Part shown: piece by piece, positions 1-64,000 of the stretch | Layout: every line of letters starts with the position of its first letter | How positions within the stretch are numbered: the first letter of the stretch is position 1 | Assembly (NCBI RefSeq): GCF_040409795.1 | Contig: NZ_CP099571.1 | Coordinates: 744,001-808,000 of the forward strand | Source of the DNA: Polynucleobacter sp. MWH-UH19D | Lineage (GTDB): Bacteria > Pseudomonadota > Gammaproteobacteria > Burkholderiales > Burkholderiaceae | DNA length: 64,000 nt | Reading direction: 5' to 3' | Translations under genes and position numbers: made by a program | Notes under the pieces: generated by a model | Told to the model about the DNA's origin: nothing | Database searches by the model: none | What the model saw: the letters and a program-made list of their open reading frames with translations, nothing else

Positions 1-449
1 ATAAAGTTTCCTGAGATCACTGAGATGCGTGAGCCAGCCATTGGGGTATTTGGTAGACCGCGACTAAATGCTGCTTCAATATCTAGACGCAATTCACCGG
101 CAGCTTCTTTGACACACTCTAGGGCGGCTGCATCAGTAATCCGATAGCTATGCATTGCACTCTTGCCAAACTTGCTCTTAATTTTGCGCAATTTGAGCTG
201 TTCTTCAATTTGAGGGCGAATACCATGAACCAAAACAATCCGCATACCCATGGCATGCAACATGGCGATATCTTCGATAAGGTTCTCAAGACCCGCTTCC
301 TGTACAAGTTCACCAGCAAAAGCGATGACAAAGGTTTTTTCGCGAAAGCTATGAATGTAGGGTGCGACATCGCGCAACCACCCTACGAAAGGGAAGTTGG
401 AGGTAGATTCTTCGGCGTTGGACGCCTGGTTTGGTGCATTTGTCGGCAT
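1..449 (-). CDS. argA: N-acetylglutamate synthase, N-terminal part (partial at window edge)
   Basis: The reverse strand from an ATG at 447-449 reads MPTNAPNQASNAEE and runs off the left edge without a stop, so only about 149 residues are visible. From about residue 35 the sequence (FVIAFAGELVQEAG, then IVLVHGIRPQIEEQL) is the amino-acid-kinase fold typical of ArgA, which acetylates glutamate as the first step of arginine synthesis. The C-terminal acetyltransferase domain lies outside the window. The start is divergent from hrpA, with only 17 bp between the two start codons. No Shine-Dalgarno is visible before the ATG, and a perfect TATAAT lies 10 bp upstream of it, so the mRNA may be leaderless or nearly so. 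Confidence 0.85.
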   Translation of the reverse strand, partial: MPTNAPNQASNAEESTSNFPFVGWLRDVAPYIHSFREKTFVIAFAGELVQEAGLENLIEDIAMLHAMGMRIVLVHGIRPQIEEQLKLRKIKSKFGKSAMHSYRITDAAALECVKEAAGELRLDIEAAFSRGLPNTPMAGSRISVISGNF

Positions 450-458
450 AGTGAGAAA

Positions 459-487
459 ATTATAGGGTGCAAGAGCCCATAAACCAA
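459..487 (-). promoter_or_regulatory. Candidate sigma-70 promoter of argA
   Basis: On the minus strand there is a perfect -10 hexamer TATAAT (plus positions 459-464), with TTGGTT 17 bp upstream (482-487) as a weak -35. Transcription would begin around 450-453, one to a few bases before the argA ATG. The promoter overlaps the first codons of hrpA. Confidence 0.5.
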
Positions 488-3400
488 CAAAAACCCAAGT
501 CAACTCCAAAGCCTGTGCCTGCTTCCAACACTGGTCGAAGGCTTGAGATCCGCTTTCCAGAAGAATTGCCAGTCTCTGGTCAGCGCCAGCTGATCAAAGA
601 TGCCCTGCACAGCCACCAGGTAGTGATTGTTTGCGGTGAGACTGGTTCTGGTAAGACAACACAGCTACCCAAGATCTGCTTGGATCTTGGTCGAGGCACG
701 ATCAATGGTGGAAAGTTAATTGGGCATACCCAGCCTCGCAGAATCGCTGCAACTGCAACAGCCAAGCGTATTGCTCAAGAGCTGGGTTCACCCATCGGGC
801 AAGACGTTGGCTATCAGGTTCGCTTTGCGGATAAAACTAGCAATAGCGCCTCTATTAAATTAATGACAGATGGCATCTTGCTGGCTGAGACCCAGCGGGA
901 CCCTCGGTTGCGAGCCTATGACACGCTCATCATTGACGAGGCTCATGAACGTAGCCTCAATATTGATTTTTTATTGGGTTACCTCAGGCAACTGCTACCC
1001 AAGCGCCCAGACCTCAAGTTGATTATTACCTCGGCCACGATTGATGCGCAGCGCTTTGCTGAGCATTTTGCGATCGATGGCAAAGTGGCGCCAGTGATTG
1101 AGGTGAGTGGTAGGTTGTTTCCAGTGGAGCAGCGCTACTCTCCGCTTGAGTCAGATCTTCAGCCTGAAACAAAACCGGATGCAAAAAGAGAATCTAAGGC
1201 GGCAAAAGAAATTCCAGAGGCGGTAGCCGAAGAAATTGCCAAGCTTTGGCGGGAGGGTGCAGCAGGTGCTGGAGATGTCTTGGTATTTTTGCCAGGTGAG
1301 CGAGAGATTCGGGATTGTGCCGAAGCCTTGCGAAAGGACCATGTTTTACACCAACGCTTTCATCCAGAGGTATTGAGTTTATTTGCACGCCAATCTGTAG
1401 CAGAACAAGAGAGGGTATTTAGTCCCGGTAATGGACGTCGCATCATCCTGACGACAAACGTTGCGGAGACTTCGCTGACAGTTCCCAATATTCGTTATGT
1501 GATTGATAGTGGTTTAGCCAGAGTGAAGCGCTATTCCTATCGCAATAAAGTAGAGCAATTACAAGTCGAGCCAATATCACAGGCTGCCGCCAATCAACGA
1601 GCGGGTCGTTGCGGTCGCGTATCAGATGGTATTTGCGTACGTCTCTATAGCGAGCAAGATTTTCAGGGAAGACCTAAATTTACCGATCCTGAAATTCTTC
1701 GTAGCTCTCTAGCCGCAGTGTTGCTTCGCATGAGTGCATTACGTCTGCCGACAATTGCGCAATTCCCATTTATCGATAAGCCTCTTGGAAGAGCAATTGC
1801 AGATGGTGTGCAACTTTTGGATGAGTTGGGAGCCATTGAATTTCATGAACAGCAAATAGCATCCAATAAAGATAGCAAGGAGCAATCTAGCCAGTTTAGG
1901 TTAACGCCTATTGGTAAGCAGTTGGCAGATCTGCCGCTTGATCCTCGCATTGGTCGAATGCTTTTGGCGGCCAAAGAGCAAAATGTCTTAAAGGAAGTCA
2001 CTATTATTGCCTCGGCTTTAGCCACTCAAGATCCGCGTGATCGCCCAATCGATCAAGCTGCGGCTGCGGATCAAGCACATTTGCAGTTTGCTGACGAACG
2101 TTCTGAATTCTTAAGTTTTGTAAAGCTGTGGAATTGGTATCAGGATGCTTTACAGCACAAGCATAGTAATCGTCAGTTAGAGAATCTTTGTCGCAGTAAA
2201 TTCTTGTCTCCGCGTCGAATGCGTGAATGGCGTGATGTGCATGGTCAGTTGCACACGATGCTTGGTGAAAAGGGCTGGAAAGAAAATGCGACTCCTGCTA
2301 CCTATGAGCAAATCCACTTAGCACTATTAACTGGCTTACTGGGATTTATTGCTAAAAAAGAAGAAGACGAGAAGTCTCAGGACCGCAATAGCAAGACTGG
2401 CGGCTATGTAGGGGCTCGAGGCATTCGTCCATTTATTTGGCCAGGCTCTACGATTGGTAAAAAAGCGGGTGCCTGGATTTTGGCAGGAGAGCTACAAGAG
2501 ACTAGCAGAATGTATGCGCGCACGATTGCCAAAATAGAGCCGCAGTGGGTTGAGAAAGTCGCCACCCATCGATTGATCAAATCTTTGAGCGATCCTTTTT
2601 GGGATAACCGTCAAGGTGAGGTATTGGCATTTGAGCGCGGCACTTTATATGGATTACCGATTTATCACGGACGTCGTGTACGTTATGAGCCTCATGATCC
2701 GCAAGAAGCACGTGAACTATTTATTCGTCAGGCATTGGTTCAGGAAGAAATGTTTGGGCGCATGGATACTCCTGCACTTCAACGCGAAACCGAGGCGGAT
2801 GCAAAACGTAAATATTCCAATGCTTTTGGGTTTTTTTGGCACAACCACCGATTAGTAAAAGAGATTGAGGCGTTAGAGCATCGTTCACGTCGCCCCGATG
2901 TGTTGGTAGATGACGATTTACTATTTGCTTTTTATGACTCCCGGATTCCGAAAGATATTTGTAATCGCGAGAGTCTAAGAAACTATTTGCATAAACACCC
3001 TGATCTAGATGTCCAGCTTCGTCTAGAAAAGGCAGACCTGATGCGCCATGAAGCGGCAGGCATTACCGTTGATCGCTATCCCAAGGTAATGAAAGTAGGT
3101 GGTGCACAACTGAATTTGACGTATCACTTTGAACCAGCTAGCCCTAAGGACGGAGTCACCTTGGTAGTGCCATTAGCACAGCTAAATCAAATTGATGGAC
3201 GTCGTTGTGAGTGGCTGGTGCCAGGAATGTGTGAAGAGAAGATTTTGTTGTTACTCAAGACGCTCCCACAAAAACTTCGACGCCATTGCGTTCCCTTGCC
3301 TGATTACGCTAAGTCTTATCTTGAGCGCAAGCTAGATAGCAATCAATTTGGCATAGGTGATTTTTTGGATAGCCTCATTGAAGATATTCGGCGAGAGCGC

Positions 3401-4531
3401 GGTCTGGAAATCAAGAGAGTGGATTTCAGGCCAGAGGCATTGCCTTTGCATTGCTCTATGAATTTTCGTTTAATCGATGAGCATGGTCGCCAACTCGAGC
3501 TTGATCGTAATCTGGCGCGCTTGCGATCAGAGTATGGGCAAACGGCCCGTGAGGCCTTTCAGGCAGTAACTCAAGAGTTTGCCAATGCCGAATTGGGTAT
3601 TGATCAAGTGAAACCCCAAGTCTCTGCTAAAAAGAATGCACCAGAACAAGTTCGTAAAGTAGAGCAGGGTGGATACCGAAGTTGGGATTTTGGTGAACTT
3701 CCAGAAACCCTCGAAATCGCTAAAGGTAATAAGACTCTCTTTGGTTACCCCGCTTTAATTGATCGTGGGGACTACTGTGATCTAGAAGTGTTTGATGATT
3801 TATTAGAGGCACGCAAGCAACATGCCCAGGGTTTATTGCGCCTCTTTGCCTTAAACAACAAAGACACCCTGAAGGCACTGCAAAAACAATTACCTGGCAT
3901 TCGTGAGATTGGTTTGCTCTTTATTAATGTCGGATCGGTAGATGGGCTGATTGAGCAAATACTAAATCTTGCTGTAGAGCGAGCGTTTATGGCGGAGCCA
4001 TTGCCCAATACAGCGGAGTTATTTACACAACGACTTCAAGAGGGTAAACCAAGACTGGCCCTGATTGCACAAGAGATTGCCCGACATACTCTGGCCGCAT
4101 TGCAAGCCTATGCCGATCTTCAAAAGAAGATGGCTCAGGCAAAAGCAGTTTCCCCGACCGCCTATGCTGATATTCAGACACAAGTGCAGGGTTTAATCTT
4201 TGCAAAGTTCGTTGCCAACATACCCTATGCCCAATTGGTGCATTTGCCGCGCTACCTCAAAGCCATTGCATTGCGAATTGATAAGTTGCGATCTAATCCA
4301 GCCCGAGATGCACAGTGCCAAAAGGATTGGGAGTCGGTAGCAAGACCCTGGCAAAAGCTTCTGCAGGGAAGCAAGGGTTCCGCTTCCTACGCGATGGAGG
4401 GTGATCAGGCCCTCATGGATTTTCGTTGGCAACTAGAGGAACTAAGAGTGGCTTTGTACGCCCAGGAACTGAAAACCCCGACACCAATGTCCCTTAAGCG
4501 CTTAGAAAAAGTTTTGGCCAGCTTGCGCTAG
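467..4531 (+). CDS. hrpA: ATP-dependent RNA helicase HrpA
   Basis: A 1354-residue DEAH-box helicase of normal HrpA length. Visible motifs are Walker A GETGSGKT (residues 57-64), DEAH (157-160), SAT (189-191) and the motif VI region QRAGRCGR, followed by the helicase-associated region and a long HrpA-specific C-terminal half. HrpA is a cytoplasmic RNA helicase; in E. coli it has been linked to mRNA processing and to rescue of stalled ribosomes. The start is GTG at 467. It is the only reasonable initiator before the conserved region, because no in-frame ATG occurs until far into the helicase domain. Its promoter would have to lie inside argA, so the two genes share their 5' ends tightly. Confidence 0.95.
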   Translation: MQEPINQQKPKSTPKPVPASNTGRRLEIRFPEELPVSGQRQLIKDALHSHQVVIVCGETGSGKTTQLPKICLDLGRGTINGGKLIGHTQPRRIAATATAKRIAQELGSPIGQDVGYQVRFADKTSNSASIKLMTDGILLAETQRDPRLRAYDTLIIDEAHERSLNIDFLLGYLRQLLPKRPDLKLIITSATIDAQRFAEHFAIDGKVAPVIEVSGRLFPVEQRYSPLESDLQPETKPDAKRESKAAKEIPEAVAEEIAKLWREGAAGAGDVLVFLPGEREIRDCAEALRKDHVLHQRFHPEVLSLFARQSVAEQERVFSPGNGRRIILTTNVAETSLTVPNIRYVIDSGLARVKRYSYRNKVEQLQVEPISQAAANQRAGRCGRVSDGICVRLYSEQDFQGRPKFTDPEILRSSLAAVLLRMSALRLPTIAQFPFIDKPLGRAIADGVQLLDELGAIEFHEQQIASNKDSKEQSSQFRLTPIGKQLADLPLDPRIGRMLLAAKEQNVLKEVTIIASALATQDPRDRPIDQAAAADQAHLQFADERSEFLSFVKLWNWYQDALQHKHSNRQLENLCRSKFLSPRRMREWRDVHGQLHTMLGEKGWKENATPATYEQIHLALLTGLLGFIAKKEEDEKSQDRNSKTGGYVGARGIRPFIWPGSTIGKKAGAWILAGELQETSRMYARTIAKIEPQWVEKVATHRLIKSLSDPFWDNRQGEVLAFERGTLYGLPIYHGRRVRYEPHDPQEARELFIRQALVQEEMFGRMDTPALQRETEADAKRKYSNAFGFFWHNHRLVKEIEALEHRSRRPDVLVDDDLLFAFYDSRIPKDICNRESLRNYLHKHPDLDVQLRLEKADLMRHEAAGITVDRYPKVMKVGGAQLNLTYHFEPASPKDGVTLVVPLAQLNQIDGRRCEWLVPGMCEEKILLLLKTLPQKLRRHCVPLPDYAKSYLERKLDSNQFGIGDFLDSLIEDIRRERGLEIKRVDFRPEALPLHCSMNFRLIDEHGRQLELDRNLARLRSEYGQTAREAFQAVTQEFANAELGIDQVKPQVSAKKNAPEQVRKVEQGGYRSWDFGELPETLEIAKGNKTLFGYPALIDRGDYCDLEVFDDLLEARKQHAQGLLRLFALNNKDTLKALQKQLPGIREIGLLFINVGSVDGLIEQILNLAVERAFMAEPLPNTAELFTQRLQEGKPRLALIAQEIARHTLAALQAYADLQKKMAQAKAVSPTAYADIQTQVQGLIFAKFVANIPYAQLVHLPRYLKAIALRIDKLRSNPARDAQCQKDWESVARPWQKLLQGSKGSASYAMEGDQALMDFRWQLEELRVALYAQELKTPTPMSLKRLEKVLASLR

Positions 4532-4577
4532 GTCAAATTTGAGCCCCGAGAAGGGTTTTTAGGCATTTTGCATTGCT

Positions 4578-4583
4578 TACAAT
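4578..4583 (+). promoter_or_regulatory. Candidate -10 box directly before the beta-propeller gene
   Basis: TACAAT at 4578-4583 ends six bases before the ATG at 4590. No convincing -35 is present (GTTTTT at the right spacing) and no Shine-Dalgarno lies between it and the ATG. If used, the transcript would start at or next to the start codon. Confidence 0.35.
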
Positions 4584-4589
4584 GTGACT

Positions 4590-5630
4590 ATGCACACATT
4601 TATCAAGATTAGAACTTTTAGCGCTATTGCCTTATCTTTGGGCTTTGTATTTGCCAACTTGCAAATTCCTGTCAATGCACAATCGAGTGCTAGCACTAGT
4701 GCAACAGCAGCTGCTCCCACACAACCAAAGCTAGCCGTAATCCTAAACTCGGGGTCAGCCTCTGTCAGCTTGATCGATATGCAAACTCGTCAAGTCACCA
4801 AAACAATTCCGGTGGGCAAAGAGCCGCATCACTTGATGATGACGCCAGATCAAAAAACCTTGTTGATTGCCAATGCCGCAGGTAATGATGTGGTCTTGAT
4901 GAATCCAGTTAGCGGTGAAATCACTGGGCGCGTTCCCAATATTATTGACCCATACCAAATTGGCTATTCGCCAAATCACAAATGGTTTGTGGCTAACGGT
5001 AATCGCTTGGATCGTGTGGATATTTATGCTGCTAATGGTGCCGATCTCAAATTGGCTAAGACAATTAAATTAGCAAAGACGCCAAGCCATATTGCTTTTA
5101 CTGCAGATAGCAAAATTGCCTTTATCACTCTACAAGACTCAAGTGAGCTCGCTGCAATTGATTTAGAGACGCAAACTGTTTTATGGGTCATGCCAACAGG
5201 GAAGGTTCCTGCTGGGTTATGGATGACGCCTGGCGATCAGTATCTATTGGTAGGCATTACTGGTGAAGACAATGTACAAGTCATCGATTGGAAAAATCGC
5301 AAAGAGGTAAAGCGAATCTTTACTGGTAAGGGCGCCCATAACTTCCGCCCGCTTGGGGATAAGAAGCATGTCTTTGTAAGCAACCGAATTGCTTCCACAA
5401 TTAGCATGATTAATATGCAAACCTTAGAAAAGGTGGGCGATATTACTGGTCTTCCTTCGGGTCCGGATGATATGGAAATCACTCCCGATGGTAAGAACCT
5501 GTGGGTGACCTTTCGTTTTGCCAAGAAGGTTGGTGTGATTGACATTCCGACCATGAAATTAATGACTGCTATACCCGTAGGTAAGTCTCCTCATGGAGTC
5601 TTCTTTTATCCCAGGGCTTCTTGGGAGTAA
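4590..5630 (+). CDS. Secreted YVTN-type beta-propeller repeat protein
   Basis: About 346 residues. A hydrophobic N-terminus (IALSLGFVFANLQIPVNAQ) acts as a signal peptide, probably cleaved after NAQ, so the mature protein is periplasmic. The rest consists of repeats of the form 'LIDMQTRQVTKTIPVGKEPHHLMMTPDQ', the YVTN/NHL-like beta-propeller pattern (VTKTIPVG, PSHIAFTADSK, PDDMEITPDGKN, MTAIPVGKSPHGVFF). Such propellers are binding or scaffold proteins and the sequence gives no substrate. I chose ATG 4590; an in-frame GTG at 4584 is the alternative. The gene is followed by a NodB-type deacetylase, which could suggest a cell-envelope role, but that is inference. Confidence 0.8.
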   Translation: MHTFIKIRTFSAIALSLGFVFANLQIPVNAQSSASTSATAAAPTQPKLAVILNSGSASVSLIDMQTRQVTKTIPVGKEPHHLMMTPDQKTLLIANAAGNDVVLMNPVSGEITGRVPNIIDPYQIGYSPNHKWFVANGNRLDRVDIYAANGADLKLAKTIKLAKTPSHIAFTADSKIAFITLQDSSELAAIDLETQTVLWVMPTGKVPAGLWMTPGDQYLLVGITGEDNVQVIDWKNRKEVKRIFTGKGAHNFRPLGDKKHVFVSNRIASTISMINMQTLEKVGDITGLPSGPDDMEITPDGKNLWVTFRFAKKVGVIDIPTMKLMTAIPVGKSPHGVFFYPRASWE

Positions 5631-5683
5631 GAAAGGAGTCAATCGGGTGAGTGCTAAGCGGATGAGTGTCAAACGGAATCAAG

Positions 5684-6463
5684 ATGAAGCCTCGTAGCAT
5701 GATTCAATTTACAGCCGCGCTGATGCTCGGCTGTTTTTCATTGTGCGTCAATGCACAGGCACCCGCATGCAATAAAACCGTTTATATGACTTTTGATACA
5801 GGCAATATGTCGGTAGCCCAAAAAGTCGCCGAGATCTTAAAGCGTCAAAATATTAAAGCCACTTTTTTTCTGGCTAATGAGAAAACCTTTCGGGGTGATT
5901 ACGCACTAGAGGATTCATGGAGGCCCTATTGGGAAGAACTCGCTAAAGAGGGGCATCACTTTGGTAGTCATACCTATGACCATACTTATTTTGTAAAAGA
6001 CGGCCCTAAAGGTGAGGTTTTTGAGAAGCCTCAGTTTGGGCCCAAGGCGGGTATGACGGTTTTGTATAACGAGGCGGCAATGTGTAAAGAAATCCGCCGT
6101 GTCGATCAACGCTTTGTGGAGCTAACTAACCAGCCATTGCAAAAGATCTGGCGAGCTCCCGGTGGAAAAACTTCTCCGACTTTGATTCGGATGGGTGAGA
6201 TGTGCGGGTATCAGCATATTGCTTGGGCACCAGCTGGCTTTTTGGGTGATGAGCTCAATTCAGATAAATATCCCAATCAAGTCCTGCTAGAAAAAGCCAG
6301 CACGGCTATTCAGGATGGTGACATTACCATGGCGCATCTTGGTATCTGGTCAAGAAAAGACCCTTGGGCGCCTGCTGTACTTGAGCAATTAATTGTCAAT
6401 TTGAAGCAGCGCGGCTTTTGTTTTGGGCTTCTACCCAAAAGTTCAGGGAATCAGTCAAAATAA
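5684..6463 (+). CDS. Polysaccharide deacetylase (NodB-like) with signal peptide
   Basis: About 259 residues from ATG 5684. The N-terminus (MIQFTAALMLGCFSLCVNAQA) is a signal peptide, so the protein acts in the periplasm or outside the cell. NodB motifs are visible: motif 1 as TFDTG (residues 36-40), motif 2 HTYDH, motif 3 RAPGG, and MAHLG near the end. This fold removes acetyl groups from polysaccharides such as peptidoglycan or chitin-like glycans, using a metal held by Asp-His-His. Here the second Asp of the usual TFDD is Thr, so a metal ligand is missing. An upstream in-frame GTG at 5666 is a less likely start because it would add residues before the signal peptide. Confidence 0.8.
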   Translation: MKPRSMIQFTAALMLGCFSLCVNAQAPACNKTVYMTFDTGNMSVAQKVAEILKRQNIKATFFLANEKTFRGDYALEDSWRPYWEELAKEGHHFGSHTYDHTYFVKDGPKGEVFEKPQFGPKAGMTVLYNEAAMCKEIRRVDQRFVELTNQPLQKIWRAPGGKTSPTLIRMGEMCGYQHIAWAPAGFLGDELNSDKYPNQVLLEKASTAIQDGDITMAHLGIWSRKDPWAPAVLEQLIVNLKQRGFCFGLLPKSSGNQSK

Positions 6464-6466
6464 AGC

Positions 6467-7438
6467 ATGAATTGGACTGATATCACCTCGGGTATTGTTG
6501 CTGTATACGGCAGCATTCAAGAATGGCTATTCACGAATGTCGTTGGCCCAGCGCTTTACCAATTTGATTTAATGTCATGGGCTGAAGATGCCTTTGATGG
6601 CATTGATTGGTTTTTATTTGGCTGTATTCAGATTGCGTTGATCATTTTGGTTCTTCGAACATGGGAGCGCTTCCAGCCAGCAGAAGTGCAGGAGCGTTTT
6701 TCATCGTCAACAAAGGCCGACGTGTTCTATACCATCTTTCATCGGCTTGGGATATTTCACGGTTTGGTGTTTATCGCTTTATCAGGATTCTTTTTTGAGA
6801 TCGACTCAGTCTTGCATGATTTTCGCTTTGATCGCCTGAATGTCGAAAATTGGTGGCCTGGAGTTACCTCAATTCCAGTGGTGAGTTTTCTGATTTATCT
6901 AGTATTGCTTGATTTAGTCGACTACCTCTACCATCGCGCCTCTCACGCTTTTAATTGGTGGTGGCAATTGCACGCTTTGCATCATAGTCAAACAGTGATG
7001 ACCGCTTGGTCAGATAATCGTAATCATGTATTAGATGACATCATGCGCGCATCAGTGATGTCATTTGTTGCATTGTTGTTTGGTGTTTCGCCAGGTCAGT
7101 TTGTTACTCTAGTAGCAATCAGCCAATTTATACAAAGCTGGCAACATGCCAATATCAAAAGCGATTTGGCTATTACTCGATATTTGTTGATTTCTCCGCT
7201 GTACCATCGCATGCATCATGCCGTTGGATATGGGCATGAAGCGCAAGGCAAACCAGGGGTATTGGGCGGATGCAATTTTGGGGTTTTGTTTCCTTGGTGG
7301 GACATGATCTTTAGGACGGCCATATTTCCGAAAGGGGTTTATCCCACTGGCGTGCGAAACTTAACGGTATCGCAAAATATCATTACGCAACAATGGCAGG
7401 GATTAGTCCATGCTGCGCGCGAGTTGTTTGCTAAGTAA
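6467..7438 (+). CDS. Sterol desaturase / fatty acid hydroxylase family membrane protein
   Basis: 323 residues with several hydrophobic segments (about 47-63, 94-110, 136-152, 195-220). The histidine clusters of the di-iron membrane hydroxylase superfamily are present: HRASH (156-160), HALHH (169-173) and HRMHH (247-251), with an additional QHAN near 226. The superfamily hydroxylates or desaturates lipids using O2 in the inner membrane; the exact lipid substrate cannot be read from sequence. The gene starts 3 bp after the deacetylase stop, so the two are probably co-transcribed. Confidence 0.85.
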   Translation: MNWTDITSGIVAVYGSIQEWLFTNVVGPALYQFDLMSWAEDAFDGIDWFLFGCIQIALIILVLRTWERFQPAEVQERFSSSTKADVFYTIFHRLGIFHGLVFIALSGFFFEIDSVLHDFRFDRLNVENWWPGVTSIPVVSFLIYLVLLDLVDYLYHRASHAFNWWWQLHALHHSQTVMTAWSDNRNHVLDDIMRASVMSFVALLFGVSPGQFVTLVAISQFIQSWQHANIKSDLAITRYLLISPLYHRMHHAVGYGHEAQGKPGVLGGCNFGVLFPWWDMIFRTAIFPKGVYPTGVRNLTVSQNIITQQWQGLVHAARELFAK

Positions 7439-7471
7439 TGATCTAAGTTCTAGCCGCTAGTAAGGAGTTAT

Positions 7472-8341
7472 ATGGTTGGTATTCAGCAAGTGTTTAAATC
7501 ATTCGGACTTGCATTGGTCGGTACGATGCATCCACGAATGTTGTGGCTAAGCTTGCGACCTTTTTTGATAGTCTCGATTCTTTGGGGTTGCCTCATTTGG
7601 CTTACTTGGACTCCAGCCTTAGAGGCTTTGAGTATTTTTCTGACGAGCTCTATCTTTACTAGCTGGATACAAGATGGTCTAGTTTGGGCTGGCTTTGATA
7701 ATGCGAGAGCATGGATAGCGCCCTTGTTTTTTGTGATGCTCATTATTCCTTTGATCACAATCAGCTTATTAGTGCTCATTGCTTTTTCTACCGTACCCTC
7801 GATTGTGAATATTGTCGCAAGACAAGCCCAATACCAAGACTTAGAACGCAGACATGGGGGCGGTTTGATTGGTAGCTTGGTCTACACCTTATGGTCCGCT
7901 TTAATCTGCTTGGTACTGGTCATGCTCACTTTGCCGGTATGGTGGGTGCCGCCTCTTGTGGCCATTCTCCCACCTTTGCTTTGGGGTTGGTTAACGATGC
8001 GCTTAATGTCTTATGACGTATTGGCTAAACATGCTAGCGCAGAAGAGCGCGATCTCTTAATTGAAAAATATCGCTGGCCATTATTAGTTATGGGCGTTGC
8101 TTCTGGCATGTTAGGGGCTGTACCAACATTCTTCTGGGCTACCTCTGCTTTAGCTTTGGTACTTTTTCCTATCGTGAGCTTTGTGGCTTTGTGGATTTAT
8201 TCCTTGATCTTTGTGTTTGCGGCTTTATGGTTTAGCCATTTTTTATTAGATGCTTTAAAAACGCTCAGGCAAGAGGAGTTGGACAAAGCTTTAACGGTGC
8301 CAACACGCGTGATTGAAGCGGAGCTTCCTCATCATGACTAA
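7472..8341 (+). CDS. EI24 domain-containing membrane protein
   Basis: 289 residues, strongly hydrophobic with about six membrane segments (near residues 28-45, 75-105, 132-165, 205-225, 228-255). The overall pattern, including 'YDVLAKHASAEERDLL' between membrane segments, resembles the EI24/CysZ-like family seen in Burkholderiales. Function in these bacteria is unknown; CysZ members transport sulfate, but nothing nearby suggests sulfur metabolism. The SD is GGAG in 'aaggagttat'. It overlaps the next gene by 8 bp, indicating translational coupling. Confidence 0.7.
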   Translation: MVGIQQVFKSFGLALVGTMHPRMLWLSLRPFLIVSILWGCLIWLTWTPALEALSIFLTSSIFTSWIQDGLVWAGFDNARAWIAPLFFVMLIIPLITISLLVLIAFSTVPSIVNIVARQAQYQDLERRHGGGLIGSLVYTLWSALICLVLVMLTLPVWWVPPLVAILPPLLWGWLTMRLMSYDVLAKHASAEERDLLIEKYRWPLLVMGVASGMLGAVPTFFWATSALALVLFPIVSFVALWIYSLIFVFAALWFSHFLLDALKTLRQEELDKALTVPTRVIEAELPHHD

Positions 8342-9209
8342 TGAAATGGTAGATGCGCTAAAAAAAGTGGAGGTCGATGCTCCGCAAGGTGATGTCAAAG
8401 CTGCGAGACGTTTTGGCTTAATCGTGATTGGTGATGAGATTTTGTCAGGGCGCCGTCAAGACAAGCACATGAGCAAGCTGATTGAGTTATTGACTGAGCG
8501 TGGCTTGAGTTTGAGTTGGGCAAGGTATGTAGCAGATGATCCTGAGCAAATTACCGCGACTTTAAAAGAAAGCTTTGCAAGCGGGGATGTGGTTTTTAGT
8601 ACTGGCGGGATTGGTGCGACGCCTGATGATCACACTAGGCAATGTGCCGCATTGGCCTTGGGAACAAAAACTGAATTGCATCCTACTGCGCGAGAGTTAA
8701 TTGCTGGTCGCATTCAGTCGATGGCAGAGGGCGACCCAATTAAAGCGGATCTCAACACTCCAGAAAACCAACATCGCTTCAAGATGGGTGAGTTTCCGAT
8801 TGGTAGTGACATTATTCCGAATCCATACAATCAAATTCCGGGCTTTCGGACCAAAGAACATCACTTTCTTCCGGGCTTTCCGGTGATGGCAGCCCCAATG
8901 ATGGCTTGGTGTTTAGATACCCATTACCGAGATTTATTTCATCAAGAAAAATGGGCAGAGCAGAGCTTTATAGTGCCTAAAGGCATTGAGTCGACTTTGA
9001 CACCCCTGATGGAGCGTATCGAAGCAAATTTCCCAGGGGTAAAGGTCTTTAGCCTGCCCTCGGTGGGTGATGCCAGCAAGGGCGGTGTATACGCCCATAG
9101 GCATATTGAATTAGGGATTAAAGGCAATGCCAATCTACTAGAAAGTGCTTGGATTGCCCTAAGAACAGGAACCCAAGAGCTGGGTTACGAGATTCACGAT
9201 ATAACCTAG
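8334..9209 (+). CDS. Molybdopterin-binding (MoaB/Mog, CinA-like) domain protein
   Basis: About 291 residues. The N-terminal part (GLIVIGDEILSGRRQDKH, then FSTGGIGATPDDHTRQ) is the MoCF/CinA N-terminal fold that binds molybdopterin-like or nucleotide ligands. The C-terminal CinA deamidase domain is absent, so this is a stand-alone CinA-N-type protein rather than CinA. The start ATG at 8334 overlaps the EI24 stop and has GGAG at 8320-8323. An upstream in-frame TTG at 8313 is less likely. Its biochemical role is not established. Confidence 0.8.
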   Translation: MTNEMVDALKKVEVDAPQGDVKAARRFGLIVIGDEILSGRRQDKHMSKLIELLTERGLSLSWARYVADDPEQITATLKESFASGDVVFSTGGIGATPDDHTRQCAALALGTKTELHPTARELIAGRIQSMAEGDPIKADLNTPENQHRFKMGEFPIGSDIIPNPYNQIPGFRTKEHHFLPGFPVMAAPMMAWCLDTHYRDLFHQEKWAEQSFIVPKGIESTLTPLMERIEANFPGVKVFSLPSVGDASKGGVYAHRHIELGIKGNANLLESAWIALRTGTQELGYEIHDIT

Positions 9210-9269
9210 TCATTCATGCCCTAAAAAGGTGCAAAATAGCCATTTTTATAGGTTAATGCGGGTATTCGG

Positions 9270-9284
9270 GCACTTAAACAGTGC
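9270..9284 (+). promoter_or_regulatory. NtrC-type binding site upstream of glnA
   Basis: GCAC-TTAAACA-GTGC is an exact match to the GCAC-N7-GTGC core of enterobacterial NtrC enhancer sites. It lies about 130 bp before glnA, in a 205-bp gene-free region. The ntrB and ntrC genes follow glnA, which supports an autoregulatory site. I see no second full copy, although a half-site GTGC occurs in 'aaggtgcaaaatag' upstream. Confidence 0.55.
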
Positions 9285-9333
9285 AATAATGACTATTCCC
9301 CGTTGTTTGCTTCAGTAAATTACATACATCCGA

Positions 9334-9350
9334 GAGGCATGTTGCATGCC
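9334..9350 (+). promoter_or_regulatory. Palindrome / weak sigma-54-like element before glnA
   Basis: The sequence AGAGGCATGTTGCATGCC has GG and GC separated by exactly 10 bases (9336-9337 and 9348-9349), the hallmark spacing of a sigma-54 promoter, but the flanks match the consensus only moderately. The same bases form a perfect inverted repeat GGCATG-TTG-CATGCC (9336-9350), so a protein-binding palindrome or an mRNA hairpin is equally possible. Confidence 0.3.
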
Positions 9351-9414
9351 TGGAATAAACAAGGGTGTATGCCTTAGTTTTGAATTCCAAGTTTAGTTAA
9401 TAGAGGAGAGTTGC

Positions 9415-10830
9415 ATGACGAAAACCGTCGCTGATGTGATGAAGTTAGTTAAAGAGAAAGAATGTACTTTCGTTGATTTCCGCTTTGTAGACACAAAGGG
9501 TAAAGAGCAACATACAACTGTACCTATCTCTGCATTTGACGAAGATAAGTTTGAGAGCGGTCATGCATTTGACGGTTCTTCTATTGCTGGTTGGAAGGGT
9601 ATTGAAGCTTCTGACATGTTGTTGATGCCAGATCCAACAGCTGCGTATATTGACCCATTCTATGAAGAGCCAACTTTGGTTCTCACTTGTGATGTGATCG
9701 AGCCATCTGATGGCAAAGGTTACGACCGCGATCCACGTTCTATTGCTAAACGTGCTGAAGCCTACCTCAAGAGCTCTGGTTTAGGTGACGCTGCTTACTT
9801 TGGCCCAGAGCCAGAGTTCTTTATTTTTGATGGCGTTCGTTGGGGTGCCGACATGCAAGGTTGCTTCGTGAAGATTGATTCCGAAGAGGCTCCATGGTCT
9901 TCATCTAAAGAGATCGAAGGTGGTAATACTGGTCACCGCCCAGGCAAAAAGGGTGGTTACTTCCCAGTTGCTCCTGTGGATACATTCCAGGATATGCGTT
10001 CTGAAATGTGTTTGATTCTCGAATCATTGGGTATTCCAGTTGAAGTGCATCACCATGAAGTTGCTGGCCAAGGCCAAAACGAATTGGGTACAAAGTTCAG
10101 CACATTGGTACAACGCGCTGACTGGACTATCTGGCAAAAGTATGTAATTCAGAACGTTGCTCATGCTTATGGCAAGACTGCAACCTTTATGCCTAAGCCA
10201 GTAGTTGGCGATAACGGTTCTGGTATGCACGTTCACCAATCTGTTTGGAAGAATGGTGAGAACTTGTTTGCTGGTAACGGCTACGCAGGTCTGTCAGAGT
10301 TCGCTCTCTACTACATCGGCGGCATCATCAAGCACGCTCGTGCTTTGAACGCAATTACTAACCCAGGTACAAACTCATACAAGCGTTTGGTTCCAGGCTT
10401 TGAGGCTCCAGTGAAGTTGGCTTACTCTGCACGTAACCGTTCTGCTTCAATCCGTATTCCACACGTTGCGAATCCTAAGGGTCGTCGTATTGAGACTCGC
10501 TTCCCAGATCCATTGGCTAACCCATACTTGGCATTCTCTGCCTTGTTGATGGCTGGTTTGGATGGTGTACAGAACAAGATTCATCCAGGCGAAGCTGCGG
10601 ATAAGAACTTGTATGACTTGCCACCAGAAGAAGATGCAAAGATCCCAACCGTTTGCCACAGCTTAGATCAAGCTTTGGAAGCTTTGGACAAAGATCGTGA
10701 GTTCTTGACTCGTGGCGGTGTATTTACAAATTCAATGCTCGACGCATACATCGCGTTGAAGAATGAGGATGTCACACGTTTCCGTATGACTACTCATCCA
10801 GTTGAGTTTGATATGTACTACTCCCTGTAA
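9415..10830 (+). CDS. glnA: Glutamine synthetase, type I
   Basis: 471 residues, the normal GSI-beta length. It makes glutamine from glutamate, ammonia and ATP in the cytoplasm as a dodecamer. Visible signatures include [19 protein letters not shown], the metal/ATP loop [16 protein letters not shown] and the adenylylation loop NLYDLPPEE with Tyr400, so control by the GlnE adenylyltransferase is expected. A strong SD (GAGGAG) precedes the ATG. It is first in a glnA-ntrB-ntrC operon; codon use looks like that of a highly expressed gene (many TTG/GGT/AAG codons). Confidence 0.98.
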
Positions 10831-10844
10831 GCGAAGGAGAGAAC

Positions 10845-11978
10845 TTGAGCGCAGGTTTGTTGCGCAATTCGTTCAAAGGAGCAGCTACGGCTGCTTCTTT
10901 TTTTCCGACATTGCTCGATCAGATGCCCAATGCCATCGTGGTTTTTGAGGCTGAGAACCAACAATTGGTTTATGTGAATCCCGCTGCAGAGTCTGCACTG
11001 GATCTCTCACGTAAGTCACTTGAAGGCCAATCTGTGCACGATTTGTTTGGTGACAATCAAGCTTTAAACGGCATGATTAATGACATTAAGCAAGGTCATG
11101 TGATGGCGCAACGCCAAGAGATGGTGTTGCACTCATTGCCTGGCAGTATTCATCAAGACTCTATTCCTGCGCATGTGGTAATTGCAGCTTTAGAGGATCC
11201 CACTTTGATCATGATGGAATGGTTTCCAATTGATCAGCAGTTGCGTAGTGAGCGCGATGAGCGTGTGACGCAACAAGTAGAAGCAAATAAGCAGTTAATG
11301 CGCAATTTAGCGCATGAGATTAAAAATCCCTTGGGAGGCATTCGGGGGGCGGCTCAGCTTTTAGAGTTTGAGTTACCTGAAAAGGGCTTACGTGAATACA
11401 CGCAGGTCATCATTAAAGAATCAGATCGCTTGCAAACATTAGTCGATCGATTACTGGCGCCACACCGTAAAGCGCACGCACTTGAGTCATTTAATGTGCA
11501 CGAAGCGCTAGAGCGAGTACGCAGTTTGGTTTTGGCAGAGTTTCCGAAAGGCTTGCGCATTATTCGTAACTATGACACCAGCTTGCCCGAGATTATGGGT
11601 GACCGTGAACAATTAATACAGGCGGTATTGAATATTGTTCACAACGCAGCTCAAGCACTCTCAGAAGAAATCAGTCAAGGCACTGCGCAAATAGAATTAA
11701 AAACCCGCGTAGCCCGTTCAGTCACTATTGCCAAGAAGCGCTACAAGTTGGCAATGGATTTACATGTCATTGATAACGGGCCGGGTATTCCAAGAGAAAT
11801 TATTGATCGCATCTTCTTCCCCCTAGTATCGGGACGCGAAGGCGGTAGCGGTTTGGGTCTTACCTTAGCGCAAACATTTGTGCAGCAACACCAAGGCTAT
11901 ATCGCTTGTGATAGCCGCCCTGGGCGCACCGATTTTCATATTCAAATTCCATACCGTAAGCGGGAGAAAGCATCATGA
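10845..11978 (+). CDS. ntrB: Nitrogen regulation sensor histidine kinase NtrB
   Basis: 377 residues. An N-terminal PAS domain (about 20-130) is followed by a HisKA domain with phospho-acceptor His157 in LAHEIKNPLGG, and a HATPase domain with N-box NIVHNAAQA, G1 DNGPGIP and G2 GGSGLGL. There are no membrane segments, as expected for cytoplasmic NtrB/GlnL, whose kinase/phosphatase balance is set by PII. The start is TTG at 10845, supported by a well-placed AAGGAGAG six bases upstream. It lies 14 bp after glnA and overlaps ntrC by 4 bp. Confidence 0.93.
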   Translation: MSAGLLRNSFKGAATAASFFPTLLDQMPNAIVVFEAENQQLVYVNPAAESALDLSRKSLEGQSVHDLFGDNQALNGMINDIKQGHVMAQRQEMVLHSLPGSIHQDSIPAHVVIAALEDPTLIMMEWFPIDQQLRSERDERVTQQVEANKQLMRNLAHEIKNPLGGIRGAAQLLEFELPEKGLREYTQVIIKESDRLQTLVDRLLAPHRKAHALESFNVHEALERVRSLVLAEFPKGLRIIRNYDTSLPEIMGDREQLIQAVLNIVHNAAQALSEEISQGTAQIELKTRVARSVTIAKKRYKLAMDLHVIDNGPGIPREIIDRIFFPLVSGREGGSGLGLTLAQTFVQQHQGYIACDSRPGRTDFHIQIPYRKREKAS

Positions 11979-13429
11979 AACCAGTCTGGATTGTCGACGA
12001 TGATCAATCTATTCGTTGGGTATTAGAAAAAGCATTGGCACGGGAAAATGTTCCGTTCAAGAGCTTTTCTAATCCGAATGATGTCCTCAATGCTTTGGAG
12101 AAAGAAGCTCCACAGGTATTGATTTCAGATATTCGGATGCCACGGGGCAACGGTTTGGATTTGTTGCAGCATGTCAAAGTGACGCATCCTCATTTGCCGG
12201 TGATCATCATGACAGCTTATTCAGATTTGGATTCGGCAGTCTCCTCATTTCAGGGCGGTGCATTTGAGTATCTGACAAAACCTTTTGATGTTGAGAAAGC
12301 AGTAGAGCTGATTCATCGGGCGGTAGAGCAAGGATTGCAAAGTGACTCGAATGCTAGAGAGGCTGCAGGCTGGAGACAAGATTCGACAGAAATCATTGGT
12401 CAAGCTCCTGCCATGCAAGAGCTATTTCGTGCAATTGGTCGTTTAGCCCAGTCACATGCAACCGTCTTAATTACTGGTGAATCTGGTTCTGGAAAAGAAT
12501 TAGTCGCTCAGGCTTTGCATCGACATAGTCCCCGTGCAAAAGGACCATTTGTATCGCTCAGTACTTCTGCCGTTCCAAAAGATCTGTTGGAATCTGAATT
12601 ATTTGGTCATGAGCGCGGTGCATTCCCTGGCGCACAGACATTGCGTCGTGGCCGCTTGGAGCAGGCTGATGGCGGGACATTATTTTTAGGAGAAATTGGC
12701 GATTTGCCATTTGATCTACAAACGCGTTTATTGCGAGTTTTGACGGATGGCCATTTCTATCGCATAGGTGGTCAAGATCCAATTAAGGCAAATGTGCGGA
12801 TCATTGCCTCAACCCATCAAAATCTTGAGCAAAGGGTAGCGGCAGGTTTATTCCGCGAAGATCTCATGCATCGCCTCAATGTCATTCGCTTACGGATGCC
12901 TCCCTTGCGCGAACGTTCTGAAGATATTCCTGCGCTTGCTAAACATTTCATGATGATTTGCGCAAAATCTTTAGGCGTAGAGCCGAAGAAACTTTCTGAT
13001 GAAGTGCTTAAGGAAATGACCGCAATGGCATTTCCAGGCAACGTGCGTCAACTTGAAAACCTTTGCCATTGGCTAACCGTCATGACACCTGCAAATGTAG
13101 TGGGTGTCGGTGATTTGCCTGCCGATACTATTTCGCAGTTAAGTGATCAGCCGATCCTGGTTCAGGGGGAATCATCGCCATCAAGTCACGGTGCTTCAAC
13201 GAAGATGGGTGCGGGTGATTGGGAGAGTGGTTTATCTCGCCTAGCGGTGAAGATGTTGCAAGATGGTGATGCGGCGGTATTTGATGCTTTAAATTCGCGC
13301 TTTGAAAAGGCAGTATTGCAGGCAGCCCTTGAGGTTACCCGTGGGCGTCGAGTTGAGGCAGCACAGCGACTGGGTATTGGGCGCAATACCATTACTCGTA
13401 AATTGCAAGAGCTCGGAATAGATGACTGA
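11975..13429 (+). CDS. ntrC: Nitrogen response regulator NtrC with altered AAA+ motifs
   Basis: 484 residues: receiver domain (phospho-acceptor Asp52 in ISDIRMP), AAA+ domain with Walker A GESGSGKE, arginine-finger region [10 protein letters not shown] and PPLRER, and a C-terminal Fis-type helix-turn-helix ([17 protein letters not shown]). Two normally invariant features are changed. The sigma-54-contact loop GAFTGA reads GAFPGA (residues 215-220, bases 12617-12634), and the Walker B 'FLDEIGD' reads 'FLGEIGD' (Gly239, bases 12689-12691). The reading frame is intact and its neighbours are normal, so this is not simple decay. Binding to NtrC sites should be kept, while ATP-driven sigma-54 activation should be impaired. 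It may act as a sigma-70 regulator, as the GAFTGA-less Rhodobacter capsulatus NtrC does. Confidence 0.92.
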
Positions 13430-14270
13430 TTCCATTCGGATTGCGGCGTGGAATGTGAACTCTTTAAAAGTTCGCCTTCCGCATCTACTGCGTTGGTTGC
13501 AAGATCAGGAGCAAAAGCAACAAGCGATTGATGCGATTTGTTTGCAAGAGCTTAAGCTAACAGATGATAAATACCCACATCAAGAGCTGGAGGCTGCAGG
13601 GTATCTCAGTCTTGCCGCAGGACAGAAAACCTACAATGGCGTAGCAATTATTGTGCGCAAAGCTGCTTTGGCACCCATTGCGAGTGATGCGAACACAACA
13701 TTTTTAAAACCTGTGCGTAATATGCCAAACTTTGAAGATGAGCAACAACGCATCTTGGCAGCAACTATTCCGTTTGCAGGCATGCCGCCGATACGTTTAG
13801 TGTCGGCATATTTTCCGAACGGCCAATCACCTGATAGTGAAAAGTTTGCTTACAAGCTCAATTGGTTAGGCTCCTTGCAGACTTGGTTGGAGTCAGAGCT
13901 CATACAAAATCCACGTTTAGCATTATTGGGCGACTTTAATATCGCACCTGCAGATGAGGACGTGCATGATCCTAAAGCTTGGGAAGGTCAGAATTTGGTT
14001 TCACCTCCTGAGAGAGATGCTTTTCAAGCTTTACTTGGACTTGGTTTGCATGATTCTTTCAGAATGTTTGAGCAGGCGCCCAAAACATACAGTTGGTGGG
14101 ACTATCGTATGATGGGCTTTCGTCGAAATGCAGGGCTGCGAATCGATCATATTCTGTTAAGTGAAGCGCTTAAAGAAAAATGTAGCGCCAGTATGGTAGA
14201 TAAAGAGCCAAGAGCTTGGGAGCAACCCTCTGATCATGCGCCAGTGATTGCACAAATCAAAAAGTCTTAG
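13422..14270 (+). CDS. xth: Exodeoxyribonuclease III family protein
   Basis: 282 residues of the exonuclease III/AP endonuclease fold. Visible motifs are AWNVNSLKVR at the N-terminus, CLQELKL with the metal-binding Glu, LLGDFNIAP, and RIDHILLS plus SDHAPV at the end. It removes abasic sites and 3' blocking groups in base excision repair. The ATG overlaps the ntrC stop by 8 bp, so it may be translated from the glnA operon transcript. Length fits bacterial Xth (about 260-280). Confidence 0.92.
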   Translation: MTDSIRIAAWNVNSLKVRLPHLLRWLQDQEQKQQAIDAICLQELKLTDDKYPHQELEAAGYLSLAAGQKTYNGVAIIVRKAALAPIASDANTTFLKPVRNMPNFEDEQQRILAATIPFAGMPPIRLVSAYFPNGQSPDSEKFAYKLNWLGSLQTWLESELIQNPRLALLGDFNIAPADEDVHDPKAWEGQNLVSPPERDAFQALLGLGLHDSFRMFEQAPKTYSWWDYRMMGFRRNAGLRIDHILLSEALKEKCSASMVDKEPRAWEQPSDHAPVIAQIKKS

Positions 14271-14295
14271 GTGCTAGGGTAGTCGGTAATAAGCC

Positions 14296-14904
14296 ATGGC
14301 CGCAATTTTGTATTCCTATCGTCGCTGTCCTTATGCAATGAGAGCGCGCATGGCATTAAAGTATGCCAGCATTGAAGTGGAAATACGCGAAATCTCATTG
14401 CGAGATAAGCCGGCATCTATGTTACAAATTTCACCCAAAGGGACGGTACCCGTTCTACAGCTTGGTGATCTCGTTATAGAGCAAAGCGTTGAGATTATGC
14501 ATTGGGCTCTTGAGCAGTCCGATCCCGATGGTTGGCTAACAGTAGATCAGCAGTTAGCCAATGACTGGCTAAATACCAACGATGGCCCATTTAAGAACTT
14601 ACTGGATCAATATAAATACCCGAATCGCCATCCCGAGCTCAATCCACAAGAAGTTCTCGATAGTGCTGTTGCCTTGATGCTCGATCCCATGGAAACGGCG
14701 CTAAGTAAGCAAGCTTTTTTAATGGGTGAGCATCTTAGTTGGATCGATGTTGCAATCTTTCCTTTTATTCGACAGTTTTCTATGGTGAATTTGGAGCAAT
14801 TTGAGGCATTACCATTGCCAAAATTAAAGCACTGGCTTGCCAAGCGACTGGAATCAAAGCTATTTCAGTCGGTGATGTATAAATACCCTGTTTGGGTTGG
14901 ATAA
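14296..14904 (+). CDS. Glutathione S-transferase / glutaredoxin-2-like protein
   Basis: 202 residues. The N-terminal thioredoxin-like domain starts ILYSYRRCPYAMRARMAL and includes the cis-Pro region GTVPVLQLG and the glutathione gamma-glutamyl motif EQSVEIM; a helical C-terminal domain follows. The CPYA motif (one Cys) recalls E. coli glutaredoxin 2 (CPYC) with the second Cys lost, so a monothiol redox or transferase reaction is likely. The substrate is unknown. It lies 25 bp after xth and ends convergent with prlC. Confidence 0.8.
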   Translation: MAAILYSYRRCPYAMRARMALKYASIEVEIREISLRDKPASMLQISPKGTVPVLQLGDLVIEQSVEIMHWALEQSDPDGWLTVDQQLANDWLNTNDGPFKNLLDQYKYPNRHPELNPQEVLDSAVALMLDPMETALSKQAFLMGEHLSWIDVAIFPFIRQFSMVNLEQFEALPLPKLKHWLAKRLESKLFQSVMYKYPVWVG

Positions 14905-14934
14905 TCGACCGACTGATTGATATCCAAATCTAGC

Positions 14935-17064
14935 TTAAGCAAGACCTCCATGACGCAAGAGTGCATCAATACTTGGCTCGCGACCACGAAATGCTTTAAA
15001 GGACTCTGCAGCAGGGCGACTGCCACCCACCTCTAGAATTTCTTCGCGATAACGTGCGCCAGTGACGGGATCGAGAACAGAGCCCGTGAGTTTCGCAGCC
15101 TCTTCGAATGCGGAGTACGCATCAGCAGATAAAACTTCTGCCCATTTGTAGCTGTAATAACCCGCAGCATAGCCTCCTGCAAAGATGTGGCTGAATGTAT
15201 TAATCCATCGCGAAATCTCTGGTTGCGCAATCACATTGAATTCTTCAGCGATTTCACGGGAGAGATCTAAGACTGCTTGACCTTCTGCATTTTTTGCATC
15301 AAAGCGTGAGTGCAGCCTCCAATCAGTCAATGACATCACGATCTGCCGTAAGGTCATCCAGCCATTTTGGAAATTCTTGGCAGCTAACATTTTGTCAAAC
15401 AGCTCACGCGGTAAGGGCTTACCAGTTTCAATATGAGATGTCATCTTTTCCAAGACTTCCCATTCCCAGCAGAAGTTTTCCATAAACTGGCTTGGCAATT
15501 CAACGGCATCCCATTCCACGCCATTGATGCCAGATACCCCTAAGGCACTCACTTGAGTTAAGAGATGGTGTAAGCCATGACCACTTTCATGAAAGAGAGT
15601 GATGACATCATCATGGGTAATGGTGGGTTGACGTAGGACGCCATCAACCTTTACAGGCGGTGCAAAGTTGCAAACTAAATATGCAACCGGAATCTGAATT
15701 TCACCATTAGGTAATTCTCTACGACCGCGCGCATCATCCATCCAGGCGCCGCCACGCTTGCCATTACGAGCATAAGGATCTAAATAGAAATACGCACGCA
15801 ATTTGCCGGATAAATCTTTTACGGCAAACGATTGCACATCCGCGTGCCAAGTTGGCAAGTTAGCCGACTCAATCTTGACGTTAAATAAAGTTTGAATGAG
15901 ACCAAACAGTCCTTCCAATACCTTGGGTAGAGGAAAGTATTGCTTTAATTCATTTTCAGAAAAGGCATAACGAGATTGCTTCAAGCGCTCAGAAACAAAT
16001 GCGATATCCCAAGGCTGAACGCCATCTGGTATGCCAAGTTCATTTTTGGCAAATGCGCAAAGTTCATCCCAGTCGCGTTTGGCAAATGGTTTGGATTTGA
16101 TGGCAAAGTCGGTCAAGAAGCGATCAACCTCCTCAACGGTGTTGGCCATTTTGGGCGCAAGGCTCAGTGCAGCAAAATTGGCAAAACCCAACATGCGAGC
16201 TTCTTCATCGCGTAGACGTAGCTGCTCGAGCATATTTTGTGTGTTATCCCAATCTAATTTGCCCTTACCGTATTGAGGCGCCAGCTCAGAAGAGCGGGTG
16301 ATGTATGCCTCATACATCAGGCGACGTAAAGCCCGATTTTCTGAATACTGCATGATTGGGTAATAAGATGGAAAGTGCAAAGTAAATGCCCAACCTTTTA
16401 AACCTTTTTGTTCAGCAGTATCGGCGGCGGCTGCCTTTACATCATCAGGTAGGCCGACTAATTCAGATTCATCGTTAATCAGATGAACAAAGTGATCGGT
16501 CGCATCTAAAACGTGATCTGAGAATGCTTTACCCAAAATTGCTTGTTCATCCTGAATTTGAGCAAAGCGGGGTTTATCCGCATCGCTTAACTCTGCACCA
16601 CCAAGGCGAAAGTCTCTAAGGGAGTTCTCAATCACTTTTTTCTGTGCACGATTAAGCTTGGCAAACTCAGGGCTTTTGCTAAGTGCTTTGAACTTTTGAT
16701 ACAGTGCCAAATTTTGTCCAAGACTAGAGAAGAAGGCGGTTACCTCTGGCAGCATTGCGCCATAGGCTGCTCGAAGCTCGGGGGTATCCGCAACGCTGTT
16801 GAGATGTGAGATGACCCCCCATGATCTGCCAAGTGCTTCGGTAGCATCTTCCAATGGTTCGGCTAATTGATTCCAGGTGGCAGGCGTATCAGGGTCGGTT
16901 GCAAGATCAACGGCGGATTGAGCACGCTTCAATAAGAACTCAATCGCCGGGGTAATGTGTTCAGGTTTTACTTCGGAATACGAAGCAATTCCTCGGCCAA
17001 AGTTCAGCAGAGGATTGTTTTGTAATTCAGGGCTTAGTGCAGTTTGAGGGGATGATGTATTCAT
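14935..17064 (-). CDS. prlC: Oligopeptidase A (M3 metallopeptidase)
   Basis: 709 residues, close to the E. coli OpdA/PrlC length. The zinc motif HESGH is present in LFHESGHGLHHLL, followed by the conserved GVSGINGVEWDAVELPSQFMENFCWE block, so the third ligand is expected in EWDAVELPSQ. It is a cytoplasmic enzyme that degrades short peptides, including cleaved signal peptides. It lies 18 bp downstream of folD on the same strand and is probably co-transcribed with it. Confidence 0.95.
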   Translation of the reverse strand: MNTSSPQTALSPELQNNPLLNFGRGIASYSEVKPEHITPAIEFLLKRAQSAVDLATDPDTPATWNQLAEPLEDATEALGRSWGVISHLNSVADTPELRAAYGAMLPEVTAFFSSLGQNLALYQKFKALSKSPEFAKLNRAQKKVIENSLRDFRLGGAELSDADKPRFAQIQDEQAILGKAFSDHVLDATDHFVHLINDESELVGLPDDVKAAAADTAEQKGLKGWAFTLHFPSYYPIMQYSENRALRRLMYEAYITRSSELAPQYGKGKLDWDNTQNMLEQLRLRDEEARMLGFANFAALSLAPKMANTVEEVDRFLTDFAIKSKPFAKRDWDELCAFAKNELGIPDGVQPWDIAFVSERLKQSRYAFSENELKQYFPLPKVLEGLFGLIQTLFNVKIESANLPTWHADVQSFAVKDLSGKLRAYFYLDPYARNGKRGGAWMDDARGRRELPNGEIQIPVAYLVCNFAPPVKVDGVLRQPTITHDDVITLFHESGHGLHHLLTQVSALGVSGINGVEWDAVELPSQFMENFCWEWEVLEKMTSHIETGKPLPRELFDKMLAAKNFQNGWMTLRQIVMSLTDWRLHSRFDAKNAEGQAVLDLSREIAEEFNVIAQPEISRWINTFSHIFAGGYAAGYYSYKWAEVLSADAYSAFEEAAKLTGSVLDPVTGARYREEILEVGGSRPAAESFKAFRGREPSIDALLRHGGLA

Positions 17065-17082
17065 CCCTCTAGCTTAACGGAT

Positions 17083-17937
17083 CTAAGGCTTTGCTGCTTT
17101 TTCTGCTGCTTCTAAAGTGTTCATTAAGAGCATAGTGATTGTCATGGGGCCGACACCACCGGGAACAGGGGTAATCCAACCTGCTCTATATTTAGCCGCA
17201 TCGAAATCAACATCGCCACAGAGCTTACCATCTGGAAGGCGATTAATGCCAACGTCAATTACTACTGCGCCATTCTTAACCATGTCACCAGAAATCATTT
17301 TTGGTTTACCAGTGGCAACGACAAGAATATCGGCGTCTTGAGTGTGGTGAGCGAGATCGCGCGTTTTGCTATTGCAAATCGTAACGGTAGCGCCTGCCTG
17401 AAGTAATAGCATGGCCATTGGCTTGCCGACAATATTCGATGCGCCAACGATGACAGCGCGAGTCCCCCGAATAGGGTAGTCAATACTTTCTAAAATTTTC
17501 ATGCAACCGTATGGTGTGCAAGGCTTAAATTCTGGTTGCCCCACCATGAGCGCGCCTGCATTAGCAACGTGAAAGCCGTCCACATCTTTTTCAGGTGCGA
17601 TTGCTTCTAGTACGCGTTCAGCGGCAATATGCTCTGGCAGAGGCAGTTGTACCAAGATGCCATGAATAGCAGGGTCGGCATTGAGCGTTGCGATGCGCGC
17701 CAACAACTCTTGTTCGCCGAGATCGGCTGAATAGCGCTCAAGCACTGAATGAAAGCCCACATCTTCACAGGCTTTCACTTTATTGCGGACATAGACTTGG
17801 CTAGCAGGATTATCACCAACAACAATGACCGCTAGACCAGGGCGCACACCTTTGGCAGTGACAATGGCGCCGCGGGCAGCAATTTCAGTGCGAAGTTTTT
17901 TGGAGAGTGCGTTTCCGTCGAGTAGTTGGGCCGGCAT
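17083..17937 (-). CDS. folD: Bifunctional methylenetetrahydrofolate dehydrogenase/cyclohydrolase FolD
   Basis: 284 residues, the normal FolD length. Motifs include [19 protein letters not shown] (with the catalytic Lys), [30 protein letters not shown], and the NADP-binding [14 protein letters not shown]. It interconverts methylene-, methenyl- and formyl-tetrahydrofolate for one-carbon supply in the cytoplasm. It lies 18 bp downstream of the response regulator gene, in the same minus-strand unit. Confidence 0.97.
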
Positions 17938-17955
17938 TACGAGTCGAACTAAAAA

Positions 17956-18603
17956 TTAATTGGGTTGTGGGTCAGAGAGCGCAAGACGCAATAGATCAGC
18001 TACGGTGTTGACGTTAAGCTTTTCCATAATGTTGGCGCGGTGGGCTTCAACTGTTTTGATAGAGATGCCAAGATCATCGGCAATCTGTTTATTCAAACGG
18101 CCAGCAACAATACGTTCTAGCACTTGACGCTCACGACCAGTCAGTTTACTGAGCAAGCTCTGAGTAATTTTGCGTTGGCTAGCTTGTGAATAGTCCACGC
18201 GTGCTTTTGCCAACATGCGATCAACAAGTCCACACAGATCGTTTTCTTTAAATGGTTTTTCAATGAAATCAACTGCACCTCGTTTCATTGTCGATACCGC
18301 CATGGAAACATCGCCATGACCAGTAATGAATGCAACAGGCATTGGTAGATTTTCGCTAATTAAGCGCTCTTGTAATTCAAGACCAGACATACCAGGCATA
18401 CGCACATCAAGAATGGCGCAAGAGATGGTGGACTTATCAGTACTTTGCAGTGATTGCAAGAAACGTTCTGCACTCGCATGGCAGCGAACCACATAACCAT
18501 TGCTCTCTAATAGCCATGTTAGAGAATCACGAACGGCTTCATCATCATCGACGACATAGACAACTTCAGCCTGGTTGGGTTTAGTGTTGGCGCTTAAGTT
18601 CAT
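17956..18603 (-). CDS. FixJ/TtrR-type response regulator
   Basis: About 215 residues from ATG 18603. A receiver domain (VVYVVDDDEAVRDSL, phospho-acceptor Asp66 in ILDVRMPG, Lys in IEKPF) is followed by a LuxR/FixJ-type helix-turn-helix (LTGRERQVLERIVAGRLNKQIADDL). It is a DNA-binding transcription factor paired with the PAS kinase immediately upstream. In-frame starts at ATG 18645 and GTG 18651 would overlap the kinase stop and add up to 16 residues; I prefer 18603 because the conserved domain begins just after it. Its targets are unknown; the divergent aceE operon is a candidate from position. Confidence 0.88.
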   Translation of the reverse strand: MNLSANTKPNQAEVVYVVDDDEAVRDSLTWLLESNGYVVRCHASAERFLQSLQSTDKSTISCAILDVRMPGMSGLELQERLISENLPMPVAFITGHGDVSMAVSTMKRGAVDFIEKPFKENDLCGLVDRMLAKARVDYSQASQRKITQSLLSKLTGRERQVLERIVAGRLNKQIADDLGISIKTVEAHRANIMEKLNVNTVADLLRLALSDPQPN

Positions 18604-18637
18604 AACGGGTCTCACAAATAAATCAGTAGTACGGCAG

Positions 18638-21163
18638 TTATACATTTCCACTAGTATCGGGGGATTCTAGGGGTAGCAATATTGTAAAGGTGCAGCCGAC
18701 AAGCTTGGTATGTTCGGCATCCATGGAATTAACGGCCCATAGTCGACCATGGTGGGACTCGATAATTGAACGGCAAATATTGAGCCCCATGCCCATTCCA
18801 TCAGATTTTGTACTAAAAAAGGGCTCAAACATGCGTTGTGAGACCGATTCGGGAATTCCGGCGCCCCCGTCCTTGACCTGAATGCGCAGCATGGCTGGAA
18901 AAATACTGGTATCCAAATCAGCGCTAATCGAGACTGGTGGGGCCGACCAACGAGAAGAAAGGGGATAAGCCTCTCTGGAGCTATCTAAGCCATTTTTTAG
19001 AAGATTGACCAGAACTTGCAAGATCAGAACGGGGTCGACGTTGACCTCGGGAAGATCTTCGGCGATGCTTGAGTTGATCGTCAAGCGATGACGGTGTGCC
19101 TCAATTTCAACTAGTCCCACGGCATCATTAATGATTTCGTTGATAGCAATAAATTTGCGTTGCGGTTCACTGCGCTTTACAAATCCCCGAATTCGCTGAA
19201 TGATCGTGCCAGCGCGATGTGCTTGCTCAGATGCTTTTTCTAGCGCGGGCAAAATCTCTTTATTGATGGTTGGATCAAGACTGCCCTCCAATCTCTTGGC
19301 GACGCCCATGCAATAGTTCGAGATTGCGGATAAAGGTTGATTGAGTTCGTGCGCTAGTGAAGAAGCCATTTCACCCATGGTGGTTAAACGACTGGTAAAT
19401 TGCATGCGCTCTTCTTGCTGTCGTGCCAGATCCTCAGCTTCTTTACGCAAAGTAATGTCTGTTGCAATGAGAAGTTGTGCAAGATGTCCATCAACCCAGG
19501 GTATAAAGCGACGGCGCACTTCATACCATTTATTGCTGCCATCACTTAGTTGAACATCTTCAGACTCAGACTCTTGATAGAGGTATGAAGTAGGGATGCC
19601 ATCACGTATGTAATCTTGTAGATCTTGCGCAATATTGTGCAAAGTATCAATGCGGTTCTCTTGATGCGCTAGTTGGAAGTGACCTTTAGAGTCGTTACCA
19701 AAGTTCTCGCGGTAGAAGCGATTCGCAAAGAGAAGTTCATCTGTTTCTAATGAGACAACAGAAACCGCAGCATCTAAACCTTCTAAAACGGTTGTAAAGC
19801 GCTCTTGCGAAGCTGCCAGCTCTTCTCGAATCTTTTTAGGCTCAGAGATGTCAATCAATGAGGTGACCCAACCTGTTTGTTTACCGCGCTCGTTAATGAG
19901 TGGGGCAATAAAAGTTCTCGTTTGAATTAAAGAGCCATCTTTTCTGAGAATGGCGCCTTCAATGCCTTTCTTTAAACCGCTGTTGATATCAGAATGAAGT
20001 GCTCGATTCATTTTATCGACCAGTTCGTCCCTGCGGCTATCAGGCCAGAAGGGGAATGGGGGCTCAAGCCCAATGAGTTCTTTGGCGTCCCATCCAGTCA
20101 TTTCACAAAAAGCACGATTGACGTAGGTGATGCGCTTTTCCATATCGTGTGCACGAATACCTACAGGCGTAGAGTTTTCCATGGCACTACGAAAACTGGT
20201 TTCGGTGCGTAGATTTGCTTCCGCTTCTTGCCTCACTTGCATTTGTTTCAATACAGACCAGAGGCTCCAGATCACGAATGCAGAAAGACCAATCACTACA
20301 CCAATCAGCATCCGAAATGTTAGATTGGTGGGAGGGGGGTAGGTGTCAATACGCAACACCATATTGGGGCTGAGCACCCCTATATCTAAACTGGTTTGAT
20401 TACTAAACGCGCGTTTTGGAGTATTGCGATCAGAGGAGATAGCAAGCACTCTCTCGTTGTCGGTCATTAAGGTGAAGCGATAGTAGGCTTTCAGCTCTCC
20501 TGGAATGATTTCAAGTACGCCTTGAGCCGTATAGAGGGCAGCTAAAAAGCCAACCGTCTGGCCACCAATAATATTAGGTACGACTTGCCAAAACACTGTC
20601 CGCCTTTCTTTAGCTATGGGCTCTTCAGTTGGCGAGCTCAAGGTTATGAATGCGCTAAATGCGGCTCTGCTGGTTGCTTTGCTTAATTCAATTGTGCTTG
20701 CCAGATTCTCATTGGCAGTCTTGTCATCCTGGGTTCTGCTAATGAAATCAGATTTATTGTTCTTAACTGGTACCGACCAAATGGGTTTGCTTTCAGCATC
20801 TAGCCAAATAATTTTGACGATTTCATGATTATTCATAATCAAATCGTCAGCTTGATCACGAACTAACTGTCTTAATTTCGCATCCTCAGCGCTGGCAGCA
20901 ATTTCTCGATTAATCGAGTTGAGCGTTTCTGTGTTGTTTGCAAAGCGCAATTGAATACGCTGTTTTGCAAAAGAAAGTTCTCGAAATAGAGCGGATTCTT
21001 GTTGATTTTTTTCTTGAAGATGTAACGTTCCTAAGATGACGCTCATCACCATGGTGAACAGCACAATAGCCAGTAAAGGGGTGTAAACCAGCTTTAGACC
21101 CCGTATTTTTCGGAGCCATAAAAAGGGCTTAACAAATAAGCTAATTAATGCCGATGATTTCAT
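18638..21163 (-). CDS. Membrane PAS sensor histidine kinase (FixL/DctB-like)
   Basis: 841 residues. There are membrane segments at about 27-46 and 283-304, flanking a periplasmic sensor region of about 230 residues. Two PAS domains follow (about 322-440 and 447-575), then HisKA with His605 in SLAHELNQPLSAISNY and a HATPase domain (NLLKNGLDSS, KDGGAGIP, GMGMGLNICRSIIE). The architecture resembles kinases paired with FixJ-type regulators. I see no obvious heme-binding PAS signature, so the stimulus is open. It is divergent from the pyruvate dehydrogenase operon, with a shared 223-bp control region that carries an inverted repeat. Confidence 0.88.
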   Translation of the reverse strand: MKSSALISLFVKPFLWLRKIRGLKLVYTPLLAIVLFTMVMSVILGTLHLQEKNQQESALFRELSFAKQRIQLRFANNTETLNSINREIAASAEDAKLRQLVRDQADDLIMNNHEIVKIIWLDAESKPIWSVPVKNNKSDFISRTQDDKTANENLASTIELSKATSRAAFSAFITLSSPTEEPIAKERRTVFWQVVPNIIGGQTVGFLAALYTAQGVLEIIPGELKAYYRFTLMTDNERVLAISSDRNTPKRAFSNQTSLDIGVLSPNMVLRIDTYPPPTNLTFRMLIGVVIGLSAFVIWSLWSVLKQMQVRQEAEANLRTETSFRSAMENSTPVGIRAHDMEKRITYVNRAFCEMTGWDAKELIGLEPPFPFWPDSRRDELVDKMNRALHSDINSGLKKGIEGAILRKDGSLIQTRTFIAPLINERGKQTGWVTSLIDISEPKKIREELAASQERFTTVLEGLDAAVSVVSLETDELLFANRFYRENFGNDSKGHFQLAHQENRIDTLHNIAQDLQDYIRDGIPTSYLYQESESEDVQLSDGSNKWYEVRRRFIPWVDGHLAQLLIATDITLRKEAEDLARQQEERMQFTSRLTTMGEMASSLAHELNQPLSAISNYCMGVAKRLEGSLDPTINKEILPALEKASEQAHRAGTIIQRIRGFVKRSEPQRKFIAINEIINDAVGLVEIEAHRHRLTINSSIAEDLPEVNVDPVLILQVLVNLLKNGLDSSREAYPLSSRWSAPPVSISADLDTSIFPAMLRIQVKDGGAGIPESVSQRMFEPFFSTKSDGMGMGLNICRSIIESHHGRLWAVNSMDAEHTKLVGCTFTILLPLESPDTSGNV

Positions 21164-21250
21164 AGATATAAGCTCATTTTGCCTGATGAGGGGGTCTAAT
21201 TATTCATTTTTGACCACCCAAGCCTATTATCTGTGCATCGCAACAAAATA

Positions 21251-21281
21251 CCACATTATGAGAAATATTATCATTATGTGG
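21251..21281. repeat. Imperfect inverted repeat between sensor kinase and aceE
   Basis: Arms CCACATTATGA and TCATTATGTGG (11 bp each, one mismatch) are separated by 9 bp. The repeat ends 9 bp before the -35 box of the aceE promoter and 88 bp from the kinase start, a position suited to an operator acting on one or both genes. Confidence 0.5.
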
Positions 21282-21289
21282 AAAATTGC

Positions 21290-21318
21290 TTGTTAACACC
21301 CATATACCTTCCTAGAAT
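21290..21318 (+). promoter_or_regulatory. Sigma-70-type promoter of the pyruvate dehydrogenase operon
   Basis: TTGTTA (21290-21295) and TAGAAT (21313-21318) are separated by exactly 17 bp. Transcription would start near 21325, leaving a leader of about 60 bases before aceE. No better promoter is visible in this gap. Confidence 0.55.
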
Positions 21319-21386
21319 GTTGCCTATAGAGTGAATGACTAAAAATGAATTAACTGAAGTAATCAAGTAACTAATGGAGACGAGTT

Positions 21387-24083
21387 ATGGCTGCAGTTCC
21401 AGATCAAGTTTTAGGTAAACAAAATCCTCAGGATGCGGATCCTGTTGAGACTCAAGAATGGCTGCAGGCGCTCGATGGCGTAATTCATAACGAGGGACCA
21501 GAGCGTGCAGCTTATTTAATTGATCAGCAAATTTCTCACGCACGCGTCAATGGGGTAGATCAACCCTTTCATGCGGAAACTCCGTACATCAATACGATTC
21601 CAGTGGAGAATCAAGCTCGTTTGCCTGGCGATCAAAATGTAGAACATCGCATCCGTTCATATACGCGTTGGAACGCAATGGCAATGGTGTTGCGTGCCAA
21701 TAAAGATACCAATGTTGGCGGCCATATTTCTTCATTTCAATCTGCGGCAACTTTATATGATGTGGGCTACAACCATTTTTGGCATGCACCATCAGCAGAG
21801 CATGGTGGCGACTTAATTTTTGTTCAGGGACATTCAGCACCAGGCGTTTATGCACGTGCCTATATGTTGGGTCGTTTAAGTGATGATCAACTCAATAACT
21901 TCCGCCAAGAAGTGGGTGGTAAAGGGATATCAAGTTATCCGCACCCTTGGTTAATGCCAGATTTTTGGCAGTTCCCAACCGTATCTATGGGTCTTGGACC
22001 CATTATGGCGATTTATCAAGCGCGTTTTATGAAGTACTTAAGAGATCGCGGCTTTATTCAGGAGCAAGGTCGCAAGGTATGGGCATTCCTCGGCGATGGT
22101 GAAACAGACGAGCCTGAATCTCTTGGTGCCATTGGTATGGCTGGACGTGAAAAGTTAGACAACCTTATTTTTGTCATTAACTGTAACTTGCAACGCTTGG
22201 ATGGCCCGGTACGTGGTAACGGAAAAATTATTCAGGAGTTAGAGAGCGAGTTTCGTGGTGCAGGTTGGAATGTAATCAAGGTAGTGTGGGGCGGTCAGTG
22301 GGATGCGCTCTTTGCACGCGATAAGAAGGGTATCTTGATGCAACGTCTTGGCGAGATCGTTGACGGTCAGTACCAAACTATGAAGGCCAAAAATGGCGCC
22401 TATGTCCGTGAGACAGTATTTAATACTCCTGAACTCAAAGCTTTAGTAAGCGATTGGAGCGATGAGGAAATCTGGCAACTCAATCGTGGCGGACACGATC
22501 CTCACAAAGTGTATGCCGCCTTTCATGCAGCAGTAAATCACAAAGATCAACCCACAGTAATCTTGGCACATACTATTAAGGGTTACGGCATGGGCGGTTC
22601 TGGTGAGGCAATGAATATTGCGCACCAAGCGAAGAAGATGAATGATGACGACGTACGTCGTTTCAGAGATCGCTTCGAAATCCCAGTCAAAGATGAGGAT
22701 CTGCCTGAAATGCCTTTAGTCAAATTTGCTGAAGGCAGTCCAGAGCTCGAGTACATGAAGGCGCGCCGCCAAGAGTTGGGTGGTTATCTACCGCAGCGCC
22801 GAGCCAAGGCGGAGAGCTTGCCTGTGCCAGCTTTGAATGCATTCGCTCCTTTGCTTGAAGCAACAACAGAAGGGCGCGAGATTTCAACGACGATGGCATT
22901 TGTGCGCATGCTCAATACGATTGTGCGTGATCAGACCATTGGCAAACGAGTAGTGCCGATTGTTCCAGACGAGTCACGTACCTTTGGTATGGAAGGCATG
23001 TTCCGTCAATTAGGTATTTGGAACCAATTAGGACAGCTCTACACACCAGAAGACCATGATCAATTGATGTTCTATAAAGAGGACAAGTCCGGCCAAATTT
23101 TGCAAGAAGGCATCAATGAAGCTGGTGGTATGTGTGATTGGATTGCCGCTGCTACGTCGTATTCAACACACGGTGTTCCGATGTTGCCGTTCTATATTTT
23201 CTATTCCATGTTTGGTTTCCAGCGGATTGGCGACTTAGCCTGGGCGGCAGGTGACATGCGTAGTCGCGGTTTCTTGCTTGGCGGTACGGCTGGTAGAACT
23301 ACATTGAATGGCGAGGGACTACAACACGAAGATGGGCATAGTCATCTTTGGAGCGCTGCAGTGCCAAACTGCATTAGCTACGATCCAACCTTTGCTTTTG
23401 AATTAGCAGTAGTGATTCAGGATGGTATGCGTCGCATGCTAGAGGCTCAAGAGGATGTGTACTACTACGTCACGCTAATGAATGAAAACTACGCTCATCC
23501 AGCAATGCCCAAAGGTGTCGAAGGAGACATTATTAAGGGCATGTACAAATTGAAGTCTGTTGGTGACGATAAAGCGAAACTTCGTGTACAACTTTTAGGA
23601 TCAGGCACCATCTTCCGTGAGGTAATTGAGGCTGCTGAGATACTGCAAAGAGATTGGGGTATCGCATCTGATTTATGGGGTTGCCCAAGCTTTACGGAGT
23701 TAGGCCGTGATTGGAATGCTGCACATCGCACCAATTTACTCAACCCAACTGTTACGCCAATGCTGTCCCATGTTGAGAAGTGTCTCAGAGATACGACGGG
23801 CCCAATTATTGCTGCTACAGATTATGTGCGCATGTTCGCTGAACAAATTCGTCCAGCAATTCAGCATATGGGTCGTCGCTATGAGGTGCTTGGTACCGAT
23901 GGATTTGGTCGTTCAGATACTCGCGAGAAGCTACGTGACTTCTTTGAGGTAGATCGTCGCTGGGTTGTGATTACCGCATTGAGATCTTTGGTTGATTCTG
24001 GTCAGCTTGATCGTCAAAAACTGGCTGAGGCTATTAAGAAGTATGGCATCGACACTAACAAACCAAACCCGATGACGGTTTAA
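21387..24083 (+). CDS. aceE: Pyruvate dehydrogenase E1 component (homodimeric)
   Basis: 898 residues, the size of the homodimeric AceE of Proteobacteria. The thiamine diphosphate motif GDGETDEPES starts near residue 236; VGGHISSFQSAATLYDVG and GYGMGGSGEAMNIAHQAKKM are also typical. It decarboxylates pyruvate and passes the acetyl group to the lipoyl domains of E2. It has an SD (GGAGACGAG) before the ATG and is the first gene of aceE-aceF-lpdA, 14 bp before aceF. Confidence 0.98.
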   Translation: MAAVPDQVLGKQNPQDADPVETQEWLQALDGVIHNEGPERAAYLIDQQISHARVNGVDQPFHAETPYINTIPVENQARLPGDQNVEHRIRSYTRWNAMAMVLRANKDTNVGGHISSFQSAATLYDVGYNHFWHAPSAEHGGDLIFVQGHSAPGVYARAYMLGRLSDDQLNNFRQEVGGKGISSYPHPWLMPDFWQFPTVSMGLGPIMAIYQARFMKYLRDRGFIQEQGRKVWAFLGDGETDEPESLGAIGMAGREKLDNLIFVINCNLQRLDGPVRGNGKIIQELESEFRGAGWNVIKVVWGGQWDALFARDKKGILMQRLGEIVDGQYQTMKAKNGAYVRETVFNTPELKALVSDWSDEEIWQLNRGGHDPHKVYAAFHAAVNHKDQPTVILAHTIKGYGMGGSGEAMNIAHQAKKMNDDDVRRFRDRFEIPVKDEDLPEMPLVKFAEGSPELEYMKARRQELGGYLPQRRAKAESLPVPALNAFAPLLEATTEGREISTTMAFVRMLNTIVRDQTIGKRVVPIVPDESRTFGMEGMFRQLGIWNQLGQLYTPEDHDQLMFYKEDKSGQILQEGINEAGGMCDWIAAATSYSTHGVPMLPFYIFYSMFGFQRIGDLAWAAGDMRSRGFLLGGTAGRTTLNGEGLQHEDGHSHLWSAAVPNCISYDPTFAFELAVVIQDGMRRMLEAQEDVYYYVTLMNENYAHPAMPKGVEGDIIKGMYKLKSVGDDKAKLRVQLLGSGTIFREVIEAAEILQRDWGIASDLWGCPSFTELGRDWNAAHRTNLLNPTVTPMLSHVEKCLRDTTGPIIAATDYVRMFAEQIRPAIQHMGRRYEVLGTDGFGRSDTREKLRDFFEVDRRWVVITALRSLVDSGQLDRQKLAEAIKKYGIDTNKPNPMTV

Positions 24084-24097
24084 GGCGAGATCATTTC

Positions 24098-25714
24098 ATG
24101 AGTCAAATAATCGAAATCAAAGTACCGGATATTGGTGACTATAAAGATGTGCCTGTCATCGAAGTTCTCGTAAAAGCGGGCGACAAGATTGATAAAGAAC
24201 AATCAATTGTTGTTCTGGAATCCGATAAAGCGACTATGGATGTGCCTTCTTCACATGCGGGTGTTGTGAAGGAAGTCAAAGTCAAAGTGGGCGACACCCT
24301 ATCAGAAGGTTCTGTCGTGATTACTTTGGAAGAGGGCGCCGCAGCAACCGCTCCTGCTGTAAGTGCAGTTAGTGCGCCTGCAGCTCCAGCCACTTCAGCT
24401 GCTCCAGTCAATTCAGGTGGTGCACCGATCGAAGTAAAAGTGCCAGATATTGGTGATTACAAAGATGTTCCTGTGATTGAAGTCTTAGTAAAAGCGGGCG
24501 ACAAAGTAGAAAAAGAGCAATCGATTGTTGTTCTAGAGTCTGACAAAGCGACGATGGATGTGCCATCGTCTCATGCAGGTGTTGTGAAAGAGGTGAAGGT
24601 TAAGGTTGGTGATAATCTGTCTGAGGGCTCAGTGGTAGTTATTTTGGATGGTGTATCAAGCGGAGCCTCTGCTCCTGCTGTAGCAAGCCTAGCCGTATCT
24701 GCAGCTCCAGCAACTAAAGCGGTTGAGCCTCCGATTGCAAGAGCGCCAGCGCCTCCACCAATCAGTAATGCTCCTCCTGCAGCAGATGCTGCTGTTAGTC
24801 ATGCAAGCCCTTCAGTTAGAAAGTTTGCTCGCGAACTTGGTGTCACGATTGGACAGGTCAAGGGATCTGGTCCTAAAGGTCGCATCACTCAAGAAGATGT
24901 ACAAGCCTTTGTGAAGGCGGCAATGAGTGGTGGTGGCGCCGGCTCTTCATCTGCGGTGGCAAGTGGCGGTAGCTTGGGCGGTCTGAATTTGATTCCATGG
25001 CCTAAGGTGGATTTCACGAAGTTTGGTGAAATTGAACGTCAACCATTGAATCGCATTAAGAAACTTACTGCCGCAAATTTAGGCCGTAATTGGGTAATGA
25101 TTCCTGCGGTAACGTATCACGAGGATGCTGACATTACTGATCTTGAAGCATTCCGCGTGCTGACCAACAAAGAGAATGAGAAAAAAGGCGTCAAGATTAC
25201 GATGCTTGGATTCCTGATGAAAGCTGCTGTGGCAGCCTTGAAGAAGTATCCAGAATTTAATAGCTCCTTAGATGGTGATGATTTAATTCTGAAGAAATAC
25301 TTCAATATTGGATTTGCTGCTGATACGCCAACTGGTCTCGTTGTTCCAGTCATTAAAGATGCGGATAAGAAAGGTATCTTTGAGTTGGCAAAAGAGACTT
25401 CTGAGTTAGCTGCATTGGCGCGTGAAGGAAAGTTAAAGCCAGATCAGATGCAAGGCGCCAGCTTTACGATCTCGTCTTTAGGTGGTATCGGCGGAACTTA
25501 TTTCTCACCCATCGTGAACGCGCCTGAAGTAGCTATTTTAGGTGTTAGTAAAGCTGCCATGAAGCCTGTTTGGGATGGCAAACAATTTGTACCTCGCTTG
25601 ATTTGCCCGCTATCTCTCTCTGCGGATCATCGCGTGATTGATGGCGCTCTTGCAACTCGATTTAATGTGTATATCGCTCAACTCTTAGCCGACTTCCGTC
25701 GTGCTTCGCTATAA
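24098..25714 (+). CDS. aceF: Dihydrolipoamide acetyltransferase E2 with two lipoyl domains
   Basis: 538 residues. There are two lipoyl domains (about 3-80 and 112-188), each with the lipoylation motif ESDKATMDVP, joined by Ala/Pro-rich linkers. A peripheral-subunit binding domain follows (SPSVRKFARELGVTIGQVKG, about 240-275), then the catalytic domain ending with the active-site motif LSLSADHRVIDGA. It transfers acetyl groups to CoA in the pyruvate dehydrogenase core. The two lipoyl domains are nearly identical in protein sequence but differ at many synonymous sites. Confidence 0.97.
   Translation: MSQIIEIKVPDIGDYKDVPVIEVLVKAGDKIDKEQSIVVLESDKATMDVPSSHAGVVKEVKVKVGDTLSEGSVVITLEEGAAATAPAVSAVSAPAAPATSAAPVNSGGAPIEVKVPDIGDYKDVPVIEVLVKAGDKVEKEQSIVVLESDKATMDVPSSHAGVVKEVKVKVGDNLSEGSVVVILDGVSSGASAPAVASLAVSAAPATKAVEPPIARAPAPPPISNAPPAADAAVSHASPSVRKFARELGVTIGQVKGSGPKGRITQEDVQAFVKAAMSGGGAGSSSAVASGGSLGGLNLIPWPKVDFTKFGEIERQPLNRIKKLTAANLGRNWVMIPAVTYHEDADITDLEAFRVLTNKENEKKGVKITMLGFLMKAAVAALKKYPEFNSSLDGDDLILKKYFNIGFAADTPTGLVVPVIKDADKKGIFELAKETSELAALAREGKLKPDQMQGASFTISSLGGIGGTYFSPIVNAPEVAILGVSKAAMKPVWDGKQFVPRLICPLSLSADHRVIDGALATRFNVYIAQLLADFRRASL
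24107..24660 (+). repeat. Tandem lipoyl-domain coding repeat inside aceF
   Basis: Two copies (about 24107-24335 and 24431-24656) encode almost the same residues (both contain VPDIGDYKDVPVIEVLVKAG and ESDKATMDVPSSHAGVVKE). Codons differ in many places, for example GTTCTCGTA against GTCTTAGTA, so the duplication is not recent at the DNA level. Confidence 0.8.
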
Positions 25715-25723
25715 GGGGGACTT

Positions 25724-27511
25724 ATGGCTAAGCAAACAATTCTTGTGCCAGATATTGGTGATTACTCAGATGTGCCAGTCATCGAAGTATTGGTAAAGGT
25801 AGGCGACACAATTCAAAAAGAGCAGCCACTATTGGTTCTTGAGTCGGATAAAGCAACCATGGAAGTTCCAGCAGATGCTGCTGGAACTATTACGAGTATT
25901 GCCGTGAAGTTAGGCGATAAAGTGAGTAAGGGTTCTTTGATCGCTGAAATCGAAGCTAGTGCTGCGGCTGCTGCATCTCCTGCACCAGTAGCGCCTAAGC
26001 CAGCAACCCCAGCAATACCTCCAGCAGCTATCGCCCCAGCACCAAAAGCAGGGCAGTACAACGGTAAGGTTGATCACGAGTGCGAGATGTTGGTGCTTGG
26101 CGCAGGTCCAGGCGGTTATAGCGCTGCATTCCGAAGTGCTGACTTGGGAATGAACACGGTTTTAGTAGAGCGTTATGCAACCTTGGGTGGTGTGTGCTTA
26201 AACGTAGGTTGTATTCCATCAAAAGCATTGCTTCATACAACTGCCGTGATGGATGAAGTGAAATCAATGGCCAAGCATGGCATTACATTTGGCGCACCAA
26301 AAATTGAAATTGATCAATTACGCGGATATAAAGAATCTGTCATTGCAAAATTGACAGGTGGATTGGCTGGTATGGCTAAGGCGCGCAAGGTAAAGGTGGT
26401 GCGTGGTCTAGGTAAGTTTTTAGATGCCAATCACGTAGAAGTCGAATTAACCACTGGATCTGGTCAAGACTTAACAGGACAAAAAGAGGTCGTGCGGTTT
26501 CAGAAAGCAATCATCGCTGCTGGAAGTCAACCAGTGAAATTGCCGTTCTTGCCAGAAGATCCTCGTATCGTTGATAGCACAGGAGCTTTGTTGTTAAAGA
26601 ACATTCCAAAAAGAATGTTGGTTATCGGCGGCGGCATTATTGGTTTGGAAATGGCTACGGTTTATAGCACGCTTGGTACACGCATTGATATTGCCGAGAT
26701 GCTGGATGGGCTCATGGCCGGCGCTGATCGAGACCTAGAAAAAGTTTGGGAAAAGTTCAATGCAGGACGCTTTGAAAACATCATGCTTAAGACTCGTGCC
26801 GCAAAAGCCGAAGTAAAGCCTGATGGCATTCAAGTGACATTCGAGGGTGAGAATGTCCCCGCTCAAGCACAAACTTATGACTTGGTATTGGTTGCAGTAG
26901 GGCGTACTCCAAATGGTAAAAAAATTGCTGCCGATCAAGCGGGAGTTCAAGTGGATGAGCGCGGATTCATTCCAGTGGATCAGCAGATGCGCACCAACGT
27001 AGCAAATATTTTTGCGATTGGTGACTTAGTAGGGCAGCCGATGCTAGCTCACAAAGCTGTTCATGAGGGGCATGTTGCTGCTGAGGCTGCTGCAGGAGAA
27101 AAGTCTTACTTTGATGCCAAGCAAATTCCATCAGTTGCCTATACCGATCCAGAGGTTGCATGGGCGGGTCTTACTGAGGAGCAGTGCAAAGCCAAAGGTA
27201 TTGCATATGAAAAAGGTTTATTCCCATGGGCGGCTAGCGGACGTGCGATTGCAAACGGTCGCGATGAGGGTTTCGCAAAACTGATTTTTGATGCCAATAC
27301 CCATCGCATCATAGGTGGTGGAATTGTGGGTACGCATGCTGGAGATTTGATTGGTGAGGTATGCCTTGCTATTGAAATGGGTGCTGACGCTGTCGATATT
27401 GGCAAGACCATTCACCCGCATCCTACTCTAGGAGAATCTGTTGGCTTGGCTGCAGAAGCAGCGCATGGTCACTGTACAGACTTACCACCAGTAAAAAAGA
27501 AAACTGCCTAA
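25724..27511 (+). CDS. lpdA: Dihydrolipoamide dehydrogenase E3 with N-terminal lipoyl domain
   Basis: 595 residues, about 120 longer than a standard E3. The extra N-terminus is a lipoyl domain (ILVPDIGDYSDVPVIEVLVK, lipoyl Lys in ESDKATMEVP) plus an Ala/Pro linker to about residue 115. The flavoprotein follows: FAD motif GAGPGGYSAAF, redox-active Cys158 and Cys163 in CLNVGC, NAD motif GGGIIGLE, and the C-terminal HPHPTLGE with the catalytic His. It reoxidises dihydrolipoamide using NAD+. Lipoyl-E3 fusions are known in Neisseria and relatives. It lies 9 bp after aceF. Confidence 0.97.
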   Translation: MAKQTILVPDIGDYSDVPVIEVLVKVGDTIQKEQPLLVLESDKATMEVPADAAGTITSIAVKLGDKVSKGSLIAEIEASAAAAASPAPVAPKPATPAIPPAAIAPAPKAGQYNGKVDHECEMLVLGAGPGGYSAAFRSADLGMNTVLVERYATLGGVCLNVGCIPSKALLHTTAVMDEVKSMAKHGITFGAPKIEIDQLRGYKESVIAKLTGGLAGMAKARKVKVVRGLGKFLDANHVEVELTTGSGQDLTGQKEVVRFQKAIIAAGSQPVKLPFLPEDPRIVDSTGALLLKNIPKRMLVIGGGIIGLEMATVYSTLGTRIDIAEMLDGLMAGADRDLEKVWEKFNAGRFENIMLKTRAAKAEVKPDGIQVTFEGENVPAQAQTYDLVLVAVGRTPNGKKIAADQAGVQVDERGFIPVDQQMRTNVANIFAIGDLVGQPMLAHKAVHEGHVAAEAAAGEKSYFDAKQIPSVAYTDPEVAWAGLTEEQCKAKGIAYEKGLFPWAASGRAIANGRDEGFAKLIFDANTHRIIGGGIVGTHAGDLIGEVCLAIEMGADAVDIGKTIHPHPTLGESVGLAAEAAHGHCTDLPPVKKKTA

Positions 27512-27559
27512 TGTAATCTAATGTGACCAGTTGTTGGCAAGATGAGGTTGTAGCAACAA

Positions 27560-27607
27560 AGAAAAAGCCCCAATGAGTGTATTCACAATCGGGGCTTTGT
27601 CTTTTTA
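27560..27607. terminator. Bidirectional intrinsic terminator after lpdA
   Basis: AAAGCCCC (27564-27571) pairs with GGGGCTTT (27591-27598) around a 19-nt loop and is followed by GTCTTTTT on the plus strand. On the minus strand the stem is followed by TTCTTTG, so the same hairpin can end the phasin transcript coming from the other side. Confidence 0.85.
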
Positions 27608-27666
27608 ATGCTGAATACTTAAAAACTGAATATTTAATACTTATTGCTTACTACTTGGTGCCGCAT

Positions 27667-28221
27667 TTATTTTTTCTTTGAGGTCTTAGTTGCATAACCA
27701 GCATTTTTACTTACCGCGTCTACTGCAGTATTGATGTTGGTTTGAGCAACCTCAACAGCGTGCTTCACTGCCTTTTGGCTGGTTTCATAGACATTATTAG
27801 CGGAGGCAATCGCTTGCTTGAGTGCTTGTACCGCAGCATCTGAACCTGGAGGAGCATTCTTAGTCCACTCTTCAACCAGCGCATTCATTTTCTTTTGATT
27901 CGCTGCAAATTCTTTTTCGGCTGACTTAGTAAAGCTATCTTGTGTTTCGTGCGCCAACTCATAAAGATGACGGCTATAAGAAATAATTTTCTCAGCGATA
28001 GGTTGAACAGTTTCCGCTTGATGTGCAAGAAGTTGTTGAATGTCTTTTACCTCTAATGCCTTCTTGGCATTGTTTACGCTATCACTCAAGCTTTGTTTAG
28101 CAATTGCTAAATTCAGCTCGACTAATCTTTCAATGCTTTGTAGGGCTTGGTTTGTTAGGCCGCTTAAGGTTTCTAAGTTGGCTTTTTGCGCTGCTGCGAG
28201 TTGTTCTGGAGTTAAGTTCAT
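27667..28221 (-). CDS. phaP: Phasin family protein (PHA granule-associated)
   Basis: 184 residues, mostly amphipathic helix, starting MNLTPEQLAAAQKANLETLSGLTNQALQ. This is the hallmark N-terminus of Burkholderiales phasins, with the pattern 'SIERLVELNLAIAKQSL' following. The C-terminus is Lys-rich (TKTSKKK). Phasins coat polyhydroxyalkanoate granules and control their size. No PHA synthase is in the window. The position after the pyruvate dehydrogenase operon, convergent across a shared terminator, is common in the order. It has an SD (AAAGGAAAGG) before the ATG. Confidence 0.92.
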   Translation of the reverse strand: MNLTPEQLAAAQKANLETLSGLTNQALQSIERLVELNLAIAKQSLSDSVNNAKKALEVKDIQQLLAHQAETVQPIAEKIISYSRHLYELAHETQDSFTKSAEKEFAANQKKMNALVEEWTKNAPPGSDAAVQALKQAIASANNVYETSQKAVKHAVEVAQTNINTAVDAVSKNAGYATKTSKKK

Positions 28222-28301
28222 CGTGGACCCTTTCCTTTGGGTAAGTTACTTTTCTTAGTATGACCCTCGGGGTTAATTGGATCAACTAACTTATACGGAC
28301 A

Positions 28302-28328
28302 ATTATAAGGCTTATATATTGCGTCGCA
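28302..28328 (-). promoter_or_regulatory. Candidate phasin promoter with overlapping palindrome
   Basis: On the minus strand a perfect TATAAT lies at plus 28302-28307. The -35 region at normal spacing is weak (GATGCG) and is overlapped by the 9-bp palindrome TGCG-T-CGCA (28320-28328). A palindrome over the -35 suggests a repressor or activator site. PhaR-type regulators control phasin genes in other bacteria, but the assignment is inference. Confidence 0.4.
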
Positions 28329-28376
28329 TCATTCATGGGTTAATTCCAGTGGTCCTTTGCGGATGGCGAGGGCATT

Positions 28377-29324
28377 ATGAAAAAGCCTAAAATGAGGGAT
28401 TCAATTAAAAAAATCAATTATTTCAGTAAGTTACCCATGAAGCTAGGCTTAGACAGTTTTATCGCACCCATTTTTGTATTGATTTGGAGTACCGGGTTTG
28501 TGATTGCGCGTCTGGCCATGCCTTATGTAGAACCCGCAACCTTTCTATTTTGGCGTTTTAGTGGGGTGCTAGCCGCCATGGCAGCGCTCAGTCTAGTTTG
28601 GCGCATTACATGGCCTAGTTGGACCCAGATCAAGCATATTGCGATTGCAGGTATTTTGTTGCAGTTTGGTTATTTGCTTGGGGTTTGGTTTGCAGTCAGA
28701 CTTGGTATGACTGCAGGATTGGTGGCAATCATTGTTGGCTTGCAGCCGATCTTGACGGCATGGTTTGCAGCCTGGATCTCAGAGAAGGTTACGCCTCGCC
28801 AATGGATTGGCTTGTGTTTTGGATTTGCTGGGGTTGCTTTAGTGGTTGCTGAAAAAATTGGTTTTGCGCACATTCCATTTGTCAGTTATGTATTGGCGTT
28901 CATAGCGCTTTTATCAATCACATTTGGAACGCTTTATCAAAAGAAGTATTGCCCAGTTTTCGACTTACGGGCAGGCTCGTCTATTCAGTTTGGAGTTTCT
29001 GCCATTCTTTGCTTCTTTTGCATGTACTACTTTGAGAGTGGCGTGATGGTCTGGAATGCCCCAGTGATTACTGCTTTGCTGTGGGCCATTTTCCCTCTTT
29101 CCATTGGATCAATCAGCTTGTTATTCATGATGATCCGCAAGGGTGCGGCTACCAAAGTCACGAGCCTGTTGTATTTAACGCCCCCAACAACTGCTTTGAT
29201 GGCATGGCTCTTGTTTGATGAACCATTTACCCTAATGATGGCTTTAGGGTTGTGCCTGACCATGACGGGTGTAGTGCTAGTAAATGCCCGTCAGAATAAT
29301 ACTGTTGCTACGATTGCTGAATAG
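28377..29324 (+). CDS. EamA/DMT-family membrane transporter
   Basis: 315 residues with about ten hydrophobic segments arranged as two EamA repeats (IAPIFVLIWSTGFVIARLAMPY near residues 27-49 and a second half from about 165). The family exports amino acids or other small metabolites across the inner membrane; the substrate is not evident. The ATG at 28377 gives a charged 20-residue N-terminal tail. An in-frame ATG at 28437 (MKLGLDSFIAP) is equally plausible, and neither has a strong SD. Confidence 0.85.
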   Translation: MKKPKMRDSIKKINYFSKLPMKLGLDSFIAPIFVLIWSTGFVIARLAMPYVEPATFLFWRFSGVLAAMAALSLVWRITWPSWTQIKHIAIAGILLQFGYLLGVWFAVRLGMTAGLVAIIVGLQPILTAWFAAWISEKVTPRQWIGLCFGFAGVALVVAEKIGFAHIPFVSYVLAFIALLSITFGTLYQKKYCPVFDLRAGSSIQFGVSAILCFFCMYYFESGVMVWNAPVITALLWAIFPLSIGSISLLFMMIRKGAATKVTSLLYLTPPTTALMAWLLFDEPFTLMMALGLCLTMTGVVLVNARQNNTVATIAE

Positions 29325-29334
29325 GTATCAATAA

Positions 29335-29370
29335 ATGAATAATTTCGGTGTCCATTTAGAAATTATTTAT
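29335..29370. repeat. AT-rich inverted repeat between eamA-type gene and pbpG
   Basis: ATGAATAATTTC (29335-29346) pairs with GAAATTATTTAT (29359-29370) as a 12-bp stem with one G-U pair and a 12-nt loop. No T-run follows on the plus strand, so it is not a classic terminator. It could be an operator or a 5' hairpin of pbpG. Confidence 0.45.
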
Positions 29371-29408
29371 CATTCCGTATATTGAAAGTTTTTGAGGGTC
29401 TTTTTCGG

Positions 29409-30413
29409 ATGCGCTTAAGTCGAACTTGCTTGTTTGCTGTAATTTTTGTTTTTGCCTTTGGCGCATTGAATATTGCTCAAAGTATTGCTGCCAGCAAGGA
29501 TAAAGAGAAGCAAACCAAGTCCACAAAAGTTGTGGTGAAGTCCCCAAAGAAACCGAAAGCAGTTCGTGTTACCGTGACCCGTGCGAATGCCCCAGAAGTT
29601 GCTAGTCCACCTTCATTCGCCACAGCGCTTGGTCTACGTGGACAGCATGATGATTTAAGTTTGAAATCCAGTGTCGCCATGGTTGTTAACCAAGACACCA
29701 AAGAGGTTTACTTCGAGAAAAACCCAAATGTGAGTTTGCCCATAGCGTCGATTACCAAGTTGATGACGGCAATGGTGGTCTTGGACTCTAGATTGCCATT
29801 AGACGAAACAATCGTGATTAATCCAGAGGATGCACATATTTATCGTCGTTCACGTTTAGCTGAAGGCACAGCAATGACTCGCGAAGATGCTCTGCATCTT
29901 GCGTTAATGGCTTCTGAGAACCGTGCGGCTTATACCTTAGCGCGTAACTATCCTGGCGGCGTGCCTGCCTTTGTGGATGCGATGAACCGCAAAGCTAGAG
30001 AGTTAGGAATGGAGCATTCGCACTTTGCTGATCCAACCGGTTTGCTCAGCGAGAACGTTTCTACTGCAGAAGATTTAACGCGCATGGTTAATGCAGCGTA
30101 TCAATATAAGTTAATCAGAGAGTATTCCACTTGGCCAGATTTAACGATGGTGATTGCCAAGCGTCCTCAAAAGTTCTTAAATACGAACCGCTTAGTGCGC
30201 TCTGGCGACATGGATATTGGTTTGCAAAAGACGGGCTTTATTAATGCTGCTGGCAAATGTTTAGTGATGCAGGCTAGGGTCAATAACACGCCACTCTTAC
30301 TCGTTTTCTTGGACTCAGTCGGAACCCAATCACGTTTTGCTGACGCGGTGCGTGTGCGAGATTGGTATGAGCGCATGCCAACAGGCACTCAACCGATACG
30401 TCGTTTGATGTAA
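29409..30413 (+). CDS. pbpG: D-alanyl-D-alanine endopeptidase (PBP7-type)
   Basis: About 334 residues from ATG 29409. A signal peptide (MRLSRTCLFAVIFVFAFGALNIAQSIAA) is followed by a basic, low-complexity linker (about 32-65) and an S11 peptidase domain. The SxxK motif is SITK (residues 114-117), the SxN motif is SEN, and the KTG motif is in LQKTGF. It hydrolyses peptide cross-links in periplasmic peptidoglycan. An in-frame TTG at 29382 would extend the signal peptide and is less likely. Confidence 0.9.
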   Translation: MRLSRTCLFAVIFVFAFGALNIAQSIAASKDKEKQTKSTKVVVKSPKKPKAVRVTVTRANAPEVASPPSFATALGLRGQHDDLSLKSSVAMVVNQDTKEVYFEKNPNVSLPIASITKLMTAMVVLDSRLPLDETIVINPEDAHIYRRSRLAEGTAMTREDALHLALMASENRAAYTLARNYPGGVPAFVDAMNRKARELGMEHSHFADPTGLLSENVSTAEDLTRMVNAAYQYKLIREYSTWPDLTMVIAKRPQKFLNTNRLVRSGDMDIGLQKTGFINAAGKCLVMQARVNNTPLLLVFLDSVGTQSRFADAVRVRDWYERMPTGTQPIRRLM

Positions 30414-30422
30414 GGGTGCAGA

Positions 30423-31247
30423 TTAAGCTGGGCTACCGGTCTCAGTTAATTTGGGTTTGTACCCCATGCCTTTAGATATCTGCAGGGCAGTATCTTGCAG
30501 TGATCGGAGCCAGTCTGCCTGAATACGATCAGTAGGTGCGCTCAGTGACAAGCCAGCCACTAATTTACCAGTGTCATCTAATATCCCTGCCGCAAGACAA
30601 CTCACGCCAAGTTCAAGCTCTTCATCATCGCGCGCACTGCCTACTCTGCGTACGTGATTGAGTTCAGACTCTAGTTTTGCTAAATCAGTAATGCTATTGC
30701 GAGTGTGACCAGATAGTCCAGTGCGAGTGACATATGCGCGTACCTGGTTAGCATCATCACTTGCTAAAAAGAGTTTGCCTACAGAAGTGAGGTGAAGGGG
30801 TGCGCGTCCACCAATGGCTCGCACAACTTGCATGCCTGAGCGCTCGCTATATGCACGATCGACGTAAACAATTTCATCACCCTGGCGTACCGAGAGATTT
30901 ACCGTTTCCCCAGTGAGTTTGTGGAGCGTGCGCATCGGCCCTTGAGCGGCTTCGCGGACTGATAATCTCGCTTTAACGAGATTGCCTAATTCCAATAACT
31001 TGAGCCCCAGTCGATAAGTGCCACCATCGCCACGCTCAACTAAGCGGCAAGCAACCATGTCATTGAGGATGCGGTGAGCGGTTGAAGGGTGTAAGCCTGT
31101 TTGTTCCGCTAAGTTTTTAAGGCTGCAGGATTCTTCATGCTCTGCTAAGGCATCTAGCAAATTCATCATGCGCTCAACCACCTGGATGGCTGTTTTGGCA
31201 ACCTCCCCGGTATTTTTAGAGTCTTTGACAGATTTGCTGGTATTCAT
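30423..31247 (-). CDS. IclR-family transcriptional regulator
   Basis: 274 residues. The N-terminal winged helix-turn-helix (LLDALAEHEESCSLKNLAEQTGLHPSTAHRILNDM, cited as landmark pieces EESCSLKNLAEQ and GLHPSTAHRILND) is followed by the IclR effector domain with GRAPLHLTSVGKLFL and GVSCLAAGILDDTGKLVAGLS. Such regulators usually control degradation pathways or acetate/glyoxylate metabolism. The target is not evident, since the neighbours are housekeeping genes. An inverted repeat lies immediately upstream of the start codon, suggesting autoregulation. Confidence 0.9.
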   Translation of the reverse strand: MNTSKSVKDSKNTGEVAKTAIQVVERMMNLLDALAEHEESCSLKNLAEQTGLHPSTAHRILNDMVACRLVERGDGGTYRLGLKLLELGNLVKARLSVREAAQGPMRTLHKLTGETVNLSVRQGDEIVYVDRAYSERSGMQVVRAIGGRAPLHLTSVGKLFLASDDANQVRAYVTRTGLSGHTRNSITDLAKLESELNHVRRVGSARDDEELELGVSCLAAGILDDTGKLVAGLSLSAPTDRIQADWLRSLQDTALQISKGMGYKPKLTETGSPA

Positions 31248-31275
31248 ATGGCATATTGTAGCGATTCCATGCCAT
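31248..31275. promoter_or_regulatory. Inverted repeat at the IclR regulator start (candidate operator)
   Basis: ATGGCAT (31248-31254) and its reverse complement ATGCCAT (31269-31275) are 21 bp apart centre to centre, two helical turns. Direct repeats CATATTG (31252-31258 and 31273-31279) have the same 21-bp period. The site begins right at the IclR start codon, a position consistent with autorepression. Confidence 0.45.
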
Positions 31276-31349
31276 ATTGCATATTATGAAATCTACAACT
31301 GCTGATTTTCAGCAGCCAAATCGCTAAATTAGAGGCTTTAAATGCTAAT

Positions 31350-32384
31350 TTAGGCGCTTCTTAGGGCTCTAGCGCATTCATTAACAAGATCAGGACCTCT
31401 GTAAATGAGGCCGCTATAGAGTTGCACCAAACTGGCCCCAGATCTGATTTTTTCTCTGGCGTCAGCTCCAGATAGGATGCCACCAACACCAATAATCGGG
31501 AGTTGATCTCCAAGTCTCGCTTTGAGGGCTTTAATGACGATGTTCGATGGGGTGCGAACCGGGGCTCCAGATAAGCCCCCAACTTCTTTGCCGTGTTCGA
31601 TGTCTTGTACTGCATCGAGTGAAATAGTGGTGTTGGTAGCGATCACGGCGTCCATGCCAAACTCCATCAGCAAATCCGCAATGAGATGAATATCGCCCTG
31701 ATCAAGGTCGGGAGCAATCTTTAAAAATAAGGGTTTGCGAATTCCGGTGCGATCGCTTAAGCGCTTTCTTGCATCATCTAAATTACGTAACAAATCTCGC
31801 AACATGTCTTCGCCCTGAAGAGCGCGCAGGTTTGTTGTATTTGGTGATGAGATATTTACGGTGATGTAGCTTGCAATATCGTAGACAGATTCCATTCCGA
31901 GTACGTAATCGCTAGCAGCATCTTCTATCGGGGTGCTAGCATTTTTGCCAATATTGAGCCCAAGAATGCCACCGTTTTGCCAGAATTGAGATTGGCGTAC
32001 TCTAGCAACGCAGGCTTGAACTCCATCATTATTAAAACCCATGCGATTAATAATGGCCTGGGCTTCTGGCAAACGAAACATCCGTGGCTTTGGGTTGCCA
32101 GGCTGAGGGCGGGGTGTAACAGTACCAATTTCTAGGAAACCAAAACCCAGAGTTGCTAATGCATCGATGTGTTTTCCATCTTTGTCTAGCCCTGCAGCTA
32201 AACCAACAGGGTTTGGAAATTCGATACCGCAAACATGCTGAGGATCAGCAATTGGTTTGCTGACTAATTTATCTAAAAAACCCCAACGCTGTGCACGATC
32301 TAAATTGGTGAGTGTGAGATTGTGAGCTTGTTCTGGGTCTAAGCAAAAGAGCCAGGGGCGTAAGAGTGAGTAGCGATCAATCAT
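31350..32384 (-). CDS. pyrD: Dihydroorotate dehydrogenase (quinone), class 2
   Basis: 344 residues, the length of membrane-associated class 2 PyrD. Motifs include [47 protein letters not shown], and the catalytic serine region [10 protein letters not shown], with GGLSGAPV near the FMN site. It oxidises dihydroorotate to orotate in pyrimidine synthesis and delivers electrons to ubiquinone. It lies 8 bp downstream of bpt, the last gene of the ppiA-pabBC-nudix-aat-bpt-pyrD run. Confidence 0.97.
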
Positions 32385-32392
32385 GGCGCATA

Positions 32393-33139
32393 TTATGAAC
32401 TAGTCAGCTTTTGCCAGTGATCTTCAATCAGCCCTTCCATCGGCTGATATTTTGCTTTGTAGGACATCTTCTCGCTCTCCTGAATATAGTAGCCAAGGTA
32501 GAGATAGGGTAGATTTAATATCCGAGCCTGCTCAATTTGCCACAAGATGCTGTAACTGCCAAAGCTAGCTGTACGATCCGATGCGTCGTAAAAGGTATAT
32601 ACCGAGGAGATGCCGTGTTCCAGAATGTCGATCATGCTGACCATGCGCAATCTTCCGGGATGGGGGTCATTGGGGCCATCCCTAAATTCAACGATACGAG
32701 AATTGACTCTGCTTTGAAGTAAGAACTGCATGTACTGATCTTGGTCATCACTATCCATGTCGCCGCCAGCATGTCGATCATTTTGATAGCGCTGGTAGAG
32801 TTGATAGTGTTCTTCTTGATAGCCCAGATTCAAAACAGAGGCTTGAAGACCTGAGTGTTTTTTCCAGGCGCGACGTTGGCTGCGATTGGGATTGAATTGA
32901 TTGACTAAAACACGTGTAGCAATACAAGCATTACAAGAATCGCAATAGGGCCTATAGGTGTAAAGACCGCTACGACGAAAGCCCGCATGAATCAGTTCGT
33001 TATAGACATCTGCATGAATTAAATGCGATGGTGTGGCAACTTGAGAGCGTGCGGTTTTATTTGGCAAATAACTGCAAGGATAGGGTGCAGTCGCGTAAAA
33101 CTGGATGGTTGTGAGGGGTAGTTCTTTTAAACGCGTCAT
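32393..33139 (-). CDS. bpt: Aspartate/glutamate leucyltransferase (Bpt/Ate family)
   Basis: 248 residues. The N-terminal ATE domain has the Cys motif [12 protein letters not shown] and the typical [12 protein letters not shown] stretch. A C-terminal GNAT-like part contains [20 protein letters not shown]. In bacteria this family adds leucine to proteins beginning with Asp or Glu, creating N-degrons for ClpS/ClpAP. It overlaps aat by 4 bp (ATGA), so the two N-degron transferases are translationally coupled. Confidence 0.93.
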
Positions 33140-33873
33140 AACCAGTGAGTCAGTATTTGCTTGTTAAATTTCCAGGATGGAACAATATTAGATTGATTTA
33201 AAGAAATTTGCAGTTGCTGTAAAAATTCTAGTCTTGGTAAAGGTCTGGCACCCATTGAGCGCAAATGCTTGGTTTCTTGTTGGCAATCAATCATTGCTAC
33301 TTGATTCTCTATGCACCAAGCGCTAAGGGCAGCTAAGGCGATTTTAGAGGCATTGGGTTTGCGACTAAACATCGATTCACCATAAACCATCCCGCCAATT
33401 GCAACACAATATAAACCCCCAGTGATTTCACCTTGCTCTACAAGTGCTAGGGAATGAGCATAGCCCTGCTCATGAATGGTGGTGTAAGCATCCATAATTT
33501 CATGGGTAATCCAAGTTCCATCTTGATCTTTGCGGGCACTTGTTGCGCATGCGCGAATGACTGCGCCAAAATCGGCATCGACAAGAAGTTCAGCTTGAGC
33601 ATCTTCATAAAAATGCCGAATGCATTTTTGCAAAGAGTTGCTACAGTGAAAGTCATTGGGTTTAAGTACCATTCGTGGGTCAGGCGACCACCACAACACT
33701 GGTTGTTCATCTGAGTACCAGGGAAAGATTCCCAGTTGGTATGCCTGAAGTAGTTGTGCAGGATAAATGCGCTCACTGACGGCAATGAGACCAGGTACGC
33801 TTGGGTCTGGGTCTGGAGTCAGTAGGGGGTTAGGAAAGGAGTCTTGGGGTCCAAGCCAACAAATTTGACTCAT
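33136..33873 (-). CDS. aat: Leucyl/phenylalanyl-tRNA--protein transferase
   Basis: 245 residues, the usual Aat length. Conserved blocks are [26 protein letters not shown], cited here by its core [20 protein letters not shown], then [32 protein letters not shown] and [16 protein letters not shown]. It adds Leu or Phe to proteins with N-terminal Lys or Arg, marking them for ClpS/ClpAP degradation. It lies 21 bp after the Nudix gene. Confidence 0.95.
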
Positions 33874-33894
33874 GCGCTAAGCAGTACAGCTGAT

Positions 33895-34449
33895 TTAGAT
33901 TTTCTCGGTACGCAGGACATCGCGACTGCGCACATGGAACTCACCAGACAATATCCCAGCAGCACGATCAGCAAAGAACCATTCTAGGGTTTGTTTAACT
34001 GTCGGAAAGGCAAGTTCACCCCATGGTATTTCATGTTCATTAAATAAAGCCACTTCTAAGCTTTCTTCACCAGCTGAGAAATCTGGAGTCTTCATGGTCG
34101 CTAGATAGAACAAATGCACTTGTTCGGCGTGAGGAACATTTAGCAAGGAATACAAAGGCCCAATATCGACTTCTGCACCAGCTTCTTCAAGTGTTTCGCG
34201 AGCAGCACCAGCGCTAGTGCTTTCGCCTAATTCCATAAAGCCTGCCGGTAAAGTCCAATAACCATGGCGAGGCTCAATAGCACGACGACAAAGTAAAACT
34301 TTATCTCCATAAACAGGAATGCTGCCAACAACATTTCTGGGGTTCTGGTAATGAATGCTTCCGCATGCTTCACACACATGGCGTTCCCGCGAATCATCGG
34401 CTGGTATTTTTACCGTGATGGTGGCTGCGCAGTTTGGACAATACTTCAT
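33895..34449 (-). CDS. Nudix hydrolase with N-terminal zinc ribbon
   Basis: 184 residues. Two CxxC pairs near the N-terminus (YCPNC and VCEACGSIHYQNPRN) form a zinc ribbon as in NudC-like proteins. The Nudix box is GFMELGESTSAGAARETLEEAG (given by its ends GFMELGES and RETLEEAG). The family hydrolyses nucleoside diphosphates linked to another moiety; the substrate here is unknown. It lies 8 bp downstream of pabBC on the same strand. Confidence 0.9.
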   Translation of the reverse strand: MKYCPNCAATITVKIPADDSRERHVCEACGSIHYQNPRNVVGSIPVYGDKVLLCRRAIEPRHGYWTLPAGFMELGESTSAGAARETLEEAGAEVDIGPLYSLLNVPHAEQVHLFYLATMKTPDFSAGEESLEVALFNEHEIPWGELAFPTVKQTLEWFFADRAAGILSGEFHVRSRDVLRTEKI

Positions 34450-34457
34450 AGTACTTT

Positions 34458-36302
34458 CTAGAAATGGGCCTTGATAGAGCCTCGCAGGGCATTGCTAAGC
34501 ATAATCTCTTTTGCATTCAATACCTCCTGAATAGTCAGGTTAGCTTCGCGGGAATTAAAGGCGGGATCATTCAGTAAAGCCTGTCGCATGACTCCAGGTA
34601 ACACTCCTGCAGATAAAGGTGGTGTTAGCCATTCATCGCTATGGTGAGATTTGATAAAAATGCTACTTCTGCCACCCTCAGTCACATGACCTTGTTCATT
34701 CACAAAGAGGGCATCAAAACCACCTAATTTCACTGCTTGTTGCCAGGCGGCATCATATAAACCACGCGCACTAATTTTGTGGGTCAGCAGGAGGTTATTG
34801 GAGTGCATTTCGCAGTTCACAGACAAAATATCTTTTGCCCAAAAAATCTTGACTGGTTCATCGATCTGATCAAAGACTGCGCATTGAGTACTTAAATCTC
34901 CGTTGGCAGCGAGGTCAAGTCGTAGGCGCATATAAGGGAGTGGCTCGAGGGTGGCGCATGCTTTTGCAACAACTGCATGAGCTTGCTCTTTGCTAAATGG
35001 GATCCGCAACGTGCGTGCCGAGCGCTCCATTCGATTTAGGTGTGATTCAAGTCGTTGAGGCGCTTGATTGAGAACGGCAATTGTTTCAAATAGACCAGTA
35101 TTGCTGGGAAGTTCTGTTAGGAAAGCTGATTTAATGCGACATTCATGCCACTCTTGCTCAGCATCGGAGTCAATTGTGATACCGGCACCAACGCCGAGAG
35201 TAAAGCTCATTGCCTGAGATAAAGAATCTTTCTCTATTTCAACGGTTCTAATGGGGACGCTAAAGGCAAAATCGCCATTTGGATCAAGCCACCCTAAAGC
35301 GCCGCAGTAATAGCCCCGATCGGACTGCTCAAGTTCTTGAATAATTTCCATGCTACGTTTCTTGGGCGCGCCTGTGACTGAACCGCAGGGGAAGACGGCA
35401 TTCAAAATGTCACGCAACTTCACATTCGGTTTGATTTGCCCTTCAACAGTAGAGGTCATCTGCAATACATCACCATGTCTTGCCACTTGAAATAAGTGAG
35501 GCACCTTAACGGTGTTTGGCAAACAAATACGACTTAAATCATTGCGCAATAGATCGACAATCATTAAATTTTCTGCTCGATTCTTAGGATCGTCGGACAA
35601 AGAACTTGGGGTATCCAGCAGGGCACTAGCAGTGCCTTTCATGGGCATTGCTTTTAATGTATTCCCTTGACGCTCAATAAATAGCTCAGGCGATTGGGAG
35701 AGTAAATAGTGATTGTCTTGTGCGATGTAGGCACCAAATCTACCAGGTTGGCGCTTGCGTAATTGGCTATACAAGGCTAGCGGTGCACCATAGACTTTGC
35801 CGGTGATGCGATAGGTATGGTTGATTTGATAGGTATCGCCACTACGAATCCATTCCTGGATCTTGGCGATGTCATCACAAAAATGCTCTTGATCTATTGA
35901 TTCATGCAAATCCATTACGCCTGCAAGTTGTTCGGCATTTGAAAGTGCTTTTAATTCTGTTGCAATATGGTGATCCATTTGCTCTTTAGAAAACTTTTGG
36001 TATTCCTGAAAAGCCCACGCCTCAATTAGCGGATGAGGATTTACTATCTCTGGTGATTTTGGAGTAGCCTGCTTTAGATGATGAATTAATTGACCTAGTT
36101 CGTAAGCCAGAGCGGTAACGATATGTTTGCCTTCACTTAATGCAAGAGTGATTCCTTCCAAGCAGTCGACCACTGCTTGACGATCAACTTCGTGATTACC
36201 ACTCGGAAGAACGCGCCAATATTGCAAAGGCGCGTTATAGACTCGACTTGACGGATTTGCCGCCGTGCTTTGTGCGTCATCGAGCAAAATCATGACGCTC
36301 AC
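34458..36302 (-). CDS. pabB: Fused aminodeoxychorismate synthase component I and lyase (PabB-PabC)
   Basis: 614 residues. The N-terminal ~380 residues are PabB (WIRSGDTYQINHTYRITGK, MPMKGTA, NRAENLMIVDLLRNDLSRI, and FPCGSVTGAPKKRSMEII), which aminates chorismate. The C-terminal ~220 residues are the PLP-dependent class IV lyase PabC (LLTHKISARGLYDAA, NEQGHVTEGGRSSIFI), which releases p-aminobenzoate. One chain thus makes PABA for folate; the glutaminase PabA is not in the window. The fusion is known in other bacteria. It lies 8 bp after ppiA. An alternative start is ATG four codons in (MILLDDAQ). Confidence 0.93.
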   Translation of the reverse strand: MSVMILLDDAQSTAANPSSRVYNAPLQYWRVLPSGNHEVDRQAVVDCLEGITLALSEGKHIVTALAYELGQLIHHLKQATPKSPEIVNPHPLIEAWAFQEYQKFSKEQMDHHIATELKALSNAEQLAGVMDLHESIDQEHFCDDIAKIQEWIRSGDTYQINHTYRITGKVYGAPLALYSQLRKRQPGRFGAYIAQDNHYLLSQSPELFIERQGNTLKAMPMKGTASALLDTPSSLSDDPKNRAENLMIVDLLRNDLSRICLPNTVKVPHLFQVARHGDVLQMTSTVEGQIKPNVKLRDILNAVFPCGSVTGAPKKRSMEIIQELEQSDRGYYCGALGWLDPNGDFAFSVPIRTVEIEKDSLSQAMSFTLGVGAGITIDSDAEQEWHECRIKSAFLTELPSNTGLFETIAVLNQAPQRLESHLNRMERSARTLRIPFSKEQAHAVVAKACATLEPLPYMRLRLDLAANGDLSTQCAVFDQIDEPVKIFWAKDILSVNCEMHSNNLLLTHKISARGLYDAAWQQAVKLGGFDALFVNEQGHVTEGGRSSIFIKSHHSDEWLTPPLSAGVLPGVMRQALLNDPAFNSREANLTIQEVLNAKEIMLSNALRGSIKAHF

Positions 36303-36310
36303 TCTATCAA

Positions 36311-36886
36311 TTACTTGATGATGGAGGCCGATTCAATGACAACTGGCTTGGTGGGTACGTCAGCCATTCTGCCAATGCGTGGGGCTGGCGCAACCATCGT
36401 GGGCACTTTGCGAATGGCGTCAATGGTTTGAGTGCCAGAAATGACTTTGCCAAATACGGTGTAACCGTTACCCATTGCATTTGGGTAGTTTAGGCCTTCA
36501 TTATCTTTGACGTTGATAAAAAATTGAGCAGTTGCTGAATCTGGATCAGAAGTGCGTGCCATGGCAATGGTGTAGGTATTATTTTTTAATCCATTATTTG
36601 CCTCAGAAGCAACTGGCGCATCAGTTGGCTTTTGCACAAGGTCTGGCGTAAAGCCGCCACCTTGAATCATGAAGCCATCAATTACTCGATGGAAGATCGT
36701 GCCGTTATAAAAACCGCTTTTTACATAATTCAAAAAATTAGCTGTTGTTTTGGGAGCCTTCACATCATCTAACTCCACTACAAAGTTACCCATAGTGGTT
36801 TTGAACTCCACCTTCGGTCCAGCGATTGCCATTTGAGTTGCAAAACAGGTAATAGCAAAAACAAATAGGGTAAAAAACTTACGCAT
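36311..36886 (-). CDS. ppiA: Periplasmic peptidyl-prolyl cis-trans isomerase (cyclophilin)
   Basis: 191 residues with an N-terminal signal peptide (MRKFFTLFVFAITCFATQMAIA). The cyclophilin core is clear: FHRVIDGFMIQGGGF, NTYTIAMARTSDPDSATAQFFIN and YTVFGKVISGTQTIDAI. It speeds proline isomerisation in periplasmic protein folding. An SD (AGGAG) precedes the ATG. It heads the tightly packed minus-strand run to pyrD, after a 54-bp gap. Confidence 0.95.
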   Translation of the reverse strand: MRKFFTLFVFAITCFATQMAIAGPKVEFKTTMGNFVVELDDVKAPKTTANFLNYVKSGFYNGTIFHRVIDGFMIQGGGFTPDLVQKPTDAPVASEANNGLKNNTYTIAMARTSDPDSATAQFFINVKDNEGLNYPNAMGNGYTVFGKVISGTQTIDAIRKVPTMVAPAPRIGRMADVPTKPVVIESASIIK

Positions 36887-36940
36887 AAAGGCTCCTCAAC
36901 CGAAATAATGTAATTAGTATGAATAAAGTATTGTATTGCC

Positions 36941-37570
36941 CTAGGGACTTAAGCCATTGGGAAGCTTGCCCGCTTTTGCATAAGGCGCTTCTTCAAACAT
37001 GTCTGGGCGAGAAAGGTAGTCCAGTACCCAGTCCATCGTATCTACACCCCAAAAACAGCGTTGATTTATGACTAGTGCAGGCACACCAAATGCACCATCT
37101 GCTTTAGCCTGCTCAGTATTGGCAATGAGCTGAGCTTTCACCAAGGCATCATCTGGTTTTGGTGTATCCAGAGATAAACCTAGGTAAGCACAAAAGTCAG
37201 GCCAAGACAAATTAGGATCTTTTCCTTCTAGCCATACGTAGTCAAAAGCTTTTTCCACCATTGCCCAATTCGCCTTTTCTTGAACCAAAAGACGTTGGGG
37301 TGCAACTGTCATAAATGGATGGTGATCTGGGAAGTGAAAAGGGATCCCTAATTTTTCTGCCTGCCATACGCAGAACTGATAAGTGTGAGGACGTTTAGCT
37401 GCAATTTCGCCAGGCCCCTTATTGTCAGTAGCCCTAAAGAGGCCTCCCAATAAAATAGGCACGGGAGTGATCTCCAGCTTTTCCTCTAGACGTTTACGTT
37501 GCTTGATATACAAATAGGCAAACGGGGAAATAATGTCGTAATAAAAACGCGCAGGCAATTTAGAAGACAT
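36941..37570 (-). CDS. 2-hydroxychromene-2-carboxylate isomerase / DsbA-family protein
   Basis: 209 residues with the kappa-GST/HCCA isomerase fold: FYYDIISPFAYLYIKQR at the N-terminus, where Ser-Pro replaces a redox CxxC, and GAFGVPALVINQRCFWGVDTMDW near the end. Members isomerise hydroxychromene carboxylate in naphthalene breakdown or act as glutathione-dependent enzymes. No aromatic degradation genes are nearby, so the substrate is unknown. It lies 20 bp after rarA. Confidence 0.85.
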   Translation of the reverse strand: MSSKLPARFYYDIISPFAYLYIKQRKRLEEKLEITPVPILLGGLFRATDNKGPGEIAAKRPHTYQFCVWQAEKLGIPFHFPDHHPFMTVAPQRLLVQEKANWAMVEKAFDYVWLEGKDPNLSWPDFCAYLGLSLDTPKPDDALVKAQLIANTEQAKADGAFGVPALVINQRCFWGVDTMDWVLDYLSRPDMFEEAPYAKAGKLPNGLSP

Positions 37571-37590
37571 TTCTAATCTAGTTCCCGATA

Positions 37591-38901
37591 TTATTTTTGA
37601 TGCTCGGCATCTAACTGACGCAAGAATGCCATCTTTTCCTTGATCTGACTTTCAAGTCCGCGCTCAACCGGTTCATACCAATGGGGTGCTGCCATACCCT
37701 CGGGTAGATAGGATTCACCAGCAGCATAGGCGTGAGGCTCATCATGGGCGTAGCGATATTCCTTGCCGTGACCAAGTTCTTTCATCAACTTAGTAGGTGC
37801 ATTACGTAAATGATTGGGTACAGGCTTAGATTGATCATTTGCTACAAATGCACGAGCGGCATTAAACGCTTTGTAGCTCGCATTGCTTTTTGCCGCTACA
37901 GCAAGATAAACCACTGCTTGACCAAGAGCTAGCTCTCCCTCGGGTGAACCAAGGCGTTCGTAGGTCAGGGCCGCATCATTTGCCAGTTGCATGGCACGTG
38001 GATCAGCAAGCCCAATATCTTCCCATGCCATACGAATAATGCGACGGGCCAAGTAACGAGGGTCTACTCCGCCATCTAACATACGACATAACCAGTACAG
38101 AGAGGCATCAGGATCAGAGCCTCTCACAGATTTATGTAGTGCAGAGATCTGATCATAAAACTGGTCACCACCTTTATCAAATCGTCTAGCCTGAGTGGAA
38201 AGCGCATTTTCAATAAAGGCTTGATCAACAATTTTGGTATTGGAGTCTAGTGCAAGCACAGCGTTGAGAACCTGCTCAACCAAATTGAGCAGCCTTCTTG
38301 CATCACCATCCGCATGGTGAATAAGCGTATCAATTGCCGCCGCTTCGAATTGAACTTCTGGCATGGCATACTGATGTGCACGTTCAAATAACTGCTTAAG
38401 TTCTGTCTTGTTTAAAGATTTCAAGACATAGACCTGTGCGCGTGAGAGTAGTGCAGAGTTCACTTCAAAAGAGGGATTCTCAGTAGTGGCGCCGATGAAG
38501 GTGAATAAACCAGATTCCACATGCGGTAAGAGTGCATCTTGTTGGCTCTTGTTAAAGCGATGAATTTCATCGACAAACAAAATTGTTTGTTTGCCAGATT
38601 GCGCTAAGGTTTGTTCTGCTTGTTGAATCGCTTCCCGAATTTCCTTAACTCCCGCTAGAACTGCAGAGATGGCGATGAACTCCCGATCAAAGGCTTTGGC
38701 GGATAAACGAGCCAAGGTTGTTTTTCCTACACCTGGCGGTCCCCATAAAATCATGGAGTGAGGCTTGCCAGATGCAAAAGCCAGATTTAACGGTTTGTTC
38801 GAAGAGAGTAGGTGAGTCTGCCCAATGACCTGATCGATGGATCTTGGGCGCAGTGCTTCCGCTAAAGGGGGCGGAGGTGCACTATCAAAAAGACCACTCA
38901 T
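37591..38901 (-). CDS. rarA: Replication-associated recombination protein A (RarA/MgsA)
   Basis: 436 residues, the normal RarA length. AAA+ motifs are Walker [17 protein letters not shown], Walker [17 protein letters not shown] and sensor [12 protein letters not shown]; the C-terminal MgsA domain contains [18 protein letters not shown]. It acts at stalled replication forks together with SSB. It starts 3 bp after the DUF3429 stop. Confidence 0.96.
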
Positions 38902-38904
38902 TGA

Positions 38905-39390
38905 TCAAGCTTGAATAAACAGAATCACAACCGCCGCCCAAGCTAAGCAGAAGGCAGCAATATACGTTAAGCGATTGCGCATAGCCATAAAGGCTGCGCA
39001 TGCAGTTTCATCTGAAAAATAAAGACGATAGGTATTTTGATCAATGTTGCGCTGAATGATCAAGGTCGAGGCCATGATAAATAAGCCAACTGGAATGTAG
39101 ATGTGTAAAGCTACCCAAGCAACTAAAGCAGGGATCACGCCCCAGATCCAAGCATTTCGGTCTAACCAGCGATCGCCTGTTGTTGCTTTACCTAAATTGT
39201 GTAAATTGGCGCCCCAATGCAATGCGCCCATAAATGAGGTGATCACTGCCCCATATCCAGCCAGCGATTCAGCGCTCAAGTAGTTAATGGGCGTTGGTGC
39301 AAGTTGTACTAGCAAGGCTAAACCAACAAATGGAATTAAGCCTGCATAACCAAGTTTAAGAACTAATGGAGGTAAGGGGTTATTACTCAC
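38905..39390 (-). CDS. DUF3429 family inner-membrane protein
   Basis: 161 residues with about five hydrophobic segments (near 10-30, 38-58, 78-98, 100-112 and 138-160). The pattern 'YGAVITSFMGALHWG' is typical of DUF3429. No function is established for the family. It is packed against rarA with a 3-bp gap. Confidence 0.8.
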   Translation of the reverse strand: MSNNPLPPLVLKLGYAGLIPFVGLALLVQLAPTPINYLSAESLAGYGAVITSFMGALHWGANLHNLGKATTGDRWLDRNAWIWGVIPALVAWVALHIYIPVGLFIMASTLIIQRNIDQNTYRLYFSDETACAAFMAMRNRLTYIAAFCLAWAAVVILFIQA

Positions 39391-39426
39391 GACAGATTAT
39401 TTTTTATGAGTTGTATGGGTTAGAAA

Positions 39427-40281
39427 TTATTTATCGTATGTGTAAACACCGCGTCCGGTTTTGCGACCAAGGTAACCGGCGGCGACCATTTCGCGCAAGA
39501 GTGGGCAAGGGCGATATTTTGAGTCGCTAAAGTTTTCAAAATACACTTCCATGACTGCAAGACAGGTGTCTAGGCCGATGAGATCTGCCAAAGCAAGAGG
39601 GCCGATAGGCTGATTGCAGCCCAGCTTCATGCCTGCATCGATATCTTCTGGACTTGCTAAACCCTCTGACAAAACGAAGAAAGCTTCATTAATCATCGGC
39701 AACAAGATTCGATTTACAACAAACCCTGGAGAGTTTTTGACGGTAATCGGCTCCTTGCCAACGCGTTTAGCCATTTCAATAATGGCAGCATGAGTTTCGT
39801 CGCTGGTTTGTAATCCGCGAATCACTTCAACCAACGCCATTAGGGGCGGTGGATTAAAGAAGTGCATACCAATAAAGCGTGCTGGGTTAGAGTCGAGCGC
39901 CGCAAGTTTAGTGATAGAGAGTGATGAAGTGTTGGTGGCGATGATGGTGTCTTTGCTGACAATCTCATCGACTTGCTTCAGAATTTTTTCCTTAATTGCT
40001 TGGTTTTCTGTGGCAGCTTCAATCACTAATCCAAGACCCTTGAAGTCTGCATAAGAAGTGCTTCCTTTGATGCGCTTGAGCGCGGCATCTTTCGCTTCTG
40101 CGCTAAGTGTTTCTTTTTTTACGAGACGATCTAAACTCTTGCTAATTTGATCAAGACCGCGTTGAACCGCAGCTTCATTGATATCCACCATCACAACGTC
40201 AAGTCCTGCAACAGCGCACACTTGTGCAATGCCATTACCCATGGTGCCTGCACCAATTACGCCGATTGACTGAATCTTCAT
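39427..40281 (-). CDS. hbd: 3-hydroxybutyryl-CoA dehydrogenase
   Basis: About 284 residues from ATG 40281, the normal length for the family. It has the NAD motif IGVIGAGTMGNGIAQVCA, then TNTSSLSI, GMHFFNPPPLMALVEVI, and NSPGFVVNRILLPMINEA. It oxidises or reduces 3-hydroxyacyl-CoA in fatty acid or butyrate metabolism and could feed the polyhydroxyalkanoate pool suggested by the phasin. I chose ATG 40281 because AAGGAA lies at the right distance and the family starts there; an upstream in-frame start would add 20 residues overlapping the GST gene. Confidence 0.94.
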   Translation of the reverse strand: MKIQSIGVIGAGTMGNGIAQVCAVAGLDVVMVDINEAAVQRGLDQISKSLDRLVKKETLSAEAKDAALKRIKGSTSYADFKGLGLVIEAATENQAIKEKILKQVDEIVSKDTIIATNTSSLSITKLAALDSNPARFIGMHFFNPPPLMALVEVIRGLQTSDETHAAIIEMAKRVGKEPITVKNSPGFVVNRILLPMINEAFFVLSEGLASPEDIDAGMKLGCNQPIGPLALADLIGLDTCLAVMEVYFENFSDSKYRPCPLLREMVAAGYLGRKTGRGVYTYDK

Positions 40282-40282
40282 C

Positions 40283-41020
40283 TTATTTCCTTCGTTGATA
40301 CTGGGTTGAACCAAATAACTGCTCTCTAGCTTTGTCGTCATGCAAAGGCTTGCGTAACGCTGTTAATACTTCGCATCCTCGTTTAACCGCGGGGCGTTCA
40401 CCAATCATTTCAAACCAGTGCTTGAAATGCGGATACGCATCGATATCGATGCCTTGATTCTTCCAATTCCTTGTCCAAGGAAAAATCGCAATATCGGCAA
40501 TCGAATAGGTTTTGCCCGCAATATACGTATTATCTTTCAGTTGGCTATCCAAAACCCCATAAAGTCGTTTGGCCTCGTTGGTGTAGCGATCGATGGCGTA
40601 CTGAATTTTTTCAGGAGCGTAAAGCCGGAAGTGATGGTTTTGACCAAGCATTGGTCCAAGACCGCCCATTTGGAACATCAACCACTGTAAGACCTTATAC
40701 TTGCCTCGGGTGGTTTTGGGTAAAAACTTGCCAGTTTTGGCGGCAAGGTAGAGCAAAATTGCGCCTGACTCAAAGATGCTGATGGGTTTGCCATCGGGTC
40801 CCTGAGGATCAACCAAGGCTGGGATTTTATTGTTCGGGCTCATTTCCAAGAATGCTTTATCAAATTGGTCTCCGGCACCAATATCAATTGGATGGGCTAT
40901 CCAGTCGCGCCCCAATTTATAGCCACACTCTTCGAGCATGATGTGGACCTTGTGGCCATTTGGAGTTGGCCAGCTATAAACATCAATCACATTACTATTT
41001 TTACTTTTCTTGATTGCCAT
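40283..41020 (-). CDS. yfcG: Glutathione S-transferase, YfcG/Ure2-like
   Basis: 245 residues. The N-terminal domain IDVYSWPTPNGHKVHIMLEE, the cis-Pro loop SPNNKIPALVDPQG and FESGAILLYLA are characteristic of the YfcG/nu-class GSTs, which act as glutathione-dependent disulfide-bond reductases. Its C-terminal helical domain includes the N-capping region SIADIAIFPWTR. It is followed by the dehydrogenase gene after 1 bp. Confidence 0.88.
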   Translation of the reverse strand: MAIKKSKNSNVIDVYSWPTPNGHKVHIMLEECGYKLGRDWIAHPIDIGAGDQFDKAFLEMSPNNKIPALVDPQGPDGKPISIFESGAILLYLAAKTGKFLPKTTRGKYKVLQWLMFQMGGLGPMLGQNHHFRLYAPEKIQYAIDRYTNEAKRLYGVLDSQLKDNTYIAGKTYSIADIAIFPWTRNWKNQGIDIDAYPHFKHWFEMIGERPAVKRGCEVLTALRKPLHDDKAREQLFGSTQYQRRK

Positions 41021-41054
41021 AAGAATCTCTATAGTTATTGAGTATTAAAAGTAT

Positions 41055-42284
41055 TTAAAGTTTTTGTAGGCGGTCTAAAGCCGAGGAAAGCGTTTGTTCT
41101 TGCTTTGCAAAACAAAAACGAATGACGCCTGACTCCGTAGGTTTTTCATAAAAGGCAGAAACTGGAATGGCAGCAACGCCGATTTCAGTGGTTAGCCATT
41201 TGCAAAAATCTGCTTCATTGAGTTTTGCCTCGGGAATCGCGAGCGCGGTGTAATCAACACATTGAAAGTACGTTCCTGGTGTGGGCAACAATTTGAATGC
41301 TGTTTTTTCTAGCCCCGCTCTAAAAAAGTCTCGCTTGGTTTGATAAAAGGTAGGCAGATTTAAGTAATGCGATGCATCAGATAGGTAAGTGGCTAAACCA
41401 AATTGCATTGGTGTGTTTACCGTAAACACATTGAATTGATGCACTTTACGAAACTCTGCGCTGAGCGAGGTAGGTGCAGCAACATAACCGACTTTCCAGC
41501 CAGTGACATGATAGGTTTTGCCAAAACTAGAAATCAGAAAACTGCGCGCAGCTAACTCAGGGTGAGAGGCAACGCTATGATGATGCGCTCCGTCATAGAC
41601 CATGTGCTCGTAAACCTCATCACTCAAGATCAAAGTGGAAGTGTTTCTGAGTAAGTCTGCCAAGCGATCGAGGTCAGACTTTTGCCAGACCATGCCTGTT
41701 GGGTTATGCGGTGTATTAATGATGAGCAAGCGAGTATTGGTATGTATCGCCTTTGATAGCGCTTCCCATGGAATTTGATAGGAGGCTACTTTTCCATTGC
41801 CATTGCGAATTGCCTCAAGAGCAACCGCAATAACTTTTCCGCCAGCTAATTCAATGGATGGTCTGTAGCTGTCATATGCTGGCTCCAGAATGACAACCTC
41901 ATCACCAGGGCTAACGCACGCAAGAATAGTAGTCAGAATTCCTTGTGTGCCGCCTGCGGTGATGGTGATTTCAGAATCCGGGTTGTATTGATGTCCATAG
42001 AGTTGTTGAATCTTGTTTGCGATGCCATGACGTAAATTGGGAACCCCAATCATCGGAGGGTATTGATTGTGATCAGCGAGCATCGCTGCATTGACGTCCG
42101 CAATCAATTTACGATCACACGGAAAATCTGGAAAGCCTTGGCCCAAGTTAATGGCTTGATGTTCGGTGGCCAGGGCAGACATTACCGTAAAGATTGTCGT
42201 ACCCACTCTGGGAAGGCGACTCGGGAATGAGGGCGGCATAAGGGCGGAGTTCATTTGGTCAAAACGAGCCAAAAGCGGTCCCAT
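41055..42284 (-). CDS. ybdL: Class I/II pyridoxal-phosphate aminotransferase (methionine aminotransferase-like)
   Basis: 409 residues. Fold-type I motifs are present: INLGQGFPDFPC, NTPHNPTGMVW, SDEVYEHMVYDG, and the PLP lysine in SSFGKTYHVTGWKVGY, plus RFCFAKQEQTL near the C-terminus. The sequence is closest in pattern to E. coli YbdL, which transaminates methionine and aromatic amino acids. A start at an internal ATG (MNSALMPPS, base 42254) is also possible. It is divergent from yaaA. Confidence 0.88.
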   Translation of the reverse strand: MGPLLARFDQMNSALMPPSFPSRLPRVGTTIFTVMSALATEHQAINLGQGFPDFPCDRKLIADVNAAMLADHNQYPPMIGVPNLRHGIANKIQQLYGHQYNPDSEITITAGGTQGILTTILACVSPGDEVVILEPAYDSYRPSIELAGGKVIAVALEAIRNGNGKVASYQIPWEALSKAIHTNTRLLIINTPHNPTGMVWQKSDLDRLADLLRNTSTLILSDEVYEHMVYDGAHHHSVASHPELAARSFLISSFGKTYHVTGWKVGYVAAPTSLSAEFRKVHQFNVFTVNTPMQFGLATYLSDASHYLNLPTFYQTKRDFFRAGLEKTAFKLLPTPGTYFQCVDYTALAIPEAKLNEADFCKWLTTEIGVAAIPVSAFYEKPTESGVIRFCFAKQEQTLSSALDRLQKL

Positions 42285-42348
42285 AGCCTTTTTGGCGAAT
42301 AATTTGGGCAGTCGCTAGAATGGAAACAATACATCTTTAAATTGTGCC

Positions 42349-43125
42349 ATGTTGATCGTACTTTCACCTGCTAAATCCTTGGATTACAAGACGCCTGCAA
42401 AGGTTAAGGCGCCAACCCTCCCAGAGTTTGTTGCGGAGTCGGCTAAGTTAATAGCCGATCTCAAGAAATTAGCCCCCCAGGATGTCGCTAAGCTAATGGG
42501 TTTGTCTGATCAATTGGCAGTACTTAATGTTGGTCGCTACCGAGATTGGTCAAAAAAATTTACTGAAGAGAACAGTAAACCTGCAATCTATGCATTTGAT
42601 GGCGATGTCTACGATGGTTTTGACGTTAAAACCCTCAATGCCAAGGCGGTTGATTTTGCCCAAGACCACATTCGAATTTTGTCTGGACTTTATGGCGCTT
42701 TGCGACCCTTGGATTTAATGCAACCTTATCGCCTAGAGATGGGAACTGCTTTTAAGAATGCGCGTGGTAAAGACCTCTATGCTTTTTGGGGTAACAGGGT
42801 GACAGATTCTTTAAAACAGCTACTTGAAAAACAAAAAAAGCCAGTCTTGTTGAATTTGGCATCCGAGGAATATTTCAAAGTATTGCAGCCCAAGGAATTA
42901 GGTTGCCCAGTGATTTCTCCTGTATTCCAAGATGCTAAGGATGGCAAGTACAAGATCATCTCGTTTTACGCAAAACGCGCACGCGGTTTGATGGCACGCT
43001 ATGTTGTGGAGAATCGGATTACCGATCCAGCCGATTTAAAGGGCTTTAATTTGGATGGCTATAAGTACTATGCTGCTGATTCAAAACCTGAGAAACCTGT
43101 ATTTAGAAGGGCGGAGAAGAAGTAA
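42349..43125 (+). CDS. yaaA: Peroxide stress protein YaaA
   Basis: 258 residues with the family signatures [35 protein letters not shown] and [20 protein letters not shown]. In E. coli YaaA binds DNA and limits free iron during hydrogen peroxide stress. The stop TAA overlaps the next start (TAATG), so the two genes are translationally coupled. Confidence 0.95.
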
Positions 43126-44336
43126 TGGCTGTGCATCGCACTAAATCCTCGCAACGCACCTCACCTGAAGTGGAAAAGCTCGTGGCCGATGCCATCTCTT
43201 TGGCTGCTTCAGGCAGTCAAATCGAAGATCGTTATTGGGAAGAGCGCTTGAATGTGCGTTTGATGCGCTTATTAAAAAGCCAAAATCAGAATGTGATTGA
43301 TGCAGCATTAGATCAAACCTTCCGCATTAATACAGTTGCGTTCGAAGTGCTAGCGGATACAGCAGAGACTCTGGCAGAGTCACTCAAGATGGAATACGAA
43401 GGGCAGCAGTGGGACGTGCTGTTATTGGCTATGCCAATCGTTGCTCATACTCGTTATCAAATTCCATCAGGGCCTTTGCCGGCAAAAATGGTGGAAGCAA
43501 CCGCGAGCGCTTTGCATAGCGCTATCGCTGCTACCGACACGCGTATCGCCATTATTCCCTGGCTCTACAGCATTGATCAAATGCCCCATTCGCATTGCCA
43601 AACGCGTGTGCTCACTGAGGCACTTGCCAATGCTGCAATCTCTGGCAAGGATGTCAAATTAGAGTTGCGCGATATGTCAGAAACAATCGCTGTCTTGGCT
43701 GATCCCCGTTTTATTGTTGCGGCAATTAGCGCTCCTAGTGGCTCACCAATCTTTAAATGGCAAGAAGAGTCTCCTGCAAGACAAGAGCGTGGAGTGAGTT
43801 TGATTGGCTGGCAAAATGCCATCCAAGAACCGATTGCTTCGATGTTGCCGGGCTGTGAATTTGAGTTATTACTGCCTGAAGCCTATTTCACAAACTGTCG
43901 TTTGGCAGATAAGCATGTGCGCCCACTAAGCATTCGTGCTGCTGTGAACTTTCTGGAAAGTACCTTGGGTATTCTGCCGGCTGGCTTGTCCTGTGTTGTG
44001 GGTGCATTTGGTGAAGAACAGGCTGATGAGTACCGTATTTCATTTAGCGCAAAAGGTTCGTCTGATGTGATGTATGGTGTGATTTGGCCTTTGTATGATC
44101 GCGAGAGCGTGGCCAATGACGCACTCAACGATTTATCAGATGACGAGAGTCCAATTAAAAAGATATGCGATGCATTGCATGATGCTGGAGTAGAGGATGT
44201 ATTTCGACATGCGATGCTATTTGATCCAGAGCTTTGCGATGATTGTGGTGCACCATTGTTCCCAGATCGTTCTGGAGAGGCAGTGCACGCGGAAATGCCT
44301 GAAGACACTCCGACCCAGCAACCCTTATTTCACTGA
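43125..44336 (+). CDS. DUF2863 family protein
   Basis: 403 residues, soluble, with no signal peptide. I recognise the family by its Burkholderiales context and by the C-terminal CDDCGAPLFPDRSGE, a single CxxC that resembles half a zinc knuckle. The function is unknown. The start overlaps the yaaA stop by one base. It ends before a strong terminator. Confidence 0.75.
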   Translation: MAVHRTKSSQRTSPEVEKLVADAISLAASGSQIEDRYWEERLNVRLMRLLKSQNQNVIDAALDQTFRINTVAFEVLADTAETLAESLKMEYEGQQWDVLLLAMPIVAHTRYQIPSGPLPAKMVEATASALHSAIAATDTRIAIIPWLYSIDQMPHSHCQTRVLTEALANAAISGKDVKLELRDMSETIAVLADPRFIVAAISAPSGSPIFKWQEESPARQERGVSLIGWQNAIQEPIASMLPGCEFELLLPEAYFTNCRLADKHVRPLSIRAAVNFLESTLGILPAGLSCVVGAFGEEQADEYRISFSAKGSSDVMYGVIWPLYDRESVANDALNDLSDDESPIKKICDALHDAGVEDVFRHAMLFDPELCDDCGAPLFPDRSGEAVHAEMPEDTPTQQPLFH

Positions 44337-44372
44337 ACATTAAAAAACAAAACAAGAAATAAATAGCCGAGA

Positions 44373-44400
44373 AAAAAGCCGAGGATCACTCGGCTTTTTA
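44373..44400 (+). terminator. Intrinsic terminator after DUF2863 gene
   Basis: AAAAAGCCGAG (44373-44383) and CTCGGCTTTTT (44389-44399) form a perfect 11-bp stem with the 5-nt loop GATCA and built-in A and T runs. The symmetry makes it usable on both strands, so it may also end the convergent minus-strand transcript of the small secreted protein gene. Confidence 0.9.
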
Positions 44401-44445
44401 TTGAAGGCTACTTAAAACTAAAAGAAGCTAAGAACTTAGTTGAAC

Positions 44446-44820
44446 TTAGTTTTGCACAAAGGGTTCAGCGCCTGCAAACAAATGCGGTAATTTGCCGCCT
44501 TTCATTTCTGCTGTTTGGCAAAAATCAGCAAGCCTTGTTCCAACCTTGATGTTGAAAAGCATTGCTTTGTTACCTAGTACAACTAAGTCAAAACCAGAGT
44601 TCGTATTTTTGTAACGCAAGCTGCCCGGTAAGGAAGTTTGGCGCTCCAAATCATAGGTCTTTGATTCCCAAGTAAGGCGAACTTTCTCGGTAGTACCAGT
44701 AGTTTTGAATTGTTTGCTTTCGCTACAAGTCCAAGTAAATACTTCTTCATTGGCACTTACGTTTGCAGCCCCAGAGAGGCATGCGAACGTAAGGCTAATG
44801 GTGAGAAGAGACTTCTTCAT
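44446..44820 (-). CDS. Small secreted protein, MliC-like
   Basis: 124 residues with a signal peptide (MKKSLLTISLTFACLSGAANVSA), so it is periplasmic. The mature part begins NEEVFTWTC and has a second Cys in FCQTAEMKGG, with alternating beta-strand-like segments (VRLTWESKTYDLERQ, GFDLVVLGNKAMLFNI). The two-Cys beta-barrel pattern resembles MliC/PliC lysozyme inhibitors, but the match is loose. It lies 20 bp after mdh and may be co-transcribed. A 10-bp tandem repeat (GAACTTAGTT twice, 44432-44451) spans its stop codon. Confidence 0.6.
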   Translation of the reverse strand: MKKSLLTISLTFACLSGAANVSANEEVFTWTCSESKQFKTTGTTEKVRLTWESKTYDLERQTSLPGSLRYKNTNSGFDLVVLGNKAMLFNIKVGTRLADFCQTAEMKGGKLPHLFAGAEPFVQN

Positions 44821-44840
44821 AAGTTGTATTCCTTAGTGAA

Positions 44841-45830
44841 TTAAGGGAGCAAATGTTTGACGCCTGCTTGCTCCTCAAGCAATTCATTGAGGGTATGAGT
44901 CATACGCTCGCGAGAAAACTCATCGATCTCTAAGCCCTCAACCATTTTGTACTCACCGTTTTCGCAAGTAACAGGGAAGCCATAGATGACTTCAGCTGGA
45001 ATGCCGTATTCACCTTTAGATGGGATGCCCATAGTGACCCACTTGCCATTCGTGCCAAGTACCCAGTCATGGATGTGATCGATCGCTGCGTTAGCTGCTG
45101 AAGCTGCAGAAGAGAGACCGCGTGCGTCAATAATTGCAGCGCCACGCTTGCCAACAGTAGGAATAAATACATCTTTGTTCCACGCTGCATCATTGATGGA
45201 ATCTTTTACTGACTTGCCGTCAACCGTTGCAAAACGATAGTCGGGATACATGGTTGGGCTGTGGTTACCCCAAACAACTAACTTCTCAATACCAGCAACC
45301 GGTTTGTTCAGCTTAGTAGCTAATTGTGAGAGCGCGCGGTTGTGATCGAGGCGCAACATTGCTGTAAAGTTTTTCGCAGGAATATCTGGAGCAGATTTCA
45401 TGGCGATGTAAGCATTGGTGTTTGCTGGATTGCCAACAACCAATACTTTGACAGTTTTCTTAGCAACAGCATTTAATGCCTTACCTTGAGCGGTAAAGAT
45501 TTGAGCGTTAGCAGAGAGCAAGTCTTTGCGCTCCATACCAGGGCCACGAGGACGTGCACCTACCAACAGGGCAACATCGATATCTTTGAATGCGGTGAGT
45601 GGGTCAGAATGTGCGGTAACACCAGCCAACAATGGGAATGCGCAGTCTTCGAGCTCCATAATCACGCCAGCCAAGGCTTTTTGTGCTTTTTCATCAGGAA
45701 TTTCAAGCAATTGCAGGATGACAGGCTGATCTTTGCCTAATAAGTCGCCATTGGCGATGCGGAATAGAAGGGAATATCCGATTTGACCGGCTGCACCGGT
45801 TACGGCGACACGCATTGGGGCTTTTGCCAT
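44841..45830 (-). CDS. mdh: Malate dehydrogenase (NAD-dependent)
   Basis: 329 residues, the length of the cytosolic-type MDH found in Burkholderiales. Motifs are [59 protein letters not shown] and the catalytic His region [13 protein letters not shown]. It interconverts malate and oxaloacetate in the TCA cycle. It is divergent from the GntR regulator across 153 bp and is the clear candidate target of the palindrome there. Confidence 0.98.
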
Positions 45831-45894
45831 TGCTGATAACTCCAGAGGAAGGTTAATTGGGTTGATTAATAAAAACTTTTCTATTATCCATTCA

Positions 45895-45924
45895 AGTGTA
45901 TGGACTTTGCCTTTACACTGTCAA
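45895..45924 (-). promoter_or_regulatory. Candidate mdh promoter
   Basis: On the minus strand, perfect TTGACA (plus 45919-45924) is followed after 18 bp by TACACT (45895-45900, four of six matches). It leaves a leader of about 58 bases and sits 4 bp from the 14-bp palindrome. Confidence 0.5.
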
Positions 45925-45940
45925 TGATGTCTTATATAAG
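45912..45940 (+). promoter_or_regulatory. Candidate gntR promoter overlapping the operator
   Basis: TTTACA (45912-45917) and TATAAG (45935-45940) are separated by 17 bp; each matches five of six consensus bases. The -10 lies inside the perfect palindrome 45929-45942, the geometry of a self-repressed promoter. Confidence 0.5.
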
Positions 45941-45942
45941 AC
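45929..45942. promoter_or_regulatory. Perfect 14-bp palindrome, probable GntR operator
   Basis: GTCTTATATAAGAC equals its own reverse complement. It lies between mdh and the gntR gene, over the gntR -10 box and just upstream of the mdh -35 box. Palindromes of this size are typical targets of GntR-family regulators. I found no second copy before sdhC, gltA or leuC. Confidence 0.65.
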
Positions 45943-45983
45943 TAGAATTACTCAGAATTTTATCCAATTGATGTCCTTGTGGA

Positions 45984-46727
45984 GTGAATTTGTCAGAAGT
46001 AAATTTGCCTATTGCTTCATTTAGCCCGCTGTATGAGCAGATCAAAGCCATGATTTTGGCTAGTTTGCAGGCTGCAGAATGGTTGCCAGGTGATGCCATT
46101 CCTAGCGAAATGGAGCTTGCTGCGCGTTATGCAGTGAGTCAGGGTACGGTTCGCAAGGCAATTGATGAGTTGGCTGCCCAAAATTTACTGGTTAGGCGCC
46201 AAGGGAAGGGTACTTTCGTCGCCACCCATCAAGAAGATGATTGGCAATACCGTTTTTTACGCCTTTCTCCCGATTCTGGTGAAAAGTTCCATCTGATTAG
46301 TCAATTTTTAGCCTGTGAGCTAACTAAGGCTACTGATTATGTAGCTAATTTGCTTAAATTAAAGGCAGGTGACCCAGTCATTTATATAGATCGTATTCAG
46401 ACATTTGCAGGGCAACCCGTTGTTTTTGAAGAGATTTGGCTTCCAGGAAGCCGCTTCAAGGGCTTAGATCTAGACACACTCAATGATTGGCATGGACCAG
46501 TCTATGCGCTCTACGAGAGTCAATATGCCACCCATATGGTACGGGCGGAAGAAAAAATTAAGGCGGTTTCGGCTGACGAGAGTCTAGCTAAGCACCTCCA
46601 GTTGGCAATCAGCGCGCCATTGCTCTCAGTGGAGCGGGTCGCCTTCACCTACGGGAATAAACCAGTAGAAATTCGACACGCAAGATACGACACTTCTGAG
46701 CAACATTATGAAAATCGATTGAACTGA
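45984..46727 (+). CDS. GntR-family regulator (HutC subfamily, UTRA domain)
   Basis: About 247 residues. An N-terminal winged helix (LYEQIKAMILASLQ, GDAIPSEMELAARYAVSQGTVRKAID, the latter cited by its core SEMELAARYAVSQGTVRKA) is followed by a UTRA ligand-binding domain (PVIYIDRIQTFAGQPVVFEEIWLPG). The starts are GTG 45984 or TTG 45990. TTG fits the SD (GGAG at 45981-45984) better, because the GTG overlaps it. It lies between mdh and sdhC, so it probably senses a central-carbon metabolite and controls TCA genes. Confidence 0.9.
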   Translation: MNLSEVNLPIASFSPLYEQIKAMILASLQAAEWLPGDAIPSEMELAARYAVSQGTVRKAIDELAAQNLLVRRQGKGTFVATHQEDDWQYRFLRLSPDSGEKFHLISQFLACELTKATDYVANLLKLKAGDPVIYIDRIQTFAGQPVVFEEIWLPGSRFKGLDLDTLNDWHGPVYALYESQYATHMVRAEEKIKAVSADESLAKHLQLAISAPLLSVERVAFTYGNKPVEIRHARYDTSEQHYENRLN

Positions 46728-46797
46728 ACTTATCCGTAAAACCCCTTTTTAACCCTTATAAACCCTTAAAAGCCCCCACCATACCCAAGGTTTCCAA

Positions 46798-46819
46798 TAG
46801 AATATGTTGCGACACAACA
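46798..46819 (+). promoter_or_regulatory. Candidate sdhC promoter -10 and overlapping symmetric site
   Basis: TAGAAT (46798-46803) could be a -10, though no good -35 is visible. It is followed at once by TGTTG-CGACA-CAACA (46805-46819), a symmetric site with 5-bp arms. Transcription from this -10 would begin inside the site, suggesting a repressor target. Confidence 0.35.
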
Positions 46820-46858
46820 AAATCAAACTGAACCTCCACCGAAAGATAGAGATTGCCC

Positions 46859-47278
46859 ATGGTTGATGCACAGCAAAACGTAAAAAAAGATAGACCGGTT
46901 TATCGAAATATTGGTCTAGCCCAGTTGGTGAAATACCGCCTTCCTTGGGCTGGCAAAGTTTCCATTCTTCATCGTATTAGTGGAGCAGCATTGTTCCTCT
47001 TGTTGCCATTCATTTTGTATCTCTTTGATCAAAGTTTGGCCTCTGAATTAAGTTATCAAAAATTCCAAGCTTTCACCAGCAACATCTTGGTGAAAATCAT
47101 TTGCTTGGGCTTGATCTGGTCTTTCTTGCACCACTTCTGCGCTGGTATTCGTTACCTCTTGCTCGATCTTGAGATCGGGGTAGAGAAGTCTGAGTCCAAT
47201 CGTTCAGCGATCATTGTTTTGGTGGTCGGTCTGGCGTTGACTGCGATTGTCGGTCTTAAATTATTCGGCTTGTACTAA
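46859..47278 (+). CDS. sdhC: Succinate dehydrogenase cytochrome b556 subunit
   Basis: About 139 residues with three membrane helices (about 42-60, 77-100 and 117-138). The signature HRISGAALFLLLP and the heme-ligand region FLHHFCAGIRYLLLD are typical of SdhC. It anchors the complex and helps bind heme b and ubiquinone. ATG 46859 is preferred over an in-frame TTG at 46853. It is the first gene of sdhCDABE. Confidence 0.95.
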   Translation: MVDAQQNVKKDRPVYRNIGLAQLVKYRLPWAGKVSILHRISGAALFLLLPFILYLFDQSLASELSYQKFQAFTSNILVKIICLGLIWSFLHHFCAGIRYLLLDLEIGVEKSESNRSAIIVLVVGLALTAIVGLKLFGLY

Positions 47279-47302
47279 GCGTTTCTTCATTAAGGAAATT
47301 TC

Positions 47303-47668
47303 ATGCCTATTTATCAAATTGGACCAAAGCGCTTAGTTGTAGGCGCACATTACGGCCTTAAAGAATGGATTATTCAGCGCGTCACTGCAATTGTGATGGT
47401 GGTGTTTACGGTTGTACTGCTTGTGGATTACTGCATCACTGGTAGCGCTACTTATGAAGGCTGGTCTGGCCTGTTTAGCAATCAGTTGATGAAGTTATTA
47501 ACACTCTTGGCTTTGTTTAGTCTTTTCTATCACGCATGGATTGGTGTGCGTGATATTTGGATGGACTACATCAAGCCAGTTGGTATTCGTTTGACACTGC
47601 AAGTGTTAACTGTTTTGTATCTCGTGGCCTGTGCGGCCTACGCCGTTCAAATTTTGTGGAAAGTGTAA
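47303..47668 (+). CDS. sdhD: Succinate dehydrogenase membrane anchor subunit
   Basis: 121 residues with three hydrophobic helices (about 31-48, 57-78 and 97-118). GLKEWIIQRVTAIVMV and LFYHAWIGVRDIWMDYIKP are SdhD signatures, with the heme-ligand His in FYHAWIGV. It sits 24 bp after sdhC and 4 bp before sdhA. Confidence 0.95.
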   Translation: MPIYQIGPKRLVVGAHYGLKEWIIQRVTAIVMVVFTVVLLVDYCITGSATYEGWSGLFSNQLMKLLTLLALFSLFYHAWIGVRDIWMDYIKPVGIRLTLQVLTVLYLVACAAYAVQILWKV

Positions 47669-47672
47669 TTCG

Positions 47673-49451
47673 ATGACTGCAATTCAAAAATCATTGCCAC
47701 GCCGCCGTTTTGATGCGGTGATTGTTGGTGCGGGTGGTTCAGGTATGCGTGCTTCATTGCAGTTGGCGGAAGCTGGCTTAAATGTTGCTGTACTAAGTAA
47801 AGTATTCCCAACGCGTTCACACACTGTTGCAGCGCAGGGTGGTATCGGCGCTTCACTCGGTAACATGAGTGAAGACAATTGGCACTATCACTTCTATGAC
47901 ACCATCAAAGGCTCTGACTGGTTGGGTGACCAAGATGTGATCGAGTTTATGTGTCGTGAAGCTCCAAAAGTGGTTTATGAGTTAGAGCACTTTGGTATGC
48001 CATTTGACCGTAACCCTGACGGTACAATCTATCAGCGTCCATTCGGTGGTCACACTGCAAACTATGGTGAGAAGCCAGTGCAACGCGCTTGTGCTGCGGC
48101 TGACCGTACTGGTCATGCGATGTTGCACACTCTGTATCAGCGCAACGTACGTGCAAAGACCAACTTCTTTGTTGAGTGGTTGGCGCTCGATTTAATTCGT
48201 GATGATGAGGGCGATGTCGTTGGTGTAACTGCTCTCGAAATGGAAACTGGTCAGGTATACATCTTGGAAGCCAAGATTGTGATGTTGGCTACCGGTGGTG
48301 CAGGCCGTATTTGGGATGCATCTACTAACGCGTTTATTAATACTGGTGACGGTATGGGTCTTGCAGCGCGCGCCGGTATTCCATTGGAAGATATGGAGTT
48401 CTGGCAATTCCACCCAACTGGCGTTGCTGGTGCAGGCGTGTTGTTGACGGAAGGTTGCCGCGGTGAAGGCGGTATCTTGCGTAACAAAGATGGCGAGCGT
48501 TTCATGGAGCGTTATGCGCCAACTTTGAAAGACTTGGCTCCACGTGACTTCGTATCACGCTCGATGGACCAAGAAATTAAAGAAGGGCGCGGTTGTGGTC
48601 CGAATGGTGACTATGTTGTGCTTGATCTGACACACATTGGTGCCGATACGATCATGAAGCGTTTGCCATCTGTTTATGAGATTGGCATTAACTTTGCGAA
48701 CGTTGACGTCACCAAAGAGCCAATTCCAGTTGTGCCAACCATTCACTATCAGATGGGTGGTATTCCTACCAACATCAATGGTCAAGTGGTTGTGCCAGCT
48801 AATGGGAAACACAATGAGGTCATTAATGGCTTATATGCAATTGGTGAGTGCTCATGTGTTTCAGTGCACGGTGCAAACCGCTTAGGTACAAACTCATTGC
48901 TCGACCTTTTGGTATTCGGTCGTGCAGCGGGTAACCATATCGTTAGCTTGGATCTCAAGAATCGTGAGTTCAAACCATTGCCTAAGAATGCTGGTCAGCA
49001 AACCATGGAGCGTATTGCGAAGTTGGATAGCTCGACTTCTGGTGAGTACGCACAAGATGTTGCAAACGATATTCGTAAGTGCATGCAGAAATACGCCGGT
49101 GTATTCCGCAATCAAGAGTTGATGGACGAGGGTGTCCGTCAAATGGCGAAGTTGACTGAGCGTGCGAAGCATTTGTGGGTTAAAGATAAATCTGAGATTT
49201 TTAATACCGCGCGTATTGAAGCTTTAGAAGTGGCTAACTTGGTTGAGACTGCAAATGCAACGATGACCTCAGCAGCTGCTCGTAAAGAAAGCCGTGGTGC
49301 TCACTCTCATGATGATCACCCACATCGTGATGATGCTAACTGGATGAAGCACACGCTCTGGTATAGCGAAGGCAACCGCTTGGATTACAAGCCAGTGCAG
49401 CTAAAACCATTAACTGTTGATTCAGTTCCTCCAAAAGAACGTACTTTCTAA
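47673..49451 (+). CDS. sdhA: Succinate dehydrogenase flavoprotein subunit
   Basis: 592 residues. The FAD motif VIVGAGGSGMRAS is near the N-terminus, and the covalent FAD His is in TRSHTVAAQGGIGASLGN. Active-site motifs include FWQFHPTGVAG, GCRGEGGILRNKDGERFM and HGANRLGTNSLLDLLVFGR. It oxidises succinate to fumarate on the cytoplasmic side. A longer open frame starts at 47631 inside sdhD; ATG 47673 is preferred because the conserved FAD fold begins there. Confidence 0.98.
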   Translation: MTAIQKSLPRRRFDAVIVGAGGSGMRASLQLAEAGLNVAVLSKVFPTRSHTVAAQGGIGASLGNMSEDNWHYHFYDTIKGSDWLGDQDVIEFMCREAPKVVYELEHFGMPFDRNPDGTIYQRPFGGHTANYGEKPVQRACAAADRTGHAMLHTLYQRNVRAKTNFFVEWLALDLIRDDEGDVVGVTALEMETGQVYILEAKIVMLATGGAGRIWDASTNAFINTGDGMGLAARAGIPLEDMEFWQFHPTGVAGAGVLLTEGCRGEGGILRNKDGERFMERYAPTLKDLAPRDFVSRSMDQEIKEGRGCGPNGDYVVLDLTHIGADTIMKRLPSVYEIGINFANVDVTKEPIPVVPTIHYQMGGIPTNINGQVVVPANGKHNEVINGLYAIGECSCVSVHGANRLGTNSLLDLLVFGRAAGNHIVSLDLKNREFKPLPKNAGQQTMERIAKLDSSTSGEYAQDVANDIRKCMQKYAGVFRNQELMDEGVRQMAKLTERAKHLWVKDKSEIFNTARIEALEVANLVETANATMTSAAARKESRGAHSHDDHPHRDDANWMKHTLWYSEGNRLDYKPVQLKPLTVDSVPPKERTF

Positions 49452-49467
49452 GCAAGAGAGATAGAAG

Positions 49468-50172
49468 ATGAGCGATACCCGTATATTTGAAATCTACCGT
49501 TACGATCCAGATGTCGATGCAGCGCCACGCATGCAGCGCTATGAGTTAGAGCTGACTGGTGAGCGCATGTTGTTGGATGCGTTGATTTCTTTGAAGAAAC
49601 AAGACGAGACAATTTCTTATCGTCGTTCATGCCGTGAAGGTGTGTGCGGTTCTGATGCGATGAACATCAATGGTAAGAATGGCTTGGCTTGCTTAACCAA
49701 TATGTTGACTTTGCCTAAGGTCATCACCTTGCGCCCATTACCTGGCTTGCCTGTAGTGCGCGATTTGATTGTGGATATGACTTTGTTCTTCAAACAATAT
49801 TTGTCAATCAAGCCTTACTTGGTAAACGATAATCCACCTCCAGAAAAAGAGCGTCTCCAGAGTCCTGAAGAGCGTGAAGAGTTGAACGGTTTGTATGAGT
49901 GCATCTTGTGTGCTTCATGCTCAACTTCATGCCCATCATTCTGGTGGAATCCAGATAAGTTTGTAGGCCCAGCTGGTTTGTTACAGGCATATCGCTTTAT
50001 TGCTGATAGCCGTGACGAGGAAACCGCAAAACGTTTGGATAACTTAGAAGATCCGTATCGTTTATTCCGCTGCCATACCATCATGAATTGTGTGGATGTA
50101 TGTCCTAAGCATTTGAACCCAACGAAGGCGATTGGCAAGATCAAGGAGTTGATGGTTCGTAGGGCGGTATGA
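49468..50172 (+). CDS. sdhB: Succinate dehydrogenase iron-sulfur subunit
   Basis: 234 residues. Cluster motifs are in order: [2Fe-2S] CREGVCGSDAMNINGKNGLAC (here cited CREGVCGSD ... GLAC), [4Fe-4S] CILCASCSTSCPSFWW and [3Fe-4S] CHTIMNCVDVCPKHLNP. It carries electrons from SdhA to ubiquinone. A purine-rich SD precedes it, and its stop overlaps the sdhE start (ATGA). Confidence 0.98.
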   Translation: MSDTRIFEIYRYDPDVDAAPRMQRYELELTGERMLLDALISLKKQDETISYRRSCREGVCGSDAMNINGKNGLACLTNMLTLPKVITLRPLPGLPVVRDLIVDMTLFFKQYLSIKPYLVNDNPPPEKERLQSPEEREELNGLYECILCASCSTSCPSFWWNPDKFVGPAGLLQAYRFIADSRDEETAKRLDNLEDPYRLFRCHTIMNCVDVCPKHLNPTKAIGKIKELMVRRAV

Positions 50173-50438
50173 CCCTCGGCAATGCAGAGTTATATCGCTT
50201 AAAGAGTGATGCTCGTAGGGGCTTGCTCGAGAATGATCTAATTCTGCAGCGTTTCTTTGCTCGTTACGGCGATCAGTTAAGCGTAGAAGATGGAAAAGTA
50301 TTAAGCCAGTTATTGGCCTTAGATGACAACGATTTGATGGATTTATTGATCGCTCGAAAAGATTCTGTGGCTGGATTGGAAAAGGAGATGCAGTCTGACT
50401 CCTTTAAGAAAGTTTTACAAAGGCTGAGAGAGAAGTAA
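50169..50438 (+). CDS. sdhE: Succinate dehydrogenase FAD assembly factor SdhE
   Basis: 89 residues, the normal size for SdhE/CptB. The motif RRGLLENDLILQRFF contains the conserved RGxxExD signature that binds SdhA, and LLALDDNDLMDLLIARK follows. It promotes covalent FAD attachment to SdhA. It overlaps sdhB by 4 bp. Confidence 0.95.
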   Translation: MTLGNAELYRLKSDARRGLLENDLILQRFFARYGDQLSVEDGKVLSQLLALDDNDLMDLLIARKDSVAGLEKEMQSDSFKKVLQRLREK

Positions 50439-50526
50439 TTCAGCGTGCAGTCGAAGAAGTAGTTGCAGTGCAAGCGTGTGATCGAATAGTGAAGTAATCA
50501 TAATTTTGAATGACTAAGGATTAGAA

Positions 50527-51840
50527 ATGATTGAATCGGACATCAAGGCAAAACTCTCGTTTTCGGATGGCACCCCAGATATTGATCTGCCAATTTACAA
50601 AGGGACAGTTGGCCCAGATGTAATTGACATCCGTAAGCTTTATGGTCAGACCGGTAAGTTCACTTACGATTCCGGCTTCCTTTCTACTGCGTCATGCAAT
50701 AGCAAAATTACCTATATCGATGGCGATAAGGGTGAATTGCTCTATCGTGGTTACCCAATTGAGGATTTAGCAGGCAAGTGCGACTTCTTGGAAGTTTGCT
50801 ACCTCTTAATCAATGGTGAATTACCAAACGCAAAAGATAAAAAAGATTTTGAGAATATGGTCATGCACCACACGATGGTTCATGAGCAAATGCAATTCTT
50901 CTTGCGCGGCTTCCGTCGTGACGCTCACCCAATGTCTGTGCTGACTGGTTTAGTTGGTGCGATGGCTGCTTTCTACCACGATGAGATCGACTACAGCGAG
51001 CCCTATGCTCGTGAAGTAGCGCAGATTCGTTTGATTGCCAAGATGCCAACTTTGGTAGCAATGGCTTATAAATATTCTGTAGGACAACCATTTATCTATC
51101 CTGATAATTCTTTGTCATACACTGCGAACTTTATGCGCATGATGTTTGCAACACCATGTGAAGAGTACAAAGTAAATCCTGTGCTGGTTCGTGCTTTGGA
51201 CCGTATCTTCACGTTGCATGCAGACCATGAGCAAAATGCTTCCACCTCCACAGTGCGCTTGTGCGGTTCTTCAGGCACCAATCCATTTGCTGCGATTTCT
51301 GCTGGTATTGCTTGCTTGTGGGGTCCTGCACACGGTGGTGCTAACGAAGCTTGCTTGCAGATGCTCAATGAGATTCAGGCAAATGGTGGCGTAGATAAGA
51401 TCCATGAATTCATTGCACAAGTAAAAGATAAGAATTCTGGCGTTCGTTTGATGGGCTTTGGTCATCGCGTTTATAAGAACTTTGACCCACGCGCTAAATT
51501 GATGCGTGAGACATGCTATGAAGTCCTGAATGAACTTGGTTTGCAAGATGATCCATTGTTCAAGTTGGCAATGACTCTTGAGAAGATTGCATTGGAAGAC
51601 GATTACTTTGTAAGCCGTAAGCTCTATCCAAACGTTGACTTCTACTCTGGAATCGTTCAGCGCGCACTCGGCATCCCAACTGAAATGTTCACCTGTATTT
51701 TTGCATTAGCAAGAACAGTAGGTTGGATTGCTCAATGGGAAGAAATGATTACGGATCCTGAATACAAGATTGGACGTCCACGTCAGTTATATGTTGGCGA
51801 AACTTCACGTAAGGTCCCAGATATTTCTACACGTAAATAA
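50527..51840 (+). CDS. gltA: Citrate synthase, type II
   Basis: 437 residues, typical of the hexameric proteobacterial enzyme. Conserved regions are [21 protein letters not shown] (shortened: [17 protein letters not shown]), [35 protein letters not shown] and the catalytic [15 protein letters not shown]. It condenses oxaloacetate and acetyl-CoA. It has SD AAGGA and follows sdhE after 88 bp. It is only 17 bp before leuC, so leucine genes may be read from the TCA transcript. Confidence 0.98.
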
Positions 51841-51857
51841 AGGTTTTAAGGTCACTC

Positions 51858-53267
51858 ATGTCTCGTACGCTTTATGACAAATTGTGGGATGACCACGTTG
51901 TTTACTCTGAAGAAGATGGCACAGCCACGATCTACATCGATCGTCAATTGCTGCATGAGGTAACTAGCCCTCAGGCATTTGAAGGGCTTAATTTGGCTGG
52001 CCGTCCTGTTTGGCGCATCTCCGCCAATTTGGCCGTTTCTGATCACAATGTGCCAACGACCGATCGCAGCCAAGGTATTACTGATCCTATTTCCAAGTTG
52101 CAAGTAGATACCTTGGATCAAAATTGCGATGCATTTGGTATTACGCAATACAAAATGAATGACACCCGTCAGGGGATTGTTCACGTGATTGGTCCTGAGC
52201 AGGGCGCAACTTTGCCAGGTATGACAGTAGTTTGTGGTGATTCGCACACCAGCACCCATGGTGCATTTGGTGCATTGGCATTTGGTATCGGTACATCTGA
52301 AGTTGAGCATGTTCTCGCTACACAAACTTTGCTCATGAAGAAAAGCAAAAACATGTTGGTGCGTGTAGATGGTCGTTTGCAGCCAGGCGCTACCGCTAAA
52401 GATATTGTGTTGGCAGTGATTGGCAAGATTGGAACTGCGGGTGGCACGGGTTACACCATTGAGTTTGCGGGAGAGGCGATTCGCAATCTATCCATGGAAG
52501 GTCGCATGACAATCTGCAACATGGCTATTGAAGCGGGCGCTCGTTCTGGTTTGGTTGCTGTGGATGAGACCACAATTGAATATATTCAAGGTCGTCCATA
52601 TGCTCCAAAAGGGGCTGCCTTATTGCAGGCTTTGCAGTATTGGAGAACCTTGCACTCTGACGCAGATGCGAAGTTTGATGAGGTTGTTGAGTTGCGCGCC
52701 GAAGAGATTGCTCCACAAGTGACTTGGGGTACTTCTCCGGAGATGGTTCTCTCGATTAGTGATCGAGTTCCAGACCCTGAAAAAGAACGTGACCCAAATA
52801 AGCGATCTGCAATGGAGCGTGCTTTGGAGTACATGAATCTGACTCCAAATACCCCGCTGAGCAGTATTACAGTTGATAAAGTATTTATTGGTTCCTGCAC
52901 CAATAGTCGTATTGAGGATATTCGCGCGGCCGCAAAAGTAGTGGATCGCATTGGCAAGAAAGTTGCGGCGAATGTGAAACAGGCGCTGGTTGTTCCTGGC
53001 TCTGGCTTGGTGAAGGCTCAGGCAGAGCGCGAAGGATTGGATCGTATTTTTAAGGCGGCTGGTTTTGAATGGCGCGAGCCAGGTTGCTCTATGTGCCTCG
53101 CAATGAATGCTGATCGCCTTGAGCCTGGCGAGCGTTGTGCTTCAACCTCGAATCGTAATTTTGAAGGCCGTCAGGGCAATGGTGGTCGCACTCACTTGGT
53201 GAGCCCTGCAATGGCTGCCGCCGCGGCAATTGAAGGTCACTTTGTAGACGTTCGTAAGATTTCGTAA
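51858..53267 (+). CDS. leuC: 3-isopropylmalate dehydratase large subunit
   Basis: 469 residues. The aconitase-family core has [20 protein letters not shown], and the [4Fe-4S] ligands lie in [14 protein letters not shown] and GCSMCLAMN. It isomerises isopropylmalate in leucine synthesis together with LeuD. The SD is not strong. It is followed by the entericidin-like gene, then leuD. Confidence 0.98.
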
Positions 53268-53278
53268 AGGTAATTGCA

Positions 53279-53488
53279 ATGAAGTTTTCTTCTGTTTCCT
53301 TAATCGCTCGTTTGGCCATTGTTGGTATCGCAGGTCTCGTGATTGCAGCATGTAGTAGCACTCTTGAGGGCATGGGAAAAGATTTGCAGACTATGGGTAA
53401 TGCAATGGGTGGATCTGGCGCAAACACAACCCAACAAAATCCATCGCAGACGCAGGGTAAAGATGTTGTTGTTACTCCTGTGAAGTAA
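53279..53488 (+). CDS. Entericidin-like small lipoprotein
   Basis: 69 residues. A signal sequence (LIARLAIVGIAGLVIAAC) ends in a lipobox with Cys23 or nearby (VIAACSST), followed by STLEGMGKDLQTMGNAMGG, the entericidin EcnA/EcnB signature. Entericidins are small membrane lipoproteins; E. coli EcnB is linked to stationary-phase lysis. In this position between leuC and leuD it is known in Burkholderiales, although its role there is unclear. It lies 11 bp after leuC and 36 bp before leuD. Confidence 0.82.
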   Translation: MKFSSVSLIARLAIVGIAGLVIAACSSTLEGMGKDLQTMGNAMGGSGANTTQQNPSQTQGKDVVVTPVK

Positions 53489-53524
53489 GCAGATTTAGTT
53501 TATATATTTAACGAAGTCAGAATT

Positions 53525-54172
53525 ATGGAAAAATTTACGGTATACAATGGACTGGTTGCTCCGCTCAATCGTGAGAATGTGGATACCGATGCAATTATTC
53601 CCAAGCAATTTTTAAAGTCGATTAAGAAAACAGGTTTTGGTCAAAACCTGTTTGATGAGTGGCGTTACCTTGATCATGGCGAACCAGGTCAAGATTGCAG
53701 TAAGCGCCCAATTAATCCTGATTTTGTTTTAAACCAGCCGCGCTATAAAGGTGCCGGTATTTTGTTGGCTAGAAAGAATTTTGGTTGCGGTAGTTCGCGT
53801 GAACATGCTCCTTGGGCATTGGATCAATTTGGCTTTAGGGCAGTGATCGCTCCTAGCTTCGCAGATATTTTTTATAACAATTGCTTTAAGAACGGACTTT
53901 TGCCAATTGTTTTGTCTGAGATGCAGGTAGACCATCTCTTTAACGAAACCATGGCATTTAGCGGTTATCAGTTAACGATTGATTTAGAGGCTCAGCAGGT
54001 CATTACCCCTGATGGCACTGGCTATAGCTTTGAGGTTGCTCCCTTTAGAAAATATTGTCTCCTGAACGGTTTGGACGATATTGGCTTAACTCTGCGTCAT
54101 GCAGATAAAATTAAGGCTTTTGAAGCCGAGCGCATTCTGAAGATGCCTTGGTTGGCAACCCAGTTGCCATAA
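53525..54172 (+). CDS. leuD: 3-isopropylmalate dehydratase small subunit
   Basis: 215 residues, the usual length. Conserved regions are [15 protein letters not shown] and [15 protein letters not shown]. It forms the swivel domain of the LeuCD dehydratase. It lies 23 bp before leuB. Confidence 0.97.
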
Positions 54173-54195
54173 TTTGTTGATTTAAAGGCCTTTTC

Positions 54196-55266
54196 ATGAA
54201 AATTGCAGTTCTCCCGGGCGATGGGATCGGCCCGGAAATCGTTGCACAAGCTGTCCGCGTACTGAAGGCGCTAGGGCCAAATTTTGATTTAGAAGAAGCC
54301 CCAGTAGGTGGCGCTGCCTACGATATTGCTGGGCATCCACTGCCGCCAGCTACTCTTGAGTTGGCCAAAAAAGCCGATGCAATTTTATTTGGTGCCGTAG
54401 GGGATTGGAAATACGACACGCTTGCTCGTGAACTGCGTCCAGAGCAAGCAATCTTAGGTCTACGTAAACATTTGGAATTGTTTGCGAACTTTAGGCCTGC
54501 CATTTGTTATGCAGAGTTAACAGCCGCCTCTAGCCTTAAGCCGGAAATTATTGGCGGTCTTGATATTTTGATAGTGCGTGAGCTCAATGGTGATATTTAC
54601 TTTGGTCAGCCACGTGGTATTCGCTCTTCTGAGTTGCCATTATTTAAAGGTGCTCGTGAGGGCTTTGACACTATGCACTATAGCGAACCTGAAGTAGAGC
54701 GTATTGGACGTGTTGCATTCGAGGCAGCGCAAAAGCGCGGCAAGAAGGTATGTAGTGTTGATAAAGCAAACGTGCTGGAAACATCTCAGTTATGGCGCGA
54801 GGTGATGATTCGGGTCGCAAAAGACTATCCAGATGTAGAGTTGTCTCATATGTATGTTGATAACGCTGCGATGCAATTGGTGAAGGCACCAAAAGCATTT
54901 GACGTTGTTGTTACTGGCAATCTTTTTGGCGACATCTTATCTGACGAGGCCGCAATGTTGACCGGCTCTATTGGTATGTTGCCTTCAGCCTCTTTGGATA
55001 AAAATAACAAGGGCTTGTATGAGCCCAGCCATGGTTCGGCCCCAGATATTGCGGGCAAAGGTATTGCAAATCCTTTAGCAACCATCTTATCGGCAGCCAT
55101 GATGTTACGTTACTCATTGGGCATGCCTAGTGAGGCGGATCGGATAGAAAAGGCAGTTCAAAAGGTTTTAGCACAAGGCTTGCGCACTGCAGATATTTAC
55201 ACTGAGGGCACGAAAAAAGTGTCTACTGTGGAGATGGGTGATGCAGTTGTAGCGGCATTGGCATAA
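54196..55266 (+). CDS. leuB: 3-isopropylmalate dehydrogenase
   Basis: 356 residues. Conserved motifs are [42 protein letters not shown], the substrate/metal region [11 protein letters not shown], and [14 protein letters not shown] followed by [14 protein letters not shown]. It performs NAD-dependent oxidation and decarboxylation in leucine synthesis. leuA is not in the window. Confidence 0.98.
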
Positions 55267-55329
55267 GCGAAGATAGAAGTTGCAAGAAAGTGTTCTAAAG
55301 TAATCGAATTCAATAAATAGTTGATGATC

Positions 55330-56484
55330 ATGGCAAATACAAAAACACCTTTAGTAGGTTTAGTAGGCTGGCGAGGAATGGTTGGTAGCGTGCTGATGGA
55401 ACGCATGCTCGCTGAAAAAGACTTTGATCTAATCGAGCCAGTTTTCTTTAGCACTAGTCAGGCAGGTGGTGCGGTTCCTCTGTTAAATGGTCAAAAAGTG
55501 ACCAAGAGTGAGAGCACGCTGCAAGATGCTAATGATATTCAGGCCCTTGCGCGTTGCGACATTATTCTGACATGTCAGGGTGGCGATTACACCAACGACA
55601 TTTTTCCAAAACTGCGCGCTGCAGGATGGAATGGTCATTGGATTGATGCTGCAAGCGCATTGCGCATGAAAGATGATGCTGTATTGATTTTGGATCCAGT
55701 GAATCGTCCAGTAATCGATAAAGCGCTTGCTGCTGGTGGCAAAAATTGGATCGGTAGCAACTGCACCGTTAGCTTGATGATGATGGCTATGGGTGGACTT
55801 GTTAAGGCGGATATGGTCGAGTGGATTAGTGCCATGACTTATCAAGCAGCCTCTGGTGCAGGCGCGCAAAATATGCGCGAGCTTCTTTTGCAAATGGGTG
55901 CATTGCGTGACAGCGTTGCCGCAGAATTGGCTGACCCTTCTTCCTGGATTTTGGATATTGATCGTAAAGTGACTGAGACATTGCGCTCGGCTGATTTTCC
56001 GAAAAAGAACTTTAGGAATACCGCTTTGGCAGGCAGCCTAATCCCCTGGATTGATGTGCCTGTAGAAAATGGTCAAACTAAAGAAGAGTGGAAGGGTGGC
56101 GCTGAGTTCAATAAGATTCTTGGACGTCCTGCATTCCGTACGCCAGGTAGCATTCCAATTGATGGTTTATGTGTTCGTGTGGGTGCAATGCGTTGTCACT
56201 CACAGGGACTTACAGTCAAGCTCAAGAAAGACATTCCGCTCAAAGAGATCGAGACCATTTTGGCTAATGACAATCCATGGGTGAAGGTGGTTCCAAATGA
56301 TCGAGAAACTACCGAGCGTGACTTATCCCCAGCGGCTGTTAGTGGCACTTTAACGGTGCCGATTGGTCGTTTGCACAAATTGGCTATGGGCCCTGAGTAC
56401 CTTGGCGCCTTCACTGTTGGCGACCAGTTGCTATGGGGTGCTGCTGAGCCTTTGCGCCGCATGTTAAGAATCCTACTTGAGTGA
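55330..56484 (+). CDS. asd: Aspartate-semialdehyde dehydrogenase
   Basis: About 384 residues from ATG 55330. It has [17 protein letters not shown], the catalytic cysteine in [17 protein letters not shown] (about Cys145) and the catalytic His region [11 protein letters not shown]. It makes aspartate semialdehyde for lysine, threonine, methionine and cell-wall diaminopimelate. ATG 55324 is an alternative start; none has a clear SD. Confidence 0.97.
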
Positions 56485-56494
56485 TAATGCCAGC

Positions 56495-57985
56495 ATGACA
56501 CGCGTCAGCCGTTTATCGCTTATCAAATTACTCTGCTTGACTGGGTTCTGCTGGGCTGGTGCGTCTTGGGCATTTACATTAGGCAGTCCTCAGGTTCAAT
56601 CATTGGCGGGTGAGCCTCTTCGTGTAGAAATTCCAATTAGTGTTACTGCAGATGATCAGGTGCTATTGCAGAGCTTGACTGTGGATATGCCCAATCGGTC
56701 GGCATATGAGCAACTTGGTGTTTCCGAGAGGATTATTCAGTTCAATCCTCAGGCGATGATCTATCGGAATCGTCAAGATGATTTGATGGTATTGATCGAG
56801 ACGGTTAATCCCGTGCCCATTGCTGAAGAACCATTTATTAATGTGTTGCTGAATTTGAGCTGGGCTAGTGGTAGTCAGCTAAAGACGTTCACTTTTTTAT
56901 TGGCGGACCCTCAAAAGATTTTGGTTAAGCCAGGTCAAACTCTCTCAGGTATAGCGGCTAGTATGCTTCCTGAGTTTGATGGCGCAACATTAGATCAAAC
57001 CATGATTGCCTTGTTTAAGGCGAACCCAGATGCCTTTGCGAGCGGCAATATTAATGTTCTATCTGCAGGCGCAGAGCTGAAGAAGCCAAGTCAGTCTGTG
57101 CTGGGCTCGATTAGTCCTACACAAGCTAGCCAGATAGTCCTAGAGGCAAATCAACAATGGCGCGCAGAACGCGAGTCACAGGGTAAGGTTGAAGTTCGGT
57201 CAGATCAGGATCAGACCCAAGTTGCCAAAGGTGCGACCAAAGATACATTAAAGATTGGCTCAAGCACTGATAACAAAGACCTTGAAAAGCAATACGTGGA
57301 GCAATTGGTTGCCGAAGAAAAGCAACTGGAGCAAACCAAATCTCGAATAGCGACCCTAGAAAAGAATATTTCTGAACTTCAGGCTTTGCTTGATAAACCA
57401 AAGGATGAAGAGAAGCCTGTTCAGCAGAATAAATTTAGCTTACCTAAGCTACCTAATATTCCCGATCTTCCAGGACTATCCAAGCTGCCCAATATTCCTG
57501 AGTTGCCTAATGTGCCTAAGCAGGCCATGTATGTGCTGGTGGCTTTAGCGGCTCTTGCAGCGCTTGCACTGGTAGCAATTTTGCTTTGGGGTGTGATTCT
57601 GTTTGTGCGCAAATCAAAATCAAGTGATGTTCACCATCCCGTGCATGTTGATGATGTGCCATCTGAACCTGCGAAAGCGCAATTGGGATCTGAGTACAAC
57701 ATTCCTGAGCGTGCTCAAGCAATATTTTCTGGGCTCAATCTTGATCTAGGTTCCCCAAGCAAAAAGGAAGAGCCTAAGCCTGACTTCAGTTCAGAGGATT
57801 CTAGGGCCTTGGCTGATGCCTTGCGGGTGAAGTTGAACTTAGCACGCGCGTATATCACTATCGAAGATTTTTCTGCAGCCAAGAAATCTTTAGAGGAAAT
57901 ATTGAATACAAGTAATGCTGTTGACCCAGCAATCACCATTGAAGCTCAGGGCGTATTGTCGGAGCTCTCGCATCGTCAGACATAG
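56495..57985 (+). CDS. fimV: FimV-family peptidoglycan-associated membrane protein
   Basis: About 496 residues. A signal peptide (LIKLLCLTGFCWAGASWA) precedes the typical FimV N-terminus FTLGSPQVQSLAGEPLRVEI, then a LysM-like region (ILVKPGQTLSGIAASML), a coiled coil (about 255-305), Pro/Leu repeats (LPNIPDLPG, LPNIPELPNVP), a membrane helix (about 345-365) and a C-terminal TPR-like FimV domain (LNLARAYITIEDFSAAKKSL). Pseudomonas FimV organises polar pili and is about 900 residues, so this is a short version. It lies 10 bp after asd and 9 bp before truA. Confidence 0.88.
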   Translation: MTRVSRLSLIKLLCLTGFCWAGASWAFTLGSPQVQSLAGEPLRVEIPISVTADDQVLLQSLTVDMPNRSAYEQLGVSERIIQFNPQAMIYRNRQDDLMVLIETVNPVPIAEEPFINVLLNLSWASGSQLKTFTFLLADPQKILVKPGQTLSGIAASMLPEFDGATLDQTMIALFKANPDAFASGNINVLSAGAELKKPSQSVLGSISPTQASQIVLEANQQWRAERESQGKVEVRSDQDQTQVAKGATKDTLKIGSSTDNKDLEKQYVEQLVAEEKQLEQTKSRIATLEKNISELQALLDKPKDEEKPVQQNKFSLPKLPNIPDLPGLSKLPNIPELPNVPKQAMYVLVALAALAALALVAILLWGVILFVRKSKSSDVHHPVHVDDVPSEPAKAQLGSEYNIPERAQAIFSGLNLDLGSPSKKEEPKPDFSSEDSRALADALRVKLNLARAYITIEDFSAAKKSLEEILNTSNAVDPAITIEAQGVLSELSHRQT

Positions 57986-57994
57986 GTTTGGGCT

Positions 57995-58825
57995 ATGCGT
58001 ATCGCGCTTGGCCTTCAATACGACGGAAGTTCATATGCTGGTTGGCAAGTCCAACCTAATCAACTTACATTGCAGGGTGAGCTCGAGAGGGCGATTGCAG
58101 CATTTATAGGTGAGTCGCCAGATAGGCATGCACCCATTCAGACGATTACTGCGGGTAGAACGGATGCAGGTGTTCACGCCTTGGGTCAAGTAGTTCATTT
58201 TGATACTCATGTGGACCGTGAGATGTTCTCATGGGTTAGGGGGGTTAACTCCTACTTACCAAAATCCATTGTGCTCAATTGGGCAAGCGAAGTTCCTGAG
58301 GACTTTAGTGCACGCTTTAGTGCAATAGAAAGAACTTATATTTACGCCCTACATGCTGGTCCTTGCAGTTCTCCTATGGTAAGCGGCAGGGCTGGTTATG
58401 TGATGCTGCCTCCTAATACTTGGTTTGATATTGATGCGATGCGTGTTGCAGCAACTTATTTGATTGGCGAGCACGACTTCAGCTCATTTAGGTCATCAGA
58501 GTGTCAAAGTAAAACGCCTATAAAAACGCTGTACTCAATTGAGATTATTTCAAGTGAGCCTTGGCTGTATTTTCGGATCCGAGGAAATGCGTTTCTGCAT
58601 CACATGGTGCGTAATTTAGTCGGCACTTTTTTGATGATTGGCCGTGGCAAAAGAAGGTCCGAATGGATGGCGGAAGTGCTGGCGGCAAAAAATCGCCAAA
58701 TGGCTGCCCCGACATTTATGCCTGATGGCCTCTATTTGGCCAAAATTGCTTATCCCGAGGAATTTGCCATACCGGGACCATGGCTCAAAAACTCCTGGTT
58801 CCCAGACGGGGTAATTGGGGATTAG
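57995..58825 (+). CDS. truA: tRNA pseudouridine(38-40) synthase
   Basis: 276 residues, slightly longer than E. coli TruA. The N-terminus [17 protein letters not shown] and the catalytic Asp57 in [15 protein letters not shown] identify it, with [17 protein letters not shown] near the end. It modifies the anticodon stem-loop of many tRNAs. It begins 9 bp after fimV. Confidence 0.97.
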
Positions 58826-58852
58826 GCGCTATTTAAGCCTTATTATTTAGCC

Positions 58853-59530
58853 ATGGGCTTACTGACATACTCCCCCAGCCGCACGAGGATCAAAATCTGC
58901 GGCCTACGCACTCCTGCCGATATTGATGCTGCAGTGCAGGCGGGCGTTGATGCGGTTGGATTTGTTTTTTATCCCCCCAGCGTGCGTTCTGTTAGCCCCA
59001 ATATTGCTGCCCAGCTGATTTCCAGGTTACCAGCTGGAATTGATGCGGTTGGCTTGCTGGTGAACGCAACCGATGCAGAGTGTGCCGCAATTCGTGCTGC
59101 AGCACCCATTACCCTTTGGCAGTTTCATGGAGATGAGACGCCAGAAAGGTGTCGTGAGATAGCCCAAAATGACCCTTGGATGAAGGCCGCCCGGATAGGC
59201 AAGCAATTCGCTTTTAACGATTTTTCCCTACAATATAGGGATGCAGACGCTTTTCTGCTCGACGCCCTAGTTGAGGGTTATGGCGGCGGAGGCGTTCCTT
59301 TTGATTGGCAGGAGATTCCACAGACATGGGTAAGCGAAAACGCGCCTCGGGTCGTTTTGAGTGGTGGATTGAACGCACACAACGTGGGCGAGGCGATTGC
59401 TCGTCTTCATCCTTGCGCAGTTGACGTAAGTAGTGGTGTCGAAAGCAGCAAGGGTGTAAAAGATGCCGCACTCATGACGCAATTTGTTCAAGCCGTGCGT
59501 GTGGCTGATGCGAAAGCATCTCCCCAATAA
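58853..59530 (+). CDS. trpF: Phosphoribosylanthranilate isomerase
   Basis: 225 residues of the TIM-barrel TrpF. Motifs are RIKICGLRTPADIDAA (Cys catalytic), GFVFYPPSVRSV, LWQFHGDETPE, LLDALVEGYGGGGVPFDW (catalytic Asp) and VLSGGLNAHNVGEAI with VDVSSGVESSKGVKD. It performs the third step of tryptophan synthesis. It lies 30 bp before trpB. Confidence 0.97.
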   Translation: MGLLTYSPSRTRIKICGLRTPADIDAAVQAGVDAVGFVFYPPSVRSVSPNIAAQLISRLPAGIDAVGLLVNATDAECAAIRAAAPITLWQFHGDETPERCREIAQNDPWMKAARIGKQFAFNDFSLQYRDADAFLLDALVEGYGGGGVPFDWQEIPQTWVSENAPRVVLSGGLNAHNVGEAIARLHPCAVDVSSGVESSKGVKDAALMTQFVQAVRVADAKASPQ

Positions 59531-59560
59531 ATTGCTGTAAATAAATCAAAAGAGGTAACT

Positions 59561-60754
59561 ATGTACGACAAGCCAGATGCTCGAGGACACTTCGGTCCTT
59601 ATGGTGGCGTATTTGTTTCTGAGACATTAATGTATGCATTGGATGAGCTCAAAGAAGCTTATGCAAAATATCAGCATGACCCAGAATTTTTGGAAGAGTT
59701 TCATTACGAGTTAAAGCACTTTGTCGGTCGTCCTTCGCCTGTGTATCACGCAAAACGCTGGAGTGAAATGTTGGGTGGTGCGCAGATTTACCTCAAGCGC
59801 GAAGATTTAAATCACACTGGCGCTCACAAAATTAATAATGTCATTGGTCAAGCGATGCTAGCAAAGCGTATGGGTAAGCCACGCATCATTGCTGAGACTG
59901 GCGCTGGACAGCATGGTGTTGCTACTGCAACAATTTGCGCGCGTTTTGGTTTGGATTGCACCGTTTATCAAGGATCAGTAGATGTAGCGCGTCAAGCGCA
60001 GAACGTCTATCGCATGAAACTGCTGGGTGCCAAAGTAGTGCCGGTAGAGTCAGGCACAAAAACCTTGAAAGATGCATTGAACGAAGCAATGCGCGATTGG
60101 GTTACTAATGTCGATAACACTTTCTACATCATCGGAACAGTAGCGGGACCTCACCCTTATCCGATGATGGTGCGTGATTTTCAGAGTGTGATTGGCGAAG
60201 AGTGCAAAGTGCAAATGCCGGAGATGACTGGCAAGCAACCTGATTATGTATTGGCTTGCGTTGGTGGTGGATCTAATGCAATGGGTATTTTTTATCCCTA
60301 CATTGACTTGCCTGATGTCAAACTCATTGGGGTTGAAGCGGCAGGGCATGGTTTAGGAAGTGGCTTACATTCTGCAGCTTTGTGTGTTGGGAAGCCTGGC
60401 GTTTTACATGGCAATCGCACGTATTTATTGCAAGATGACAATGGCCAAATATCTGAGACGCATTCAGTATCTGCTGGTATGGACTACCCAGGTGTTGGCC
60501 CAGAGCACGCTTGGCTAAAAGATTCTGGTCGTGCTGATTATGTTGCTATTACTGATGAAGAGGCTTTACAAGCGTTTCATGACTGTTGCCGCATTGAGGG
60601 CATTATTCCTGCTTTAGAGTCTTCTCATGCCATTGCGCATGCATGCAAGTTAGCCAAGACCTTGCCAAAAGATAAAACGATTTTGGTAAATCTCTCTGGT
60701 CGCGGTGATAAGGATATGCATACCGTTGCGCAGGCTACAGGCTCTGAAGGTTAA
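59561..60754 (+). CDS. trpB: Tryptophan synthase beta subunit
   Basis: 397 residues, the TrpB1 length. The PLP lysine is Lys90 in [15 protein letters not shown], and phosphate-binding GGGSNAMG and the C-terminal NLSGRGDKD are present. It joins indole with serine. A clear SD (AAAGAGG) precedes it. In some Burkholderiales a methyltransferase gene sits between trpB and trpA; here there is only an A-rich 81-bp gap. Confidence 0.98.
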
Positions 60755-60793
60755 TGGCTTAGGTAAATACACGCCGATACTAACAATCAGCAC

Positions 60794-60830
60794 AATAAGA
60801 AAAACAAAAAGAAAAAAGAAAAAAGAAAAT
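60794..60830 (+). repeat. A-rich polypurine tract before trpA
   Basis: The stretch consists of short (G)AAAAA blocks, including three GAAAAA-type units in a row, and ends 6 bp before the trpA ATG. It replaces a recognisable SD. It may act as an A-rich translation enhancer or be slippage-prone. Confidence 0.5.
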
Positions 60831-60835
60831 TATCC

Positions 60836-61633
60836 ATGTCAAAAATTAGCGCATTATTTAAAGAGCTTAAAGCCAATGGTAAGAAGGGATTAATTCCTTT
60901 TATTACCGCAGGCGATCCAGACCCCAAGCTAACCGTTGAATTAATGCATGCATTAGTACGTGGTGGCTCTAGCGTGATTGAGCTAGGTGTGCCATTTTCT
61001 GATCCGATGGCTGATGGCCCTGTCATTCAAAGATCATCAGAGCGCGCTCTAGAGCATGGCGTGTCCTTGCACTCATGCTTGGAGATGGTTAAAGAATTTC
61101 GTAAAACGGATAGTACTACGCCAGTGGTGCTCATGGGTTACGCTAATCCGGTAGAGCAAATGGGTTCAGAGCGATTTGCAAGTGAAGCTAAAGCAGCTGG
61201 TGTTGATGGGGTGCTAGTGGTTGACTATCCACCAGAGGAATGCGTCGATTTTGCAGCACGTATGCGAGTTGCCGGAATTGACCCCATTTTTTTATTGGCA
61301 CCGACTTCCTCTCACGATCGCATTAAAGAGGCTGCCAAGATTGCCTCTGGCTATATTTATTACGTGTCAATGCGTGGGGTCACTGGCGCATCCCACCTCA
61401 ATACCCAAGATGTGGCAAGCATTCTTCCTAAAATTCGTCAGGAAACCGATATTCCAATTGCTGTAGGCTTTGGTATCAGTGATGCCGCTAGCGCCAAGGC
61501 GGTATCGGCCAGTGCTGACGCTGTGGTTATCGGAAGCCGCATTATTCGTCTATTAGAGGATGCACCCCCAGGCCAAGCAGTACAATCACTAGGAACCTTT
61601 ATTCGTGAGATTCGCGACGCATTGGATAGCTAA
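60836..61633 (+). CDS. trpA: Tryptophan synthase alpha subunit
   Basis: 265 residues. Catalytic Glu49 is in [30 protein letters not shown] carries the catalytic Asp, and [12 protein letters not shown] and [13 protein letters not shown] are present. It cleaves indole-glycerol phosphate and channels indole to TrpB. It has no canonical SD and is preceded by a polypurine tract. Confidence 0.98.
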
Positions 61634-61638
61634 TACTG

Positions 61639-62526
61639 ATGAGCTGGATAGATAAATTACTCCCACCCCAAATTCAACATACCGATCCAGCGAATCGCAA
61701 ATCGGTTCCTGAGGGTTTGTGGGTTAAGTGCCCTGGTTGTGAAACTGTCTTGTACAGCACCGATATCGAAGCAAACCTTTCTGTTTGCCCAAAATGTAGT
61801 CATCACATGCGCATTGGTGCGCGTTTACGTCTAGATAATCTGTTTGATGAAAAAGGGCGCTACGAAATTGGTGCGGATATTTATCCAACCGATCCACTTA
61901 AATTCAAAGATTCTAAAAAGTATCCGGATCGCATTAAAGAAGCAAATGATGCCTCTGGCGAAACAGAAGCACTGATTGTGATGGGTGGCAAGATTGAAAG
62001 CATTCCGGTTGTCGCAGCGTGTTTTGAATTCCAATACATGGGCGGATCAATGGGCTCTGTTGTAGGTGAGCGTTTTGCTCGCGGTGTGCAAGAGGCGATT
62101 AATAAGAAGTGTGCTTTTATTTGCATCACCGCAACTGGTGGCGCGCGCATGCAAGAAAGTTTGTTATCCCTTTTTCAAATGGCAAAGACAAATTCAATGT
62201 TGACTTTGTTGTCGAAAAAAGGTCTGCCATATATTAGCGTTCTCACTGACCCTACGATGGGTGGAATTTCAGCTAGCTTTGCGTTTATGGGTGATGTTGT
62301 TATGGCTGAGCCAAAAGCCTTGATTGGTTTTGCGGGTCCGCGAGTGATTGAACAAACTGTTCGTGAAAAATTACCTGAAGGCTTTCAGCGTTCCGAGTTC
62401 TTATTACAAAAGGGTGGGGTCGACATGATTGTCGATCGTCGCCAGATGCGTGGCGAGATCGCGCGTTTGTTGGCCTTGCTACAAAAACTTCCAGAGCCTG
62501 CGATTGCGGGTAGCTCAGCCGTTTAA
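61639..62526 (+). CDS. accD: Acetyl-CoA carboxylase carboxyltransferase beta subunit
   Basis: 295 residues. An N-terminal zinc ribbon (CPGC near residue 32 and CPKCSHHM near residue 53) is followed by the carboxyltransferase fold ([59 protein letters not shown]). It transfers carboxyl from biotin to acetyl-CoA in the first step of fatty acid synthesis, with AccA. It starts 5 bp after trpA. Confidence 0.98.
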
Positions 62527-62530
62527 GCGC

Positions 62531-63856
62531 TTGAGCACGGCACACCCAGCCCCAATTTTATTTAATAGCCTCGAGGCTTGGCTAAGCCACCTTGAAACCG
62601 CTCACCCTGTCGGTATCGATATGGGTCTTGAGCGCATTAGTCGTGTTAAGGCAGCACTAGATCTTCACTTTGATTGCCCAGTGATTACGGTCGCTGGAAC
62701 AAATGGTAAAGGTTCAACCTGCGCCTATTTGGAGAGCATATTGCTCGCCTCAGGTTATCGTGTGGGCTGCCACACCTCACCACACCTGCTGACATTTAAT
62801 GAGCGTGCACGGATTAATGGCGAAGATGTTAAGGATGCGCTATTGCTTGAGAGCTTTACTGCCGTTGAAAATGCTCGGGTCAGTTTGCTTGACGTGCCAA
62901 CCTTAACGTATTTTGAGTTCACTACTTTGGCAATCATGTATCTGTTCTCAAAAGCAAACTTAGATGCCGTCATACTGGAAGTAGGCATGGGTGGCCGCCT
63001 GGATGCCGTCAATATTGTCGATGCTGATTGCGCGATAGTCACCAGCATTGATATTGACCACGCAGACTTCTTGGGAGGCACTCGCGAGGCGATTGGGTTA
63101 GAGAAGGCGGGAATTTTTCGTCCTGAACACATCGCAGTTTGTGGCGACCCAGTGCCACCACAATCTTTGATTGACTATGCTCAAAAGCTAGGCTGCGATC
63201 TATGGCTTCAAGGTCGAGATTACAACTTCCAAGGCGATAAACAGCAGTGGGGTTGGGCAGGGCGTGGCAAGCGTTTCAGTGGTTTGGGCTATCCAGCTTT
63301 GCGAGGCGCAAATCAAATCTTGAATGCCTCAGCAGTAATAGCCGCATTAATGGCATTGCATCAGCGTTTACCGGTTAGCGCCCAAGATATTCGCAATGGC
63401 TTTGCCATGGTAGAACTTCCAGGACGCTTTCAAGTTCTTCCGGGTCAGCCTACGGTAGTTCTCGATGTCGCACATAACCCCCATGCCGCTGCTACCTTGG
63501 GGCAGAGTTTGGATAAGATGGGGTATCACCCATATACCTACGCCATTTTTGGGGCAATGGCAGATAAAGACATCGAAGGGGTTATTAAACCCCTGCTCAA
63601 TATTGTGGATTTTTGGTTTTGCACTGATTTGCCAACCCCTAGAGCGGCCCCTGCAAAGTCTCTGGCTCAAAAGCTTGAATCCATGGGGGTGAAGCCTAAA
63701 AATGGAGCGGATGGAGGGATAGAAATCTTCGAAAATCCCGCTTTAGCGTATCAAAAAGCGCTATCTATGGCTGGTGAGGGTGATAGAATTGTGATCTTCG
63801 GATCCTTCTATACCGTTGCAGGCGTAATGGCTTATCGAAACAACCAGGCGCATTGA
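62531..63856 (+). CDS. folC: Bifunctional folylpolyglutamate/dihydrofolate synthase
   Basis: About 441 residues from TTG 62531. Motifs are GLERISRVKAAL, the ATP loop VAGTNGKGSTCAYLESIL, TSPHLLTFNERARING, EVGMGGRLDAVNIVDADCA and VLDVAHNPHAA. It adds glutamate to folates. The start is uncertain: the open frame extends back to 62429 inside accD, but conserved sequence begins only after the accD stop and no ATG or SD fits. TTG 62531 is my choice; TTG 62504 is another. Confidence 0.9.
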   Translation: MSTAHPAPILFNSLEAWLSHLETAHPVGIDMGLERISRVKAALDLHFDCPVITVAGTNGKGSTCAYLESILLASGYRVGCHTSPHLLTFNERARINGEDVKDALLLESFTAVENARVSLLDVPTLTYFEFTTLAIMYLFSKANLDAVILEVGMGGRLDAVNIVDADCAIVTSIDIDHADFLGGTREAIGLEKAGIFRPEHIAVCGDPVPPQSLIDYAQKLGCDLWLQGRDYNFQGDKQQWGWAGRGKRFSGLGYPALRGANQILNASAVIAALMALHQRLPVSAQDIRNGFAMVELPGRFQVLPGQPTVVLDVAHNPHAAATLGQSLDKMGYHPYTYAIFGAMADKDIEGVIKPLLNIVDFWFCTDLPTPRAAPAKSLAQKLESMGVKPKNGADGGIEIFENPALAYQKALSMAGEGDRIVIFGSFYTVAGVMAYRNNQAH

Positions 63857-63859
63857 TCC

Positions 63860-64000
63860 ATGATTCGTTTACCAAGCTTTTTTAGGCCAAAATCACAGTC
63901 TAATGACCTTGAAACTGGGTCACTAGGGCGTCGTGTCACCCAAAGGCCTGTGCCCCGCGCATTTCAGCGCAACCTAGAGTCCGAAGAGCTCGCATTTACC
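63860..64000 (+). CDS. Probable SPOR-domain (DedD-like) protein, N-terminal fragment
   Basis: The ATG at 63860, 3 bp after folC, opens a frame of 47 codons that runs off the window (MIRLPSFFRPKSQSNDLE...). It is basic and Pro/Ser-rich. No domain is visible in this part. I propose DedD only because a SPOR-domain gene follows folC in Burkholderiales, before cvpA and purF. Confidence 0.5.
   Translation, partial: MIRLPSFFRPKSQSNDLETGSLGRRVTQRPVPRAFQRNLESEELAFT

Follow-up and report, generated by a model that had tools for sequence, protein, structure and literature searches.

The regulator gene examined here lies in a 64,000-nucleotide stretch (the window, positions 744001-808000) of the 1,950,979-base genome of Polynucleobacter sp. 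MWH-UH19D, in which the regulator gene, sdhCDAB and gltA follow one another on the plus strand and mdh is divergent (Table 1). The presence of both a GntR winged-helix domain and a UTRA domain places the protein in the HutC subfamily. Its start may alternatively be the TTG at 45990, which has GGAG ahead of it. The closest named relatives, among the best 80 of 590 matches, were from Polynucleobacter strains, with up to 87% identity. The predicted fold (mean pLDDT 81) and the structure search confirm the regulator class at the level of a model, and neither pointed to an effector. The best match, both of the protein sequence (E 8e-37) and of the structure model (41-42% identity and TM 0.93-0.94, scored by target), was PDB 3cnv, the UTRA domain of a GntR regulator from a Bordetella species, which differs in comprising the ligand-binding domain only. 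DasR and YvoA, also of the HutC subfamily, share the domain order and fold class of the window regulator. Their structures were solved with sugar phosphates, their operator and regulon differ from those described here, and their effector cannot be transferred to the window regulator. The recognition helix reads SRTTVRQAL in DasR, compared with SQGTVRKAI in the window regulator.

Table 1. Features of the mdh-gntR-sdh locus and of the sRNA gene carrying the second perfect copy of the palindrome
Feature	Position	Strand	Basis
mdh, malate dehydrogenase	44841..45830	-	NF003916, 569 bits (cut-off 271)
mdh promoter candidate, TTGACA-N18-TACACT	45895..45924	-	consensus scan, 10/12 matches
gntR (sdhR) promoter candidate, TTTACA-N17-TATAAG	45912..45940	+	-10 inside the palindrome
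Palindrome GTCTTATATAAGAC, proposed SdhR operator	45929..45942	.	sequence match and conservation
GntR/UTRA regulator (HutC subfamily), SdhR	45984..46727	+	Pfam GntR 1.6e-20, UTRA 2.4e-30
sdhCDAB and small sdhE-like ORF behind sdhB	46859..50438	+	ORFs, named by eye
gltA, citrate synthase, next downstream	50527..51840	+	ORF, named by eye
RF02278 sRNA gene	L002:1423-1514 (1780198-1780289 of the genome)	-	51.8 bits (gathering cut-off 50)

A reading made from the sequence alone had placed a palindrome, GTCTTATATAAGAC, at 45929-45942 over the gntR -10 and next to the mdh -35, and inspection of the sequence bore this out together with the quoted hexamers. On the plus strand, TTTACA (45912-45917) is separated by 17 nt from TATAAG (45935-45940), while on the minus strand TTGACA (45924-45919) is followed after 18 nt by TACACT; 4 bp separate this candidate mdh -35 from the palindrome, which is upstream of it. 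A conserved block, CTATTATCCATTCAAGTG (45881-45898), carries a minus-strand box similar to GATAAT and is a candidate for an alternative mdh -10 region. The consensus scan picked up the mdh promoter candidate and missed that of gntR, and the number of promoter matches in the region (2 versus 1.8 expected from shuffles) was at the shuffled level. In an alignment of 20 mdh-gntR spacers from the genus and its near relatives, the palindrome was perfect in 18 and had one mismatch in two. By eye, TTTACA was present in 17 of these spacers (the exceptions being L047, L052 and L053), the gntR -35 not being retained in the divergent clade, and TTGACA was kept in 15.

The window contains seven perfect 14-bp palindromes, so that palindromicity alone is weak evidence. 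Under a third-order model of the window, however, GTCTTATATAAGAC is expected only 0.0006 times in the 1.95-Mb genome, which held two perfect and two one-mismatch copies. The genome-wide search with up to two mismatches that the sequence-only reading had called for proved too loose, since it gave six places versus 14 for a reversed-pattern control (per strand); consequently, only perfect or one-mismatch copies, or conserved placements, carry weight. The two places with two mismatches were discarded as chance occurrences, because there was no excess over the control and the adjoining genes looked unrelated by eye.

Perfect copies of the palindrome were found in 178 of 200 family genomes, MWH-UH19D included, compared with two of 200 for the reversed pattern. 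In a sample of the class comprising 143 genomes including MWH-UH19D, only one of the other 142 belonging to the same order, there was no perfect copy in any of the 142, and the control occurred in two. The regulator (E up to 1e-50) was present in 182 of the 200 family genomes. Site and regulator were both present in 176 and both absent from 16, with the site alone in two and the regulator alone in six; the corresponding Fisher p of 6e-17 ignores relatedness and is inflated by small endosymbiont genomes. In the three of the six regulator-only genomes that were inspected, a site with one or two mismatches was in place (L115, L055 and L056), and in two genomes of the genus that have no perfect copy (G182, G194) ATCTTATAAAAGAC occupied the equivalent position.

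Conservation of the palindrome wherever the mdh-gntR order is kept, on which the earlier proposal had been made to depend, was upheld. A site with at most two mismatches was located within 700 bp upstream of the regulator gene in all 80 named loci, the best 80 of 590 matches (50 perfect, 25 with one mismatch and five with two). Among these loci, mdh was divergent in all 78 whose contig extends that far and sdh was downstream of the regulator in 77 of 80. They represent Polynucleobacter, Ralstonia, Cupriavidus, Pandoraea, Caballeronia, Paraburkholderia, Undibacterium, Massilia, Duganella, Herbaspirillum, Hydrogenophaga, Limnohabitans, Leptothrix and other genera. In one genome (G023, L078:267-1250), an ORF that by eye resembles a transposase separates mdh from the regulator gene; the palindrome stays at mdh, some 1.3 kb from the regulator.

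The MWH-UH19D genome has its one-mismatch copies in front of acnB, at a distance of 87 bp, and in front of aceA, at 69 bp. Across the genus, in the best 30 of 39 places for each gene, a site with at most one mismatch was found at all 30 aceA loci and at 24 of 30 acnB loci, being absent from the other six. At aceA the site in the 30 Polynucleobacter loci is always the one-mismatch form CTCTTATATAAGAC, nearly always with a third half-site, ATAAGAC, behind it.

The targets were surveyed in 24 genomes, chosen by hand among those with a match, in which all 50 perfect copies were looked at; target genes were named via representatives, and two of the nine icd assignments were made separately. Named targets accounted for 49 of the 50 copies: gntR/mdh (21), icd (9), aceA of the long PRK06498 type (8), acnB (5), glcB, encoding malate synthase G (3), monomeric isocitrate dehydrogenase (IDH; 2) and tam, encoding trans-aconitate methyltransferase (1). 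The one copy without an assigned target (L068:1501-1514, in G021) lies in a locus that gave no Rfam match at E 0.01. Aconitate, isocitrate and malate are the metabolites around which the target enzymes group. At most of the icd sites, the gene on the other side is a divergent RluE-like one, which could therefore be a passenger. In L083:696-1514, the palindrome stands before the gene for trans-aconitate methyltransferase (NF002463, 348.9 bits, cut-off 297), a hint that the regulon includes aconitate chemistry. On a Paracoccus plasmid (L066), a GntR protein with 39% identity is encoded beside tricarboxylate-transporter genes; a similar but wider palindrome, ATCTTATATATTATAAGAT, lies upstream of its gene (L066:4906-4924), and CTCTTATATAAAAC lies between the transporter genes (L066:2503-2516).

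The pairing of regulator and motif is an earlier prediction and so is not new here. In the portion of PMC4494728 available, which cites Suvorova et al. (2012, J Bacteriol 194:3234), SdhR is described as a HutC-subfamily GntR regulator with the predicted motif TCTTATGTCTTATATAAGACATAAGA and as an exception to the usual HutC GT-N4-AC spacing. The core GTCTTATATAAGAC is contained in the published motif and the subfamily is the same; moreover, the name points to sdh, which is downstream of the window regulator. Since this pair had been published as a prediction, the window protein is one more member, from Polynucleobacter, of a regulon known by prediction. Its operator also departs from the typical HutC one, GT and AC being ten nucleotides apart in GTCTTATATAAGAC rather than four. 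Unlike the published motif, the window copy has weak outer half-sites (TCTTAT...ATAAGA), with three and one of seven matches by eye. Many other copies do carry these additional half-sites, as the published consensus does; the corresponding means were 5.1 and 4.1 at the named gntR loci (best 80 of 590), 4.9 and 5.5 at aceA and 2.9 and 3.5 at acnB in the genus, with 1.7-1.9 for random sequence. The open-licence literature, which omits most subscription papers, yielded no experimental study of an SdhR-type regulator, and the accessible parts of PMC5343134 and PMC2864759 contained nothing on one.

To judge from these comparisons, the palindrome is very probably the operator of the predicted SdhR, serving autorepression, read-through into sdh, a regulon at the TCA/glyoxylate node and release by an organic acid. 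What was observed is the sequence, its conservation, its co-occurrence with the regulator and the neighbouring genes; binding, autorepression, read-through and the effector are what we infer. A regulator dimer would bind the two GTCTTAT half-sites and cover the gntR -10, a position for which repression of the regulator's own gene is the best reading. Repression of gntR would extend by read-through to the sdh operon: no second site before sdhC was found within three mismatches in the 64-kb window, so that sdh control would go via the gntR transcript, and a further promoter may lie in the 131-bp gap before sdhC. In front of mdh, the site is just ahead of the -35 candidate, a placement that would allow either repression or activation. 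The same regulator would govern acnB and aceA in MWH-UH19D and icd, glcB, monomeric IDH and tam in relatives. The composition of this regulon suggests a tri- or dicarboxylate effector, a small organic acid of the TCA/glyoxylate node that would bind the UTRA domain and presumably release the regulator. The original proposal that the regulator uses the palindrome as operator for itself, mdh and TCA genes is thus well supported by the conservation, the co-occurrence and the neighbours of the other copies, and its extension to sdhCDAB stands as a presumed read-through.

A different inverted repeat, TGTTG-N5-CAACA, is situated between gntR and sdhC (46805-46819) and was present in most, not all, of the genus loci scanned. 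It differs from the SdhR motif and was rejected as a second SdhR site. Many RF02278 sRNA genes have a TTGC-N-GCA element resembling it close to their -35.

The other perfect copy in the MWH-UH19D genome (L002:1501-1514) is located in the leader of the RF02278 sRNA gene, upstream of rplM. With E up to 0.01, 38 of the 41 genomes of the genus gave an RF02278 match, which exceeded the cut-off in 29. In 23 of 30 listed genus loci the palindrome, with at most two mismatches, lay 19 nt before a CU-rich element, TCTCCTCC; it was absent from the remaining seven. A conserved TAGAAT/TACAAT box ahead of the palindrome suggests that the site is probably transcribed. Among RF02278 loci of other genera (30 of about 150 places), none had the palindrome within 160 nt upstream, the best having five mismatches, and the sRNA link, if real, would thus be a Polynucleobacter invention. 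When 20 further palindrome loci were scanned against Rfam at E 0.01, one tRNA and no sRNA came up.

The chances are evenly balanced that the palindrome in the sRNA leader is instead the apex of an RNA hairpin, unconnected with the regulator. The predicted fold of the leader puts it at the tip. In 18 aligned leaders (17 distinct), the outer pair 17-45 changes from U-A to C-G in three rows, double changes occur in three of 11 predicted pairs, and the covariation score was higher than in 499 of 500 shuffles and in every slid version. The sRNA copies also lack the published outer half-sites (means of 0.8 and 2.7 of 7, random being about 1.8), and the absence of the site from all 30 loci of other genera points the same way. 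However, the tip is a rare 14-mer found elsewhere almost only at SdhR-type targets, and its variants GTCTTATATAAGAG and GTCTTGTATAAGAC resemble the aceA/acnB and gntR forms of the site. Moreover, the inner pairs are invariant, and two pairs at the palindrome edge cannot form in 6-7 of 17 rows. Of the five measures, two fell within the shuffles (double-change pairs, 114/500; pair types, 345/500), and the rest may be inflated by relatedness. The sRNA copy could be an operator, an RNA hairpin or perhaps both. Tentatively, and with slightly more doubt than belief, we propose that in the main Polynucleobacter clade the TCA regulator also controls an anti-Shine-Dalgarno double-hairpin sRNA via a site just past the start point, the same 14 letters serving as DNA operator and RNA tip.

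Duplex energies of the sRNA were ranked over 56 ORF starts of the window together with acnB, aceA, rplM and OsmC (60 in total). The TCA genes fell below the top of the ranking (gntR 6, acnB 12, aceA 17, mdh 18, sdhC 28, gltA 33), which gives no support to them as sRNA targets. The Neisseria sibling sRNAs NmsR and NgncR_162-163 are likewise CU-rich and anti-Shine-Dalgarno. According to the available part of PMC5362039, the NmsRs act on prpB, prpC, sdhC, gltA, sucC and fumC, but are reported to be under RelA/stringent-response control, and GntR does not occur in the accessible text of a gonococcal sRNA paper (PMC9973317). The action of the Neisseria sRNAs on TCA mRNAs, as far as these excerpts describe it, gives the regulator-sRNA idea enough merit for a test, no more. 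The double-hairpin sRNAs of Burkholderia cenocepacia belong to the same RF02278 family, which Rfam names Betaproteobacteria toxic sRNA; the portion of PMC5688073 available mentions a shared upstream motif, reports no complementarity to TCA-cycle genes and does not contain the term GntR.

At the mdh-gntR spacer itself, it is rather unlikely that the regulator represses only its own gene and activates mdh, and perhaps others. The centre of the site, estimated by hand, is near -47 from the presumed mdh start, a classical activator position, and wherever TTGACA occurs in the aligned spacers, it stays at 3-4 bp from the site. The mdh promoter is only a candidate, however, and in other genera the distance from the site to the mdh gene start ranges from 93 to 476 bp, which would not suit the fixed geometry of an activator. 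Binding of the palindrome by another, unlinked regulator, with the adjacent gntR merely one of its targets, is very improbable. The departure from the HutC GT-N4-AC pattern given in the available text of PMC4494728 would fit such a regulator, but the presence or absence of the site tracks the adjacent regulator gene in the 200 family genomes, the site precedes gntR in every one of the 80 named loci (best 80 of 590), the published prediction, in the part available, pairs motif with protein, and a recognition helix unlike that of DasR fits an unusual motif. A chance palindrome, retained for no other reason than that the gntR -10 forms its right half, might be entertained given the seven in the window, but is refuted by the distribution of the copies, with both halves conserved, identical copies at functionally linked genes and restriction to a clade, and has practically no likelihood left.

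On these sequence comparisons, the palindrome is a real, conserved operator of an earlier-predicted regulator, of an ordinary kind, with further copies at TCA genes and one open lead, the sRNA. It is probably the switch by which the regulator controls many citric-acid-cycle genes in Burkholderia-related bacteria. A regulator with a sharply defined operator would thereby be tied to central carbon metabolism across the Burkholderiaceae and relatives, and a single switch would serve both the isocitrate branch point (aceA versus icd) and malate dehydrogenase. If the sRNA link is true, control in Polynucleobacter would gain a second, RNA layer, recalling Neisseria, and a small-genome freshwater bacterium would possess a mixed transcriptional and post-transcriptional circuit around its central metabolism.
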